A DNA stretch of 38,188 nt from a virus: the IMG/VR virus record IMGVR_UViG_3300042691_018486, positions 1-38,188 of that record. One strand, written 5' to 3'. The notes beneath the pieces are model-generated. The model was not told where the DNA came from. It did not search any database and saw only the letters and a program-made list of their open reading frames with translations. The translations under genes were made by a program, and so were the position numbers. Shown piece after piece: positions 1 through 38,188 of this stretch; position 1 is the first letter of the stretch, and each line of letters starts with the position of its first letter.

Positions 1-70
1 CGCGCCGGAAAAACGTGCCTTCGTCTGGTTGCGGCTTCTGCTGGTACAGCGCCGACCATTCACGCGGGCC
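1..70. repeat. 70-base exact repeat, left edge (copy at 37044-37113)
   Basis: These 70 bases are identical to 37044-37113. The match stops at base 71 (g here, a at 37114). Together with the equal-length repeat 1076-1145/38119-38188 it bounds two divergent versions of the terminase region. An exact repeat starting precisely at the sequence edge is typical of a contig cut at an assembly-graph junction. Confidence 0.9.
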
Positions 71-862
71 GATTGTCGCCTTGATCCGCCCCAACGCCTC
101 GATGTCATACCATTCCGGCCAGAGAGCCTCACCAGAGACGTTGATCGCCGGAAGCTCCAGAACCTCCCATTGCCCCCGATCATGCTCCAGCAAGCGCCCT
201 GCAAGGTCATCCTCGTGCCATCGCGTCTGGATCAGCACGATGGCACCGCCAGGCATCAGGCGGGTGTAGAGCGTCGAGCGATACCAATCCCACACCAGAT
301 CGCGGCGGCGCTCGCTGTCTGCCTCTTCCCGATCCTTGAACGGGTCATCAATCAGCGCGATGTCAGCACCGCGCCCGGTTACTGCCGTGCCCACACCGGC
401 AGCCACATAAGCCCCGCCGTGGTTTGTGTTCATCCGGTTCGCCGCCTGGCTGTCAGCCGCAAGGCCAACGCCCGGGAACACTTGCCCGAACTCCGGTTCT
501 GCCACGATGTTGCGCACGTTGCGCCCGAAGTCGTTGGCAAGGTCGCTGTTGTAGCTCGCCGCGATGATCTGGCGCTTCGGATTGCGGCCCAGACACCACG
601 CCGGGAACCGCTTCGAGGCCAGCTCTGATTTGCCATGACGCGGCGGCATGAAGATCATCAGCCGGTCGATCTCGCCGCGCTCTACAGCCTCCAGCTTTTC
701 GGCAATCAGCTTGTGGTGGCCAGCGGAGACATAGGCCGGGTTGGTGTACTCAGTGAAGCGAAGGAGCGACCGCCTCGCCAGCGCTGCCCGCACTTCGCTC
801 AGACTTGGCAAGGATGGATTCAAGCTGCTCAAGCTCGGCAGTGCTGAGGTTGCTGAGGTCAT
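1..862 (-). CDS. terL: terminase large subunit, allele A, C-terminus off the left edge
   Basis: The large terminase subunit is the ATP-driven motor and nuclease that packages phage DNA into the procapsid. This is the N-terminal 287 codons of TerL read leftwards from an ATG at 862; the frame is open to base 1 and leaves the window. It contains the Walker A segment PPRHGKSE near residues 73-80 and matches the complete copy at 36460-37905 codon for codon without indels, but differs at many sites between bases 71 and 862. Its start lies 113 bases inside the 3' end of terS, as in the other copy. The nuclease domain is not present here. I read it as a second allele of one locus, not a broken gene, because both copies are open and conserve the motifs. 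Confidence 0.9.
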   Translation of the reverse strand, partial: MTSATSALPSLSSLNPSLPSLSEVRAALARRSLLRFTEYTNPAYVSAGHHKLIAEKLEAVERGEIDRLMIFMPPRHGKSELASKRFPAWCLGRNPKRQIIAASYNSDLANDFGRNVRNIVAEPEFGQVFPGVGLAADSQAANRMNTNHGGAYVAAGVGTAVTGRGADIALIDDPFKDREEADSERRRDLVWDWYRSTLYTRLMPGGAIVLIQTRWHEDDLAGRLLEHDRGQWEVLELPAINVSGEALWPEWYDIEALGRIKATIGPREWSALYQQKPQPDEGTFFRR

Positions 863-1199
863 GCTTGTGCGTCACCGTGCTTTCGCTCTTGACCGTCACC
901 TTGTCCGAATAGCGCTGCGACCACTTGCCAATCAGCCGCAGCCGCGTGTCGATGCGAATGCGCTTGTCCGCCGCCGCCACAGGGTCAACCGAAGGCTTGT
1001 CAGCAATCTCTAGGCATTCATCCGCCAGAGCATCGCAGCCCAGTTCGCGCGCACGCGCGGAATGCGCGAATGCTCGCTCGTCCTTGTGCAGCCAATACCG
1101 AACCGAACTTTCCGCCTTGCCCATTTCACGGCAGATGGCGCGAAGCGATTTACCCTCCGCAAGCTGGCTGCAAATGTCGGCAATCTCTTGCTCGGTCAT
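750..1199 (-). CDS. terS: terminase small subunit, allele A
   Basis: The small terminase subunit recognises the packaging site and loads the large subunit. The protein has 149 residues. Its N-terminal half carries a predicted helix-turn-helix (LAEGKSLRAICREMGK region) followed by a charged helical segment; the C-terminus is less conserved. I chose the ATG at 1199 over an in-frame TTG at 1256 because the extra residues are Trp/Gly/Pro-rich and unlike the family. The last 113 bases overlap terL in another frame. Against the partial copy at the right end there are about 14 differences in 124 residues. Function is assigned from position before terL plus the helix-turn-helix, so it is somewhat less certain than TerL. 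Confidence 0.82.
   Translation of the reverse strand: MTEQEIADICSQLAEGKSLRAICREMGKAESSVRYWLHKDERAFAHSARARELGCDALADECLEIADKPSVDPVAAADKRIRIDTRLRLIGKWSQRYSDKVTVKSESTVTHKHDLSNLSTAELEQLESILAKSERSAGSAGEAVAPSLH
1076..1145. repeat. 70-base exact repeat, copy at the right edge (38119-38188)
   Basis: These 70 bases, inside terS, are identical to the last 70 bases of the window. The match begins right after a c/t mismatch (1075 versus 38118) and ends only because the window ends. It equals in length the repeat at the left edge. Confidence 0.9.
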
Positions 1200-1298
1200 T
1201 GTGCCACAGCCCCAAACGCAAAAGGGCCAACCAAACGGCCAGCCCCCAAGGCGCAATTCGCACCTATAGCGATTTGTCTACACGATCACGTAAAATGG

Positions 1299-1496
1299 TC
1301 AAGAGGGTTTGAAACGCTCCGGCAGTTCGCCGCTTTCCAGCAACTCAAGCACGATCGAAGCGGGGCCGCTGATGGGTATCTCGCCCTTTTCCCAGCGTCG
1401 GATCGTGCGAAGGTCAGCTATGCGGAGAAGCGCAGCTAGACCGGTCTGGGATAGACCGGCCTGCTGGCGGATTGTGCGGATGCGGGCGGGGGTCAT
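1299..1496 (-). CDS. small helix-turn-helix (XRE-like) protein
   Basis: A 65-residue protein with a compact helix-turn-helix: the segment IRTIRQQAGLSQTGLAALL is the usual scanning start of an XRE/Cro-type fold, followed by TIRRWEKGEIPISGPA, a typical recognition helix and turn. It has no further domain, so it is probably a DNA-binding regulator of phage or host genes. It is the last gene before terS and overlaps its upstream neighbour by four bases (ATGA at 1496-1493). The 99 bases between it and terS hold only a weak GGCC hairpin near 1225-1240. Its target is unknown; a role in late-gene control is possible from position alone. Confidence 0.75.
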   Translation of the reverse strand: MTPARIRTIRQQAGLSQTGLAALLRIADLRTIRRWEKGEIPISGPASIVLELLESGELPERFKPS

Positions 1497-1774
1497 GCGT
1501 TTCCGTTCAAGGCGGCGCGTTCATATGCGGCGGCGTAGAGAGGGTGGCCAGCGCGGATGCGCACACGCCCTTTTTCAAAATAATCGGTTTGGCTGTCGGT
1601 TTCGTTTTCGTAGCCATCAGCAAAGATGAAGTCGAGGGCGCGCCCGCTCTGGAAGTCCTTGGCGTAGATCGTAACGCAATCCTCGCCAGTCGAAACCATC
1701 TTGAAAGCGGAATACGTAACGCGAGCCTTGTCGCTGCCATTGGTGACGTTGTGCTTGTTGAACTTGATGGCCAT
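1493..1774 (-). CDS. hypothetical protein, 93 aa
   Basis: I do not recognise this protein. The chosen ATG at 1774 has a good ribosome binding site (AAAGGAA, about 7 bases upstream); an upstream ATG at 1801 is possible but has a poorer site. The protein is soluble and acidic towards its C-terminus, with no membrane segment, and contains a pattern suggestive of a small beta-sheet fold (ARVTYSAFKM, CVTIYAKDF). It is followed by the helix-turn-helix gene with a 4-base overlap, suggesting co-translation. A 5-bp GGGGC/GCCCC hairpin (1795-1807) lies just upstream of its ribosome binding site. Confidence 0.65.
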   Translation of the reverse strand: MAIKFNKHNVTNGSDKARVTYSAFKMVSTGEDCVTIYAKDFQSGRALDFIFADGYENETDSQTDYFEKGRVRIRAGHPLYAAAYERAALNGNA

Positions 1775-1872
1775 TTCCGTTTCCTTTGTGAGGCGGGGCA
1801 TTGCCCCTTGGTGTGACTCCCTTATGAGACATTTTGCCCTACCCTGCAAGCACAAAATGCACGCTGGGCAAA

Positions 1873-2004
1873 TTATTTCCCCGCCTCACTCCGAACAGAC
1901 AACACCCTTTTGCGCCGCCGTGGTTTGGGCTTCGGTTCCTCCGGTTCCTTGCGCTGGGCAAGCTGAAGGATGCGCAGCTTGGCGAACGTGCGAAAGCGTT
2001 TCAT
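1873..2004 (-). CDS. small basic protein, 43 aa
   Basis: A 43-residue, strongly basic protein whose second half alternates Glu-Pro and Lys-Pro before an Arg/Lys cluster (PKPKPRRRKR). The ATG at 2004 overlaps the stop of the preceding gene as ATGA, the dominant coupling style here, which is the main reason to accept it. The charge suggests nucleic-acid contact, but there is no recognisable domain. About 100 bases follow before the next gene. Confidence 0.5.
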   Translation of the reverse strand: MKRFRTFAKLRILQLAQRKEPEEPKPKPRRRKRVLSVRSEAGK

Positions 2005-2540
2005 GCGCCGATAGCCGCCGCCAAACGCTCCCCTGCCATGCGAATCTCCATCAGCGCAATGTCGGCAAACTTCCGGCGCGGCTCGAACCATGTCACCACA
2101 GCCCGCCCGATGCTCTTGTGGCGCGAAAGGCTCCCTCCCTGCTTCATGGCCCACTGCGCTAGGGAAACGTCCTCTACGGCCACCGCACGGGCAATATCGG
2201 CAAGGGCTCCAAGCTCGCGTTCGAGATACCCAAGTTCGATAGCGTTGCGGGTGGTCGAGAGACTTGCGCCGCCAGTGCCGCCGCCGATCATGCCGTCGAG
2301 CATCTTGCCAATGCTGTCGCGGATCAGGGAGCGCTCGTCCGCAATGGCAACGTCGCGATACCTGGTGAGGCCATCGAACTGGCGCTGTGTCAGCTTGCCC
2401 GTATCGGCCAGCGTGACGATCACAGGGACGCGGCGATAGGCCATGCCTGCGCTCACGTACTCCGCCTTTTCCATTTGCTCAGGTGTGGGCCGGATGTAGT
2501 CCTTGGCCTCAACGGTCTTGCGCTTGGTCTTGCGTGCCAT
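2001..2540 (-). CDS. hypothetical protein, 179 aa
   Basis: A 179-residue mixed-charge protein I cannot assign. It begins with a basic segment (MARKTKRKTVEAKDYIRP), continues with helical text, and has a Gly-rich stretch near residue 85 (GMIGGGTGGAS). I chose the ATG at 2540, which has AGGGAG eight bases upstream; the ATG at 2546 is too close to that site. It sits between the replication genes and terS, where lambdoid phages often keep a late regulator, but nothing in the sequence proves that role. It is coupled to the next gene by ATGA. Confidence 0.65.
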   Translation of the reverse strand: MARKTKRKTVEAKDYIRPTPEQMEKAEYVSAGMAYRRVPVIVTLADTGKLTQRQFDGLTRYRDVAIADERSLIRDSIGKMLDGMIGGGTGGASLSTTRNAIELGYLERELGALADIARAVAVEDVSLAQWAMKQGGSLSRHKSIGRAVVTWFEPRRKFADIALMEIRMAGERLAAAIGA

Positions 2541-2557
2541 CGTCATTGCTCCCTGTC

Positions 2558-2635
2558 TCAAAACTGAATCTCGCCGGGTTCCCAATCGTAGATGTCCCAG
2601 CCGAAGTTGATGCGGAGGAAGTCGCGGAGGGTCAC
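2558..2635 (-). CDS. micro-protein, 25 aa (GTG start)
   Basis: A 25-residue frame that opens with GTG overlapping the previous stop as GTGA and closes 17 bases before the next start. The peptide is rich in aromatic and acidic residues (FGWDIYDWEP). Only the coupling geometry, repeated through the whole operon, supports it; no family is recognised. Confidence 0.35.
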   Translation of the reverse strand: MTLRDFLRINFGWDIYDWEPGEIQF

Positions 2636-2817
2636 TTGCCGCCTCCCGTCATGATCGTCGCCAGCGTGTCCCGCAGCCCTTGGTGGTGTGTGGCGCGGTA
2701 GGCTTGGCGGATGGGTTCGGGATCGGTGCCGTCGCGTTTGGTGATCCAGGCATCGCGGATCAGGTCTGCGGTTGCCTTGCTCCATGCGCCGGTGAGGTCG
2801 TGGAAAATGTCGGTCAT
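2632..2817 (-). CDS. hypothetical protein, 61 aa
   Basis: A soluble, mostly helical protein with no domain I recognise. The ATG at 2817 has AAGG five bases upstream. The same frame extends to an ATG at 3000, which would couple by ATGA to the primase gene and give 122 residues, but that extension is encoded entirely by the repeat cluster 2845-2994 and looks like translated repeats. I prefer the short form while regarding both as possible. The stop overlaps a GTG that may start a 25-residue peptide. Confidence 0.55.
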   Translation of the reverse strand: MTDIFHDLTGAWSKATADLIRDAWITKRDGTDPEPIRQAYRATHHQGLRDTLATIMTGGGK

Positions 2818-2844
2818 ACGGCCTTGTCCCGAAGCTTGCCGGAA

Positions 2845-2994
2845 GGCCCTACGAAAGGGAAACGCGCCATTTGTGCGCCAAATGGCGCGCGATTTAGCGC
2901 GCATTTGCGCCAAATGGTTTCCCTTTAGGGCTTCCGGATTATTTGGCGCAAAAAAGCGCGCCAAATCTGCGCCATAAGATTTTTGATTTGGCGC
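2845..2994. repeat. iteron-like cluster, five GCGCCAAAT copies plus inverted repeat
   Basis: The 9-mer GCGCCAAAT occurs at 2875-2883, 2907-2915 and 2958-2966, and in reverse at 2941-2949 and 2986-2994, with close variants at 2864 and 2969. A larger imperfect inverted repeat is built around the first two (GGAAG-GCCCT near 2840-2850 against AGGGC-TTCC near 2927-2936, with GGGAAAC/GTTTCCC inside). The cluster directly follows the primase-helicase gene. Iterons next to an initiator or helicase gene are a common layout of phage and plasmid origins, so a replication origin is the leading interpretation. Confidence 0.6.
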
Positions 2995-2996
2995 AC

Positions 2997-5393
2997 TCAT
3001 TTCGCGGCCCCCGGGCGGGCATTTTCAGGTGCGAAAAGGCCGGTTCGTTCCTTGCGCTGCGCAGCGTCGTGATAGGGCTTTTCGACCAGCACGCCGTTCT
3101 TGATCCATGTCTTGACCAGCGCCGAAGCCTGCGCCTCTTTCATGCCAAGCTGATCGATCAAAACGCATCCGGCCCAGCGTCCGCTTTCCTTCGTCCCGCC
3201 GCGCGCCGAGGCAGTATAGCGGCTGCCAAGCGGGGCCCCGTGCGCGTCAAGAAGCCCGGCATCGATCCGGTCCAGCACGGCGTTGATCGAATGCAGGGAC
3301 ACCCCGTCAAGCATCCCCGGCGGGTTCCACGGCATAAGCGCGCCCACCTCGTCCGCAGGGTGTTCGTCGTCTCCGTTAGCCAGCGTGACGCTCTGCTTTT
3401 GGAACCAGCGCGCACGGCCCGACTTGAGCGACTGATTGGCCTTCGCGTCGTCGTACCGCACGTACAGGTGCCGGTCGGCTTCCTCGATACCTATCGCCGC
3501 CGCTTCTTCCTGCGTCATGGGCATGAGGGTGGCGCTGATGCGGGTGCTGTTCACAATCGCGCCAGCGCCGCGCACGACATTGGCATCGCCCGCGCCGTTC
3601 GCGGCATACTTGGTCGTGTGGTGCACCAGGTAGACCACGCAGCCGGTCGCGCGGGCGATCTCGTCGCGCCAGATGCGCATGGCCCATTTGACTTCGCTGT
3701 TGTCGTTCTCGTCGCCTTCGAACGTCTCGGTGAACGGGTCCACGATCAGCACGTCGATTTCATTGCGGCGGATGTAGTCTACCAGCACCGGCACAATGGG
3801 CTTGGCCGTCATGACGCGGCGCGCCTCATCAAAGCCCGCCACGATGATACCGTCGGTATCGGTGACGAGGTGCACCATGCCGCGCAAATCATCGACCGGC
3901 GCATTCATGACACGGCGCGCAGCAGCCAAGCGGCGGCGCTGCTCGTGGATATCATCCTCGACATTGATGACCAGCGTGCGGGCTTTGCGGCGCGGTTTGA
4001 TCTCGCCCCATGCCTCGCCGCGCGCCAATGCAATGGCGACTTGCAGGGTGAACAGCGACTTGCCCGAACCACCCGGCGCGGCAAGCATATGCGTGTAGCC
4101 TGAAAGCATAATGCCGGGGATGATCCATGGGCGCGTGGGAATGTCCGCTTCGTTGAAGTCGAAGGCGTCGACCACCTGCAGCGCGTCGGTTGGCTCAGGC
4201 ACCACCCCCGCAAGTTCCAGATAATCGGCGCCCGCCTCATAATCCGCTTCCCACGGACCCAGATCGTCCGCTTCCGGCATCGGTGCCTCTGCCATCCACT
4301 CAGGCGGCTCTGCGTGAAACTGCGGCGGGTAGGTCACGTTGTCCGAGCGGCGTTCGGCCCCAAGCTGGCGCAGCGCTGCCCTGCGGTCGCCGCCGTGCTT
4401 GTAATGCGCGAACAGATCGAAGGCATCGCCGTAGCAGCCCGCCGCGCACTTCTCGCCAAGCCCGGAAGCCGCGTCACTGCCCGACAGGCTGACCCACTTC
4501 GAACCCATGACGCGGGTTGCATAGGTTTCGCCGGTCTGCTGCGGACTGCGCCAATCCTCGTCATGGCGCGGGCATTGCGTGTAGCCGCACATCGCCAGCA
4601 TGTCGGCAATGGTGTTTGCCGCGTTGAAGTCATCGATCAGCGAGCCTTGATTGCCAGCGGGTCGCGCGGCGCGGCGGCGTTCGGCTTCGGCCTTGAGCTT
4701 GGCGCGTTCCTGTTCATCGGCGGCGCGCTGGCGGCGTAGGGCGGCGATACCTTCCGCGATGGTCCCAGCGCCCAGATCGAGGCCCGGCGCGTCCATGGTG
4801 CCGCGGCGTTCGAAGTGCAGGGGCTGGCCGTGCTCGTCCCGTAGCGGCGTGCCGGTCTTGTGCGCGTGCGGCACGTTCGGGAGATAGACGAGCTGGCCGG
4901 CACGAGAGAGAGCCCGGTCTGTCTTGATACCCTGCGCGTCCAGATAGGTAAACAGCGCCGTCTGTGCGTCATACCATGTGGCAAAGGGTACGGCTTCGGC
5001 CAGCGGCAGGATGATGCGCCAGCGGGTATCACCGGGGCGGCTGTGCGCGCTGCTGTAGATCAGCCATGCTGCGCCGCCCGTGAAGGCTTCCACGGCGGTC
5101 TGAATCGCGCCCCCGCTATGGTTGCCGCCGTCGATATCTGCCGCGAGCGTGACGAATGAACCGTTGGCCCGTTGCGCCTCATGTGACCGCGCGTCGAAGT
5201 CGCAGTAGCTTGACGGGATCATAGCCAGCCCGGCGGACTTCGGCTTGTTGTCCGGTGCCATCGTCCAGAGCGCGCTAAGGCTCCGCGTAGGATAGTCCTC
5301 GCCGGTCTTGATGCGGCTGTCCGCTTGGCCCCGGCAATAAGTGAACTGGTGGCCGTGCCATGATTGCGCGGCGGTTATGGGGAGGCTGCTCAT
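2997..5393 (-). CDS. replicative primase-helicase (AEP-like primase plus RepA/AAA_25-type helicase)
   Basis: A 798-residue replication protein. The C-terminal half is a RecA-fold hexameric helicase of the RepA/AAA_25 type: Walker A AAPGGSGKS at residues 438-446, Walker B DVLIVDPF near 547-554, and an HHTTK segment downstream. The N-terminal part has ADIDGG (about 85-90) and YSSAHSRP (about 113-120), which match the DxD and sxH motifs of archaeo-eukaryotic-type primases, so it probably primes as well as unwinds; that half is inferred. A Lys/Glu/Arg-rich coiled segment (about 220-245) and a Cys/His region (270-330) separate the two. It overlaps the methyltransferase gene by ATGA and is followed by the iteron-like cluster, which supports a role at the phage origin. 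Confidence 0.88.
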   Translation of the reverse strand: MSSLPITAAQSWHGHQFTYCRGQADSRIKTGEDYPTRSLSALWTMAPDNKPKSAGLAMIPSSYCDFDARSHEAQRANGSFVTLAADIDGGNHSGGAIQTAVEAFTGGAAWLIYSSAHSRPGDTRWRIILPLAEAVPFATWYDAQTALFTYLDAQGIKTDRALSRAGQLVYLPNVPHAHKTGTPLRDEHGQPLHFERRGTMDAPGLDLGAGTIAEGIAALRRQRAADEQERAKLKAEAERRRAARPAGNQGSLIDDFNAANTIADMLAMCGYTQCPRHDEDWRSPQQTGETYATRVMGSKWVSLSGSDAASGLGEKCAAGCYGDAFDLFAHYKHGGDRRAALRQLGAERRSDNVTYPPQFHAEPPEWMAEAPMPEADDLGPWEADYEAGADYLELAGVVPEPTDALQVVDAFDFNEADIPTRPWIIPGIMLSGYTHMLAAPGGSGKSLFTLQVAIALARGEAWGEIKPRRKARTLVINVEDDIHEQRRRLAAARRVMNAPVDDLRGMVHLVTDTDGIIVAGFDEARRVMTAKPIVPVLVDYIRRNEIDVLIVDPFTETFEGDENDNSEVKWAMRIWRDEIARATGCVVYLVHHTTKYAANGAGDANVVRGAGAIVNSTRISATLMPMTQEEAAAIGIEEADRHLYVRYDDAKANQSLKSGRARWFQKQSVTLANGDDEHPADEVGALMPWNPPGMLDGVSLHSINAVLDRIDAGLLDAHGAPLGSRYTASARGGTKESGRWAGCVLIDQLGMKEAQASALVKTWIKNGVLVEKPYHDAAQRKERTGLFAPENARPGAAK

Positions 5394-6058
5394 GCGGCTG
5401 CACCCCCGATAAAGAGATCACCCTGCCGCTGCGCTTGCTTGATGCGCTGGCAGGCAATGTCGAAATACTTGGGTTCGCGTTCGATCCCGATGAAGTCGCG
5501 GCCCATCTGGACGGCTGCAACGCCGGTTGTGCCGCTGCCCATGAAGGGATCTAGGATGGTTTCGCAGGGCGCTGGCAAATGGCCAATTGCCCACTTCATC
5601 ACGCCTATGGGCTTTTGCGTCGGATGATCGCCGCGTTGCTCTCCATTAGCGCGCAGCATTCCGTTCCACATATAGCTTATACGGCGCACAGCTTTAGGCA
5701 GGTTCGTCCATGCCAATTCGCAATCAGCGAAGTCGTTATCACCGTTCACCTTGTCCCATACCAGCCAGCACTTTGCTGCGGGGCAGTCATAATAATTTCC
5801 GCCAAAGATGATTTGCCAGCGGCCTGCCGCGCGCACTTGAGCCATGATCTCGGGCGCGATTGGTTCATTATCCCAATCGTCGTCTCCGTAGTCCCGTGTT
5901 GGCCCCAATCCCTTGCGTGTCTTGGCTTTACCCGCTGCCTCACCAATCCCATAAGGCGGGTCCGTAACCACCGCGTCCACCTTGCCCAGCGTCGGCAGCA
6001 CATCCCGGCAGTCGCCTAGGTAGAGCGTGGCGCGGCCAATCGTCACAGGTTCGCTCAC
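5390..6058 (-). CDS. DNA methyltransferase (N6-adenine/N4-cytosine, beta-type order), orphan
   Basis: A 222-residue site-specific DNA methyltransferase. The catalytic motif DPPY is at residues 33-36 and the AdoMet-binding motif DPFMGSGTTG at about 170-179, the order seen in the N6/N4 methylase family (Pfam N6_N4_Mtase). No restriction enzyme lies nearby, so it is an orphan, probably protecting phage DNA or marking sites for replication or packaging. I chose the GTG at 6058, which overlaps the preceding stop as GTGA; the longer upstream frame only shadows the 36-residue gene and the start of the Mom gene. The recognition sequence cannot be read from the protein. Confidence 0.88.
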   Translation of the reverse strand: MSEPVTIGRATLYLGDCRDVLPTLGKVDAVVTDPPYGIGEAAGKAKTRKGLGPTRDYGDDDWDNEPIAPEIMAQVRAAGRWQIIFGGNYYDCPAAKCWLVWDKVNGDNDFADCELAWTNLPKAVRRISYMWNGMLRANGEQRGDHPTQKPIGVMKWAIGHLPAPCETILDPFMGSGTTGVAAVQMGRDFIGIEREPKYFDIACQRIKQAQRQGDLFIGGAAA

Positions 6059-6165
6059 AGCCAACCGTCCTTCCTCAGAATATCGAGATACGCCGCGCGC
6101 TCGGCGGGCGGTTGCATGGCGGCAATGCGCAGCAGAACCGCGCGCAAGGCATCGCGGACGTTCAT
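6055..6165 (-). CDS. small protein, 36 aa
   Basis: A 36-residue, helical, Ala/Leu/Arg-rich peptide (VRDALRAVLLRIAAM) with a strong ribosome binding site (AAGAGGT, six bases before the ATG at 6165). It is locked between the Mom-like and methyltransferase genes by ATGA and GTGA overlaps, so it is probably made with them. No family recognised; it could be a small accessory subunit, but nothing shows that. Confidence 0.6.
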   Translation of the reverse strand: MNVRDALRAVLLRIAAMQPPAERAAYLDILRKDGWL

Positions 6166-6935
6166 GCGGCACCTCTTGAAATTGGAGCGGCCCCGAGGGA
6201 TTGAACCTCGCTCAGCACGGTTGGATCCGTGTCGTCCCATTGACGGGCCGCATGGGGTTTGGGGAAAGGCTGTTCTTTTAGCTTGACGCCTTTCGCAAAG
6301 CGCGGAGCCATGAAATACAGATAGCGGAACTGGCGGAGGTCATAAGACTTAGCACTGTCCCTGCCCGCTTGGATCACTGCCGCAGACTTCGACAGCTTAG
6401 GGTCGCGAGTCATCAGGCTGTTGTGATAAACAACGCCGTCCAATTCCCAGAAAGTCGCGGTGTGTTCTCCAAAATACCGAAACCCCGCAGCCTGATAGAC
6501 CGACCCAAACTTCCCGCAACGTTCGTCTGCGAAAGACTGTATCCATTTGATCTTGGGGTATTTGCGGCGAATAAACTTCACCGCATACGACAACGCACGG
6601 CTTTCAGAACAATGCGGCGCGATGTCATCCAGCCACATGCGGTTAAGTTCTAGATACTCATCAAGCTGCGTTCCCTCGACCACGCTTCCCCCGCTGGCCG
6701 GGTTCATCGCGTAGCCAAACTGCAAAACGCCCATGAACTGACCGGCGATAAAAACGCCGAGGTGAATGTAGGTGGCGCTATAGAACTTCCGGCTGTAGTG
6801 GTTGGCGACGATTACGCCGTTTGCAAAGTCGCGGCCAATTTCCTTGACGCAAAAAGCATCGTTCCCAAAGCCGATCACATCAGCCTGACCAAACAAGCTA
6901 GATTGCGCGGACATGATGTATGCTTTTTCTGTCAT
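6162..6935 (-). CDS. mom: Mom-family DNA adenine modification protein (GNAT fold)
   Basis: Mom of phage Mu converts adenine in DNA to a methylcarbamoyl derivative, protecting the genome from many restriction enzymes. This 257-residue protein shows the Mom layout: VANHYSRKF (about 43-51), a GNAT-like strand and turn IAGQFMGVLQFGYAMNP (63-79), LELNRMWL (95-102), SFAD (134-137) and SVYQAAGFRYFG (145-156). The ATG at 6935 overlaps the nuclease stop as ATGA; an internal ATG at 6914 is less likely. The last 30 or so residues are not Mom-like, and residues 229-251 are encoded by the tRNA-like fold at 6183-6251, so the tail may be an addition. A Com-type translational activator was not seen. Family assignment is by motif memory. 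Confidence 0.8.
   Translation of the reverse strand: MTEKAYIMSAQSSLFGQADVIGFGNDAFCVKEIGRDFANGVIVANHYSRKFYSATYIHLGVFIAGQFMGVLQFGYAMNPASGGSVVEGTQLDEYLELNRMWLDDIAPHCSESRALSYAVKFIRRKYPKIKWIQSFADERCGKFGSVYQAAGFRYFGEHTATFWELDGVVYHNSLMTRDPKLSKSAAVIQAGRDSAKSYDLRQFRYLYFMAPRFAKGVKLKEQPFPKPHAARQWDDTDPTVLSEVQSLGAAPISRGAA
6183..6251 (-). tRNA. degenerate or compact tRNA-Gly-like fold with encoded CCA
   Basis: Read on the minus strand, 6251-6187 gives 65 nucleotides with a perfect 7-bp acceptor stem (GCGGCCC/GGGCCGC), a 3-bp D-stem GTC/GAC around AATGGGAC, an anticodon hairpin CACGG-ATCCAA-CCGTG, a 5-base variable loop, and a perfect T-arm CGAGG-TTCAATC-CCTCG, followed by U and CCA. U73, the GCGG acceptor and a TCC triplet resemble bacterial tRNA-Gly(UCC). 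Defects: positions 8-9 are missing, the anticodon loop has six rather than seven bases, and one C is shared by the D and anticodon stems. It lies wholly inside the 3' end of the Mom-like gene. It may be a tRNA pseudogene, a tRNA mimic, or a fossil attachment site. Confidence 0.45.
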
Positions 6936-7375
6936 GGTCTTTGCCCGATCACCGGCGCGCCGCAGCCTCGCAGCCAATCAAGCGCCTTTTCCGGCGAGAA
7001 GAAACAGGCCACATCGTGCCCCATGCGGTAGTGCGAATTGCCCCAGTCCACTTGCGCTTGGGAAAGCTTCCCGGCGCGGCCCGAAGCGTCATAACCCTTC
7101 ATCTCAATCCAGCAGACGCAGCCGCCGGACCATGTGAAGCAAAGGTCGAACACGCCGGGCATCATGCCTTCTGCTTTGGCCTGGCGCTGTGCCTTGGGGC
7201 CGCGCTTGCCTGCGTTGGGGATGGCATGAACCGAAACGCCCGGCGCGCATTCCCGCACCAGCTTGCGGAGCATCGTCACGCGGTGCAGTTCGGTGAGAGC
7301 CTTGCGCCCGTCCGGTTGCTCCACGCGGAATAGCGGATCTTCGGCCAGCGATGTTTCGAGGTCTGCCCAGTTCAT
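6932..7375 (-). CDS. VRR-NUC domain nuclease
   Basis: A 147-residue protein ending in a VRR-NUC fold of the PD-(D/E)xK nuclease superfamily: an Asn/Gly/Lys-rich entry (AIPNAGKRGPKAQ), the acidic GVFDLCF, the catalytic pair in IEMKG, and the following QAQVDW helix. Family members cut branched or flap DNA and resolve replication or recombination intermediates. It sits among the replication genes, joined to its neighbours by ATGA overlaps at both ends. A role in phage replication intermediates is inferred from family and context. Confidence 0.82.
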   Translation of the reverse strand: MNWADLETSLAEDPLFRVEQPDGRKALTELHRVTMLRKLVRECAPGVSVHAIPNAGKRGPKAQRQAKAEGMMPGVFDLCFTWSGGCVCWIEMKGYDASGRAGKLSQAQVDWGNSHYRMGHDVACFFSPEKALDWLRGCGAPVIGQRP

Positions 7376-7602
7376 GCGTTGGCCTTCCTGCGCGCGACCA
7401 CCGCACCAAGCCGCTCGACCAGCCGTTCAAAAGCAGGCGTTCCCCGTTTGACATGCGAGGCAGCGATGCTTTCGACCATCGCGGGGGTGAGTGTTTGCAG
7501 CGGCGCACTCGACACCTTGTCCACGGCCACAATGATGCCGTCGCGTTGGGTCGGTGCAGACGGCGCAAACTGTCCGGGGATGACGCGGCGCGGGGCGGGC
7601 AT
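7372..7602 (-). CDS. hypothetical protein, 76 aa
   Basis: A 76-residue protein without a recognised domain: a Pro-rich N-terminal arm, a short hydrophobic strand (GIIVAVDKV), and an Arg/Ala-rich helix at the C-terminus. The start ATG at 7602 overlaps the preceding stop as TAATG, and the stop overlaps the nuclease start as ATGA, so it belongs to the same translationally coupled early operon. Confidence 0.6.
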   Translation of the reverse strand: MPAPRRVIPGQFAPSAPTQRDGIIVAVDKVSSAPLQTLTPAMVESIAASHVKRGTPAFERLVERLGAVVARRKANA

Positions 7603-7904
7603 TAGGCATCCTTCGCTTTGCAGAAGTCGCTGCGGCAGGCGGCGACCTCGGCAGGCAGCACCAGCTTATCGCACTGGGCGCACCAGACGCCCGGCTTGAG
7701 CTTCGGCAGCGGCGGCAGATCAGTCGGCACAAACCGCTTCGGATGCGAGCCGCCCGAGCGCACCACCTTCATGGGTACGACACGCTTGATCAGTTCACGG
7801 ATCAGCGCAGCGGATTGTGGGCGGCGGTCGTTGTCGAGACTTTCCGCCAGCACTTCGGCATTGGCCAGCAGCGCGCGGAGAGGTTCTTCGGCGGGCGGCA
7901 TCAT
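7602..7904 (-). CDS. hypothetical protein with possible zinc site, 100 aa
   Basis: The first half is an Arg/Leu helical region; the C-terminus has CAQC followed about 13 residues later by CRSDFC, a spacing that could bind one zinc ion. I do not recognise the family. Start ATG at 7904 overlaps the DnaA-like gene by ATGA; the stop merges with the next start as TAATG. Confidence 0.62.
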   Translation of the reverse strand: MMPPAEEPLRALLANAEVLAESLDNDRRPQSAALIRELIKRVVPMKVVRSGGSHPKRFVPTDLPPLPKLKPGVWCAQCDKLVLPAEVAACRSDFCKAKDA

Positions 7905-8401
7905 GCGTCACCACCTTGCGGCAACCACCGCGCTGCAACCTTGCGCATGTAAGGCGTGGCGCGCTTTTCGAAGCTGCGTAGCCCAGCAATGACTGTGCTG
8001 TGATCGCGCCCGCCCAGCCATTTCCCGACCTGAACCGTCGAAGAACCACGGTTGACCAGCACGTAAAAAGCAAGGTTCCGCGCATCGACAACCTCGCGCT
8101 GCCGAGCGCGCCCGGTCAGATCGCCAGCGGTCATGTCCATATCTTCAGCGATGGCCGCAATGATCTCGGTGACAGTTGCGGGCAAACCACGCGGCGGCGG
8201 CGGCGGCGGCAACGGTGCGTCGTCAACTTTGGCCTTGTACGCGCGGCGCACGAAACACGGCGGCGTCAAAGGCGCAATGCCAAGCGCTTCACGGATCTTG
8301 TCCCGCAGAATGTCACTTCCCCGGCGCATGGCCGTGAAGTGGTCGAAGTCAGCCTTGCGCAAGTCGGCATTGCTGAAGGTGATGGTCTGTGCGTACGTCA
8401 T
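7901..8401 (-). CDS. DnaA domain IV-like DNA-binding protein
   Basis: A 166-residue protein whose C-terminal part (about 75-146) matches the DNA-binding domain IV of the bacterial initiator DnaA: DLTGRARQREVVDARNLAFY followed by GRDHSTVI (131-138), which in DnaA reads the DnaA box. There is no AAA+ ATPase; instead a variable N-terminus and a run of seven prolines (about 64-70) precede the domain. It may recruit replication proteins to the phage origin or interfere with host initiation. It is coupled by ATGA to both neighbours in the early operon. Confidence 0.82.
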   Translation of the reverse strand: MTYAQTITFSNADLRKADFDHFTAMRRGSDILRDKIREALGIAPLTPPCFVRRAYKAKVDDAPLPPPPPPRGLPATVTEIIAAIAEDMDMTAGDLTGRARQREVVDARNLAFYVLVNRGSSTVQVGKWLGGRDHSTVIAGLRSFEKRATPYMRKVAARWLPQGGDA

Positions 8402-8859
8402 GCCGCAACACCCCGATGCCGATCAGCCTCACCCACAATCGCGTTCAACGCCTGCACCAGCGGACGGATCGAATCCGCCAGCGCGCAAGTCTCACGGTGA
8501 TCGCGCACACCATCGGCCAGCGCTTCCACCCATTGCGTTGTCAGCCGCGAGAGATCGCCAATCGTCGCCATGTCGTTGGCCGCGCAAAGACCGACCGGGC
8601 GCAGTTCAAACCCAGCCGCCGCGAACACCTCATTCAGCGCAGTCGGATCAGCCCGCAGCGAATTGATGACGGTGTGCAGTTCGGGCGTGCTTTCACCGGA
8701 CATGGTGCGCGAAACCGTTTTGACATCGACCCCGATGGCGTCGGCAAACGTACCCTTGCCAGTGCAGGCGATGACGCGAGCCCAGCCAGCGACCAGCCGG
8801 GCAGATACGTCCATTTTCGAATGAATTGCAGGGCGCACTTGGCGCGCAGGATCATGCAT
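8398..8859 (-). CDS. putative helix-turn-helix regulator, 153 aa
   Basis: A 153-residue protein with a likely helix-turn-helix near residues 30-60 (FADAIGVDVKTVSRTMSG), followed by an alpha-helical C-terminus with Cys and Arg residues. By position, second to third behind Cro on the rightward-equivalent transcript, it could play the part of lambda CII, but there is no sequence proof. I use the ATG at 8859, which has GGAG seven bases upstream, rather than the ATG at 8871 with no good site. It overlaps the upstream gene by 8 bases. Confidence 0.65.
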   Translation of the reverse strand: MHDPARQVRPAIHSKMDVSARLVAGWARVIACTGKGTFADAIGVDVKTVSRTMSGESTPELHTVINSLRADPTALNEVFAAAGFELRPVGLCAANDMATIGDLSRLTTQWVEALADGVRDHRETCALADSIRPLVQALNAIVGEADRHRGVAA

Positions 8860-9160
8860 TACGCTCTCCATGAAAAACCCCGTTCCCAACCTTGAGCGCG
8901 CTGGAAATGCATTTCCGGCACCCGCACGCGCTTGCGACCACGCTGGCAGGATGGGCCTCGAAGCCGCCGGGGTTGTCGGCTTGATGAGAGAGCGGGGCCG
9001 GTGTCTGAAGGGACGGGGAAGCGGTGTTGACTGCCTCCCCGTCAGTTTCCCGGCGAAGGGGAAATGGGTGTGTGTCGCCGGGGTGTTCGGTGATGGTGAT
9101 GTTCTGGCAGTAGGGCAGGGCTTTGGCCCAACTCCCCGCTTCGGACTGATCGTCGATCAC
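8852..9160 (-). CDS. hypothetical protein, 102 aa (GTG start)
   Basis: A 102-residue protein starting at a GTG that overlaps the previous stop as GTGA. It has a Ser/Thr/Pro-rich middle and a CGCRKC motif near residue 80 that could bind a metal. Family unknown. The frame extends upstream to 9220 without a better start, and the coupling at 9160 decides the choice. Confidence 0.5.
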   Translation of the reverse strand: MIDDQSEAGSWAKALPYCQNITITEHPGDTHPFPLRRETDGEAVNTASPSLQTPAPLSHQADNPGGFEAHPASVVASACGCRKCISSALKVGNGVFHGERNA

Positions 9161-9243
9161 GCCTGCCCCCGCTTGATGGCAGGGCCGATCACCATGCCCA
9201 GCGGGACGGAGGCGATGCACCAGATGGCGAGGAGGGCCATCAT
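9157..9243 (-). CDS. membrane micro-protein, 28 aa
   Basis: A 28-residue peptide that is almost entirely one hydrophobic segment (ALLAIWCIASVPLGMVIG) followed by a short basic tail. Its ATG at 9243 overlaps the cro stop (ATGA) and its stop overlaps the next GTG (GTGA). It would be made early after derepression. No family recognised; a membrane-acting early peptide is inferred. Confidence 0.5.
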   Translation of the reverse strand: MMALLAIWCIASVPLGMVIGPAIKRGQA

Positions 9244-9422
9244 GCGGCTGCGTCCTGCTTGGGATGCGACAGCAATGACTGCGCTGCGATCAGCGTCCGC
9301 TTGTTTGTCGGGATTTCCCCGCTCTCCAGTCTGGAAAGCGTAGACTGATGGATTCCGAGCATGTCGGCCATCACGGCTTGCGAAACGTCGAGGGCCTCGC
9401 GAATGGTCTTGATCGTGTCCAT
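9240..9422 (-). CDS. Cro-like repressor (XRE helix-turn-helix)
   Basis: A 60-residue single-domain XRE protein: TIREALDVSQAVMADMLG then HQSTLSRLESGEIP gives the scaffold and recognition helices of a Cro/CI fold. It is divergent from the CI-type gene at 9518 and is the first gene of the long minus-strand transcript, the classical Cro position. I chose the ATG at 9422: the longer frame from 9461 runs back through the operator and promoter. The predicted transcription start falls one or two bases before this ATG and no Shine-Dalgarno is visible, so the mRNA may be leaderless. Confidence 0.82.
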   Translation of the reverse strand: MDTIKTIREALDVSQAVMADMLGIHQSTLSRLESGEIPTNKRTLIAAQSLLSHPKQDAAA

Positions 9423-9429
9423 GACCCAA

Positions 9430-9458
9430 TGCGTAAATGCGCATACGCATAATGTCAA
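9430..9458 (-). promoter_or_regulatory. early promoter for cro and the replication genes
   Basis: A perfect minus 35 box TTGACA is read on the minus strand at 9458-9453. A weak minus 10 (TACGCA, 9435-9430) follows at 17 bases. The spacer holds the operator palindrome, and is nearly identical to the spacer of the plus-strand promoter at 10193. Confidence 0.65.
9437..9450. promoter_or_regulatory. repressor operator O1, ATGCG-CATA-CGCAT
   Basis: A 14-base palindrome in the spacer of the cro promoter. The same ATGCG-N4-CGCAT pattern occurs at 10171-10184 and 10201-10214, on the other side of the repressor gene. An extra half-site ATGCG lies at 9429-9433. Binding by CI and/or Cro is inferred. Confidence 0.7.
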
Positions 9459-9517
9459 CACCCCGCATATCCTTAAGCGCGTTAGGCGATGATGCGTCGG
9501 CGGGTTATGCGGGCGGC

Positions 9518-10120
9518 ATGAACAATTCGCTCGCAGAAAAGATCAAAGCGATCCGCCTCGCGCACGGGATGACGCAAGGCGAGTTCGCCGCCCTGTTCCA
9601 ATCCACACAAAGCACCGTCTCGCGCTGGGAGAAGGGTGCGGACCCAGAACACCGGCATCTCCTGCAGCTTGCCGAGATGGCAGGCGTCACGGTCGAGGCC
9701 CTGCTAGGTGTCGCCAATATGGACGTATATTCGCTTAGGGATATTCCGGTCCTAGGGTACGTTGGCACCGGGGCAGAAGTCCTGCCGTTTGAGACTTTTG
9801 CAGGAGCCGCGGTGACATTTACGGATCGTCCAGATGGGATCACCGGCAAAGCTGCTGCCGTAGAAGTACGTGGTGACAGCTTGTTTCCGACCGCCGAAAA
9901 TGGCTGGAAACTGATTTACGCCGATGGCCAACAGGCCGATGAAAGCGACATGCTCAACCGCCTTTGCGTGGTTAAGCTCGTCGGCGGGAAGACGTTGATC
10001 AAGCGTGTCATGCGCGGATCGAAGCCCGGCCACTACCACCTGGTATCGACAAACGCGCCTGTGATCGAAGACGCCCAGATCGAATGGGCCTCGCGCGTGA
10101 AGGCCATCATCCCCAACTGA
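9518..10120 (+). CDS. CI/LexA-type repressor with S24 peptidase domain
   Basis: A 200-residue lysogeny repressor. Residues 5-45 form an XRE helix-turn-helix (IRLAHGMTQGEFAALF, QSTVSRWEKG); residues about 75-200 form a LexA-like S24 domain with the nucleophile serine in VRGDS (S121) and the general-base lysine in TLIKRV (K162). RecA-stimulated self-cleavage is the family mechanism; the scissile bond is not the classic Ala-Gly, and the LGYVGTGAEV stretch (79-88) is the likely place. The ATG at 9518 is used because the longer frame from 9437 passes through the operator. It is transcribed away from cro, as in lambdoid switches; a CATAAT at 9448-9453 could be its minus 10. Confidence 0.88.
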   Translation: MNNSLAEKIKAIRLAHGMTQGEFAALFQSTQSTVSRWEKGADPEHRHLLQLAEMAGVTVEALLGVANMDVYSLRDIPVLGYVGTGAEVLPFETFAGAAVTFTDRPDGITGKAAAVEVRGDSLFPTAENGWKLIYADGQQADESDMLNRLCVVKLVGGKTLIKRVMRGSKPGHYHLVSTNAPVIEDAQIEWASRVKAIIPN

Positions 10121-10170
10121 TTCGGCGCGCAAAAGCCGCCTACAGCCCAGAAACGCGATAGAAATAAGTT

Positions 10171-10184
10171 ATGCGCCTCCGCAT
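10171..10184. promoter_or_regulatory. repressor operator O2, ATGCG-CCTC-CGCAT (possible weak terminator)
   Basis: A palindrome of the same pattern as O1, centred exactly 30 bases before O3, about three helical turns, which would suit cooperative repressor binding. As RNA it forms a 5-bp hairpin followed by TTTTT (10184-10188), so it could also end the repressor transcript. Confidence 0.6.
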
Positions 10185-10192
10185 TTTTGTGC

Positions 10193-10221
10193 TTGACGAT
10201 ATGCGTATGCGCATTTAAGCA
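10193..10221 (+). promoter_or_regulatory. PL-like promoter with operator O3 (10201-10214)
   Basis: Minus 35 box TTGACG at 10193-10198 and minus 10 TAAGCA at 10216-10221 with 17-base spacing. The spacer contains the operator ATGCG-TATG-CGCAT at 10201-10214 and is almost the same as that of the cro promoter on the other strand. It should drive the plus-strand recombination and integrase operon from 10260. Confidence 0.65.
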
Positions 10222-10259
10222 GGTGTCATCAGCCGCACAGAGCGGCAGGAGGCACCCCG

Positions 10260-10625
10260 ATGCAAACCACCAGCCCCTTCAGCAAGACGTTCACCACCGA
10301 GATGGACTTCTGCCACCCGCGCACCGAGCGCACGATCAGCGATGTGACCGTCCGCTACACGTTCGACGGGAACGAGTTCAACACCACGACCGACTTCGAC
10401 GCGGACTGGATGAACGAGGACGCCTACAACGCCATCGCGGTCGATCAGTGCATGGCGACCCCTGACCTGTTCCTTGATTGGGCCGACGCACTGGACCCGA
10501 TCTACGCGCCGGAAGCTGTGCGCCGGTTGCTGGCTTGGTCGTCGGCTTACGATGGCTGGGAATTGGTGGCGGACGCGGTGCAGCTTCTGCGTGATGGCAG
10601 TGCAGACGTGCAGGTGGCAGCATGA
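10260..10625 (+). CDS. hypothetical protein, first gene of the plus operon, 121 aa
   Basis: A 121-residue acidic protein with many Asp, Thr and aromatic residues; no family recognised. It is the first gene behind the repressed promoter at 10193 and has an excellent ribosome binding site (AGGAGG, 10247-10252), so it should be abundant on induction or infection. Its N-terminal third looks beta-rich and the C-terminal half helical. Position in lambdoid phages would fit an anti-host or recombination accessory protein, but nothing specific can be seen. Confidence 0.7.
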   Translation: MQTTSPFSKTFTTEMDFCHPRTERTISDVTVRYTFDGNEFNTTTDFDADWMNEDAYNAIAVDQCMATPDLFLDWADALDPIYAPEAVRRLLAWSSAYDGWELVADAVQLLRDGSADVQVAA

Positions 10626-10807
10626 GCAGCGCAACCCGCACCCTCGCCGCTTGCCTCAAGGCAGCCGATTACGAGCTTCGCCATCGCAACGTGATTGAAG
10701 CCCGCCGCCACCTCGCCGCCATGTCGCCGGAACGCCGCACGATGCTTGAGGCGGAATGGGATGTGCCGGTGTCCGATGGGCGGCGTACTGGACCGGAGGC
10801 GTTCTAA
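10622..10807 (+). CDS. hypothetical protein, 61 aa
   Basis: A 61-residue basic, helical protein (ATRTLAACLKAADYELRHRN; RRHLAAMSPERR). Starts with an ATGA overlap at 10622 and ends in TAATG with the following membrane peptide. No family recognised. Confidence 0.6.
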   Translation: MSSATRTLAACLKAADYELRHRNVIEARRHLAAMSPERRTMLEAEWDVPVSDGRRTGPEAF

Positions 10808-10905
10808 TGCAAACCCTCCGCATCCTCTGGGCCACCCGCTGGACCGGCCTCGCGATCTTCGCAGCAGCCGCGCTGCTTCCGTTTCTCGCATGTTTGGGAG
10901 AATGA
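10807..10905 (+). CDS. membrane micro-protein, 32 aa
   Basis: A 32-residue peptide with a basic N-terminus and one hydrophobic segment (GLAIFAAAALLPFLACLG). It begins at the TAATG junction and ends at an ATGA junction. A single-pass inner-membrane peptide is likely; its function is unknown. Confidence 0.55.
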   Translation: MQTLRILWATRWTGLAIFAAAALLPFLACLGE

Positions 10906-11057
10906 CTGTGCACGACCGCTACGCCGCGAAGGCCACGCGCCTGATGCCCGCGCTTTATGGCGGCTTTATCCGCGTCCCTGCCTACACGATGGCCGAACGT
11001 CGCAAGCGCGCCGGGCTGGCTGATTGGCTCAAGGCTCGTCGTGGGGTGGGGCGGTGA
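10902..11057 (+). CDS. small basic protein, 51 aa
   Basis: A 51-residue, Arg/Lys/Ala-rich soluble protein (RYAAKATRLMPALYGGF; MAERRKRAGLADWLKARRG). The ATG at 10902 overlaps the previous stop (ATGA) and its own stop overlaps the GTG of the exonuclease gene. No domain recognised. Confidence 0.55.
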   Translation: MTVHDRYAAKATRLMPALYGGFIRVPAYTMAERRKRAGLADWLKARRGVGR

Positions 11058-11737
11058 GCGCGCCGGTTTATCACCCCGCCGTGGTGCAGGGCTCAGACGA
11101 ATGGCTCCAGATGCGTTGCGGTCTGATCACCGCCAGCGAGATGAAGCTCATTCTCACGCCCACGCTCAAGGCCGCGAACAACGACAAGACGCGCGCCCAT
11201 GCCTTTGAACTGGCTTTCCAGCGCCTCACGCAGCACGTTGAACCGCAGTACGTGTCGGACGCCATGTTGCGCGGCCAAGAGGACGAGATTTACGCCCGCG
11301 CCGCTTATGCCGAGCATTACGCCCCGGTGCAGGAATGCGGCTTCATCACGCGCGACTTTGGCGGCTTCACCATCGGTTACAGCCCCGATGGCTTGGTCGG
11401 CGTCGATGGCCTGATCGAATGCAAGTCCCGCGCCGGCAAGTACCAGGTGCAGACCATCGCGGCCAATGAAGTGCCCGAAGAATACGTGTTGCAGCTTCAA
11501 ACCGGGCTGCTGGTGACGGGCCGCAAGTGGATTGACTTCATATCGTACTGCGGCGGGTTGCCGGTGTTTGTGAAGCGTGTCGAGCCGGATGACGACATTC
11601 AGGACGCGATCTTTAGCGCTGCGCTCGCCTTCAACGACCGCGTGGCCGAAGTCATGCAGCAGTACCAGCACACATTGCGGAACATGCGCCCCGTGATTGC
11701 GACCGAGCGGCGCGAAATTGAGGAGATTATCCTGTGA
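11054..11737 (+). CDS. YqaJ-type (lambda exonuclease-like) recombination nuclease
   Basis: A 227-residue nuclease of the YqaJ/lambda exonuclease family, which resects double-stranded ends 5' to 3' for single-strand annealing recombination. Visible motifs: the ITASEM segment (25-30), GQEDE (74-78), and the PD-(D/E)xK core YSPDGLVG (109-116) with IECKS (121-125), so D112, E122 and K124 are the expected metal ligands. The GTG at 11054 overlaps the previous stop as GTGA. It is followed by a coupled gene that may encode its annealing partner. Confidence 0.88.
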   Translation: MSAPVYHPAVVQGSDEWLQMRCGLITASEMKLILTPTLKAANNDKTRAHAFELAFQRLTQHVEPQYVSDAMLRGQEDEIYARAAYAEHYAPVQECGFITRDFGGFTIGYSPDGLVGVDGLIECKSRAGKYQVQTIAANEVPEEYVLQLQTGLLVTGRKWIDFISYCGGLPVFVKRVEPDDDIQDAIFSAALAFNDRVAEVMQQYQHTLRNMRPVIATERREIEEIIL

Positions 11738-12405
11738 ACGAGATTCTGGACATGAGCCGCTTTGTCGAGGCGAAGTCGGACCAGCTCAACACCGACGATC
11801 TGATCGGCAGCCCGCGCACGATCACCGTGACGCGCGTGACCGGCAATGATGGCGACCAGCCCATTTCGATCCACTACGAAGGCGACAACGGCAAGCCGTT
11901 CAAGCCCTGCAAGACCATCCGCCGCGTGTTGCTGGCCGTGTGGGGCCGCAACGCTGCTGACTACGTTGGCCGGTCGATGACGCTCTACCGCGATGACGGC
12001 GTGACGTTCGGCGGGTTGAACGTGGGCGGCATTCGCATCAGCCACATGAGCCACATCGACAAGAAAACGGTCGTGGTCGTGATGAAGACCAAGGGCAAGA
12101 AAGCCGGGATCGAAGTGTCCCCGCTGGCCATCGAAGCCCCTGCAGCCGCCGCGCCCGATTGGGCCAGGTTCGCGCGAACCACGCTCGACGCCATCGCCCG
12201 CGCGCCTGATCTGGAAAGGCTCGACGCCTTTATCGACAGCCGCCACGCCAAGCTGGCCACGCTCGCACAGGCCGCCCCCGATCTGTGGCAGGCCGTCGAT
12301 GACGCCCTTCGCGTCCGCCGCGCCGAGTTTGCCGAACTCGAACAGGGCCGCACCGACGAGCAGCACGGGGACCAGTTCACCGACGATCTCCCGCCGAACT
12401 TCTGA
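11734..12405 (+). CDS. conserved-looking protein coupled to the exonuclease; candidate recombination partner
   Basis: A 223-residue protein starting with GTG at a GTGA overlap. The first 135 residues look like one compact domain with repeated beta-type segments (RTITVTRVTG, QPISIHYEGDNGKPFKPC, SMTLYRDDGVTFGGLNVGGI, TVVVVMKTKGKK), followed by a helical acidic C-terminus. I have no firm family name. Its place directly after the YqaJ nuclease, where Redbeta/RecT/ERF-type annealing proteins or a single-strand DNA binding protein usually sit, makes a DNA-binding partner plausible; the acidic C-terminal end also resembles SSB-like tails. This role is inference. Confidence 0.65.
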   Translation: MNEILDMSRFVEAKSDQLNTDDLIGSPRTITVTRVTGNDGDQPISIHYEGDNGKPFKPCKTIRRVLLAVWGRNAADYVGRSMTLYRDDGVTFGGLNVGGIRISHMSHIDKKTVVVVMKTKGKKAGIEVSPLAIEAPAAAAPDWARFARTTLDAIARAPDLERLDAFIDSRHAKLATLAQAAPDLWQAVDDALRVRRAEFAELEQGRTDEQHGDQFTDDLPPNF

Positions 12406-12421
12406 TTTTCCACCAAGGGAG

Positions 12422-12446
12422 CCGGGTGGCCCAATAAGCCGCCCGG
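12422..12446 (+). promoter_or_regulatory. hairpin just before the 12455 start codon
   Basis: A 9-bp stem (CCGGGTGGC/GCCGCCCGG, one G-U pair) with loop CCAATAA. Its 3' arm touches the ribosome binding site GGTGAT (12445-12450) of the next gene. No T-run follows, so translation or mRNA stability control is more likely than termination. Confidence 0.45.
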
Positions 12447-12454
12447 TGATTACG

Positions 12455-12880
12455 ATGACCACCGCCCACGAAGACCAGTTCACGCCTGCGCCGGTTGAGG
12501 TGACGCAAGAGCGCGCTGTCATGGACGCACTGTGGCCCCTGCTTGGCGGCAACCACACCGAAGCCGATCTGTGGGGCCAAATTGGCGAGGCCGTCGCAAC
12601 TGCGCTCGCCCGCCACCGCACCGCCAGCGCGCCCGCTGGTGAGGTCGAGCCGGTGGCAATGCAGCGGACGATTGATCGCCTGCATCGCGAATTGTCAGAC
12701 CTGCGCACCAAGTACGTTGACGCACTAGCGGCCCACCCTCCCGCGCCCACCGATCTGGTGGAGCTTGTGACCATCCTGCACCAGTACCGCAGCGACATGC
12801 TTCGACCGCCCGCCTCAGACAGCCGGGAGAGGCGCGTTGCCATGATTGACGCTGCCCTCGCCAAGCATGGGGGTGCGTGA
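12455..12880 (+). CDS. hypothetical protein, 141 aa
   Basis: A 141-residue helical protein with a likely coiled-coil stretch in the middle (MQRTIDRLHRELSDLRTKYV). The ATG at 12455 is chosen because of GGTGAT about five bases upstream; the longer frame upstream only shadows the previous gene. No family recognised. The start is preceded by a 9-bp hairpin, and the stop overlaps the next start (TGATG). Confidence 0.6.
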   Translation: MTTAHEDQFTPAPVEVTQERAVMDALWPLLGGNHTEADLWGQIGEAVATALARHRTASAPAGEVEPVAMQRTIDRLHRELSDLRTKYVDALAAHPPAPTDLVELVTILHQYRSDMLRPPASDSRERRVAMIDAALAKHGGA

Positions 12881-13329
12881 TGAGTTTTTACAGAGAGACG
12901 CAGGTAAAATCTGTTCGCAAGGCCCGCCAATGTTTGGGCTGCCAGCGCCGGATTGAGGTAGGCCAGCCTGCCCTCAATTGCTCTGGCAATTGGGATGGCG
13001 ATTTTTGGGCAGGTACATACCACACCGATTGCCGGGATGCTGAGGTAGCCCACAACAAGGAATGCGGTAGTTTTGGAAACGAATGGCAGGCTCTACATGA
13101 AATTGAGTGGGATGCTTGGCCTTGGCTGATTGAGGCATTCCCGACCGTTGCCGCGCGCATGAACGCCACCACGGAACGCTACAACAAAATTCAGGAAGAG
13201 CAGCGCCGATGCCGTGAAGCATTTGCCGCGCGCATGAACGCCACCACGGAACGCTACAACAAAATTCAGGAAGAGCAGCGCCGATGCCGTGAAGCATTTG
13301 CCGCCGCCCGAAAGGAACCCCACCCATGA
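12880..13329 (+). CDS. zinc-ribbon protein with duplicated 25-residue helix, 149 aa
   Basis: The N-terminal part contains CLGC (about 19-22), a later Cys in NCSGNW, and HTDC, which together look like a zinc-binding knuckle; the middle is Trp-rich. From about residue 90 a 25-residue unit (ARMNATTERYNKIQEEQRR and the following CREAF) is repeated exactly twice, encoded by a perfect 75-base tandem repeat, and is probably a coiled coil. Family unknown. Start is ATG at 12880 (a GTG at 12877 is also possible). The exact nucleotide identity of the two units says the duplication is recent or copy-number variable. Confidence 0.65.
   Translation: MSFYRETQVKSVRKARQCLGCQRRIEVGQPALNCSGNWDGDFWAGTYHTDCRDAEVAHNKECGSFGNEWQALHEIEWDAWPWLIEAFPTVAARMNATTERYNKIQEEQRRCREAFAARMNATTERYNKIQEEQRRCREAFAAARKEPHP
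13148..13297 (+). repeat. perfect 75-base tandem duplication, in frame
   Basis: Bases 13148-13222 and 13223-13297 are identical, with a further few matching bases after 13298. The unit adds exactly 25 codons. Because the unit is only slightly longer than the 70-base repeats bounding this sequence, the true copy number may not be two. Confidence 0.92.
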
Positions 13330-13496
13330 CCCTCCCCCAGCGGATCGAGGCGGCAGAAGGGGCGAAGCATTTCGCCGTATCCGCTCACACGGCAACCGGG
13401 CTTGCTTGTCGGCATTGCGGCCAAACTCTTGGTGCGGTCAGCGTCAACGACCAATGTCCCGCCCTCCGCGCGAAGGGGAGCAGTGATGGGGAGTGA
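13326..13496 (+). CDS. small cysteine-containing protein, 56 aa
   Basis: A 56-residue protein with CRHC near residue 28 and a further Cys near 44, a possible half zinc site. It starts in an ATGA overlap and ends 11 bases inside the next gene. No family recognised. Confidence 0.5.
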   Translation: MTLPQRIEAAEGAKHFAVSAHTATGLACRHCGQTLGAVSVNDQCPALRAKGSSDGE

Positions 13497-13722
13497 GGAA
13501 CTGGCCGCGTTGGCGCGGGGGCTGACGGAGGCGCAGCGGCAGGCGTTGCAAGCGCTGCCAGCCTACTGCCACGAACGGCACAACATTCCGCATTTCCCGG
13601 CATTGCGGCGCATAGGCTTAGCGCAACCAGACTGGTCTACATCGCCCAAAAGCAGGCCGTGGAGCCTCACCCCGCTCGGCCTAGCCCTCAAAGCCCACAT
13701 CGAAAGGACCACCCATGACTAA
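13486..13722 (+). CDS. hypothetical protein, possible winged-helix, 78 aa
   Basis: A 78-residue protein: a helical N-terminal half (LAALARGLTEAQRQALQALP) followed by a hinge and SLTPLGLALKAHI. The 'helix - LTPLG - helix' end recalls small winged-helix proteins that close with a 'LT.LG..' turn, but this is only a resemblance. The ATG at 13486 has GGGGAG five bases upstream. Confidence 0.55.
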   Translation: MGSEELAALARGLTEAQRQALQALPAYCHERHNIPHFPALRRIGLAQPDWSTSPKSRPWSLTPLGLALKAHIERTTHD

Positions 13723-13756
13723 CGATCTGGCCGCGATCTTGGAGAATGCAGCATGA
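13715..13756 (+). CDS. 13-residue micro-ORF linking two genes
   Basis: ATG at 13715 with AAAGGA a few bases upstream reads 13 codons (MTNDLAAILENAA) and stops in an ATGA overlap with the next gene; it also overlaps the previous stop by 8 bases. It may be a translational coupler or the remnant of a deleted gene. Confidence 0.35.
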   Translation: MTNDLAAILENAA

Positions 13757-14124
13757 CCGCGCCGTTTGATTGGGCTGGGCTGTTCAAGCACGCGTTTTCC
13801 GTCATGCGCCGGGAAACACCCGGCAATCGCATTGCGCCCGCTGCCGAACTTCTCCGCACCCGCATCGAGGCCGCGTTTGTGCCGGTGGAGCGGTGCAACC
13901 ATTTTGCGACACTGGCAGAGGCTCGTTACCACGCTGGCCGTGAAGCCACCGCCCGCGCCGAAGCAGCCGAGGCGCGGAACAAGGTGCTGGCTGATACACT
14001 AGGCTCTGTTCCCATCCCTGACCGGCAAGAACCGGCGCGCGACTTTTACGAACGCATGAACGTTTGGCTGCAAGGGCCATATGCGGCGGCTTCCAAAGCC
14101 CTCGGAGGTGAACATGAACGATGA
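13753..14124 (+). CDS. hypothetical protein, 123 aa
   Basis: A 123-residue soluble protein, mostly helical, with an Ala/Glu/Arg-rich segment in the middle (REATARAEAAEARNKVLADT) likely to be coiled. No family recognised. Start at the ATGA overlap 13753; the stop lies 11 bases inside the next gene. Confidence 0.6.
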   Translation: MTAPFDWAGLFKHAFSVMRRETPGNRIAPAAELLRTRIEAAFVPVERCNHFATLAEARYHAGREATARAEAAEARNKVLADTLGSVPIPDRQEPARDFYERMNVWLQGPYAAASKALGGEHER

Positions 14125-14368
14125 ACTGGTGGAGCGGCTGCGGCAGCTAGAGTTGCGGATTACCGCAGGCGCAAACGAAGCGTGTGGCCAAGCCGCCGAC
14201 CGCATCGAAGCCCTCACCGCCCAGCTTGCCGAAGCGCGGGAGAGCGAACGGGCGGCAATGACCGAACTGAACGCCTGCAAGGACGCACTGGCGCAAGTGC
14301 CCGAGTTCATCTGCCGGAAGTGCGGGCGCAGGCAGGATGGCCCCACCGATAACGAAGCGAGGTTCTGA
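14114..14368 (+). CDS. coiled-coil protein with terminal CxxC, 84 aa
   Basis: An 84-residue protein: a long heptad-like helix (LVERLRQLELRI, RIEALTAQLAEARESERAAM) ending in CRKC near the C-terminus. The ATG at 14114 has a near-perfect ribosome binding site GGAGGTG. Related in style to other small coiled-coil genes of this block; function unknown. Confidence 0.62.
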   Translation: MNDELVERLRQLELRITAGANEACGQAADRIEALTAQLAEARESERAAMTELNACKDALAQVPEFICRKCGRRQDGPTDNEARF

Positions 14369-14369
14369 C

Positions 14370-14771
14370 ATGACCGAAACCGAAGCCGTGGCGCGGGCGT
14401 TTGCTCCCATGCTCGAAGGTGGCCGCGAGTTTGACCAGATGCCGCCAGACCGCCGCACGCTCAAGATATGGAACCGTGCTGGCATGTGCAGTTGCAACGA
14501 TGCTACGCAGGACGATGCACGTGAGGCCGCAGAACTCGCCATCACCGCGCTCGACAAGCACCGCATCGAACGGGCGCGGGAGGTGGAGCAAAACCTGATT
14601 GCCAGCACTGCGCAGCGGACATTTGGCGGGGACCACTGCTTTGCCAGCGTTGCCCTCATGCAAGAAGCCGCCGCCACCATCGCCTCCCTGCGTGCCGAGA
14701 TCGAGCGGCTGACCGAACGCGAGGCACCCTACGCCACCAAGGCCGATAGCGATGGGGATGATGGGGCGTGA
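14370..14771 (+). CDS. hypothetical protein, 133 aa
   Basis: A 133-residue protein, helical and acidic at its end, with CSCND near residue 40 and a coiled C-terminal helix (ATIASLRAEIERLTER). The ATG at 14370 is preceded by GAGG. The N-terminal half (EAVARAFAPMLEGG) recalls small phage proteins of unknown function placed in recombination blocks. Coupled to the next gene by GTGA. Confidence 0.6.
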   Translation: MTETEAVARAFAPMLEGGREFDQMPPDRRTLKIWNRAGMCSCNDATQDDAREAAELAITALDKHRIERAREVEQNLIASTAQRTFGGDHCFASVALMQEAAATIASLRAEIERLTEREAPYATKADSDGDDGA

Positions 14772-14956
14772 GCGAACTAGGTGAAATGTACGAACTCGCA
14801 CTGGCGATGAACGGCGGCAACCCACAAGGTGCACTCGCTATGATCCGAACCGGCGCGTTTCAGAAAGCTTGGGCCGAACGATCACGCGAAAAAGCCAGCG
14901 CAGCGTTTGCTGAATATCTTGGCAAGCTGCTCGCAGAACACGGTGAAGCCCCATGA
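14768..14956 (+). CDS. hypothetical protein, 62 aa (GTG start)
   Basis: A 62-residue, fully helical, soluble protein starting with GTG in a GTGA overlap and ending in an ATGA overlap. No family recognised. Confidence 0.58.
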   Translation: MSELGEMYELALAMNGGNPQGALAMIRTGAFQKAWAERSREKASAAFAEYLGKLLAEHGEAP

Positions 14957-15264
14957 CCGCCCCCGCGCTTATCCGCAAGGCAGACGTTGCAAGGATGGTG
15001 GCAGGCGTCAAAGCCGCTGGCGAAACCATTCGCAAGATCGAGATAGACCCGACCGGCAAGATCGCGATTATCACCGGCCCGCACGAATCGCGGATCGGAG
15101 AGAACGAATGGGCAGACCTCGAACCAACCGCGTCCTTCCCGCCTATGCCTCTGCCTTCACAGACCGGCACGGGCGCGAGCGTGTCCGGTTCAGGCGGCAA
15201 GGGTGGCAGACGGTCTATGTCCACGACACGCCGGGATCGCCCGAGTTCACGCAAGCCTATCTGA
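14953..15264 (+). CDS. pre-integrase small protein (possible excisionase) running 157 bases into int
   Basis: The first 60 residues or so look like a real small protein with a helical start (LIRKADVARMVAGVKAAGE) and two strands (TIRKIEIDPTGKIAIITG), a type often found just before phage integrases; a directionality-factor role is possible but unproven. The remaining 45 residues are Ser/Gly/Arg-rich, encoded in the alternative frame of the integrase N-terminus, and look like read-through after loss of the original stop near 15110. It starts in an ATGA overlap at 14953. Confidence 0.55.
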   Translation: MTAPALIRKADVARMVAGVKAAGETIRKIEIDPTGKIAIITGPHESRIGENEWADLEPTASFPPMPLPSQTGTGASVSGSGGKGGRRSMSTTRRDRPSSRKPI

Positions 15265-16139
15265 CATGGCAACGCGATGGCCGATTGCAGACGCAGCGCG
15301 CCACGCCGTACAGCTTCGATGACCTGATAAGCCGGTTCTACGCCTCGAACGATTGGCAGCGGCTCAAGCCCACCACGCAAGAGACGTACAGAGGCATTCT
15401 GGAGCGCTTCCGGTCCGCATATGGCGATAGGTCCGTCGCCACGATGGAGGCGCGCCACGTAGCCGCCCTAGTCGCCAGAATGGGCGATACACCGACCGCC
15501 GCGAACAACCTGCGCAAACGCCTGTTGCAGCTATTCCGCTTTGCCATCGTTCTGGGATGGAGACGCGACAACCCGGCCAGCGCGGTCAAGGGGCTCAAGG
15601 TTCGCGCGGGCGGGTTCCAGACTTGGCAGGAGGAACAGATCGCGCAGTTCGAAGCGCACCACCCGCTTGGCACAATGCCGCGCCTTGCGTTCGATCTAGC
15701 GCTCTACACAGCGCAGCGCCGATCTGACTTGCGCTTGATGGGCCCCGGCGATGTCGAGGATGGGCGCATAAGGGTAAAGCAGCGCAAGACCGGCAAGGCC
15801 ATGCTGATCCCGATGCACCCGGCGCTAGTGCAGAGCATCGCCGCCACACCACCCGGCGAACCGTTCATCCGAACCGCTTTAGGCAAGCCCTTCACCGAGG
15901 ACGGCTTTGGCATGTGGTTCATGCGCCAGGTACGCGCGGCGGGGCTGACAGGGTTCCCGCTTCATGGCCTTCGCAAAGCAGCAGCGCGGCGCATGGCAGA
16001 GGCAGGACTGACGAATCAGCAGATCAAGTCGATCACCGGCCACACCACAGACAGCGAGGTTTCGCGGTACACGCGCGAGGCAGAACAGGTGCTGATTGCG
16101 GATCGGGCAATGGGGATTTTGGCGGGCGACAAGCAGTGA
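15108..16139 (+). CDS. int: tyrosine recombinase integrase
   Basis: A 343-residue site-specific recombinase that should integrate the phage into the host chromosome. The C-terminal catalytic domain (about 170-335) shows the family residues: Arg in TAQRRSDL (R204/R205), a beta-hairpin lysine in QRKTGK, HGLR (H286, R289), GHTT (H312) and the nucleophile tyrosine in SRYTREA (Y321). Residues about 65-155 form a SAM-like core-binding domain, and the first 60 the arm-binding part. ATG at 15108 is chosen, with GGAGA seven bases before; the frame upstream shadows the previous gene. It closes the repressed plus-strand operon and is followed by the repeat-rich candidate attP. Confidence 0.93.
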   Translation: MGRPRTNRVLPAYASAFTDRHGRERVRFRRQGWQTVYVHDTPGSPEFTQAYLTWQRDGRLQTQRATPYSFDDLISRFYASNDWQRLKPTTQETYRGILERFRSAYGDRSVATMEARHVAALVARMGDTPTAANNLRKRLLQLFRFAIVLGWRRDNPASAVKGLKVRAGGFQTWQEEQIAQFEAHHPLGTMPRLAFDLALYTAQRRSDLRLMGPGDVEDGRIRVKQRKTGKAMLIPMHPALVQSIAATPPGEPFIRTALGKPFTEDGFGMWFMRQVRAAGLTGFPLHGLRKAAARRMAEAGLTNQQIKSITGHTTDSEVSRYTREAEQVLIADRAMGILAGDKQ

Positions 16140-16140
16140 G

Positions 16141-16160
16141 TTCGTCGACCTTGGAATTCC
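16141..16160 (+). repeat. 20-base direct repeat, copy 1 (copy 2 at 16209-16228)
   Basis: Two direct copies 68 bases apart differ at one base. They start two bases after the integrase stop codon and are the best candidates for integrase arm-binding sites. Confidence 0.7.
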
Positions 16161-16355
16161 ATTGAAAAACAAAGGTATTTTACTCAATCCACGCGCAAAA
16201 TGCGGCTTTTCGTCGACCTCGGAATTCCTGCGTTTTTGGCTACCCGATTTGCAATCCAGCGGGCTAACCTTGTGCAAGATGTTGTTGAATAAAGGCGAAT
16301 TTTCCAAGGTGGTGGGCCCGGCAGGATTGACGCTATCTAGCTAGATCAATGCGTT

Positions 16356-16419
16356 GGTTTGGCTAACAGGCCATTTTCCGCAACGCAGAATCGCGGCATC
16401 CCGGTTGGGTTTGGCTAAC
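16356..16419 (+). repeat. GGTTTGGCTAAC direct repeat pair
   Basis: Exact 12-mers at 16356-16367 and 16408-16419, 52 bases apart, with GGCTAAC again at 16262-16268. Probably integrase or accessory-protein sites within attP. Confidence 0.6.
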
Positions 16420-16469
16420 CTTTTTTGCTCACCAAACCCGCCCCGCACGATCATCAAACCCGCTTGCTG

Positions 16470-16955
16470 TCATTCGGTGATCGTCAAAGCCCACGCCCGG
16501 CACGCCAATCCGTAGGTCTGCCATTCTGCGGCACGCTGCACGTCGGCGCTGTCAACCAGGACAAGCTCTTGGGGCACTGGTGCAGGAACTCCGGCACCGT
16601 GATCTTCGGCGGGGGCAACGGCGCCGCTGGCAGGACACGAAGCTGCTTTGGTCCGCATCCGGGCAAGGTAAGCGTCAGTGCGGCTGCGAGCATCAGCAAG
16701 GCCCGCGTTGTGGTTGCGGTCGGCTTCATCGGCTTGTCTCCTATAGCGGGCTTCCGTGGCCTCCAGAGCGCGCTGGGCGATAAGGGCGGCTTCGGTCTGC
16801 GCTTGCCCGTATGCGGCACGGTCTGCCTTCCGCAGCGCCTTTTCGGCGTGGTAGGCGTGGCGGTAGTGGTTGGCGGCGAGAGCAAGGCCAAGGAACGCCA
16901 GCGCGCCCGCAATCCCAAGGCCCCACTTCCAGCGGGTCAGTAGCAGGCCGATCAC
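16470..16955 (-). CDS. i-spanin (Rz-like inner-membrane spanin)
   Basis: A 161-residue inner-membrane spanin, which together with the outer-membrane partner disrupts the outer membrane at the end of lysis. One N-terminal transmembrane helix (about 9-28, GLGIAGALAFLGLALAA) is followed by a long periplasmic Ala/Glu/Arg-rich coiled coil (about 35-95), the standard Rz layout. It is the last gene of the lysis cassette, coupled by ATGA to the small membrane protein before it. The partner o-spanin is encoded inside it in another frame. Confidence 0.82.
   Translation of the reverse strand: MIGLLLTRWKWGLGIAGALAFLGLALAANHYRHAYHAEKALRKADRAAYGQAQTEAALIAQRALEATEARYRRQADEADRNHNAGLADARSRTDAYLARMRTKAASCPASGAVAPAEDHGAGVPAPVPQELVLVDSADVQRAAEWQTYGLACRAWALTITE
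16484..16729 (-). CDS. o-spanin (Rz1-like lipoprotein), nested in the i-spanin gene
   Basis: An 81-residue lipoprotein in a different frame wholly within 16470-16955. It has a basic N-terminus, a hydrophobic signal (ALLMLAAALTLT) and the lipobox LPGC (22-25), so the mature protein begins at C25, followed by a proline-rich linker (PAAPLPPPKITVP) as in Rz1 proteins. The ATG at 16729 has GGAG about eight bases upstream. Complete nesting, as in lambda Rz/Rz1, makes this pair a secure call. Confidence 0.8.
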   Translation of the reverse strand: MKPTATTTRALLMLAAALTLTLPGCGPKQLRVLPAAPLPPPKITVPEFLHQCPKSLSWLTAPTCSVPQNGRPTDWRAGRGL

Positions 16956-17128
16956 GCGGCCACCTGCTGCGAAGGCGGGCGCATGATGGCCAGCAAGCCG
17001 CCGATCACAAGGTTGGCCAGCTTCTCGATGGTGTCGGCCAGCCCCGGCAATGCCCAGACCGTTGCCAGCGTCATGGCATAGATCACGATAATGGCCGCAA
17101 TGATGGTGTGCAGGTTCGAGAGTTTCAT
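16952..17128 (-). CDS. small two-helix membrane protein, holin candidate, 58 aa
   Basis: A 58-residue protein with two hydrophobic segments (about 9-30 and 36-49, the latter LANLVIGGLLAIM) separated by a short acidic turn, the size and shape of a class II holin. It sits between endolysin and spanin genes. The ATG at 17128 follows GGGGG. A second tiny membrane gene directly upstream could be the partner or antiholin. Holin function is inferred from size, topology and position. Confidence 0.62.
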   Translation of the reverse strand: MKLSNLHTIIAAIIVIYAMTLATVWALPGLADTIEKLANLVIGGLLAIMRPPSQQVAA

Positions 17129-17217
17129 GTCAGCCCCCAGACAATCAGGATGAACAGCGGGACGAGCGCCCACATGGCTAGCTCTTGCGCGGCGCGGGTG
17201 CGTTGGTTGGGGGTCAT
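17125..17217 (-). CDS. single-helix membrane micro-protein, 30 aa
   Basis: A 30-residue peptide with a basic/polar N-terminus and one hydrophobic helix (AMWALVPLFILIVWGL). It begins in an ATGA overlap with the endolysin stop and ends overlapping the next membrane gene by 4 bases. A holin partner or regulator is plausible from location. Confidence 0.55.
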   Translation of the reverse strand: MTPNQRTRAAQELAMWALVPLFILIVWGLT

Positions 17218-17789
17218 GCCCAGCCCCCAGCAACAAGCGCTTCCTGAAACTCCATCGCATAGCTGGCAATCGACGCCGCCTTGTCCGTCCCGTTGATGAT
17301 CCGGCGCGCTGCGGTGAATTGTGCAGGCGTACCCAGACGCGCTGGCAGGTGACGCGCCAAGGTGTGCTTGGGCACGAACCAGCCTTCGACCATCCCACGG
17401 CGCATGATAAACGCGGACATATCGAGGCGCATGGCCAGATCGGCGTTGGTCATCAGTTCACCCGGCTTGATGAGCCCCGCTTCCGCAGCCTCCGCATCGG
17501 CCTTGCGATAGTTGAAGTCCCACGTAAGCTGGACGTAACCGCGCCCATACCACGGCCAATAGCGCAGATTGCGCCGCCGCCATGCCTCCGAGAGCCAGTA
17601 GGCTTCCCGCACCGGCTGCATGGTCCGCGCCGTCTCATGATAGGCCGTCGCCAGCGCATAGGCGCAATGGGCGACCGGAGTGCCCTGCATGGCGGTCAGG
17701 ATGGCCTCGCAGCCGTCCACTTCGTTCTGTTCAAGCTTGGGGCCAAGAATGCCGTTGCGCACGCTTGCATAGAAGGCGGCTTTGTCCAT
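17214..17789 (-). CDS. endolysin, GH19 chitinase-type muramidase/lysozyme family
   Basis: A 191-residue GH19-family endolysin that should cleave peptidoglycan glycan strands. The family core is visible: ATAYHETARTMQPVREAYW (about 48-66) with the catalytic acid in HET (E52) and a second glutamate E63, and the substrate-binding YGRGYVQLTWDFNY. No signal peptide is present, so it needs a holin to reach the wall. The ATG at 17789 is used, with GAGGTGA upstream; a GTG directly before it is possible. It is followed by two tiny membrane genes and the spanins. Confidence 0.87.
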   Translation of the reverse strand: MDKAAFYASVRNGILGPKLEQNEVDGCEAILTAMQGTPVAHCAYALATAYHETARTMQPVREAYWLSEAWRRRNLRYWPWYGRGYVQLTWDFNYRKADAEAAEAGLIKPGELMTNADLAMRLDMSAFIMRRGMVEGWFVPKHTLARHLPARLGTPAQFTAARRIINGTDKAASIASYAMEFQEALVAGGWA

Positions 17790-18037
17790 CACATCACCTC
17801 AAGTTCACATTCAGGAGCCTTCGGATCGCCGCGCTGCAAGGCGTCCAGATACCGCGTTGCGCAGGCCTGGTACTTGGCGCTCGCGTCCATGCGGTGTTCT
17901 ATCTTGTCGAGCCGCTTGGTAAGGTCAGCTAAGGTTGCCGCCGTCTGCGTCGTCCCGATCACGTAGGCAAGCAACGCCATGATCCCGGCGCTCAGGATTG
18001 CCCAAAGGTTCTTTTCCAGAAACTGCGCTACCGTCAT
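17789..18037 (-). CDS. membrane-anchored coiled-coil protein, 82 aa
   Basis: An 82-residue protein with one transmembrane helix near residues 12-31 (LWAILSAGIMALLAYVIG), then a heptad segment (LADLTKRLDKIEHRM) and a short tail. Proteins of this shape sit before phage endolysins and are often called hemolysin XhlA-like or holin-associated; here that is only resemblance. ATG at 18037 couples as ATGA with the previous gene. Confidence 0.6.
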   Translation of the reverse strand: MTVAQFLEKNLWAILSAGIMALLAYVIGTTQTAATLADLTKRLDKIEHRMDASAKYQACATRYLDALQRGDPKAPECELEVM

Positions 18038-18486
18038 CGAGTATCTGCCCGATGAGCCACCGCACGCCGAGCAAGCCCAAACCGGCGAGAGCAATATCCC
18101 CAAGCGTCATAAGACCCCCAAGCGGCAAGAATGCCGAATTGCGCCCAGCCAAGAGTGACCATAACGCGGTAATACAGCATACCATGATCTGCTTGCGGTG
18201 AAACTATGTAACCCGCATCAATTAGCGCCATCATGGAGAAGATTAGGCCAATTGCCTTTTGGGGTACTCCAGCAGGCCGCGCGATTACTAGACCGCCGCA
18301 GAACAGATCGATTGCAAGGTAAGCCTCTGGCGACAAGGGGAAACACCAAGCGAGGAGCGACGAAAGGAAAACCGCCAGCCATGCGCGCGGCTTCTGGAAA
18401 TGAAGCAACGAGCGCCAAGTGCGATAGGCGCGCGTTTCCATCATCAGCGGCAGCAGCATGAGCATGGCGGCTTTCCAGTACGTCAC
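18034..18486 (-). CDS. multi-pass membrane protein, 150 aa (GTG start)
   Basis: A 150-residue integral membrane protein with about four hydrophobic segments (around 5-16, 35-50, 55-70 and 78-125) and an Arg-rich C-terminus. No family recognised; a lysis-timing, superinfection or phage-encoded envelope function is possible because it lies at the head of the lysis block. It starts with GTG overlapping the stop of a Pro/Lys peptide (GTGA) and ends with ATGA. Confidence 0.6.
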   Translation of the reverse strand: MTYWKAAMLMLLPLMMETRAYRTWRSLLHFQKPRAWLAVFLSSLLAWCFPLSPEAYLAIDLFCGGLVIARPAGVPQKAIGLIFSMMALIDAGYIVSPQADHGMLYYRVMVTLGWAQFGILAAWGSYDAWGYCSRRFGLARRAVAHRADTR

Positions 18487-18566
18487 TTGACCGGCTTCGT
18501 CGGCTTGGTCGGCTTGGTGGGCGTCGGCTTCTGAAGCGGCTTCGGCTTCGGCGGGTCTGCTGGCAT
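18483..18566 (-). CDS. Pro/Lys/Thr-rich micro-protein, 27 aa
   Basis: A 27-residue peptide built of PKP and KPT units (PPKPKPLQKPTPTKPTKP), with a perfect AGGAGG ribosome binding site and a GTGA overlap with the next gene. Strong translation signals make it likely real. The sequence should be extended and highly basic; its function is unknown. Confidence 0.6.
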   Translation of the reverse strand: MPADPPKPKPLQKPTPTKPTKPTKPVK

Positions 18567-18590
18567 TGGTACGTCCTCCTGTGGTTGAAC

Positions 18591-21248
18591 TTATGAGACG
18601 CGAATGGAATTGACCTGTGCAGTCAGCGGATTGACCGCGCCGGTTTCCTGCATGACCGTCACGACAGACAGCAGCAGCCTATCGCCCGGAACCAGCCCGG
18701 TGCCCGTCACGGTGAAAGCGTAGTCTGCCGCTGTGCCGGTGATGGCCTGCGCCGTGGTGGTCACAAGGTCCGCGCCTTGGGTGCCATCGTCGGCAATCCG
18801 ATATGCCGCGAAGTCAACGGTATTGGTTCCCGCCGTGCCCGTGCCCGTGCGGTTCGCGCTGGCGGTCAGGGTGACATCGCGCCCCGGAATGTAGGACGAT
18901 GGCAACGTGACCTCATAGGTTGCCGTGTTCGTGCGGGTCAGCCCCGTTGCAGATGCCCCAAGCAGCCGCAGCGACGTTCCCGGAGTGCTGGAAATGGCGA
19001 AGTTGGTTGCCGAGCCGGTCGCATCAAGCGCGGTGCCGTTGGTGTTGCGCCCGTCCATGAGGTTGAGGCGATTGACCGGCGTGATGCCTGAGAACACTTC
19101 GGTAATCGTGATGTTCTGAAACTCGAACCCGGTCACGTTGGAGCCGCCGTTGATCGAGAACGAATGCACCGGCAGGAACGCTTGAAAAATGAACGAGCCG
19201 TTGCTTCCAATCGCATTGGCCGTAACAGTCGTCGCGGTGATCGTCGCGGTTGCCGTCGCATTTGCGGACATGACAGCGGTGCCCGAACCGACTGCGATGA
19301 TCGTCGTCCCGCTCGGAATGCCCGTGCCGCTGATAGGCTGGCCGACCGCGAGATTGACCGACACGCCCGTCAGGTTGGGTGTGCCGTTGGCCGTGGTGAC
19401 GGAATACTGCCCGCCAATCCCGCCCGGCCCCCGAGCGCTAAGGTTGCAGCCCGCCGCGCCAGTGACCGTACGAGTGCCCCACGACACGCGATAGACACGC
19501 CCTGGCACTGTGTTGAAGTTGCCGAATGCGCGCGTCAGGTTCGCCGTGCCGCTCGTCACTGTCATCGTGTTGCTGGCCGCACCAGACAACGCCAGCGTTC
19601 CGGTGAAGCCCGAGGGAATGCCGGTCTGCCGGAAGTTGTAGAAGTCCGGAACGAACGCGCCGGTCATCCATGATTCGTCAAGCTCACCCGGCATGGTGCC
19701 GATTACGATGATCTCGCGGTCAACGTAGAACGTCTTGCCGTTGTCAGCCCCCGCCGCCTCGCCGCAAAGCAGGTTCGCGGTGATCGAGGTGTCGGTTTCC
19801 AAAACCTGATGATAGGCCATCACCCAGCGCCAGCCATCGCGGCCAACCGATGAAGGCTGCGAGGTAAAGCTGCGGCTGATTGTGCCGGTCGTGAGAAGCT
19901 GCGCCCGCCCGGCTGTGGTGGTCATGGAAGCCGGAACCCAGATGCGCGCCAAATAGGTCAGCCAGCGCCCTTTGGCCACGGGCAAAAGGTTCGACAGGTC
20001 CACCGCCTTGACCGGGCTTGCGCCTGCGTTCGGGGTCAGCGCCAGACCGTACAACCCGCGCTCAACATAGGCTACGGACTTCGAAGCCACCACGTTGGTC
20101 AGCGTGTGGCCTTCTGGCGCGCTTCCGGTCCACGTTGTGAAAGCCGGGTTCGGCATGAGATTGACAGCGGGGCGGCTGAACGGGCGGATCATCGCGCTTG
20201 CGCCGGTTGCCGGGTTCTCTGCCAGCGCTTCGGCAAAAGCAGGCAGCGCGAGGTTTACCCCGGCAGGCGGGGCAGGGTGCAAACCGCCTTGTCCGTCCTG
20301 ATCGTAATAGGCCAGATCGACGGTCCCGCCTTCACCACCGATGGCAGGGTCGTCCAGATCGCCCAGCGCCTCGAACTTGCTGGCAACGTCGATGATGCCA
20401 AGCCCCAGCTCGGTCGCAACTTGCCGCCAGACGCCTTGCGTTGCCCGGCTGAACGCCAGATTGCGCAGCCACGGGTTTTGCAGCGTGACCAGAAAATCGG
20501 CCTTCGCATGGCGCTGCATCATGTTGGCGACGGCGGTAAGGATCAGCGCGTAGTTTTGCGCTGCGGTCGTGGTCGATCCGAAGTTGTGGCCGTGATTGAT
20601 CAAGACCAGATCGTAGGTTCGGCCATCGGAGTTTTGCGCGACTTCGTTTGCGCCCTGGCCATAGACAAGGCCCGAACCTGCCACCGCCGCGTTGTCGATG
20701 TAGATCGTGCGCGAGCCGGTGCCGGTCTGGACAGTCGTCGGGGTATTCCAGCCAGAGCCGTCAACCCAAAGCCGATAGACGATAGAATGCGTCGGCACAG
20801 CGGGCGCAAGGTATTCAGCCACCCAGCGATAAAGCGGCTCGGTCGTCTGGTTCCATGTGCTGTCCGAATTGATGAACACATAGACATCATCCTGCCCGGC
20901 GCGGATCGTGCGCCAGAAGTGTTGCGCATGGGCATATGCGGGCCGCACTTCAAGCGCGGATACATCACCCGCGCTCAGGAAGTCGCTGTCGAGAACGGCA
21001 TACTGGTATTCGCCCGCCGTGTCGTAATAACGGCGGCTGTAGCGGCCCGTGGGGACGTAGAACTGCACCAGCCCCTTCGACACCGCGCGCACCTTGCCGC
21101 CTGCAATGGGTAGTGTTCCCGCGCGGTCGGAATAGATCGTGATTGCAGGCGCCGTCTCAGGATCGCCGCCAACCGCGAACAGGTCCATGGACCAGCCATT
21201 GAGCGCGGTGCCGTTGTTGTCGGTAATGTTCTCTTGAAAGTGATACAT
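18591..21248 (-). CDS. tail fibre/receptor-binding protein with SGNH hydrolase domain
   Basis: An 885-residue tail protein. Residues about 1-100 resemble a particle-binding head. From about 120 to 330 there is an SGNH/GDSL-type esterase pattern: INSDST (126-131, block I serine), NHGHN (218-222, block III) and GGLHP (about 321-325, block V histidine). Such domains remove acetyl groups from host surface polysaccharide. The rest is beta-rich, Thr/Gly/Ala-rich, with a GIPSGTTI type repeat and probable carbohydrate-binding modules. ATG at 21248 has GGGTGA six bases upstream. It follows the pectate-lyase-like tailspike, so the virion may carry two receptor enzymes. Confidence 0.75.
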   Translation of the reverse strand: MYHFQENITDNNGTALNGWSMDLFAVGGDPETAPAITIYSDRAGTLPIAGGKVRAVSKGLVQFYVPTGRYSRRYYDTAGEYQYAVLDSDFLSAGDVSALEVRPAYAHAQHFWRTIRAGQDDVYVFINSDSTWNQTTEPLYRWVAEYLAPAVPTHSIVYRLWVDGSGWNTPTTVQTGTGSRTIYIDNAAVAGSGLVYGQGANEVAQNSDGRTYDLVLINHGHNFGSTTTAAQNYALILTAVANMMQRHAKADFLVTLQNPWLRNLAFSRATQGVWRQVATELGLGIIDVASKFEALGDLDDPAIGGEGGTVDLAYYDQDGQGGLHPAPPAGVNLALPAFAEALAENPATGASAMIRPFSRPAVNLMPNPAFTTWTGSAPEGHTLTNVVASKSVAYVERGLYGLALTPNAGASPVKAVDLSNLLPVAKGRWLTYLARIWVPASMTTTAGRAQLLTTGTISRSFTSQPSSVGRDGWRWVMAYHQVLETDTSITANLLCGEAAGADNGKTFYVDREIIVIGTMPGELDESWMTGAFVPDFYNFRQTGIPSGFTGTLALSGAASNTMTVTSGTANLTRAFGNFNTVPGRVYRVSWGTRTVTGAAGCNLSARGPGGIGGQYSVTTANGTPNLTGVSVNLAVGQPISGTGIPSGTTIIAVGSGTAVMSANATATATITATTVTANAIGSNGSFIFQAFLPVHSFSINGGSNVTGFEFQNITITEVFSGITPVNRLNLMDGRNTNGTALDATGSATNFAISSTPGTSLRLLGASATGLTRTNTATYEVTLPSSYIPGRDVTLTASANRTGTGTAGTNTVDFAAYRIADDGTQGADLVTTTAQAITGTAADYAFTVTGTGLVPGDRLLLSVVTVMQETGAVNPLTAQVNSIRVS

Positions 21249-21260
21249 GCTTGTCACCCG

Positions 21261-23645
21261 TCAAAGCGTGCTGGTGGAGGCGAACAGCGACCAATGCGTC
21301 CCGTTGTAGAGGAGGCAGGCGATGTCGTTGTTCGTGTTGAGGGTGACGCTGGCATTGCCCGGCGTCTGAATGCCGTAGGTTGCCGCCGCGCTGGTGGTCA
21401 CATCGCGAAGCACAATGTCCCGCGCGCTCGAAACCGACCGCAGATAGACCACATCGCCCTCGCGGAATGCCGAGTTGGTGTAGGGCGTGATGCGGTCCAG
21501 ATCGTCGGATGCCGCCGCGCCTTCGGTGTCCACGTTCATGTAGAACGAGCGCGAGGCCGTGGGCAGGATCGCGACCAACCCGCCCGCAATGGTGTAATCC
21601 GCCGATGCCGGTTCAGCGTATTTGGTCTGAATGTAATTGGTCGAGCCAACCGAAGCATTGATGACGCCATCAATGTCGGCATAATCGACGGCGTTGTTCT
21701 CCACCTCGCTCTGCGCCGCCCACGTTGCTTGCGGGAAAGTGGTCGTGTCGGACACGCTGCCAGCAGTGACCATATACTTGGTGTAGCCGCTGTCAGCCCC
21801 CAGCGTCCTGCGCCAAGTGTTGCCCGTCACAACCAAGCCGGGGCAGTTGGCGAGGGCATAGACAAACGCGACGAACAAGCCCGCGCCGGTATAGCGTGAA
21901 CCGCCATCCCAGACGTTGCCAGTGACCGTGACGCCCGCCGAATATTCGGAAAGCTCCACGCAGAACCGGCCCATGAACGAATGGCGGTTGTTCGCATAGG
22001 TGATGAAGCGGTGCGAGTTCTTGGTGGGGCTGCTGCTCCAGAAGCTCGTCTCAAGGCCGACATAGCAGCCGGAGATTTCGTTGCCGGTGATGTAGGCGAG
22101 GACGTTGCCCCAGTACCATTCAAGCGTCGTGCTATCGCGAACGTCGATGAAGCCATAGAAGCCCCGGCACGTATTGCCCCGCACAACCGCCCGGCGCGGC
22201 CCACCGAAGGCCAGCACCACGCCGTAGGTCTTGGTCGTCACATCTCCGTCCGTGGTGTCCACAAGCCCGTAAAAGCGGTTGTTCGTGATCGTCGGCTCAT
22301 ACCCGCGAACCACCAGCGCATCGTCTGCGGCGGAGAAAACATCGTTGTTTTCCCATGTCTCGCGGTAGGCCCCGGCGTGCGAGGTCACGCCTTCGTAGCA
22401 GTTGTAAAAGAAGCTGTTCTTGCAGTAGGGCCGCACGTTGGAAAAGGGCACTTCGTCCGAATAGGTGAAGTCCACCGACTGCGCGCCAAAGCTTTCCTTG
22501 ATCTTGTCGAACCCGCAATCCTGGCACCCGACAACCTTGAAGCGGTTCAGCCGCGCGTGATACGTGTCGTAATCCCAGATCAGCGTCGGATCGTTGTTGT
22601 TGAGCGTCGAAGTCTCGCAGCGAAGGCTGGAGTTCCACACCGAGGACGTACCCAGCACCCGCCCGCGCTCGATGCGCTCGGGCTTGAAGGTGCAGTCCGA
22701 AGCCCACGTTCCCGAATGCAGAGACGCGCCGGTCACGTTGCGGTTGAAGATGCCGCCGGTCCAGTGTGCATTGGCGCACGGCGTCACCTTCTTGACCGTG
22801 GTGCTGCCCCGCTGCGTTTCCGTTTCCGAAGCTGCGGTCGTGCGGTAGTTGTCGAACAGCAGCGGCGAGGACAGCGTAAGCGTCGTCGTGCTGGTTGCAT
22901 CGCGAACCGGGCTGAACTCGGCAAAATAGGCGTAGGGCAAGCTTGCGGTGCCATCGCCCAGCCACCACGAGCCGGAATCAGTGCGCGAGAGAGCGTTGCG
23001 CTGCGATACGATGTGCAGCAGATCGCCCGCCGCGTACCCGTGCGCGCTGCCAAAGGTCAGCAGGCTGTCACCGTTCCCCACATCGACGCTGATGGCCAAT
23101 TCGGTGCCGACCGTGCCGTCATAGGTCAGGGCAGGCGACGGCGCGTCGTTCACATCGATCTGCGTGCCCGGATAGGCCTGCACCGTGACGTTCGACTTCA
23201 TGGCCACCGCAGACAGCCAGATGTAGCTTCCGCTGTAGATTAGAACCGTGCCGCCGCCCGCTGCATGAACGGTGTCAATCGCGCGCTGGAGGGCCGGAGC
23301 GTCGTCGCCATCATCGCCGCTTTCGACAAACATGGAGGCCGCGACATAGGTGTTGGAATAGACCTGTTCGGCTTCGGAGCGCACGGGGTCAATGTCGCGA
23401 AGCTGAATGCCGCCCGCGTCCTTGAGGATGGCGCGGTAAAGGTCTTCGCTGTCCAGATAGGCGTTCGGAAACCGGCCCGCGATGTCTGCCGTGATGTTCG
23501 AGCCCAGCGAGGTCACAAGGCTGTCGTTGGCATAGACGGCGCGCGGGGTCAGGGTGCCGTGGTTGTAGAAGTACCACTTGGCACCGCTGATGGGGTTGGC
23601 GTCTTCATCCAGCGCGGGAATGATGCCAGCTTCGAAAAGGCTCAT
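21261..23645 (-). CDS. tailspike with head-binding domain and pectate-lyase-like beta-helix
   Basis: A 794-residue tailspike. Residues 1-90 are the adaptor seen in many podovirus spikes (YFYNHGTLTPRAVYAND, DIAGRFPNAYLDSEDLYRAIL). From about 105 a Pectate_lyase_3-like start (SGDDGDDAPALQRAIDTVHAAGGGTVLI) leads into a long right-handed beta-helix with repeated turns (TITNNRFYG, VVRGNTC, VVTGNTW). It probably binds and cleaves a host glycan. The active site cannot be assigned by eye. Its start is only 15 bases after a terminator-like hairpin (23660-23685), suggesting regulated expression relative to the upstream ejection genes. Confidence 0.8.
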   Translation of the reverse strand: MSLFEAGIIPALDEDANPISGAKWYFYNHGTLTPRAVYANDSLVTSLGSNITADIAGRFPNAYLDSEDLYRAILKDAGGIQLRDIDPVRSEAEQVYSNTYVAASMFVESGDDGDDAPALQRAIDTVHAAGGGTVLIYSGSYIWLSAVAMKSNVTVQAYPGTQIDVNDAPSPALTYDGTVGTELAISVDVGNGDSLLTFGSAHGYAAGDLLHIVSQRNALSRTDSGSWWLGDGTASLPYAYFAEFSPVRDATSTTTLTLSSPLLFDNYRTTAASETETQRGSTTVKKVTPCANAHWTGGIFNRNVTGASLHSGTWASDCTFKPERIERGRVLGTSSVWNSSLRCETSTLNNNDPTLIWDYDTYHARLNRFKVVGCQDCGFDKIKESFGAQSVDFTYSDEVPFSNVRPYCKNSFFYNCYEGVTSHAGAYRETWENNDVFSAADDALVVRGYEPTITNNRFYGLVDTTDGDVTTKTYGVVLAFGGPRRAVVRGNTCRGFYGFIDVRDSTTLEWYWGNVLAYITGNEISGCYVGLETSFWSSSPTKNSHRFITYANNRHSFMGRFCVELSEYSAGVTVTGNVWDGGSRYTGAGLFVAFVYALANCPGLVVTGNTWRRTLGADSGYTKYMVTAGSVSDTTTFPQATWAAQSEVENNAVDYADIDGVINASVGSTNYIQTKYAEPASADYTIAGGLVAILPTASRSFYMNVDTEGAAASDDLDRITPYTNSAFREGDVVYLRSVSSARDIVLRDVTTSAAATYGIQTPGNASVTLNTNNDIACLLYNGTHWSLFASTSTL

Positions 23646-23659
23646 GCGTTGATCCCATG

Positions 23660-23685
23660 AAAAACCCCGCCTTTGAGGGGCGGGG
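23660..23685 (-). terminator. intrinsic terminator-like hairpin before the tailspike gene
   Basis: On the minus strand a 7-bp CCCCGCC/GGCGGGG stem with a 7-base loop is followed by TTTTT (23664-23660). It lies after the ejection protein gene and 15 bases before the tailspike ATG, so it may attenuate tailspike transcription or protect the mRNA end. Confidence 0.7.
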
Positions 23686-23706
23686 CAGGTGTGCTATTGC
23701 GGGCCT

Positions 23707-23892
23707 ATGGAAATCGCCCTCATCGTCCTGACAAAGGCGTTCATCTTCGGAATCTTTGAGGCCGTTACGGGACGGAAGCCGTTCCCTGCGAAAGTGCCGC
23801 CGCGCTGGCTGCGCTGGTGCTACCGGCAAGTCGGGCGCGCTTTCGAAGCTGCTGCGAGATCGCTTGCCGCGTTGGGCCAGCGGGGCCAGTAG
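23707..23892 (+). CDS. possible plus-strand micro-gene (moron) in the late region, 61 aa
   Basis: A 61-residue frame on the strand opposite to the late genes. It starts in the intergenic gap and runs 128 bases antisense into the 3' end of the ejection gene. The N-terminus is hydrophobic (IALIVLTKAFIFGIF) and the rest basic, with GC-rich third codon positions like the real genes. There is no clear ribosome binding site. It may be a moron-type gene or chance; low confidence. Confidence 0.3.
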   Translation: MEIALIVLTKAFIFGIFEAVTGRKPFPAKVPPRWLRWCYRQVGRAFEAAARSLAALGQRGQ

Positions 23893-26383
23893 CAGCCTGC
23901 ATCACCTTGCGGGTTCCCGGCGCGTAAGCACCAAGCAGCCCGCCGAACACGGCAAGCGCTTTCGGGGAAAGCACTGCCGCGCCCGTCGCTGCCGCACCAG
24001 CAAATACCCGCTCAGCACTCCCGCTGTTGGGCACTGTGTCAACCAGCGCCATGCCTTGCTCTGCATAGTCCTGCATCAGGGCATCGCCGCGCAGATATGC
24101 CTTTGACCGGACGCCGCCCGATGTGTTCTGGACCGCCCGGTCGAACTGCGTCGGCGTGAACGTGCCAGCATCGCCCCCAGCGCGGCGGGCTGCGTCCTCG
24201 ATCCGCACAAGCTTTGCATAGCCCGCGTCGGCTGCATCAAGCAGCGCAACCGCATCGGGATCGGAATGACGGCGGGCGGCGTTGTCGAGAGCCGTTTGCA
24301 GGCTGTCGATGGCATCGGCAAGCGCCTGATCTTCTGCGGTGTTGCCGCGCCGAAAGATCGCCGCCTTCTTGCCAAGGTCCGAAACGGTGTTTTTGAACGC
24401 CTTGCCGGAAAGCTCACCGTTGACGAACCGATTGCGGACATTGTTGTCGATGATGCTCTTGAGGCGCGCCGTTGCCTGCGGGCCGAGGGTATCGACAAGC
24501 GAGGTCATGGCGGCGATTTCCGTCTGCAACTCAGCATCCGGTACCATCTTCATGCCAGACCGGGCCTGCGAATAGACGCGGTTGAACGTCGCCTGCGCAT
24601 AGGCATTCGGACCAGTGCCGGGGCGCATACCCTTGGGCAGCGCTTCGCCCACTTCCTTGAGCGCGTCGTTGAATGCCCCGATCTGGAAGCTATCGCGCGC
24701 TTCCTGCCGCGCACCGCGAATGGCCGAACCGACGACAGGCAAGGATTGCAGCTTTTGCTCTGCCGAATTGATCGCGTTGCCGATCTGTGCCCTCATGCCG
24801 GTCTGCCCTGCCGCAGCAGCCGCACCGCGCTGGCCGAACGTCATATTGGTGACACCGGCATCGTAGAGCGTATTCACGCCCTGCGTGGAGGGCGTCAGGC
24901 CGCGCGCCAGTGCATTGGTCGCACCAGTGGCCAGAGCGCTCGTTCCAGCGCCAACAAGCCCGCCTGCGAGCGCATTGGTGAAGCGGTCGCCATTGTCCGC
25001 ATTGCCCGCACCAGACGCGGCACCGTAGGTCGCATCCGACACCACGCCGCGCGCAAGGCCGGGAGCCATCCCAGCCCGCGCCAGCGCCAATTCGCCGCCC
25101 ATCGCAGCCATGACACCGCCCGAGACCGTGCCCAAGGTTGAAGCGACAGGATTGCTTTCCGAGACCGACGCCCTGCCAGCGCGGGCGCGTTCTTCATTGC
25201 CGCCGGTCATGCCGATGATGTTGTCGAGCGTCCCGCCAGTAAGTGCCTGCGCGGCGTTCATGGCATAGGCACCGCCCGCGCTTTGCCCTGCCGCATTGAT
25301 CGCCTGATCTGCGGACGACATCGGCAACTGCTGCGAGAAGTTGACCGGGTACTGGTCGATTGGAACCTTGGGGAAGCGGTCGCGGTAATTGGCCTGCTGC
25401 CGTGCCTGCGTCAGTGCCTGCTCGTCGTTGACCCCGACGCTCTGGAGATACGCAACGAGATCGTCACCGCTGGCACCTGCGCCAAGAAGCTGCCGATAGC
25501 GGTCCTCGACGCCAGCAAGGGGAGCCGTCCGCGTGTTGCCCTGCGAGAGCCCCATGGGTGTGCCGCCATCAGCGCCGGGGATGTTGCCAAGTGCGCGGGG
25601 ATCCGGAGTGGCAGGTGCAGCGACAGGCGCAGCGCCGGGGATTTGCGCGTCGGGGCTATTGGGGGCGGGAGTGCCGCCTGCTGCCTCAGAAAGTTGCGCG
25701 CCGATGTAGGCGTCAATCTCGTCCTTGTTCCAGCCCGCAGCCTTGAGGCCGGTCACACGGCGCATGGCTGATTGCTCAAGGATACGAGAGCGCCGCGCCA
25801 AGTTTTCACGGATGATCTTCGGGTCCATCGACGGATTGATGGTGGTCTTGTCGTATTCCGCCTTTTCACCCGGCGTCAGCGAGGCACCGAATTGGCTGTT
25901 GCGAACCTTGTTGTCGAAATCGGCAACGTCTGCCCACCACTGCTGTTGTCCCGGCGTACCAAAGCCCGAAAACGCGCTCTGAATGGTGTTTTCCATGCCG
26001 CCGGTCAGGGTGTTGCCCGCGTATTCGTTCTGGAACGTGGTGTTCAGGCGGTCAAAGGCTGACAGGTTATCGCCCATCGTGGTCAGCCGCGTAACATCGC
26101 CTTCGCGCAGGGGCTTGCCCGCGCCTGCTGCAACCTTGGGGCTGCCATCAGGATTGTGCGTTGCCTCCCATTCGCGGCGCTTGCGGTCGGCCTCTTCCAT
26201 CTGCAACCGCTGGTCAGTGCGGGCACGATTGGCTGATTCGATCTGCAAGGACTGATCGACCCGCGCCCGCGCCTCCGCACTCTGCTTGTACGGATCGGGC
26301 GGCGCAATCACCACATCGGTGGGCGAAGGCCCCTGCGCGGCGGGCTTGATGCGGAACGCGGCCCACGGATCATTCTGCGCCAT
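23765..26383 (-). CDS. large internal virion/DNA ejection protein, 872 aa
   Basis: An 872-residue protein with a charged helical N-terminus (ESANRARTDQRLQMEEADRK), a Pro/Ala linker (about 245-280), Gly/Ala-rich hydrophobic stretches (about 390-500) that could enter membranes, and a helical C-terminus. Podoviruses of the P22 type keep two or three such proteins directly after the neck genes; they leave the capsid with the DNA and form a trans-envelope conduit. No enzymatic motif is visible. It is coupled to the preceding ejection gene (stop-start contact at 26383). Assignment rests on size, composition and gene order. Confidence 0.7.
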   Translation of the reverse strand: MAQNDPWAAFRIKPAAQGPSPTDVVIAPPDPYKQSAEARARVDQSLQIESANRARTDQRLQMEEADRKRREWEATHNPDGSPKVAAGAGKPLREGDVTRLTTMGDNLSAFDRLNTTFQNEYAGNTLTGGMENTIQSAFSGFGTPGQQQWWADVADFDNKVRNSQFGASLTPGEKAEYDKTTINPSMDPKIIRENLARRSRILEQSAMRRVTGLKAAGWNKDEIDAYIGAQLSEAAGGTPAPNSPDAQIPGAAPVAAPATPDPRALGNIPGADGGTPMGLSQGNTRTAPLAGVEDRYRQLLGAGASGDDLVAYLQSVGVNDEQALTQARQQANYRDRFPKVPIDQYPVNFSQQLPMSSADQAINAAGQSAGGAYAMNAAQALTGGTLDNIIGMTGGNEERARAGRASVSESNPVASTLGTVSGGVMAAMGGELALARAGMAPGLARGVVSDATYGAASGAGNADNGDRFTNALAGGLVGAGTSALATGATNALARGLTPSTQGVNTLYDAGVTNMTFGQRGAAAAAGQTGMRAQIGNAINSAEQKLQSLPVVGSAIRGARQEARDSFQIGAFNDALKEVGEALPKGMRPGTGPNAYAQATFNRVYSQARSGMKMVPDAELQTEIAAMTSLVDTLGPQATARLKSIIDNNVRNRFVNGELSGKAFKNTVSDLGKKAAIFRRGNTAEDQALADAIDSLQTALDNAARRHSDPDAVALLDAADAGYAKLVRIEDAARRAGGDAGTFTPTQFDRAVQNTSGGVRSKAYLRGDALMQDYAEQGMALVDTVPNSGSAERVFAGAAATGAAVLSPKALAVFGGLLGAYAPGTRKVMQAATGPAGPTRQAISQQLRKRARLAGSTSAASAAALSQGTASVP

Positions 26384-27183
26384 CAGGGAACAACTCCTTC
26401 GGAACCATCGGGCAGGATAATCGGCGTCCCGCTCGGAAGCTGGCGGGCTTCATCCGGGGTCGTCACCTGCACCGCAAAGCCATTGTTGCGCACGAACTCT
26501 GCCGCTTGCGGACCAGCCTGCCGCACAACGTCCATTGCCGCCTGCATCGAGACCGGCTTGCGGGGCTGCGCTGGAGCCTGCTGCGGGGCCATCTGGGCAG
26601 GCACGGCGATGTTGGGGGAGTAGAGCCGCGTTTCGCCGCCTTGGCCCGTGTAGGGCTTGGCAAAGCCTGCATTGACCGCCTGCGCCAGCGCCTGTTGGAA
26701 CTCCGGTGTGCCCGGCTTGTAGCCAAGCTGCACAAGGTTGCGCGCTTCGGATGTGAGCGCCTGCCCACCGTCCTTCTCATACGCCTGCAACACAAGCCGC
26801 TGCTGGCCTACCCAGTTAGGATCGAACGAAGGCGGCGCGCTCGATACGTCCAGCCCGATCTGCTTTGCCGCTGCCAGCGACTGCTGATAGGTCGTCTCGT
26901 CCGTTGCGTGGTTTAGCAAGCGGCCAAGCTGCTGCATCTGGTCGCCGCGCTGTTTTGCTTGGCCAAGCTGCACCTGCTGCTGCTGCCCGCGAAACTGCAT
27001 CGCGTACTCCGGCGCGTTCTGGGCCAGCTCGCCAAATGCAGCCTGGTCGTTCGGGTTCTGCACCAGCGCGCCGAGAGCATTGCGGGTCGCCGTGTCGCGC
27101 CGCATCTGCTTGCCCTGCTCATAGCCTTCGAGCGCCATCGCCAGCACGTTGGGCTGCTGCGCAAGGCTCCAATTGATCGCCAT
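26383..27183 (-). CDS. internal virion/ejection protein, 266 aa
   Basis: A 266-residue Gln/Ala-rich helical protein (MQFRGQQQQVQLGQAKQRG) with a beta-type end (GTPIILPDGSEGVV). Starts at the stop of the previous ejection gene and ends at the start of the next. The middle position of a three-gene block resembles P22 genes 7, 20 and 16. Role inferred from order and composition. Confidence 0.65.
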   Translation of the reverse strand: MAINWSLAQQPNVLAMALEGYEQGKQMRRDTATRNALGALVQNPNDQAAFGELAQNAPEYAMQFRGQQQQVQLGQAKQRGDQMQQLGRLLNHATDETTYQQSLAAAKQIGLDVSSAPPSFDPNWVGQQRLVLQAYEKDGGQALTSEARNLVQLGYKPGTPEFQQALAQAVNAGFAKPYTGQGGETRLYSPNIAVPAQMAPQQAPAQPRKPVSMQAAMDVVRQAGPQAAEFVRNNGFAVQVTTPDEARQLPSGTPIILPDGSEGVVP

Positions 27184-27809
27184 CAGTTGACCCCGTACTT
27201 GAGGATGCCAGCCATACCGGTGCCGATCAGCGAGTTGATGTTGCTCGCGTTGGCAAGGGCCGCATTGCCGATGGTGTCGGCGCGGTTCTGGTAGATCTGG
27301 CCGAGGCTGTTGGCGGTATTCACCCCGACGCCTGCCGCCGCGCCGCCAGCTTGAAGGCCAACGCCCTGCTGATTGCCAAGCGCGCCCATGTAGTTGCCGA
27401 ACTCATTGCTGGCGAAGTTCTGCCCGTACTCGACCGCATCGCGCATCGCTGCGCCGCTCTGGATCGTGCCCGCGCCCGCATAGCCCGAATTGAGCGCGTT
27501 CATGCCCTCGCCAAGCCGGAACTTGTAGCCGGTGGAGTTGCGGAACTGATCGAAGGCCCGGCGCGCATCGTTGGCCCCCGCACCAAGGCCAAGGAGCGCA
27601 TTGATCCGGCCCCCGGCAGAGGTGCCGCCCTTGATGAACGGGTTGAGCGTGGAATAGGCCTGCTGGCGGGCGGCGCGCTGTTCCGCCGCGGACTGATCGG
27701 CGGCCTGTGTTGCCGCGCGCGATGCCCGGCCCGATGCCCCCGAACTGATCGCAGCACTGCCAATCGCCCCCGCGCCAAGCGCGACGGCTGCAAGCGTTCC
27801 AATCGCCAT
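27183..27809 (-). CDS. DNA transfer (ejection) protein, P22 gp7-like, 208 aa
   Basis: A 208-residue protein with a hydrophobic Gly/Ala N-terminus (IGTLAAVALGAGAIGSAAIS) and the pattern GYKFRLGEGMNALNSGYAGAGTIQSGAA, typical of gp7-like DNA transfer proteins of P22-type phages, which cross the envelope during ejection. The ATG at 27809 is chosen, with AAGGAA nine bases upstream; the longer frame shadows the acetyltransferase gene. Confidence 0.75.
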   Translation of the reverse strand: MAIGTLAAVALGAGAIGSAAISSGASGRASRAATQAADQSAAEQRAARQQAYSTLNPFIKGGTSAGGRINALLGLGAGANDARRAFDQFRNSTGYKFRLGEGMNALNSGYAGAGTIQSGAAMRDAVEYGQNFASNEFGNYMGALGNQQGVGLQAGGAAAGVGVNTANSLGQIYQNRADTIGNAALANASNINSLIGTGMAGILKYGVN

Positions 27810-27810
27810 A

Positions 27811-28218
27811 TCAGATTTCCTTGATGAAAGTCCGTTCGGCAAGGTGGTAGCCCCGCCGTTCGTATAGCCCCGCCAGATCGCCCATGCTGGCAATGTCGAG
27901 CATCAGGGAGCGCGTGGCCCCCATGTCCGCAGCCTGCTTTTCAGCCGCCGCCAGAAGCTTGATTCCCTCGAACCCTTCCGAGCGCCAGAACAGTTCCTGG
28001 AACACCTTCCGGCCCGAAAACGGATGCGCGAACACGATGCCACCGATAATCGATCGATCACCCCGCATCAGGATGTGGTCCGCAATCAGCGTCCGCAGCA
28101 GGGCCTCGACGCAATCGTCATCCCAGCCCACCGCATCGGTAACGCCTGCCTCGTCCGCGAACTTCCGCCCCATCTCCATGACGAAGGGAATGTCTGCTTC
28201 GGTGCAGGCGCGGATCAT
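27811..28218 (-). CDS. GNAT-family acetyltransferase-like protein, 135 aa
   Basis: A 135-residue GNAT fold: MIRACTEADIPFVMEMG start, central strand GIVFAHPF, and a C-terminal GLYERRGYHLAE that is the usual end of GNAT enzymes. Substrate unknown; it could modify a virion or host protein. It lies inside the structural operon between a tail-associated protein and the ejection genes, coupled by TGATG, which argues for a virion-related role. The acetyl-CoA loop is poorly conserved, so it may bind rather than catalyse. Confidence 0.75.
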   Translation of the reverse strand: MIRACTEADIPFVMEMGRKFADEAGVTDAVGWDDDCVEALLRTLIADHILMRGDRSIIGGIVFAHPFSGRKVFQELFWRSEGFEGIKLLAAAEKQAADMGATRSLMLDIASMGDLAGLYERRGYHLAERTFIKEI

Positions 28219-29648
28219 CACTCCCACCCGTAGACAGGTTGCCACACAAAATTGATCACCTGCGAGGCCGTCGCTGTGCCAACCAGAAACTTGCCGACAA
28301 GCTGCACAAACTCGCCCGGATTGACGTAGATCGGCGCATCGCCAAAATCGACAGTCAGCGCGCCCGTCTGCGGCTGCGCACCGATGGCAGCGCCGACCGG
28401 CCAAGTCATCATCCCCAGAGCGACACGGCGCGGCGCTTTCGTGGTGGCCGCTTCAGCCGTCGCCAGCGATACCGCACTGTGACCGAATGCCAGCGAGAAT
28501 TGCAGCGTCGTTGCCGTGGTCGCCACAGCCGCGCCCGTGTTAACCGCGTCAATCCGCACACCGCGCAGAACCAGACGCCGCCCCTGTACCGACACCGTGC
28601 CCGCTGGAACCTGATAGCTACCCCAGATGCCGTCAGTTGCCACAGCCGCAGCCGCCGTAACCGCGCCTTGACCACCCAGCCCGTTTGGCAGGTTAGCCGT
28701 CAAAGCCGTGTTAGACGGTGCCGCAGCGGTCGGGTTGATGGAGTTGGCATAAGACGCCAGCGAGCCCATCGTGCCGCCAGAAAGCCCCTGATACGAGCCA
28801 AGCGCCTTCTGCCCGATCACGCTTGGCCGCTCTGCCATCGCAGGCCCGCCGACCGTGACAGCGTAGTCATTAAGCACAAACGAGATAGCAGCGCCTGCCG
28901 TGCCCGTGTTGGCATGGCGTAGCGCAATCGGGAGAGAGCCAGCCATGCAAGGCTGTCCTTGCCCCACAGGCGTCTCAATCGTCGCGTAAAGCGTCCCGTC
29001 AATCCAGAACCGTACCTCTTGCTCGTGGGCGACGATCTGGAACTGATATTTGCGGTTGATGACATGCGTGAATGTCAGCGCGGCGGTCGTCTCAACGCCG
29101 TTGTAGTTGATGACGCCAGACCAGCCCGCAGAGGTCAGTCGGAAATAGATGCCATCGGTAGGCGCATAAGGCGTCGTCGCACCGGCGAGGAAAAAGCCGA
29201 AGTCGATGACCATGTTTGTGGTCGTGTTGGCGTTCACCGATCCTTCGAACTCACCGTAAAGCTGGCTTGCACCAATCAGCGGGAAAAACGCATAGCTCTG
29301 AAACAGCGTTCCGGTCGCCGTGGTCGTGATGTTGCCGCTGTTGGTCGTTAGGCCCGCCGTGGACCATGTATTCGCCATCGTGGTGTTGCGGTAGATGTGC
29401 TTCCCGGTGTTCTGCGCCGTGTAGTTGAACGTCTCCCAATCGTAGACGCTTTCCTGCGCAATCCGCAGCCGGTAATCGTCGTCGGTTTCCGGGCTCACCA
29501 GCAGGTTGCTTGCCGCGTCGTTCTCGGAGAACATGCGGATGCCGCCCACCTGCGCCGGGTTTGCGCCCGTGTCGAGGTTCACCTTCAGGCGGTTGTTTGC
29601 GTCAACTTCCGCGCCGTTCGTGCTGACAATGCCTTCGATTACAGCCAT
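28218..29648 (-). CDS. structural protein, beta-sandwich/lectin-like, 476 aa
   Basis: A 476-residue protein. The N-terminus (MAVIEGIVSTNGAEVDANNRL) is like adaptor segments of phage tail proteins; the middle (about 120-260) has alternating Trp/Gly/Thr strands (MVIDFGFFLAG, KYQFQIVAHEQEVRFWIDGTLYATI) of a concanavalin-like sandwich; the C-terminus has a second beta domain. Probably a minor tail or capsid decoration protein. No name can be given with certainty. Confidence 0.6.
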   Translation of the reverse strand: MAVIEGIVSTNGAEVDANNRLKVNLDTGANPAQVGGIRMFSENDAASNLLVSPETDDDYRLRIAQESVYDWETFNYTAQNTGKHIYRNTTMANTWSTAGLTTNSGNITTTATGTLFQSYAFFPLIGASQLYGEFEGSVNANTTTNMVIDFGFFLAGATTPYAPTDGIYFRLTSAGWSGVINYNGVETTAALTFTHVINRKYQFQIVAHEQEVRFWIDGTLYATIETPVGQGQPCMAGSLPIALRHANTGTAGAAISFVLNDYAVTVGGPAMAERPSVIGQKALGSYQGLSGGTMGSLASYANSINPTAAAPSNTALTANLPNGLGGQGAVTAAAAVATDGIWGSYQVPAGTVSVQGRRLVLRGVRIDAVNTGAAVATTATTLQFSLAFGHSAVSLATAEAATTKAPRRVALGMMTWPVGAAIGAQPQTGALTVDFGDAPIYVNPGEFVQLVGKFLVGTATASQVINFVWQPVYGWE

Positions 29649-29649
29649 G

Positions 29650-30207
29650 TTATGCGCTCACCTGATAATCGAACTTGAAGTTGCCCCGAACCCGCCGCGC
29701 GCTGGTCCAGTAGGCTGTGATCGTGGTTGCGTCCGTCACCTTGGCCGTAACGCTCACCTGGTCCATTTCCGCTTCATCAGCCCGCGTGCCTTTGCCCGTG
29801 TATGGCCCCAAAGCCTGTTGGATCAGCACCGGCTTGCCGACCGTCAGGCCAGAGCCGGAAATGGTGAACGTGCCGCCGTGCTTTGCAGAGCCAAGGTTGA
29901 CCTCAGCCGTGCCCAGTGTCAGCCCGCCGCCCGTTGCACTGATGACGCCCGTAAGGCTGTCATAGGTGATGTTGGCACCCGCAGAGAGCGCAGCCCGCGC
30001 CCTTGCGTCGGTGAAATAGAGGTTTGTCGCACCTTCCGCGATGTCGTCCGAAGTTAGCTCGGTGACGGTCGTTTCCAGCGCGCCGATGCTGTCGAAGTTG
30101 TCCTCAATCTGCTCCGCGAACCGCTGCCACCAGATTTGAAACTCAATCGCTGGCTTTCCGTTCGGCTCCGCCAGTGCAATCGTGCGTTGCAGCCGGGGGA
30201 GCTTCAT
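29650..30207 (-). CDS. minor tail/head-associated protein, 185 aa
   Basis: A 185-residue protein with a helical start (IWWQRFAEQIEDNFDSIGALE), the tail-fibre-like motif SDDIAEGATNLYFTDARARAA (about 53-73), then beta-rich Gly/Thr sequence. That motif is common in phage tail proteins as a trimeric linker. Function is probably structural. It abuts the gp10-like gene. Confidence 0.65.
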   Translation of the reverse strand: MKLPRLQRTIALAEPNGKPAIEFQIWWQRFAEQIEDNFDSIGALETTVTELTSDDIAEGATNLYFTDARARAALSAGANITYDSLTGVISATGGGLTLGTAEVNLGSAKHGGTFTISGSGLTVGKPVLIQQALGPYTGKGTRADEAEMDQVSVTAKVTDATTITAYWTSARRVRGNFKFDYQVSA

Positions 30208-31553
30208 CAGAACGCCCCCATCGGCTCATTCAAAACGATGTCCGACACGCGTAGGTCTACCGGATCGGTAACGCGGAACTCGCACAGAAAGCCCGGTTGC
30301 CCAGCCATCCCGCACGCTGTCCACTGCACCCGCTTGCGGTACTTGCCCTGCGTCCCCAGCGACACGCGCCGCCAGTTTCCCCACGTATGACCGCCATCAA
30401 TCGAGCGCCGCATTTCAATTGAAGGCTGCCGATAATCGCCTTCAAGGAACGTGGTCCCGCCAACGCTCACCCGCGCGATGACATTGGCAACCGTCATCGT
30501 GCCCGATGTGATCGGAAAACCTGCCCTGAAACGCCGCTCAAGCGTGCCGCCGTGGTCAAGGTGCCCCGATGCCCACCGATACGTCACACCGCTCTCAGAG
30601 GAGCCGAAAACACCACCTGCGTAGCATTGCGGAAGCCAGTTGCCTTTGCCTTCCGTCTCAAACTGGAACCACCGGCCCACGCGGCCCGAAAACACCCACG
30701 TTCCGTCATCAATACGAAGGGCCAGAAACTCTGTGCCCTCAAGCTGGAACGTCCACAGCGCAACCTTGGTCGAGGCTTCAATCAGCGCCTCAAGACCGGA
30801 GTTGCTAATCACGTTGTCCGGATCGGTCACACACACCTGGTTGGTGTTCGTCACCCATGCGAACGTCGAATTGAACTTGGCCGCGCAGCCGGCCGCCTTC
30901 ACACCGCGCTCGAATACCCGGCCTTCCAGCGGCTGAAACGGCAAGTTGGCGTCTTGCGTGTTCGGCCAGAACTCCACCGTTTCGGCACCGAACAGCAGCA
31001 GAATGTCATCAATGAACAGCGCATCAAGCAGGCGGTCAGGCTGCCCCTCTGCCGAAGCGAACGACAGCGCGCCAATCGTGCTGGAAAGGACATTCGACCA
31101 ATAGAACTTCTGCGTATCCTCGCGGATGCAGATCACGCGCGAGGCACCAACCAGCACCTTTGATACCTTGGCATTGTCAGGGAAGGCCACCGCCGAAACC
31201 GTGGAGCCGTTGTATTGGTAGAGCCGCCCCTTGCCCGCCACGAACACCGCGCTGGCATAGCCGTCCATCGAGAAAGGCCCCGGACCATCGACCGGCCCCA
31301 AATATGTGTCCCCGTGAAGCTCCAGCCCTGAAAGCGCAAACAGCTTGCCGTCCAGAACACCGTCCTTGCGGAACAGCGCGCGGATCGGTGCAAGGCCGTA
31401 GCTCGTCACATCCTCAAGGCCGGGACGCGATTGCAGAATGACCTCCGCCTCGTCCACGGGCGAAGGCTCGGCAAACATGTTGACCAGCGGCAATTCAGGC
31501 AGATCGCCGCGCGTCCGCTTGAACGCACTGGTGCCGAACTGCATCCGGGGCAT
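30207..31553 (-). CDS. packaged-DNA stabilisation/tail hub protein, P22 gp10-like
   Basis: A 448-residue neck or tail hub protein. The N-terminus (PELPLVNMFAEPSPVDEAEVILQSRPGLEDV) and the repeated beta-propeller-like segments (GYASAVFVAGKGRLYQYN, DALFIDDILLLFG, EFWPNTQDANLPFQPLEG) match gp10-like packaged-DNA stabilisation proteins of P22-type podoviruses. It would close the tail channel together with the gp4-like protein encoded before it. The ATG at 31553 overlaps the previous stop as TAATG; the longer frame only shadows the previous gene. Confidence 0.78.
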   Translation of the reverse strand: MPRMQFGTSAFKRTRGDLPELPLVNMFAEPSPVDEAEVILQSRPGLEDVTSYGLAPIRALFRKDGVLDGKLFALSGLELHGDTYLGPVDGPGPFSMDGYASAVFVAGKGRLYQYNGSTVSAVAFPDNAKVSKVLVGASRVICIREDTQKFYWSNVLSSTIGALSFASAEGQPDRLLDALFIDDILLLFGAETVEFWPNTQDANLPFQPLEGRVFERGVKAAGCAAKFNSTFAWVTNTNQVCVTDPDNVISNSGLEALIEASTKVALWTFQLEGTEFLALRIDDGTWVFSGRVGRWFQFETEGKGNWLPQCYAGGVFGSSESGVTYRWASGHLDHGGTLERRFRAGFPITSGTMTVANVIARVSVGGTTFLEGDYRQPSIEMRRSIDGGHTWGNWRRVSLGTQGKYRKRVQWTACGMAGQPGFLCEFRVTDPVDLRVSDIVLNEPMGAF

Positions 31554-31951
31554 TAGTAGTAGACCCCTGCCGCACGATCTTCCGGCAACAGCGAAGCCTT
31601 GATCTGTTGCAGGCCGATCATGGCCCGCCGCGCCAGCGTAGGCGTTACCTCGCGGTCGAAGTCGTCGCACAGCGCCAGCGTCAGGTTGGCCTTGATGCCG
31701 AGAATGTATTCGTCCTGCACCGCCAGCGTATCGGTCAGCGCTACAGGCAGGGTCAGGCCCATGTCAGCGCCCGACGCCCGCCATTCGGCTAGCATGTCGT
31801 TCAGCGCTTCAAGGGCGAAATTGGTTTGGTCTGCATCGGGCGTCTCGGAAATGCCCACGATCTTGCGCAGCGCGGCGATGATCACATCGCGCGCAGTCTC
31901 CGTGGAAACCGTATCGCTGGATTGCACAACGGCTTCAGAGACGATGGTCAT
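31553..31951 (-). CDS. head-tail adaptor, P22 gp4-like
   Basis: A 132-residue helical adaptor of the P22 gp4/tail accessory type, which binds below the portal to begin the tail. Visible features: ARDVIIAALRKIVGISE, FALEALNDMLAEWRASG, and a C-terminal helix with RRAMIGLQQIKA. Located between capsid and gp10-like genes, as expected. The GAGGG site lies eight bases before the ATG at 31951, and a terminator-like hairpin sits just upstream of that. Confidence 0.78.
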   Translation of the reverse strand: MTIVSEAVVQSSDTVSTETARDVIIAALRKIVGISETPDADQTNFALEALNDMLAEWRASGADMGLTLPVALTDTLAVQDEYILGIKANLTLALCDDFDREVTPTLARRAMIGLQQIKASLLPEDRAAGVYY

Positions 31952-31969
31952 GGCAAACCCTCACGCACG

Positions 31970-31995
31970 AAAAGGGCGAGGCCGAAGCCCCGCCC
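31970..31995 (-). terminator. intrinsic terminator-like hairpin with TTCG loop
   Basis: On the minus strand GGGCGGGGC-TTCG-GCCTCGCCC is followed by TTTT (31973-31970). The stem is interrupted by one mismatch. It separates the head genes from the neck gene, whose ATG follows 19 bases later. Confidence 0.75.
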
Positions 31996-32001
31996 AATCC
32001 A

Positions 32002-32427
32002 TCATTCAACGACGTACATGATCCACAGGAAGATCGTGCCCGCCGCGCCGGTCGAAGCGTTGGCCGCAGCCACGCCCGTGATCAGCGTCTTGGAGGTGTA
32101 CTTGAAGCCCGCGCCGGTCACAGCAGCCGCCGAAGATGCGGTGCCAGCCTGCCCCACGGTCGAAGCCGCGAAAATGCGGTCGGCGTCGCCAGCGTCACCG
32201 ATGTTCAGGGTGAGCGTCGGGGATGCGTTGGTATCCATGTCCGTCGCTTCCAGCGTGGCGTGCAGAACGCGCGCACCGGCAGGAAGGTAGAAGAACTGGA
32301 GCGGGTCAGCGGTCGAAGGCGCTGCGGTGCAGGCAACTTCGGCGTAGGCCACAAGCACGTTGCCAGCAGGGCCACCTGCGGGAATGCCCGTCTTGAGCGT
32401 GACATTGGACGAAGAATAAGTCGGCAT
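32002..32427 (-). CDS. probable head decoration/structural protein, 141 aa
   Basis: A 141-residue Ala/Thr/Gly-rich, beta-predicted protein without charge clusters, with pattern DPLQFFYLPAGARVLHATLEA and TLTLNIGDAGDADRIFAAS. The gene directly follows the major capsid gene, where phages often place decoration or small head proteins. GAGGA lies about eight bases before the ATG at 32427; a hairpin lies just upstream. Family not recognised. Confidence 0.62.
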   Translation of the reverse strand: MPTYSSSNVTLKTGIPAGGPAGNVLVAYAEVACTAAPSTADPLQFFYLPAGARVLHATLEATDMDTNASPTLTLNIGDAGDADRIFAASTVGQAGTASSAAAVTGAGFKYTSKTLITGVAAANASTGAAGTIFLWIMYVVE

Positions 32428-32446
32428 GGTCGTATCCTCTATGGAA

Positions 32447-32474
32447 AGCGGGGCGGGCCATCAGACCCGCCCGC
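32447..32474 (-). promoter_or_regulatory. stable hairpin between capsid and decoration genes
   Basis: On the minus strand GCGGGCGGG and CCCGCCCCGC form a strong stem with one bulged base and a short loop, followed only by CTTTCC. It may be a partial terminator or an mRNA-stabilising element behind the capsid gene, 20 bases before the next start. Confidence 0.5.
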
Positions 32475-32479
32475 TAGTC

Positions 32480-33589
32480 TCAGTTCTCAGCCGCGATTGC
32501 CGCCGAAACGGTTGCGGTGCCGGTGGTGGCGAAGAAGCCGGTCACGACGCCGTTGTCCTTCAGATCATCCGTGTCAGCGACGCCGCTGCCAAAGATGATC
32601 TTGCGCACGCCGTAGATGCCCTCGACCGCGACGCCGTACTTGTCGCCGTAGTCGAACTCTTCGGTCACAGTGCGCCAGCGCTTGGCATAGGCCACCGCAA
32701 GAGCCTGCGCGCCGCAGAGGTAGACCGGGGTCACTTCCGCCGTGCCGCCGTTGCCGAGGTTCTCGTAGATCGGGATGTTGTCCGTCTCCTTGACGATCAC
32801 GCCGTTCCACATGATGTCGCCGCCTTCGAACAGCTTCGAGCCTTCCATCTGGACCACGGTCTGGGCCAGAACTTCGGTGTCGAGGCTGTCACGCAGGTTC
32901 TTGAAGGCGTGCGGGTTGGCGAACGCGACGTAGTAGCGCTTGCCGTTGCCGCCGTCGCGCATCGGGCGAATCTTCGGGTTGCAGGTCTTGGCCTTCAGGA
33001 CCATCGCGTCGAGCGCTGCCGAGTTGAACAGGTCGTTGGTCGTGTCGAGCTGGGTCAGGTCAGCCGAAAGATCGGTGAACGAACCCACGCTGGCACCGAA
33101 AACCACGCGGTCGGCGTTGTCCACGAGCCATGCGTCACCGATTGCCGCAGTGCGGTCAATGAACGCCGTGCCGTTGAGCGAGCCGAGCGCGCCGATCAGC
33201 AGATCGCGGGTGTCTTCCATCGCCCAATCAAGCAGCGTGGCGCGAGCGGCCTGACGCAGCGAGATTGCCGAGCGCTGTTCCGACATTTCCGCCACGCGGA
33301 CGGCGTTGCGGCGCTTGTCCACGTAAATGCGCATCGAGCGCGAGGCCATGTCTTCTTCGTTGCCTTCCAGCACCGCAGTGCCGGTCGTCGCGGAGTTGGC
33401 GAGGCGGTTCACGAGGGCAATCGTGATGCTGTCGCCGGACTTCTTGGTCAGGTCTTCCTTGACCTGAATGACCGAGTTTTCGCTCGTGCCCATGAGGGGC
33501 TTGAAACCGCCGTCATGCAGGTATTCGGTGAAGAACTTGTCTTCCCACTGCTGAACAACAAGGCCAGTGGCCGGGGTAGTGTCTGCCAT
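32480..33589 (-). CDS. major capsid protein, N4-gp56 family-like
   Basis: A 369-residue HK97-fold-type capsid protein. It resembles the N4-gp56/P22-coat-like group: ALVNRLANSATTGTAVLEGNEEDM near the N-terminus, IYVDKRRNAVRVAEMSEQRSAISLRQAA in the spine helix, and KRYYVAFANPHAFKNLRDS plus a C-terminal segment (AQALAVAYAKRWRTVTEEFDYG, VAVEGIYGVRKIIF). It forms the icosahedral shell, with the scaffold gene just before it. Length and gene order fit. The ribosome binding site is weak for such an abundant protein (GGA about 13 bases upstream). Confidence 0.83.
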   Translation of the reverse strand: MADTTPATGLVVQQWEDKFFTEYLHDGGFKPLMGTSENSVIQVKEDLTKKSGDSITIALVNRLANSATTGTAVLEGNEEDMASRSMRIYVDKRRNAVRVAEMSEQRSAISLRQAARATLLDWAMEDTRDLLIGALGSLNGTAFIDRTAAIGDAWLVDNADRVVFGASVGSFTDLSADLTQLDTTNDLFNSAALDAMVLKAKTCNPKIRPMRDGGNGKRYYVAFANPHAFKNLRDSLDTEVLAQTVVQMEGSKLFEGGDIMWNGVIVKETDNIPIYENLGNGGTAEVTPVYLCGAQALAVAYAKRWRTVTEEFDYGDKYGVAVEGIYGVRKIIFGSGVADTDDLKDNGVVTGFFATTGTATVSAAIAAEN

Positions 33590-33645
33590 GGTGAAAAATC
33601 CATCTATGGGATTGCCGCGTCATCTCGACGAGGAATCGGGTTTCG

Positions 33646-34410
33646 TTAGCCGAGCAGGTCCGAAAGCGGCTTAGGGCCAGCCCACGCGGGGCCAGACCGG
33701 CTGCCAACGTTGCGCTCGTTCGTAAGCGAAGGAGGAATGATCGATGCCGGGGCGCTGGGCTGCTGCATCTCTGCCGCCAGCTCTTCCCGGATCTTGGCTC
33801 TCAGCGTTGCGATGTCCGTCGCGCCAAGTTCTTCCATCGTCGCCGCGTTCTTGGCGATGGTGTAAGCCTTGTTCCACGGGTGCGGATCATCCAGCGCTTG
33901 CTGGCGCAGGGCAGGGTTCATTTCCGCCATCTGAAGGAACCGGGCCTTCATGTCTTCAAAGTCCGGGTTCGTCTGGCGAACCATCATTTCCGACATGTCC
34001 AGGCGGGCGTTGAACGTGGCCTGCTGGACTGCCTGCGAAACGATGTGACCGCCGTAAGCCTGTTCGTCTTCCCACACGGAAGGCGGCGGGGCGGGCGGGT
34101 TCTGCTGCGCCTCAATCTGTTTGCGCAGTGCTTCCAGTTCGCGCTCAAGCGTCTGGCGCTTCTCGCGTTCTTCCTTGACTGCCTTGAACGTGTCAGGAGG
34201 TAGCCTGTCGGCGGTCGGCGGCACCGTTTCCGCAACCTGTTCCGGCTGCGGCGTTTCCACGCCCGTTTCCTTGGGTGCAAATCGCCCGGTGTCGTCACGC
34301 GGCTGCGCAATGGTCACATGGCCATTGTCGCTGGCCACCGCTTCAACGGTGTCTGCGGTGTCTTCGTCGTTCAGGAGATCGTCAAGGCTCTTTTCCATGG
34401 TTGCACTCAC
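33646..34410 (-). CDS. scaffolding protein
   Basis: A 254-residue assembly scaffold: an acidic N-terminus (LDDLLNDEDTADTVEA), a Pro/Glu linker, a coiled-coil core (VKEEREKRQTLERELEALRKQIEAQ region, about 75-100), and a short basic end. Scaffolds line the procapsid and leave before packaging; the gene sits between portal and capsid as expected. Start options are GTG 34410 (coupled by GTGA), ATG 34419 and ATG 34398; I use the coupled GTG, with ATG 34398 a close alternative. Confidence 0.75.
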   Translation of the reverse strand: MSATMEKSLDDLLNDEDTADTVEAVASDNGHVTIAQPRDDTGRFAPKETGVETPQPEQVAETVPPTADRLPPDTFKAVKEEREKRQTLERELEALRKQIEAQQNPPAPPPSVWEDEQAYGGHIVSQAVQQATFNARLDMSEMMVRQTNPDFEDMKARFLQMAEMNPALRQQALDDPHPWNKAYTIAKNAATMEELGATDIATLRAKIREELAAEMQQPSAPASIIPPSLTNERNVGSRSGPAWAGPKPLSDLLG

Positions 34411-34469
34411 AACGCCCATAAGGTCGGCGGCACCTTACGCCCGGTCCCCGGCGGCGGGTTCTTCGTCAT
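34407..34469 (-). CDS. Pro-rich micro-protein, 20 aa
   Basis: A 20-residue frame (MTKNPPPGTGRKVPPTLWAL) whose stop overlaps the scaffold GTG as GTGA. No ribosome binding site is seen. Support is only the gap position and the coupling style. Confidence 0.33.
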   Translation of the reverse strand: MTKNPPPGTGRKVPPTLWAL

Positions 34470-34484
34470 CGCGACGATGAAACT

Positions 34485-34619
34485 TCAATCTGCCAATTGC
34501 TCAATCGGTATGCGGATCGCGCTTATCGTGCCGTCGAACTCCCGCAGGAGGACAGCAATCGCGCGCCCGTTTTCGATCACTTCCGCAGCCTCAAAGCGGG
34601 GCCACGGCTCTTGCTTCAA
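34485..34619 (-). CDS. small protein with UUG start, 44 aa
   Basis: Begins with TTG overlapping the portal stop (TTGA), a rarer form of the same 4-base coupling. The 44 residues read as a plausible small folded domain (RFEAAEVIENGRAIAVLLRE, TISAIRIPIEQLAD). No family recognised; likely a small head protein. Confidence 0.5.
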   Translation of the reverse strand: MKQEPWPRFEAAEVIENGRAIAVLLREFDGTISAIRIPIEQLAD

Positions 34620-36463
34620 GCAGCCAGCCCGGCGCTGTAACCAGACAGCATCGCGTCGGCTTCCATCTTGCCAGCCTGCGCCATGTTCTTGGCCGTCTCG
34701 CTCTGGGTCTTCTCGACCTCAGCCTTTGCACCTGCCATCTGCACTTCTTGCATCATGGCCTGTTCCGGCGCGGGCGGCTGTTCCATTGCCTTGATGACTT
34801 CATCCTTGTCGCGGAAGGCGCTGTTCTTGAACAAGGCTTTCCACAGCACCGGCTGAAGCTGCGGCGGCGCTCCTGGCAGCATCTTGGCCACCACTTCGAA
34901 CTGTTCCGCCTGAATGGTCGGGGTATCGACGCCTTCATCCATCACGATGTCAACGTCCGTCTCGGCAACGCTGTTCTCAGTGCCCACAACCATTTGCGAG
35001 CGCGGGTCTTGTGCGAACGCCCGAAGCTCCTGCACGATGGCCGCCGCTTGTTCGTCGCCAGCCTGCGCGGCCTGTTCGATCTGCGGAAGCTGTTCCTTGG
35101 TTACGCCCATCTGCTGGGCCATCGCCTGCAACATCGTCACGGGCCGGTTGAAGCCCACAAACCGCACGTTGCTCTCGTTGTCCGTCACGCGAATCCAGCG
35201 CTGTTCCTTCCAGTGCTGTTTGATCCGGTTCCACACTGCCCGGTAAACCGACAGCGACAGGCGGCGGACGCAGTCCAGAAAGTCCGCTGCCTCCGTCATG
35301 CCGCCCATCTGCTGCAACGCGATGGCCTTGCCAGATTGCGCGCCTACATCCTTGCCAGCCATGGCGCTGTTCGCCCCGGTGCGTTGGATATGCTCCCGCG
35401 CGTCCAGAAGCAGGTTCAGGTTGCCCTGCGCCATATCGAAGGTCTGAAGAACCTCCACATCGCCTTGCTCGCCCATGAAAATGCCATCGGGTCGGGCCAG
35501 CTCCTTGCGCACCGCATCAGGCGAAAGGCCCGTTGCAGGCGACACGCGAACCTGCCGCGTGTTCACGATATGCAGAGCCTTCGACCGGCGCTTGTTGATC
35601 TCATCCTGCGGCGAAAGCATCGCCTTCACTTCGCCGTAGCGGTTGTTGTCGCGGTCCACGTACAGGCTGATGGCGTGGATCGGGCACTCAGGCTGGCCCA
35701 TCTCGTCCAGATAGGGCGAAGGCTGCGGCGGCACCACGAACCCGCCCTTCGTGAAGATCGCGTAATGCCAGACGCCACCCTTGCGCCAGTAATGCTCGCA
35801 CAGCCGAACCCGCTGGCGCTTGTAATCCGCCCATAGGTTCCACTTGGGCCGGTCGTCATACGTGTTCGCGTCCGCTGCGCCCTTCCACGTATCGACAAGG
35901 GCTTCCTCGCCCTCAGGATACTTCTGGCGCGCGTCGGTCAGGTCCATCCAGACCACGGTGCCCTTATAGGCCGCGTCGGTGAAGTCGTCCTCTGCGCTGT
36001 GCGGGTCGAAGTAGAACCGGTCCCACGGCAGCTTGCGAATGTCCGGGTCGATGCCGTCGCGGGTCTGCTTCACCCCGACAAAGACCGCGCCCGTGCCTTC
36101 CACGATCAGATTACGCCCGGCTGCCGAGCGCTTGTCATCCCAGTTGCTGGCATCGCACACAAAGCGAATGGCGTCCGTCGCTGCATCAGCCGCCGCTTGG
36201 TCAGCCGGATTGCGCGGGAATGCCTTCGGATCTTTGCGGGTCTGCTTTTCCAGCCCCTGAAGCGTCTTAACCTTGGGCGCGATCTCGTTGAACACCACAG
36301 GCGGCTGTCCGCGCTTGTTCAGCGCCGTTTCTTCATCCGCCGTAAGCTGCTTGCCATCGAAGTAATCGCGGCACCGCTCCGAAAGGTCACGCGCCTCACG
36401 GGTGCTGTCTTCCGATGCTTCGAACTGGCGGACCAGAACGTAAAGGTCGTCGTCGAGGGTCAT
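34616..36463 (-). CDS. portal protein, P22-like
   Basis: A 615-residue portal, the dodecameric ring through which DNA enters and leaves. Features of the P22 gp1 type: RCRDYFDGKQLTADEETALNKRGQPPVVFNEI style N-terminus, LPWDRFYFDPHSAEDDFTDA, YGEVKAMLSPQDEINKRRSKAL, and a long helical C-terminal barrel region (QPPAPEQAMMQEVQMAGAK). ATG at 36463 overlaps the TerL stop as ATGA. TerL, portal, scaffold and capsid follow in the usual order. The Gln/Ala-rich C-terminus is typical of portals that extend into the capsid. Confidence 0.9.
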   Translation of the reverse strand: MTLDDDLYVLVRQFEASEDSTREARDLSERCRDYFDGKQLTADEETALNKRGQPPVVFNEIAPKVKTLQGLEKQTRKDPKAFPRNPADQAAADAATDAIRFVCDASNWDDKRSAAGRNLIVEGTGAVFVGVKQTRDGIDPDIRKLPWDRFYFDPHSAEDDFTDAAYKGTVVWMDLTDARQKYPEGEEALVDTWKGAADANTYDDRPKWNLWADYKRQRVRLCEHYWRKGGVWHYAIFTKGGFVVPPQPSPYLDEMGQPECPIHAISLYVDRDNNRYGEVKAMLSPQDEINKRRSKALHIVNTRQVRVSPATGLSPDAVRKELARPDGIFMGEQGDVEVLQTFDMAQGNLNLLLDAREHIQRTGANSAMAGKDVGAQSGKAIALQQMGGMTEAADFLDCVRRLSLSVYRAVWNRIKQHWKEQRWIRVTDNESNVRFVGFNRPVTMLQAMAQQMGVTKEQLPQIEQAAQAGDEQAAAIVQELRAFAQDPRSQMVVGTENSVAETDVDIVMDEGVDTPTIQAEQFEVVAKMLPGAPPQLQPVLWKALFKNSAFRDKDEVIKAMEQPPAPEQAMMQEVQMAGAKAEVEKTQSETAKNMAQAGKMEADAMLSGYSAGLAA

Positions 36464-37905
36464 GCGATCTTCCAATTGCTGACCTCCTCGTCTCTTGTGC
36501 GGTTCCAGCGGTCGCGCGGCGGCTTTTCTTGCTGCGCCCGAACAATCGCCGGGTGCGCCTGGTCAATCACGCGCCCGATCAGGGACGCGGTGTCTACATC
36601 GTCGTCATGCTTGCCAGCGGGGAACACCAGAAACTCTGACAGGTCCGCGCCCGGCTCAAAGAACACCCGCTGCGTTGCTGCCATCGCCTGAAACGATCTG
36701 GCCCGCGTCGGCTTGTCCGATACGCTCGAAAGCCATTCCAACCGGCAATGGACGTTGCGCTCTCGCATCCGACGCCGAAGCATTGGCTCGATAGCCTTCT
36801 GGATCACACCGCCTTCACCGAACCACGCTAGCGGCTTGTACTTGGCGATCAGGTCGAGCTTGGCCTCAATCCATTGGTCCGAAGTCGTTTGGCCGCGCCA
36901 ACCGTCCACGCGGTACACATCGCCGTCTGACGCAATGCCCCAAAGCCGGTGCACCGTGTAATCACCGCCGCCATCCGTCACGGCATAGTCGCTTGTGCCG
37001 TAGTACCGCAGCGCCGGAAGCTTGCCCCAAGTCTGGAACCACTCGCGCCGGAAAAACGTGCCTTCGTCTGGTTGCGGCTTCTGCTGGTACAGCGCCGACC
37101 ATTCACGCGGGCCAATCGTGTCCTTGATCCGGTCAAGCGCGGGCTTGTCGTACCATTCCGGCCAGAGAGCCTGTCCAGTGTCGCTAACCGCAGGAAGCTC
37201 CAGCACCTGCCACTGGTCCGGTTCCTGTTCCAGCAAGCGCCCTGCAAGGTCGTCCTCATGCCAGCGTGTCTGGATCAGCACGATTGCGCCCCCCGGCATC
37301 AATCGCGTGTAGAGCGTCGAGCGATACCAATCCCAGACCGTGTTGCGCCGCCGTTCGCTGTCCGCTTCCTCGCGGTCCTTGAACGGGTCATCAATCAAGG
37401 CAATGTGAGCGCCGCGCCCTGTTACCGCCGTTCCCACACCCGCCGCGACATATGCGCCGCCGTGGTTCGTGTTCATCCGGTTCGCTGCTTGGCTGTCTGC
37501 TGCCAGCGCAACGCCGGGGAATACCTGGCCAAACTCCGGTTCCGCCACAATGTTGCGCACATTGCGCCCGAAGTCGTTGGCAAGGTCGCTGTTGTAACTG
37601 GCAGCGATGATCTGGCGCGTCGGGTTCCTGCCCAAACACCACGCCGGAAACCGCTTCGAGGCCAGTTCTGATTTGCCATGACGCGGCGGCATGAAGATCA
37701 TGAGCCGGTCAATTTCGCCGCGCTCTACCGCCTCCAGCTTGGCCGCGATCTGCGCGTGATGCTGGGCGCGCTGGTATTGCGGGTTTGTGTATTCAGTGAA
37801 CCGAAGAAGGGAGCGCTGTGCCAGCGTTGCCCGCACTTCGTTCAGACTTGGCAAGGATGGCTTCAAGCTGCTCAAGCTCGCCAGTGCTGAGGTTGCCGAG
37901 GTCAT
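36460..37905 (-). CDS. terL: terminase large subunit, allele B, complete
   Basis: A 481-residue complete TerL. ATPase domain: Walker A PPRHGKSE (73-80), Walker B HIALIDDP (167-174), and the QTRWHEDD coupling motif (212-219). Nuclease domain: YGTSDYAVTD with D306, and the closing acidic cluster KHDDDVD (432-438). This is the packaging motor, acting at the portal encoded next. The ATG at 37905 gives a 113-base overlap with terS. Allele A at 1-862 shares its frame without indels but differs through bases 37114-37905. The C-terminal third (36460-37113) has no second version in the window. Confidence 0.93.
   Translation of the reverse strand: MTSATSALASLSSLKPSLPSLNEVRATLAQRSLLRFTEYTNPQYQRAQHHAQIAAKLEAVERGEIDRLMIFMPPRHGKSELASKRFPAWCLGRNPTRQIIAASYNSDLANDFGRNVRNIVAEPEFGQVFPGVALAADSQAANRMNTNHGGAYVAAGVGTAVTGRGAHIALIDDPFKDREEADSERRRNTVWDWYRSTLYTRLMPGGAIVLIQTRWHEDDLAGRLLEQEPDQWQVLELPAVSDTGQALWPEWYDKPALDRIKDTIGPREWSALYQQKPQPDEGTFFRREWFQTWGKLPALRYYGTSDYAVTDGGGDYTVHRLWGIASDGDVYRVDGWRGQTTSDQWIEAKLDLIAKYKPLAWFGEGGVIQKAIEPMLRRRMRERNVHCRLEWLSSVSDKPTRARSFQAMAATQRVFFEPGADLSEFLVFPAGKHDDDVDTASLIGRVIDQAHPAIVRAQQEKPPRDRWNRTRDEEVSNWKIA
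37044..37113. repeat. 70-base exact repeat of the window's first 70 bases
   Basis: Identical to 1-70, inside terL. From here to 38188 the sequence aligns gap-free with 1-1145. Confidence 0.9.
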
Positions 37906-38188
37906 GCTTGTGCGTCACCGTGCTTTCGCTCTGGACCGTCACCTTGTCCGAATAACGCTGCGACCACTTGCCGATCAGCCGAAGCCGTGTGTCGATGCGA
38001 ATGCGCTTGTCAGCCGCCGCAACCGCGTCGGTCGATGCTTTGTCCGCGATCTCAAGGCACTCGTCGGCCAGCGCATCACAGCCAAGCTCGCGCGCGCGTG
38101 CGGAATGCGCGAATGCTTGCTCGTCCTTGTGCAGCCAATACCGAACCGAACTTTCCGCCTTGCCCATTTCACGGCAGATGGCGCGAAG
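37793..38188 (-). CDS. terS: terminase small subunit, allele B, N-terminus off the right edge
   Basis: The C-terminal 131 codons of TerS (including an ATG at 38167 that is not the true start) in the second allele. By alignment with the left copy the true ATG would lie at about 38242, beyond the window. There are about 14 differences in 124 compared residues, concentrated at the C-terminus, where the gene overlaps terL by 113 bases. The helix-turn-helix part is only partly inside the window. No separate function is implied: it is the same locus seen twice. Confidence 0.85.
   Translation of the reverse strand, partial: LRAICREMGKAESSVRYWLHKDEQAFAHSARARELGCDALADECLEIADKASTDAVAAADKRIRIDTRLRLIGKWSQRYSDKVTVQSESTVTHKHDLGNLSTGELEQLEAILAKSERSAGNAGTALPSSVH
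38119..38188. repeat. 70-base exact repeat, right edge (copy at 1076-1145)
   Basis: The last 70 bases are identical to 1076-1145. The base just before differs. Its length equals that of the left-edge repeat. Confidence 0.9.

Follow-up and report, generated by a model that had tools for sequence, protein, structure and literature searches.

How Mom obtains the group that it adds to DNA has been an open question for decades. In composition, this group (N6-carbamoylmethyl) equals a glycine residue, and the known product, N6-carbamoylmethyladenine, is isobaric with N6-glycyladenine. We know of no DNA modification that uses an aminoacyl-RNA as its donor. In Staphylococcus, non-proteinogenic tRNA-Gly is charged by glycyl-tRNA synthetase (GlyRS) and feeds pentaglycine synthesis by FemX/A/B. 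As is generally known, tmRNA and the tRNA-like structures of plant viruses have a tRNA-like end within a longer transcript that is charged by a host synthetase, but these have no link to an amino-acid transferase, and their uses are ribosome rescue and the translation or replication of viral RNA. GNAT-fold enzymes of the FemX type use aminoacyl-tRNA donors (PMC12945691), and the published view is that Mom uses an acyl-CoA such as glycyl-CoA (PMC7824862). In a literature search that covered mainly open-access journal papers, no paper linked Mom to a tRNA.

We analyzed a stretch of 38,188 nucleotides of viral DNA (IMG/VR record IMGVR_UViG_3300042691_018486), which we call the window. Its mom gene lies on the minus strand at 6162-6935 (ATG at 6935 and stop at 6164-6162; the longest open reading frame starts at TTG 6977). 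The product matches Pfam's Mom family (PF25680, 7.9e-66) with 222 bits, versus a cut-off of 27.1, so it is a member of the family. In an AlphaFold2 model (pLDDT 88.7), the window Mom is a single GNAT domain whose best match in the PDB is Mom from phage Mu (8bv8; Z = 29.4, rmsd 1.8 A for 219 residues). The two proteins, 43% identical in this comparison, share a family and a fold, and Ser124, which is mutated in 8bv8, falls within the conserved SES motif. The next structural matches are many acetyl-CoA GNATs, and FemX, whose type has a double GNAT domain with a tRNA-binding helix, is absent among the matches listed. In contrast to the window, we found no RNA of the kind that we describe below in Mu, and the literature assumes an acyl-CoA as the donor (PMC7824862).

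The stop codon of mom overlaps the start of a gene for a DNA N6/N4 methyltransferase (5390-6172, minus strand; PF01555, 3.3e-22; phrog_67), and mom is preceded by a nuclease-like gene (6932-7375, minus strand; phrog_824, 6.5e-17; phrog_93 endonuclease, 1.1e-5). We also note that a nuclease-like gene is found upstream of or near the Mom-type gene in Pseudanabaena phage Pan3 (locus L098, 1483-1833) and at L099 (2636-3001), and that it is annotated as VRR-NUC in Pan3 and in Roseobacter phage CRP-902. A ParB-like gene is directly upstream of mom, or one gene further, in phiEf11, Arthrobacter phage Zartrosa, Microbacterium phage Appa, Psychrobacter phage vB_PmaS_Y8A, and a plasmid of Lactobacillus amylovorus (together loci L424, L425, L426, L428, and L429).

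The Mom domain ends near 6258, and the remaining tail of the protein overlaps a tRNA-Gly-like element that runs from G1 to A76 (6183-6251, minus strand), inside the 3' end of mom. The acceptor stem is formed by GCGGCCC (6245-6251), which includes the glycine identity positions G1, C2, and G3, and by GGGCCGC (6187-6193). The D arm follows directly, with no positions 8-9 ahead of it, and has 3 base pairs and a 5-nt loop (GTC-AATGG-GAC, 6234-6244). Next are a 5-bp anticodon arm with a six-base loop that contains UCC (CACGG-ATCCAA-CCGTG, 6216-6231); a variable region, CTGAG; the T arm (CGAGG-TTCAATC-CCTCG, 6194-6210); and the discriminator U73 with an encoded CCA (6183-6186). All 20 of the 20 pairs are present, and the cloverleaf is the minimum free energy structure (-31.4 kcal/mol, z = -2.55). 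The sequence and the fold confirm much of the original prediction: the minus-strand cloverleaf with perfect acceptor and T arms followed by U and CCA, the missing positions 8-9, and the six-base anticodon loop. The prediction also had the D and anticodon stems share a base, which is wrong, as two bases (GA, 6233-6232) separate them.

A GC-rich coding tail might form such pairs by chance, and its high GC content is all that favors this explanation. A strict descriptor that required Watson-Crick pairing throughout (7/7 in the acceptor stem and 5/5 each in the anticodon and T stems) matched the window once and matched none of 60 dinucleotide shuffles, with or without the CCA. When the mom tail was recoded synonymously 100,000 times, all 20 pairs survived in 17 cases. 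Given these results and the dozens of homologues that we describe below, we consider chance pairing to be refuted.

The element is not a canonical tRNA. ARAGORN does not call it and Rfam does not match it, even with E up to 10. Unlike a few of its relatives, it neither reaches the gathering cut-off of RF00005 nor is called by ARAGORN, and it lacks positions 8-9, the G18G19 of the D loop, and a 7-nt anticodon loop with U33. It does have a cloverleaf with a 7-bp acceptor stem, a 5-bp T arm, a 7-nt T loop, and CCA. The identity set of bacterial GlyRS is G1-C72, C2-G71, G3-C70, U73, C35, and C36, and all of these are present in the window element.

To identify relatives of the element, we fetched 80 relatives of Mom with the window protein as the query. 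Most of these terminate shortly past a PKHY-like motif, and three (L003, L011, and L063) have a cloverleaf at the same position as in the window, with different bases in the stems. A covariance model then added L064, L067, L068, L074, and Pan3, none of which were used in building it. (The window element scores 85.9 bits with the model R1, but it is one of the 12 sequences that R1 was built from.) At three of these loci (L064, L067, and L074), the element falls between genes, 85 to 500 nt past the stop codon of mom, and so does not encode a protein tail. With the Mom of L083 as the query, a scan found the element at 18 of the 21 nearest loci (L222-L242); of the three remaining, two stop no more than 25 nt from the match to Mom. 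Searches that started from Mom found further elements that were never used for the DNA patterns.

We also searched with a DNA pattern for this form of the element (type 1) that is blind to mom. Among viruses, the pattern matched 16 records, and 14 of these have the cloverleaf beside a Mom that is above the Pfam cut-off (three of the 14, L093, L095, and L097, have the same element in common). Some of these Moms (L089 and L092) are only ~24 to 28% identical to the window Mom. In 257 Gb of bacterial genomes, there were 13 matches, none of them above 23 bits, versus 74-89 bits for the family. A looser descriptor had 26 matches across ~107 loci, of which 23 are this element (some of the loci overlap), and 0 matches in shuffled sequence. 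We rejected L087, which is a chance match to the type 1 pattern with no Mom, and matches of R1 and R2 on a Variovorax plasmid, which lie among clustered ordinary tRNA genes, far from the Mom-like gene of the plasmid.

Some other sequences near these loci deserve mention. The intergenic type 1 elements at L224, L226, L228, L230, L236, L237, L239, and L241 are preceded by TTGCAGTT or a close match to it, always ~37 nt before G1; this is perhaps a phage promoter for the free-standing RNA. Pan3 has a second sequence (L098, 4673-4738) that scores 34.9 bits with Rfam's tRNA model and is not called by ARAGORN. L094 has a free-standing Gly-like cloverleaf of 64 nt (782-845); a TTGACA-N17-TATAAT promoter lies 9 nt upstream of it, and a hairpin and T run follow. 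The L094 fragment, of 9.9 kb, has a long VWA-type gene and no Mom, so although this is a plausible free-standing member, we left it out of the support.

In more distant Moms, weak matches exactly at the 3' end of the gene led us to a second form (type 2). These elements are 76 nt. Positions 8-9 are AA, the D arm has 4 bp and the anticodon loop 7 nt, and an A bulges from the T stem. A model of four type 2 elements identified 14 more loci with the element directly behind mom. A type 2 pattern that was blind to mom matched at least 120 viral stretches, and 77 of the 80 that we kept have a Mom open reading frame on the same strand. The element is 5' of mom in two of the 77, and two of the three kept records without Mom are at the edge of a contig. 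The type 2 neighbor proteins that we tested all belong to Pfam's Mom family. At L366 and L342, the element is at the 5' side of a divergent Mom-like reading frame, and at L366 it overlaps the N-terminal coding region. At L191 (4035-4105) and L192 (4431-4501), a free-standing Gly-like cloverleaf, preceded by a sigma-70-like promoter, is more than 1 kb downstream of a Mom-like gene. On the basis of these sequence comparisons, the elements almost certainly form a conserved family of tRNA-Gly-like RNAs that is tied to Mom.

The element has no fixed position relative to mom: it may overlap the tail, lie 85-500 nt past the gene, or precede it. In a tree of 90 Moms, elements appear in both of the deep halves, as do type 1-like and type 2-like elements each, and Moms without an element (Mu, JD024, and AT-rich groups) fall between element-bearing ones. 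This fits a helper RNA that was repeatedly gained, exchanged, or lost, and not the descent of a protein tail. We found no element in Mu, JD024, phiEf11, VSiP, PX29, or many AT-rich Mom phages, and none at the AT-rich Bacteroidota-like Mom loci that we searched.

Among named phages, vB_PmaS_Y8A has two different elements in tandem immediately after its Mom-like gene; its authors report no tRNA genes (PMC10434257). The element of Zartrosa has no encoded CCA. In Salinibacter phage B2_17, the depositors annotated the element as tRNA-Gly, and Appa carries a canonical tRNA-Gly(CCC) on the opposite strand, 33 nt past mom. ARAGORN finds tRNA-Gly(UCC) directly after mom at L156 and a tRNA-Gly 1.9 kb from mom at L210. 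The other tRNAs in mom phages with a nearby tRNA-Gly are for Asn or Met and are located away from mom. At the elements that we tested, Rfam gave no known RNA family, even at a permissive threshold.

The pairing is maintained by compensatory changes. Across the window element and 11 type 1 relatives, 97.1% of cells are paired, nine pairs show double changes, and the covariation score is 0.404, versus 0.101 +/- 0.020 if shuffled and at most 0.10 if slid. Although some columns were fixed by the type 1 pattern, none of the covarying ones were. In the window's cloverleaf, the pairs with such changes are all five of the anticodon stem, two of the acceptor stem, and two of the T arm. For type 2, the four elements of the initial model are 98.8% paired, with a covariation score of 0.738 versus 0.273, and in 38 elements of 76 nt, the 13 pairs that the pattern did not fix are 91.5% paired, versus 59.9% if shuffled. 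Among relatives, the pairing stays and the tail residues and the position of the stop codon vary; this is the opposite of identical tail residues without pairing, which the original prediction had named as counting against the RNA.

These changes also bear on whether the element is a tRNA fossil or an attachment site that was left behind by integration. Phages are known to integrate at tRNA genes and to carry their 3' halves, and the original prediction raised both possibilities. However, compensatory changes at free positions have kept the whole cloverleaf in dozens of sequences, so we reject the captured fossil. As for an old attachment site, the element accompanies Mom down to ~24% identity and in both deep branches of the family, and its anticodon stems vary freely between relatives, unlike the cores of attachment sites. 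Remnants of integration are refuted as a general account, and we think it extremely doubtful that they explain the element.

Which bases are conserved suggests what the element is for. We also searched 271 loci with a descriptor that demanded nothing beyond CCA plus the acceptor stem, anticodon stem, and T arm, and that left position 73 and the acceptor end free; essentially all of the elements found have U73 and GCG/CGC. CC is present in the anticodon loop of 12 of 12 type 1 elements, with C35 and C36 kept among the window's relatives, and of 66 of 67 type 2 elements. In the 61 type 2 elements with a 7-nt loop, aligned so that CC is at 35-36, base 34 is free (U in 36, A in 21, C in 3, and G in 1). 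Translating tRNAs almost invariably have U at position 33; here, 24 of the 61 keep it, and the other 37 have lost it. Type 1 elements lack positions 8-9 and the GG (G18G19) of the D loop, and the T stem, a region that EF-Tu binds, has the bulged A in 38 of 38 type 2 76-mers. (The type 2 pattern fixed this bulge; however, L198, L205, and further elements that models found have it as well.) Because the identity bases are constant and U33 is not, the bases that the synthetase reads are held while those that the ribosome reads drift. The retention of C35, C36, and U73, with 34 free and U33 mostly lost, fits charging by GlyRS and not decoding. The label "tRNA-Gly-like" in the original prediction is thus borne out, and the recognition bases retained by the relatives are a stronger ground for it than the loop sequence alone.

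The elements could instead be ordinary tRNA-Gly genes that aid translation and are beside mom by coincidence. ARAGORN or the depositors do report tRNA-Gly in a few cases (L156, L210, L330, Appa, and B2_17). But most of the elements are invisible to ARAGORN and Rfam, the features just described are eroded, and the element is always Gly and nearly always with mom, so this is very unlikely. The element family does have the acceptor identity and NCC in common with ordinary phage tRNA-Gly, which is likely its origin, as those of L156, L210, and Appa are at or close to the canonical form. Unlike such tRNAs, the family is tied to mom and no longer has certain canonical positions.

Two other explanations accept a conserved RNA beside mom and give it another role. 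First, the fold might act in cis on the mom mRNA, by recruiting RNase P or tRNA nucleases that set its 3' end, stability, or translation, with no charging. The overlap with the end of mom is frequent, and tRNA-like folds are generally known as signals for transcript processing. However, processing needs neither C35 C36 nor U73, and these are kept while other loop bases drift. The RNA can also be up to 0.5 kb downstream, upstream, or duplicated, or it can be a canonical tRNA-Gly on the opposite strand. We consider a cis-acting role to be unlikely. Second, the element might be a decoy that travels with the anti-restriction gene mom in a cassette for evading defence, such as bait for host anticodon nucleases or for toxins that cut tRNA-Gly. 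The linkage to an anti-restriction enzyme and the retention of a loop like the anticodon of tRNA-Gly would suit this. But in two blind searches, the linkage was nearly exclusively to Mom and not to other counter-defence genes; loops of 5 to 7 nt with free bases at 32-34 and 38 would be odd for bait; and bait needs neither an intact CCA nor acceptor identity. A decoy also seems improbable.

We propose that the element is probably a dedicated, non-proteinogenic, tRNA-Gly-like RNA that is cut from the mom transcript and donates glycine to Mom. This is close to one suggestion in the original prediction, a tRNA mimic that is processed from the mRNA. The element would be made as the 3' portion of the mom mRNA or, in some phages, from a promoter of its own, and the host's RNase P and 3' nucleases would excise it. 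The host's GlyRS would load it with glycine, as it retains that enzyme's recognition bases. It would probably serve the ribosome poorly, because of damage to its tertiary core, anticodon loop, or T stem. Mom, with its GNAT fold, would then move the activated glycine from the charged RNA onto N6 of adenine in the phage DNA. Plain acyl transfer would yield an isomer instead of the product that has been reported, which calls for a further rearrangement: the free amine might attack C6 via a five-membered spiro intermediate, and this Smiles-type N-to-N shift would yield N6-carbamoylmethyladenine, as expected from general chemistry.

If the donor is this RNA, then the locus carries both the enzyme and its co-substrate RNA, and Moms from Mu, JD024, and other phages in which we found no element must use the host's Gly-tRNA. 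We consider it fairly likely that the entire Mom family, including Mu, draws its glycinamide group from Gly-tRNA and not from a CoA ester, and that phages encode Mom and the donor RNA as one bifunctional transcript. A close analogy is the tRNA-Gly of Staphylococcus that donates to FemX/A/B. It likewise has weakened translation features, and charging by GlyRS and transfer by a GNAT-fold enzyme would be shared as well. The differences are that here the proposed acceptor is phage DNA, that the gene for the transferase contains the RNA or lies next to it, and that the core of the RNA is far more stripped (no positions 8-9 and a 3-bp D arm) or its T stem is bulged.

The tRNA-Gly-like RNA that is linked to mom gives the Mom group a candidate donor, which could be tested in a few assays. 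If our proposal is correct, then the chemistry of translation would be joined to DNA modification, which would be the first such case known to us, and the 3' end of an mRNA would be the co-substrate of the enzyme that it encodes. The elements also make up a large family of RNAs that standard tRNA finders have mostly overlooked.
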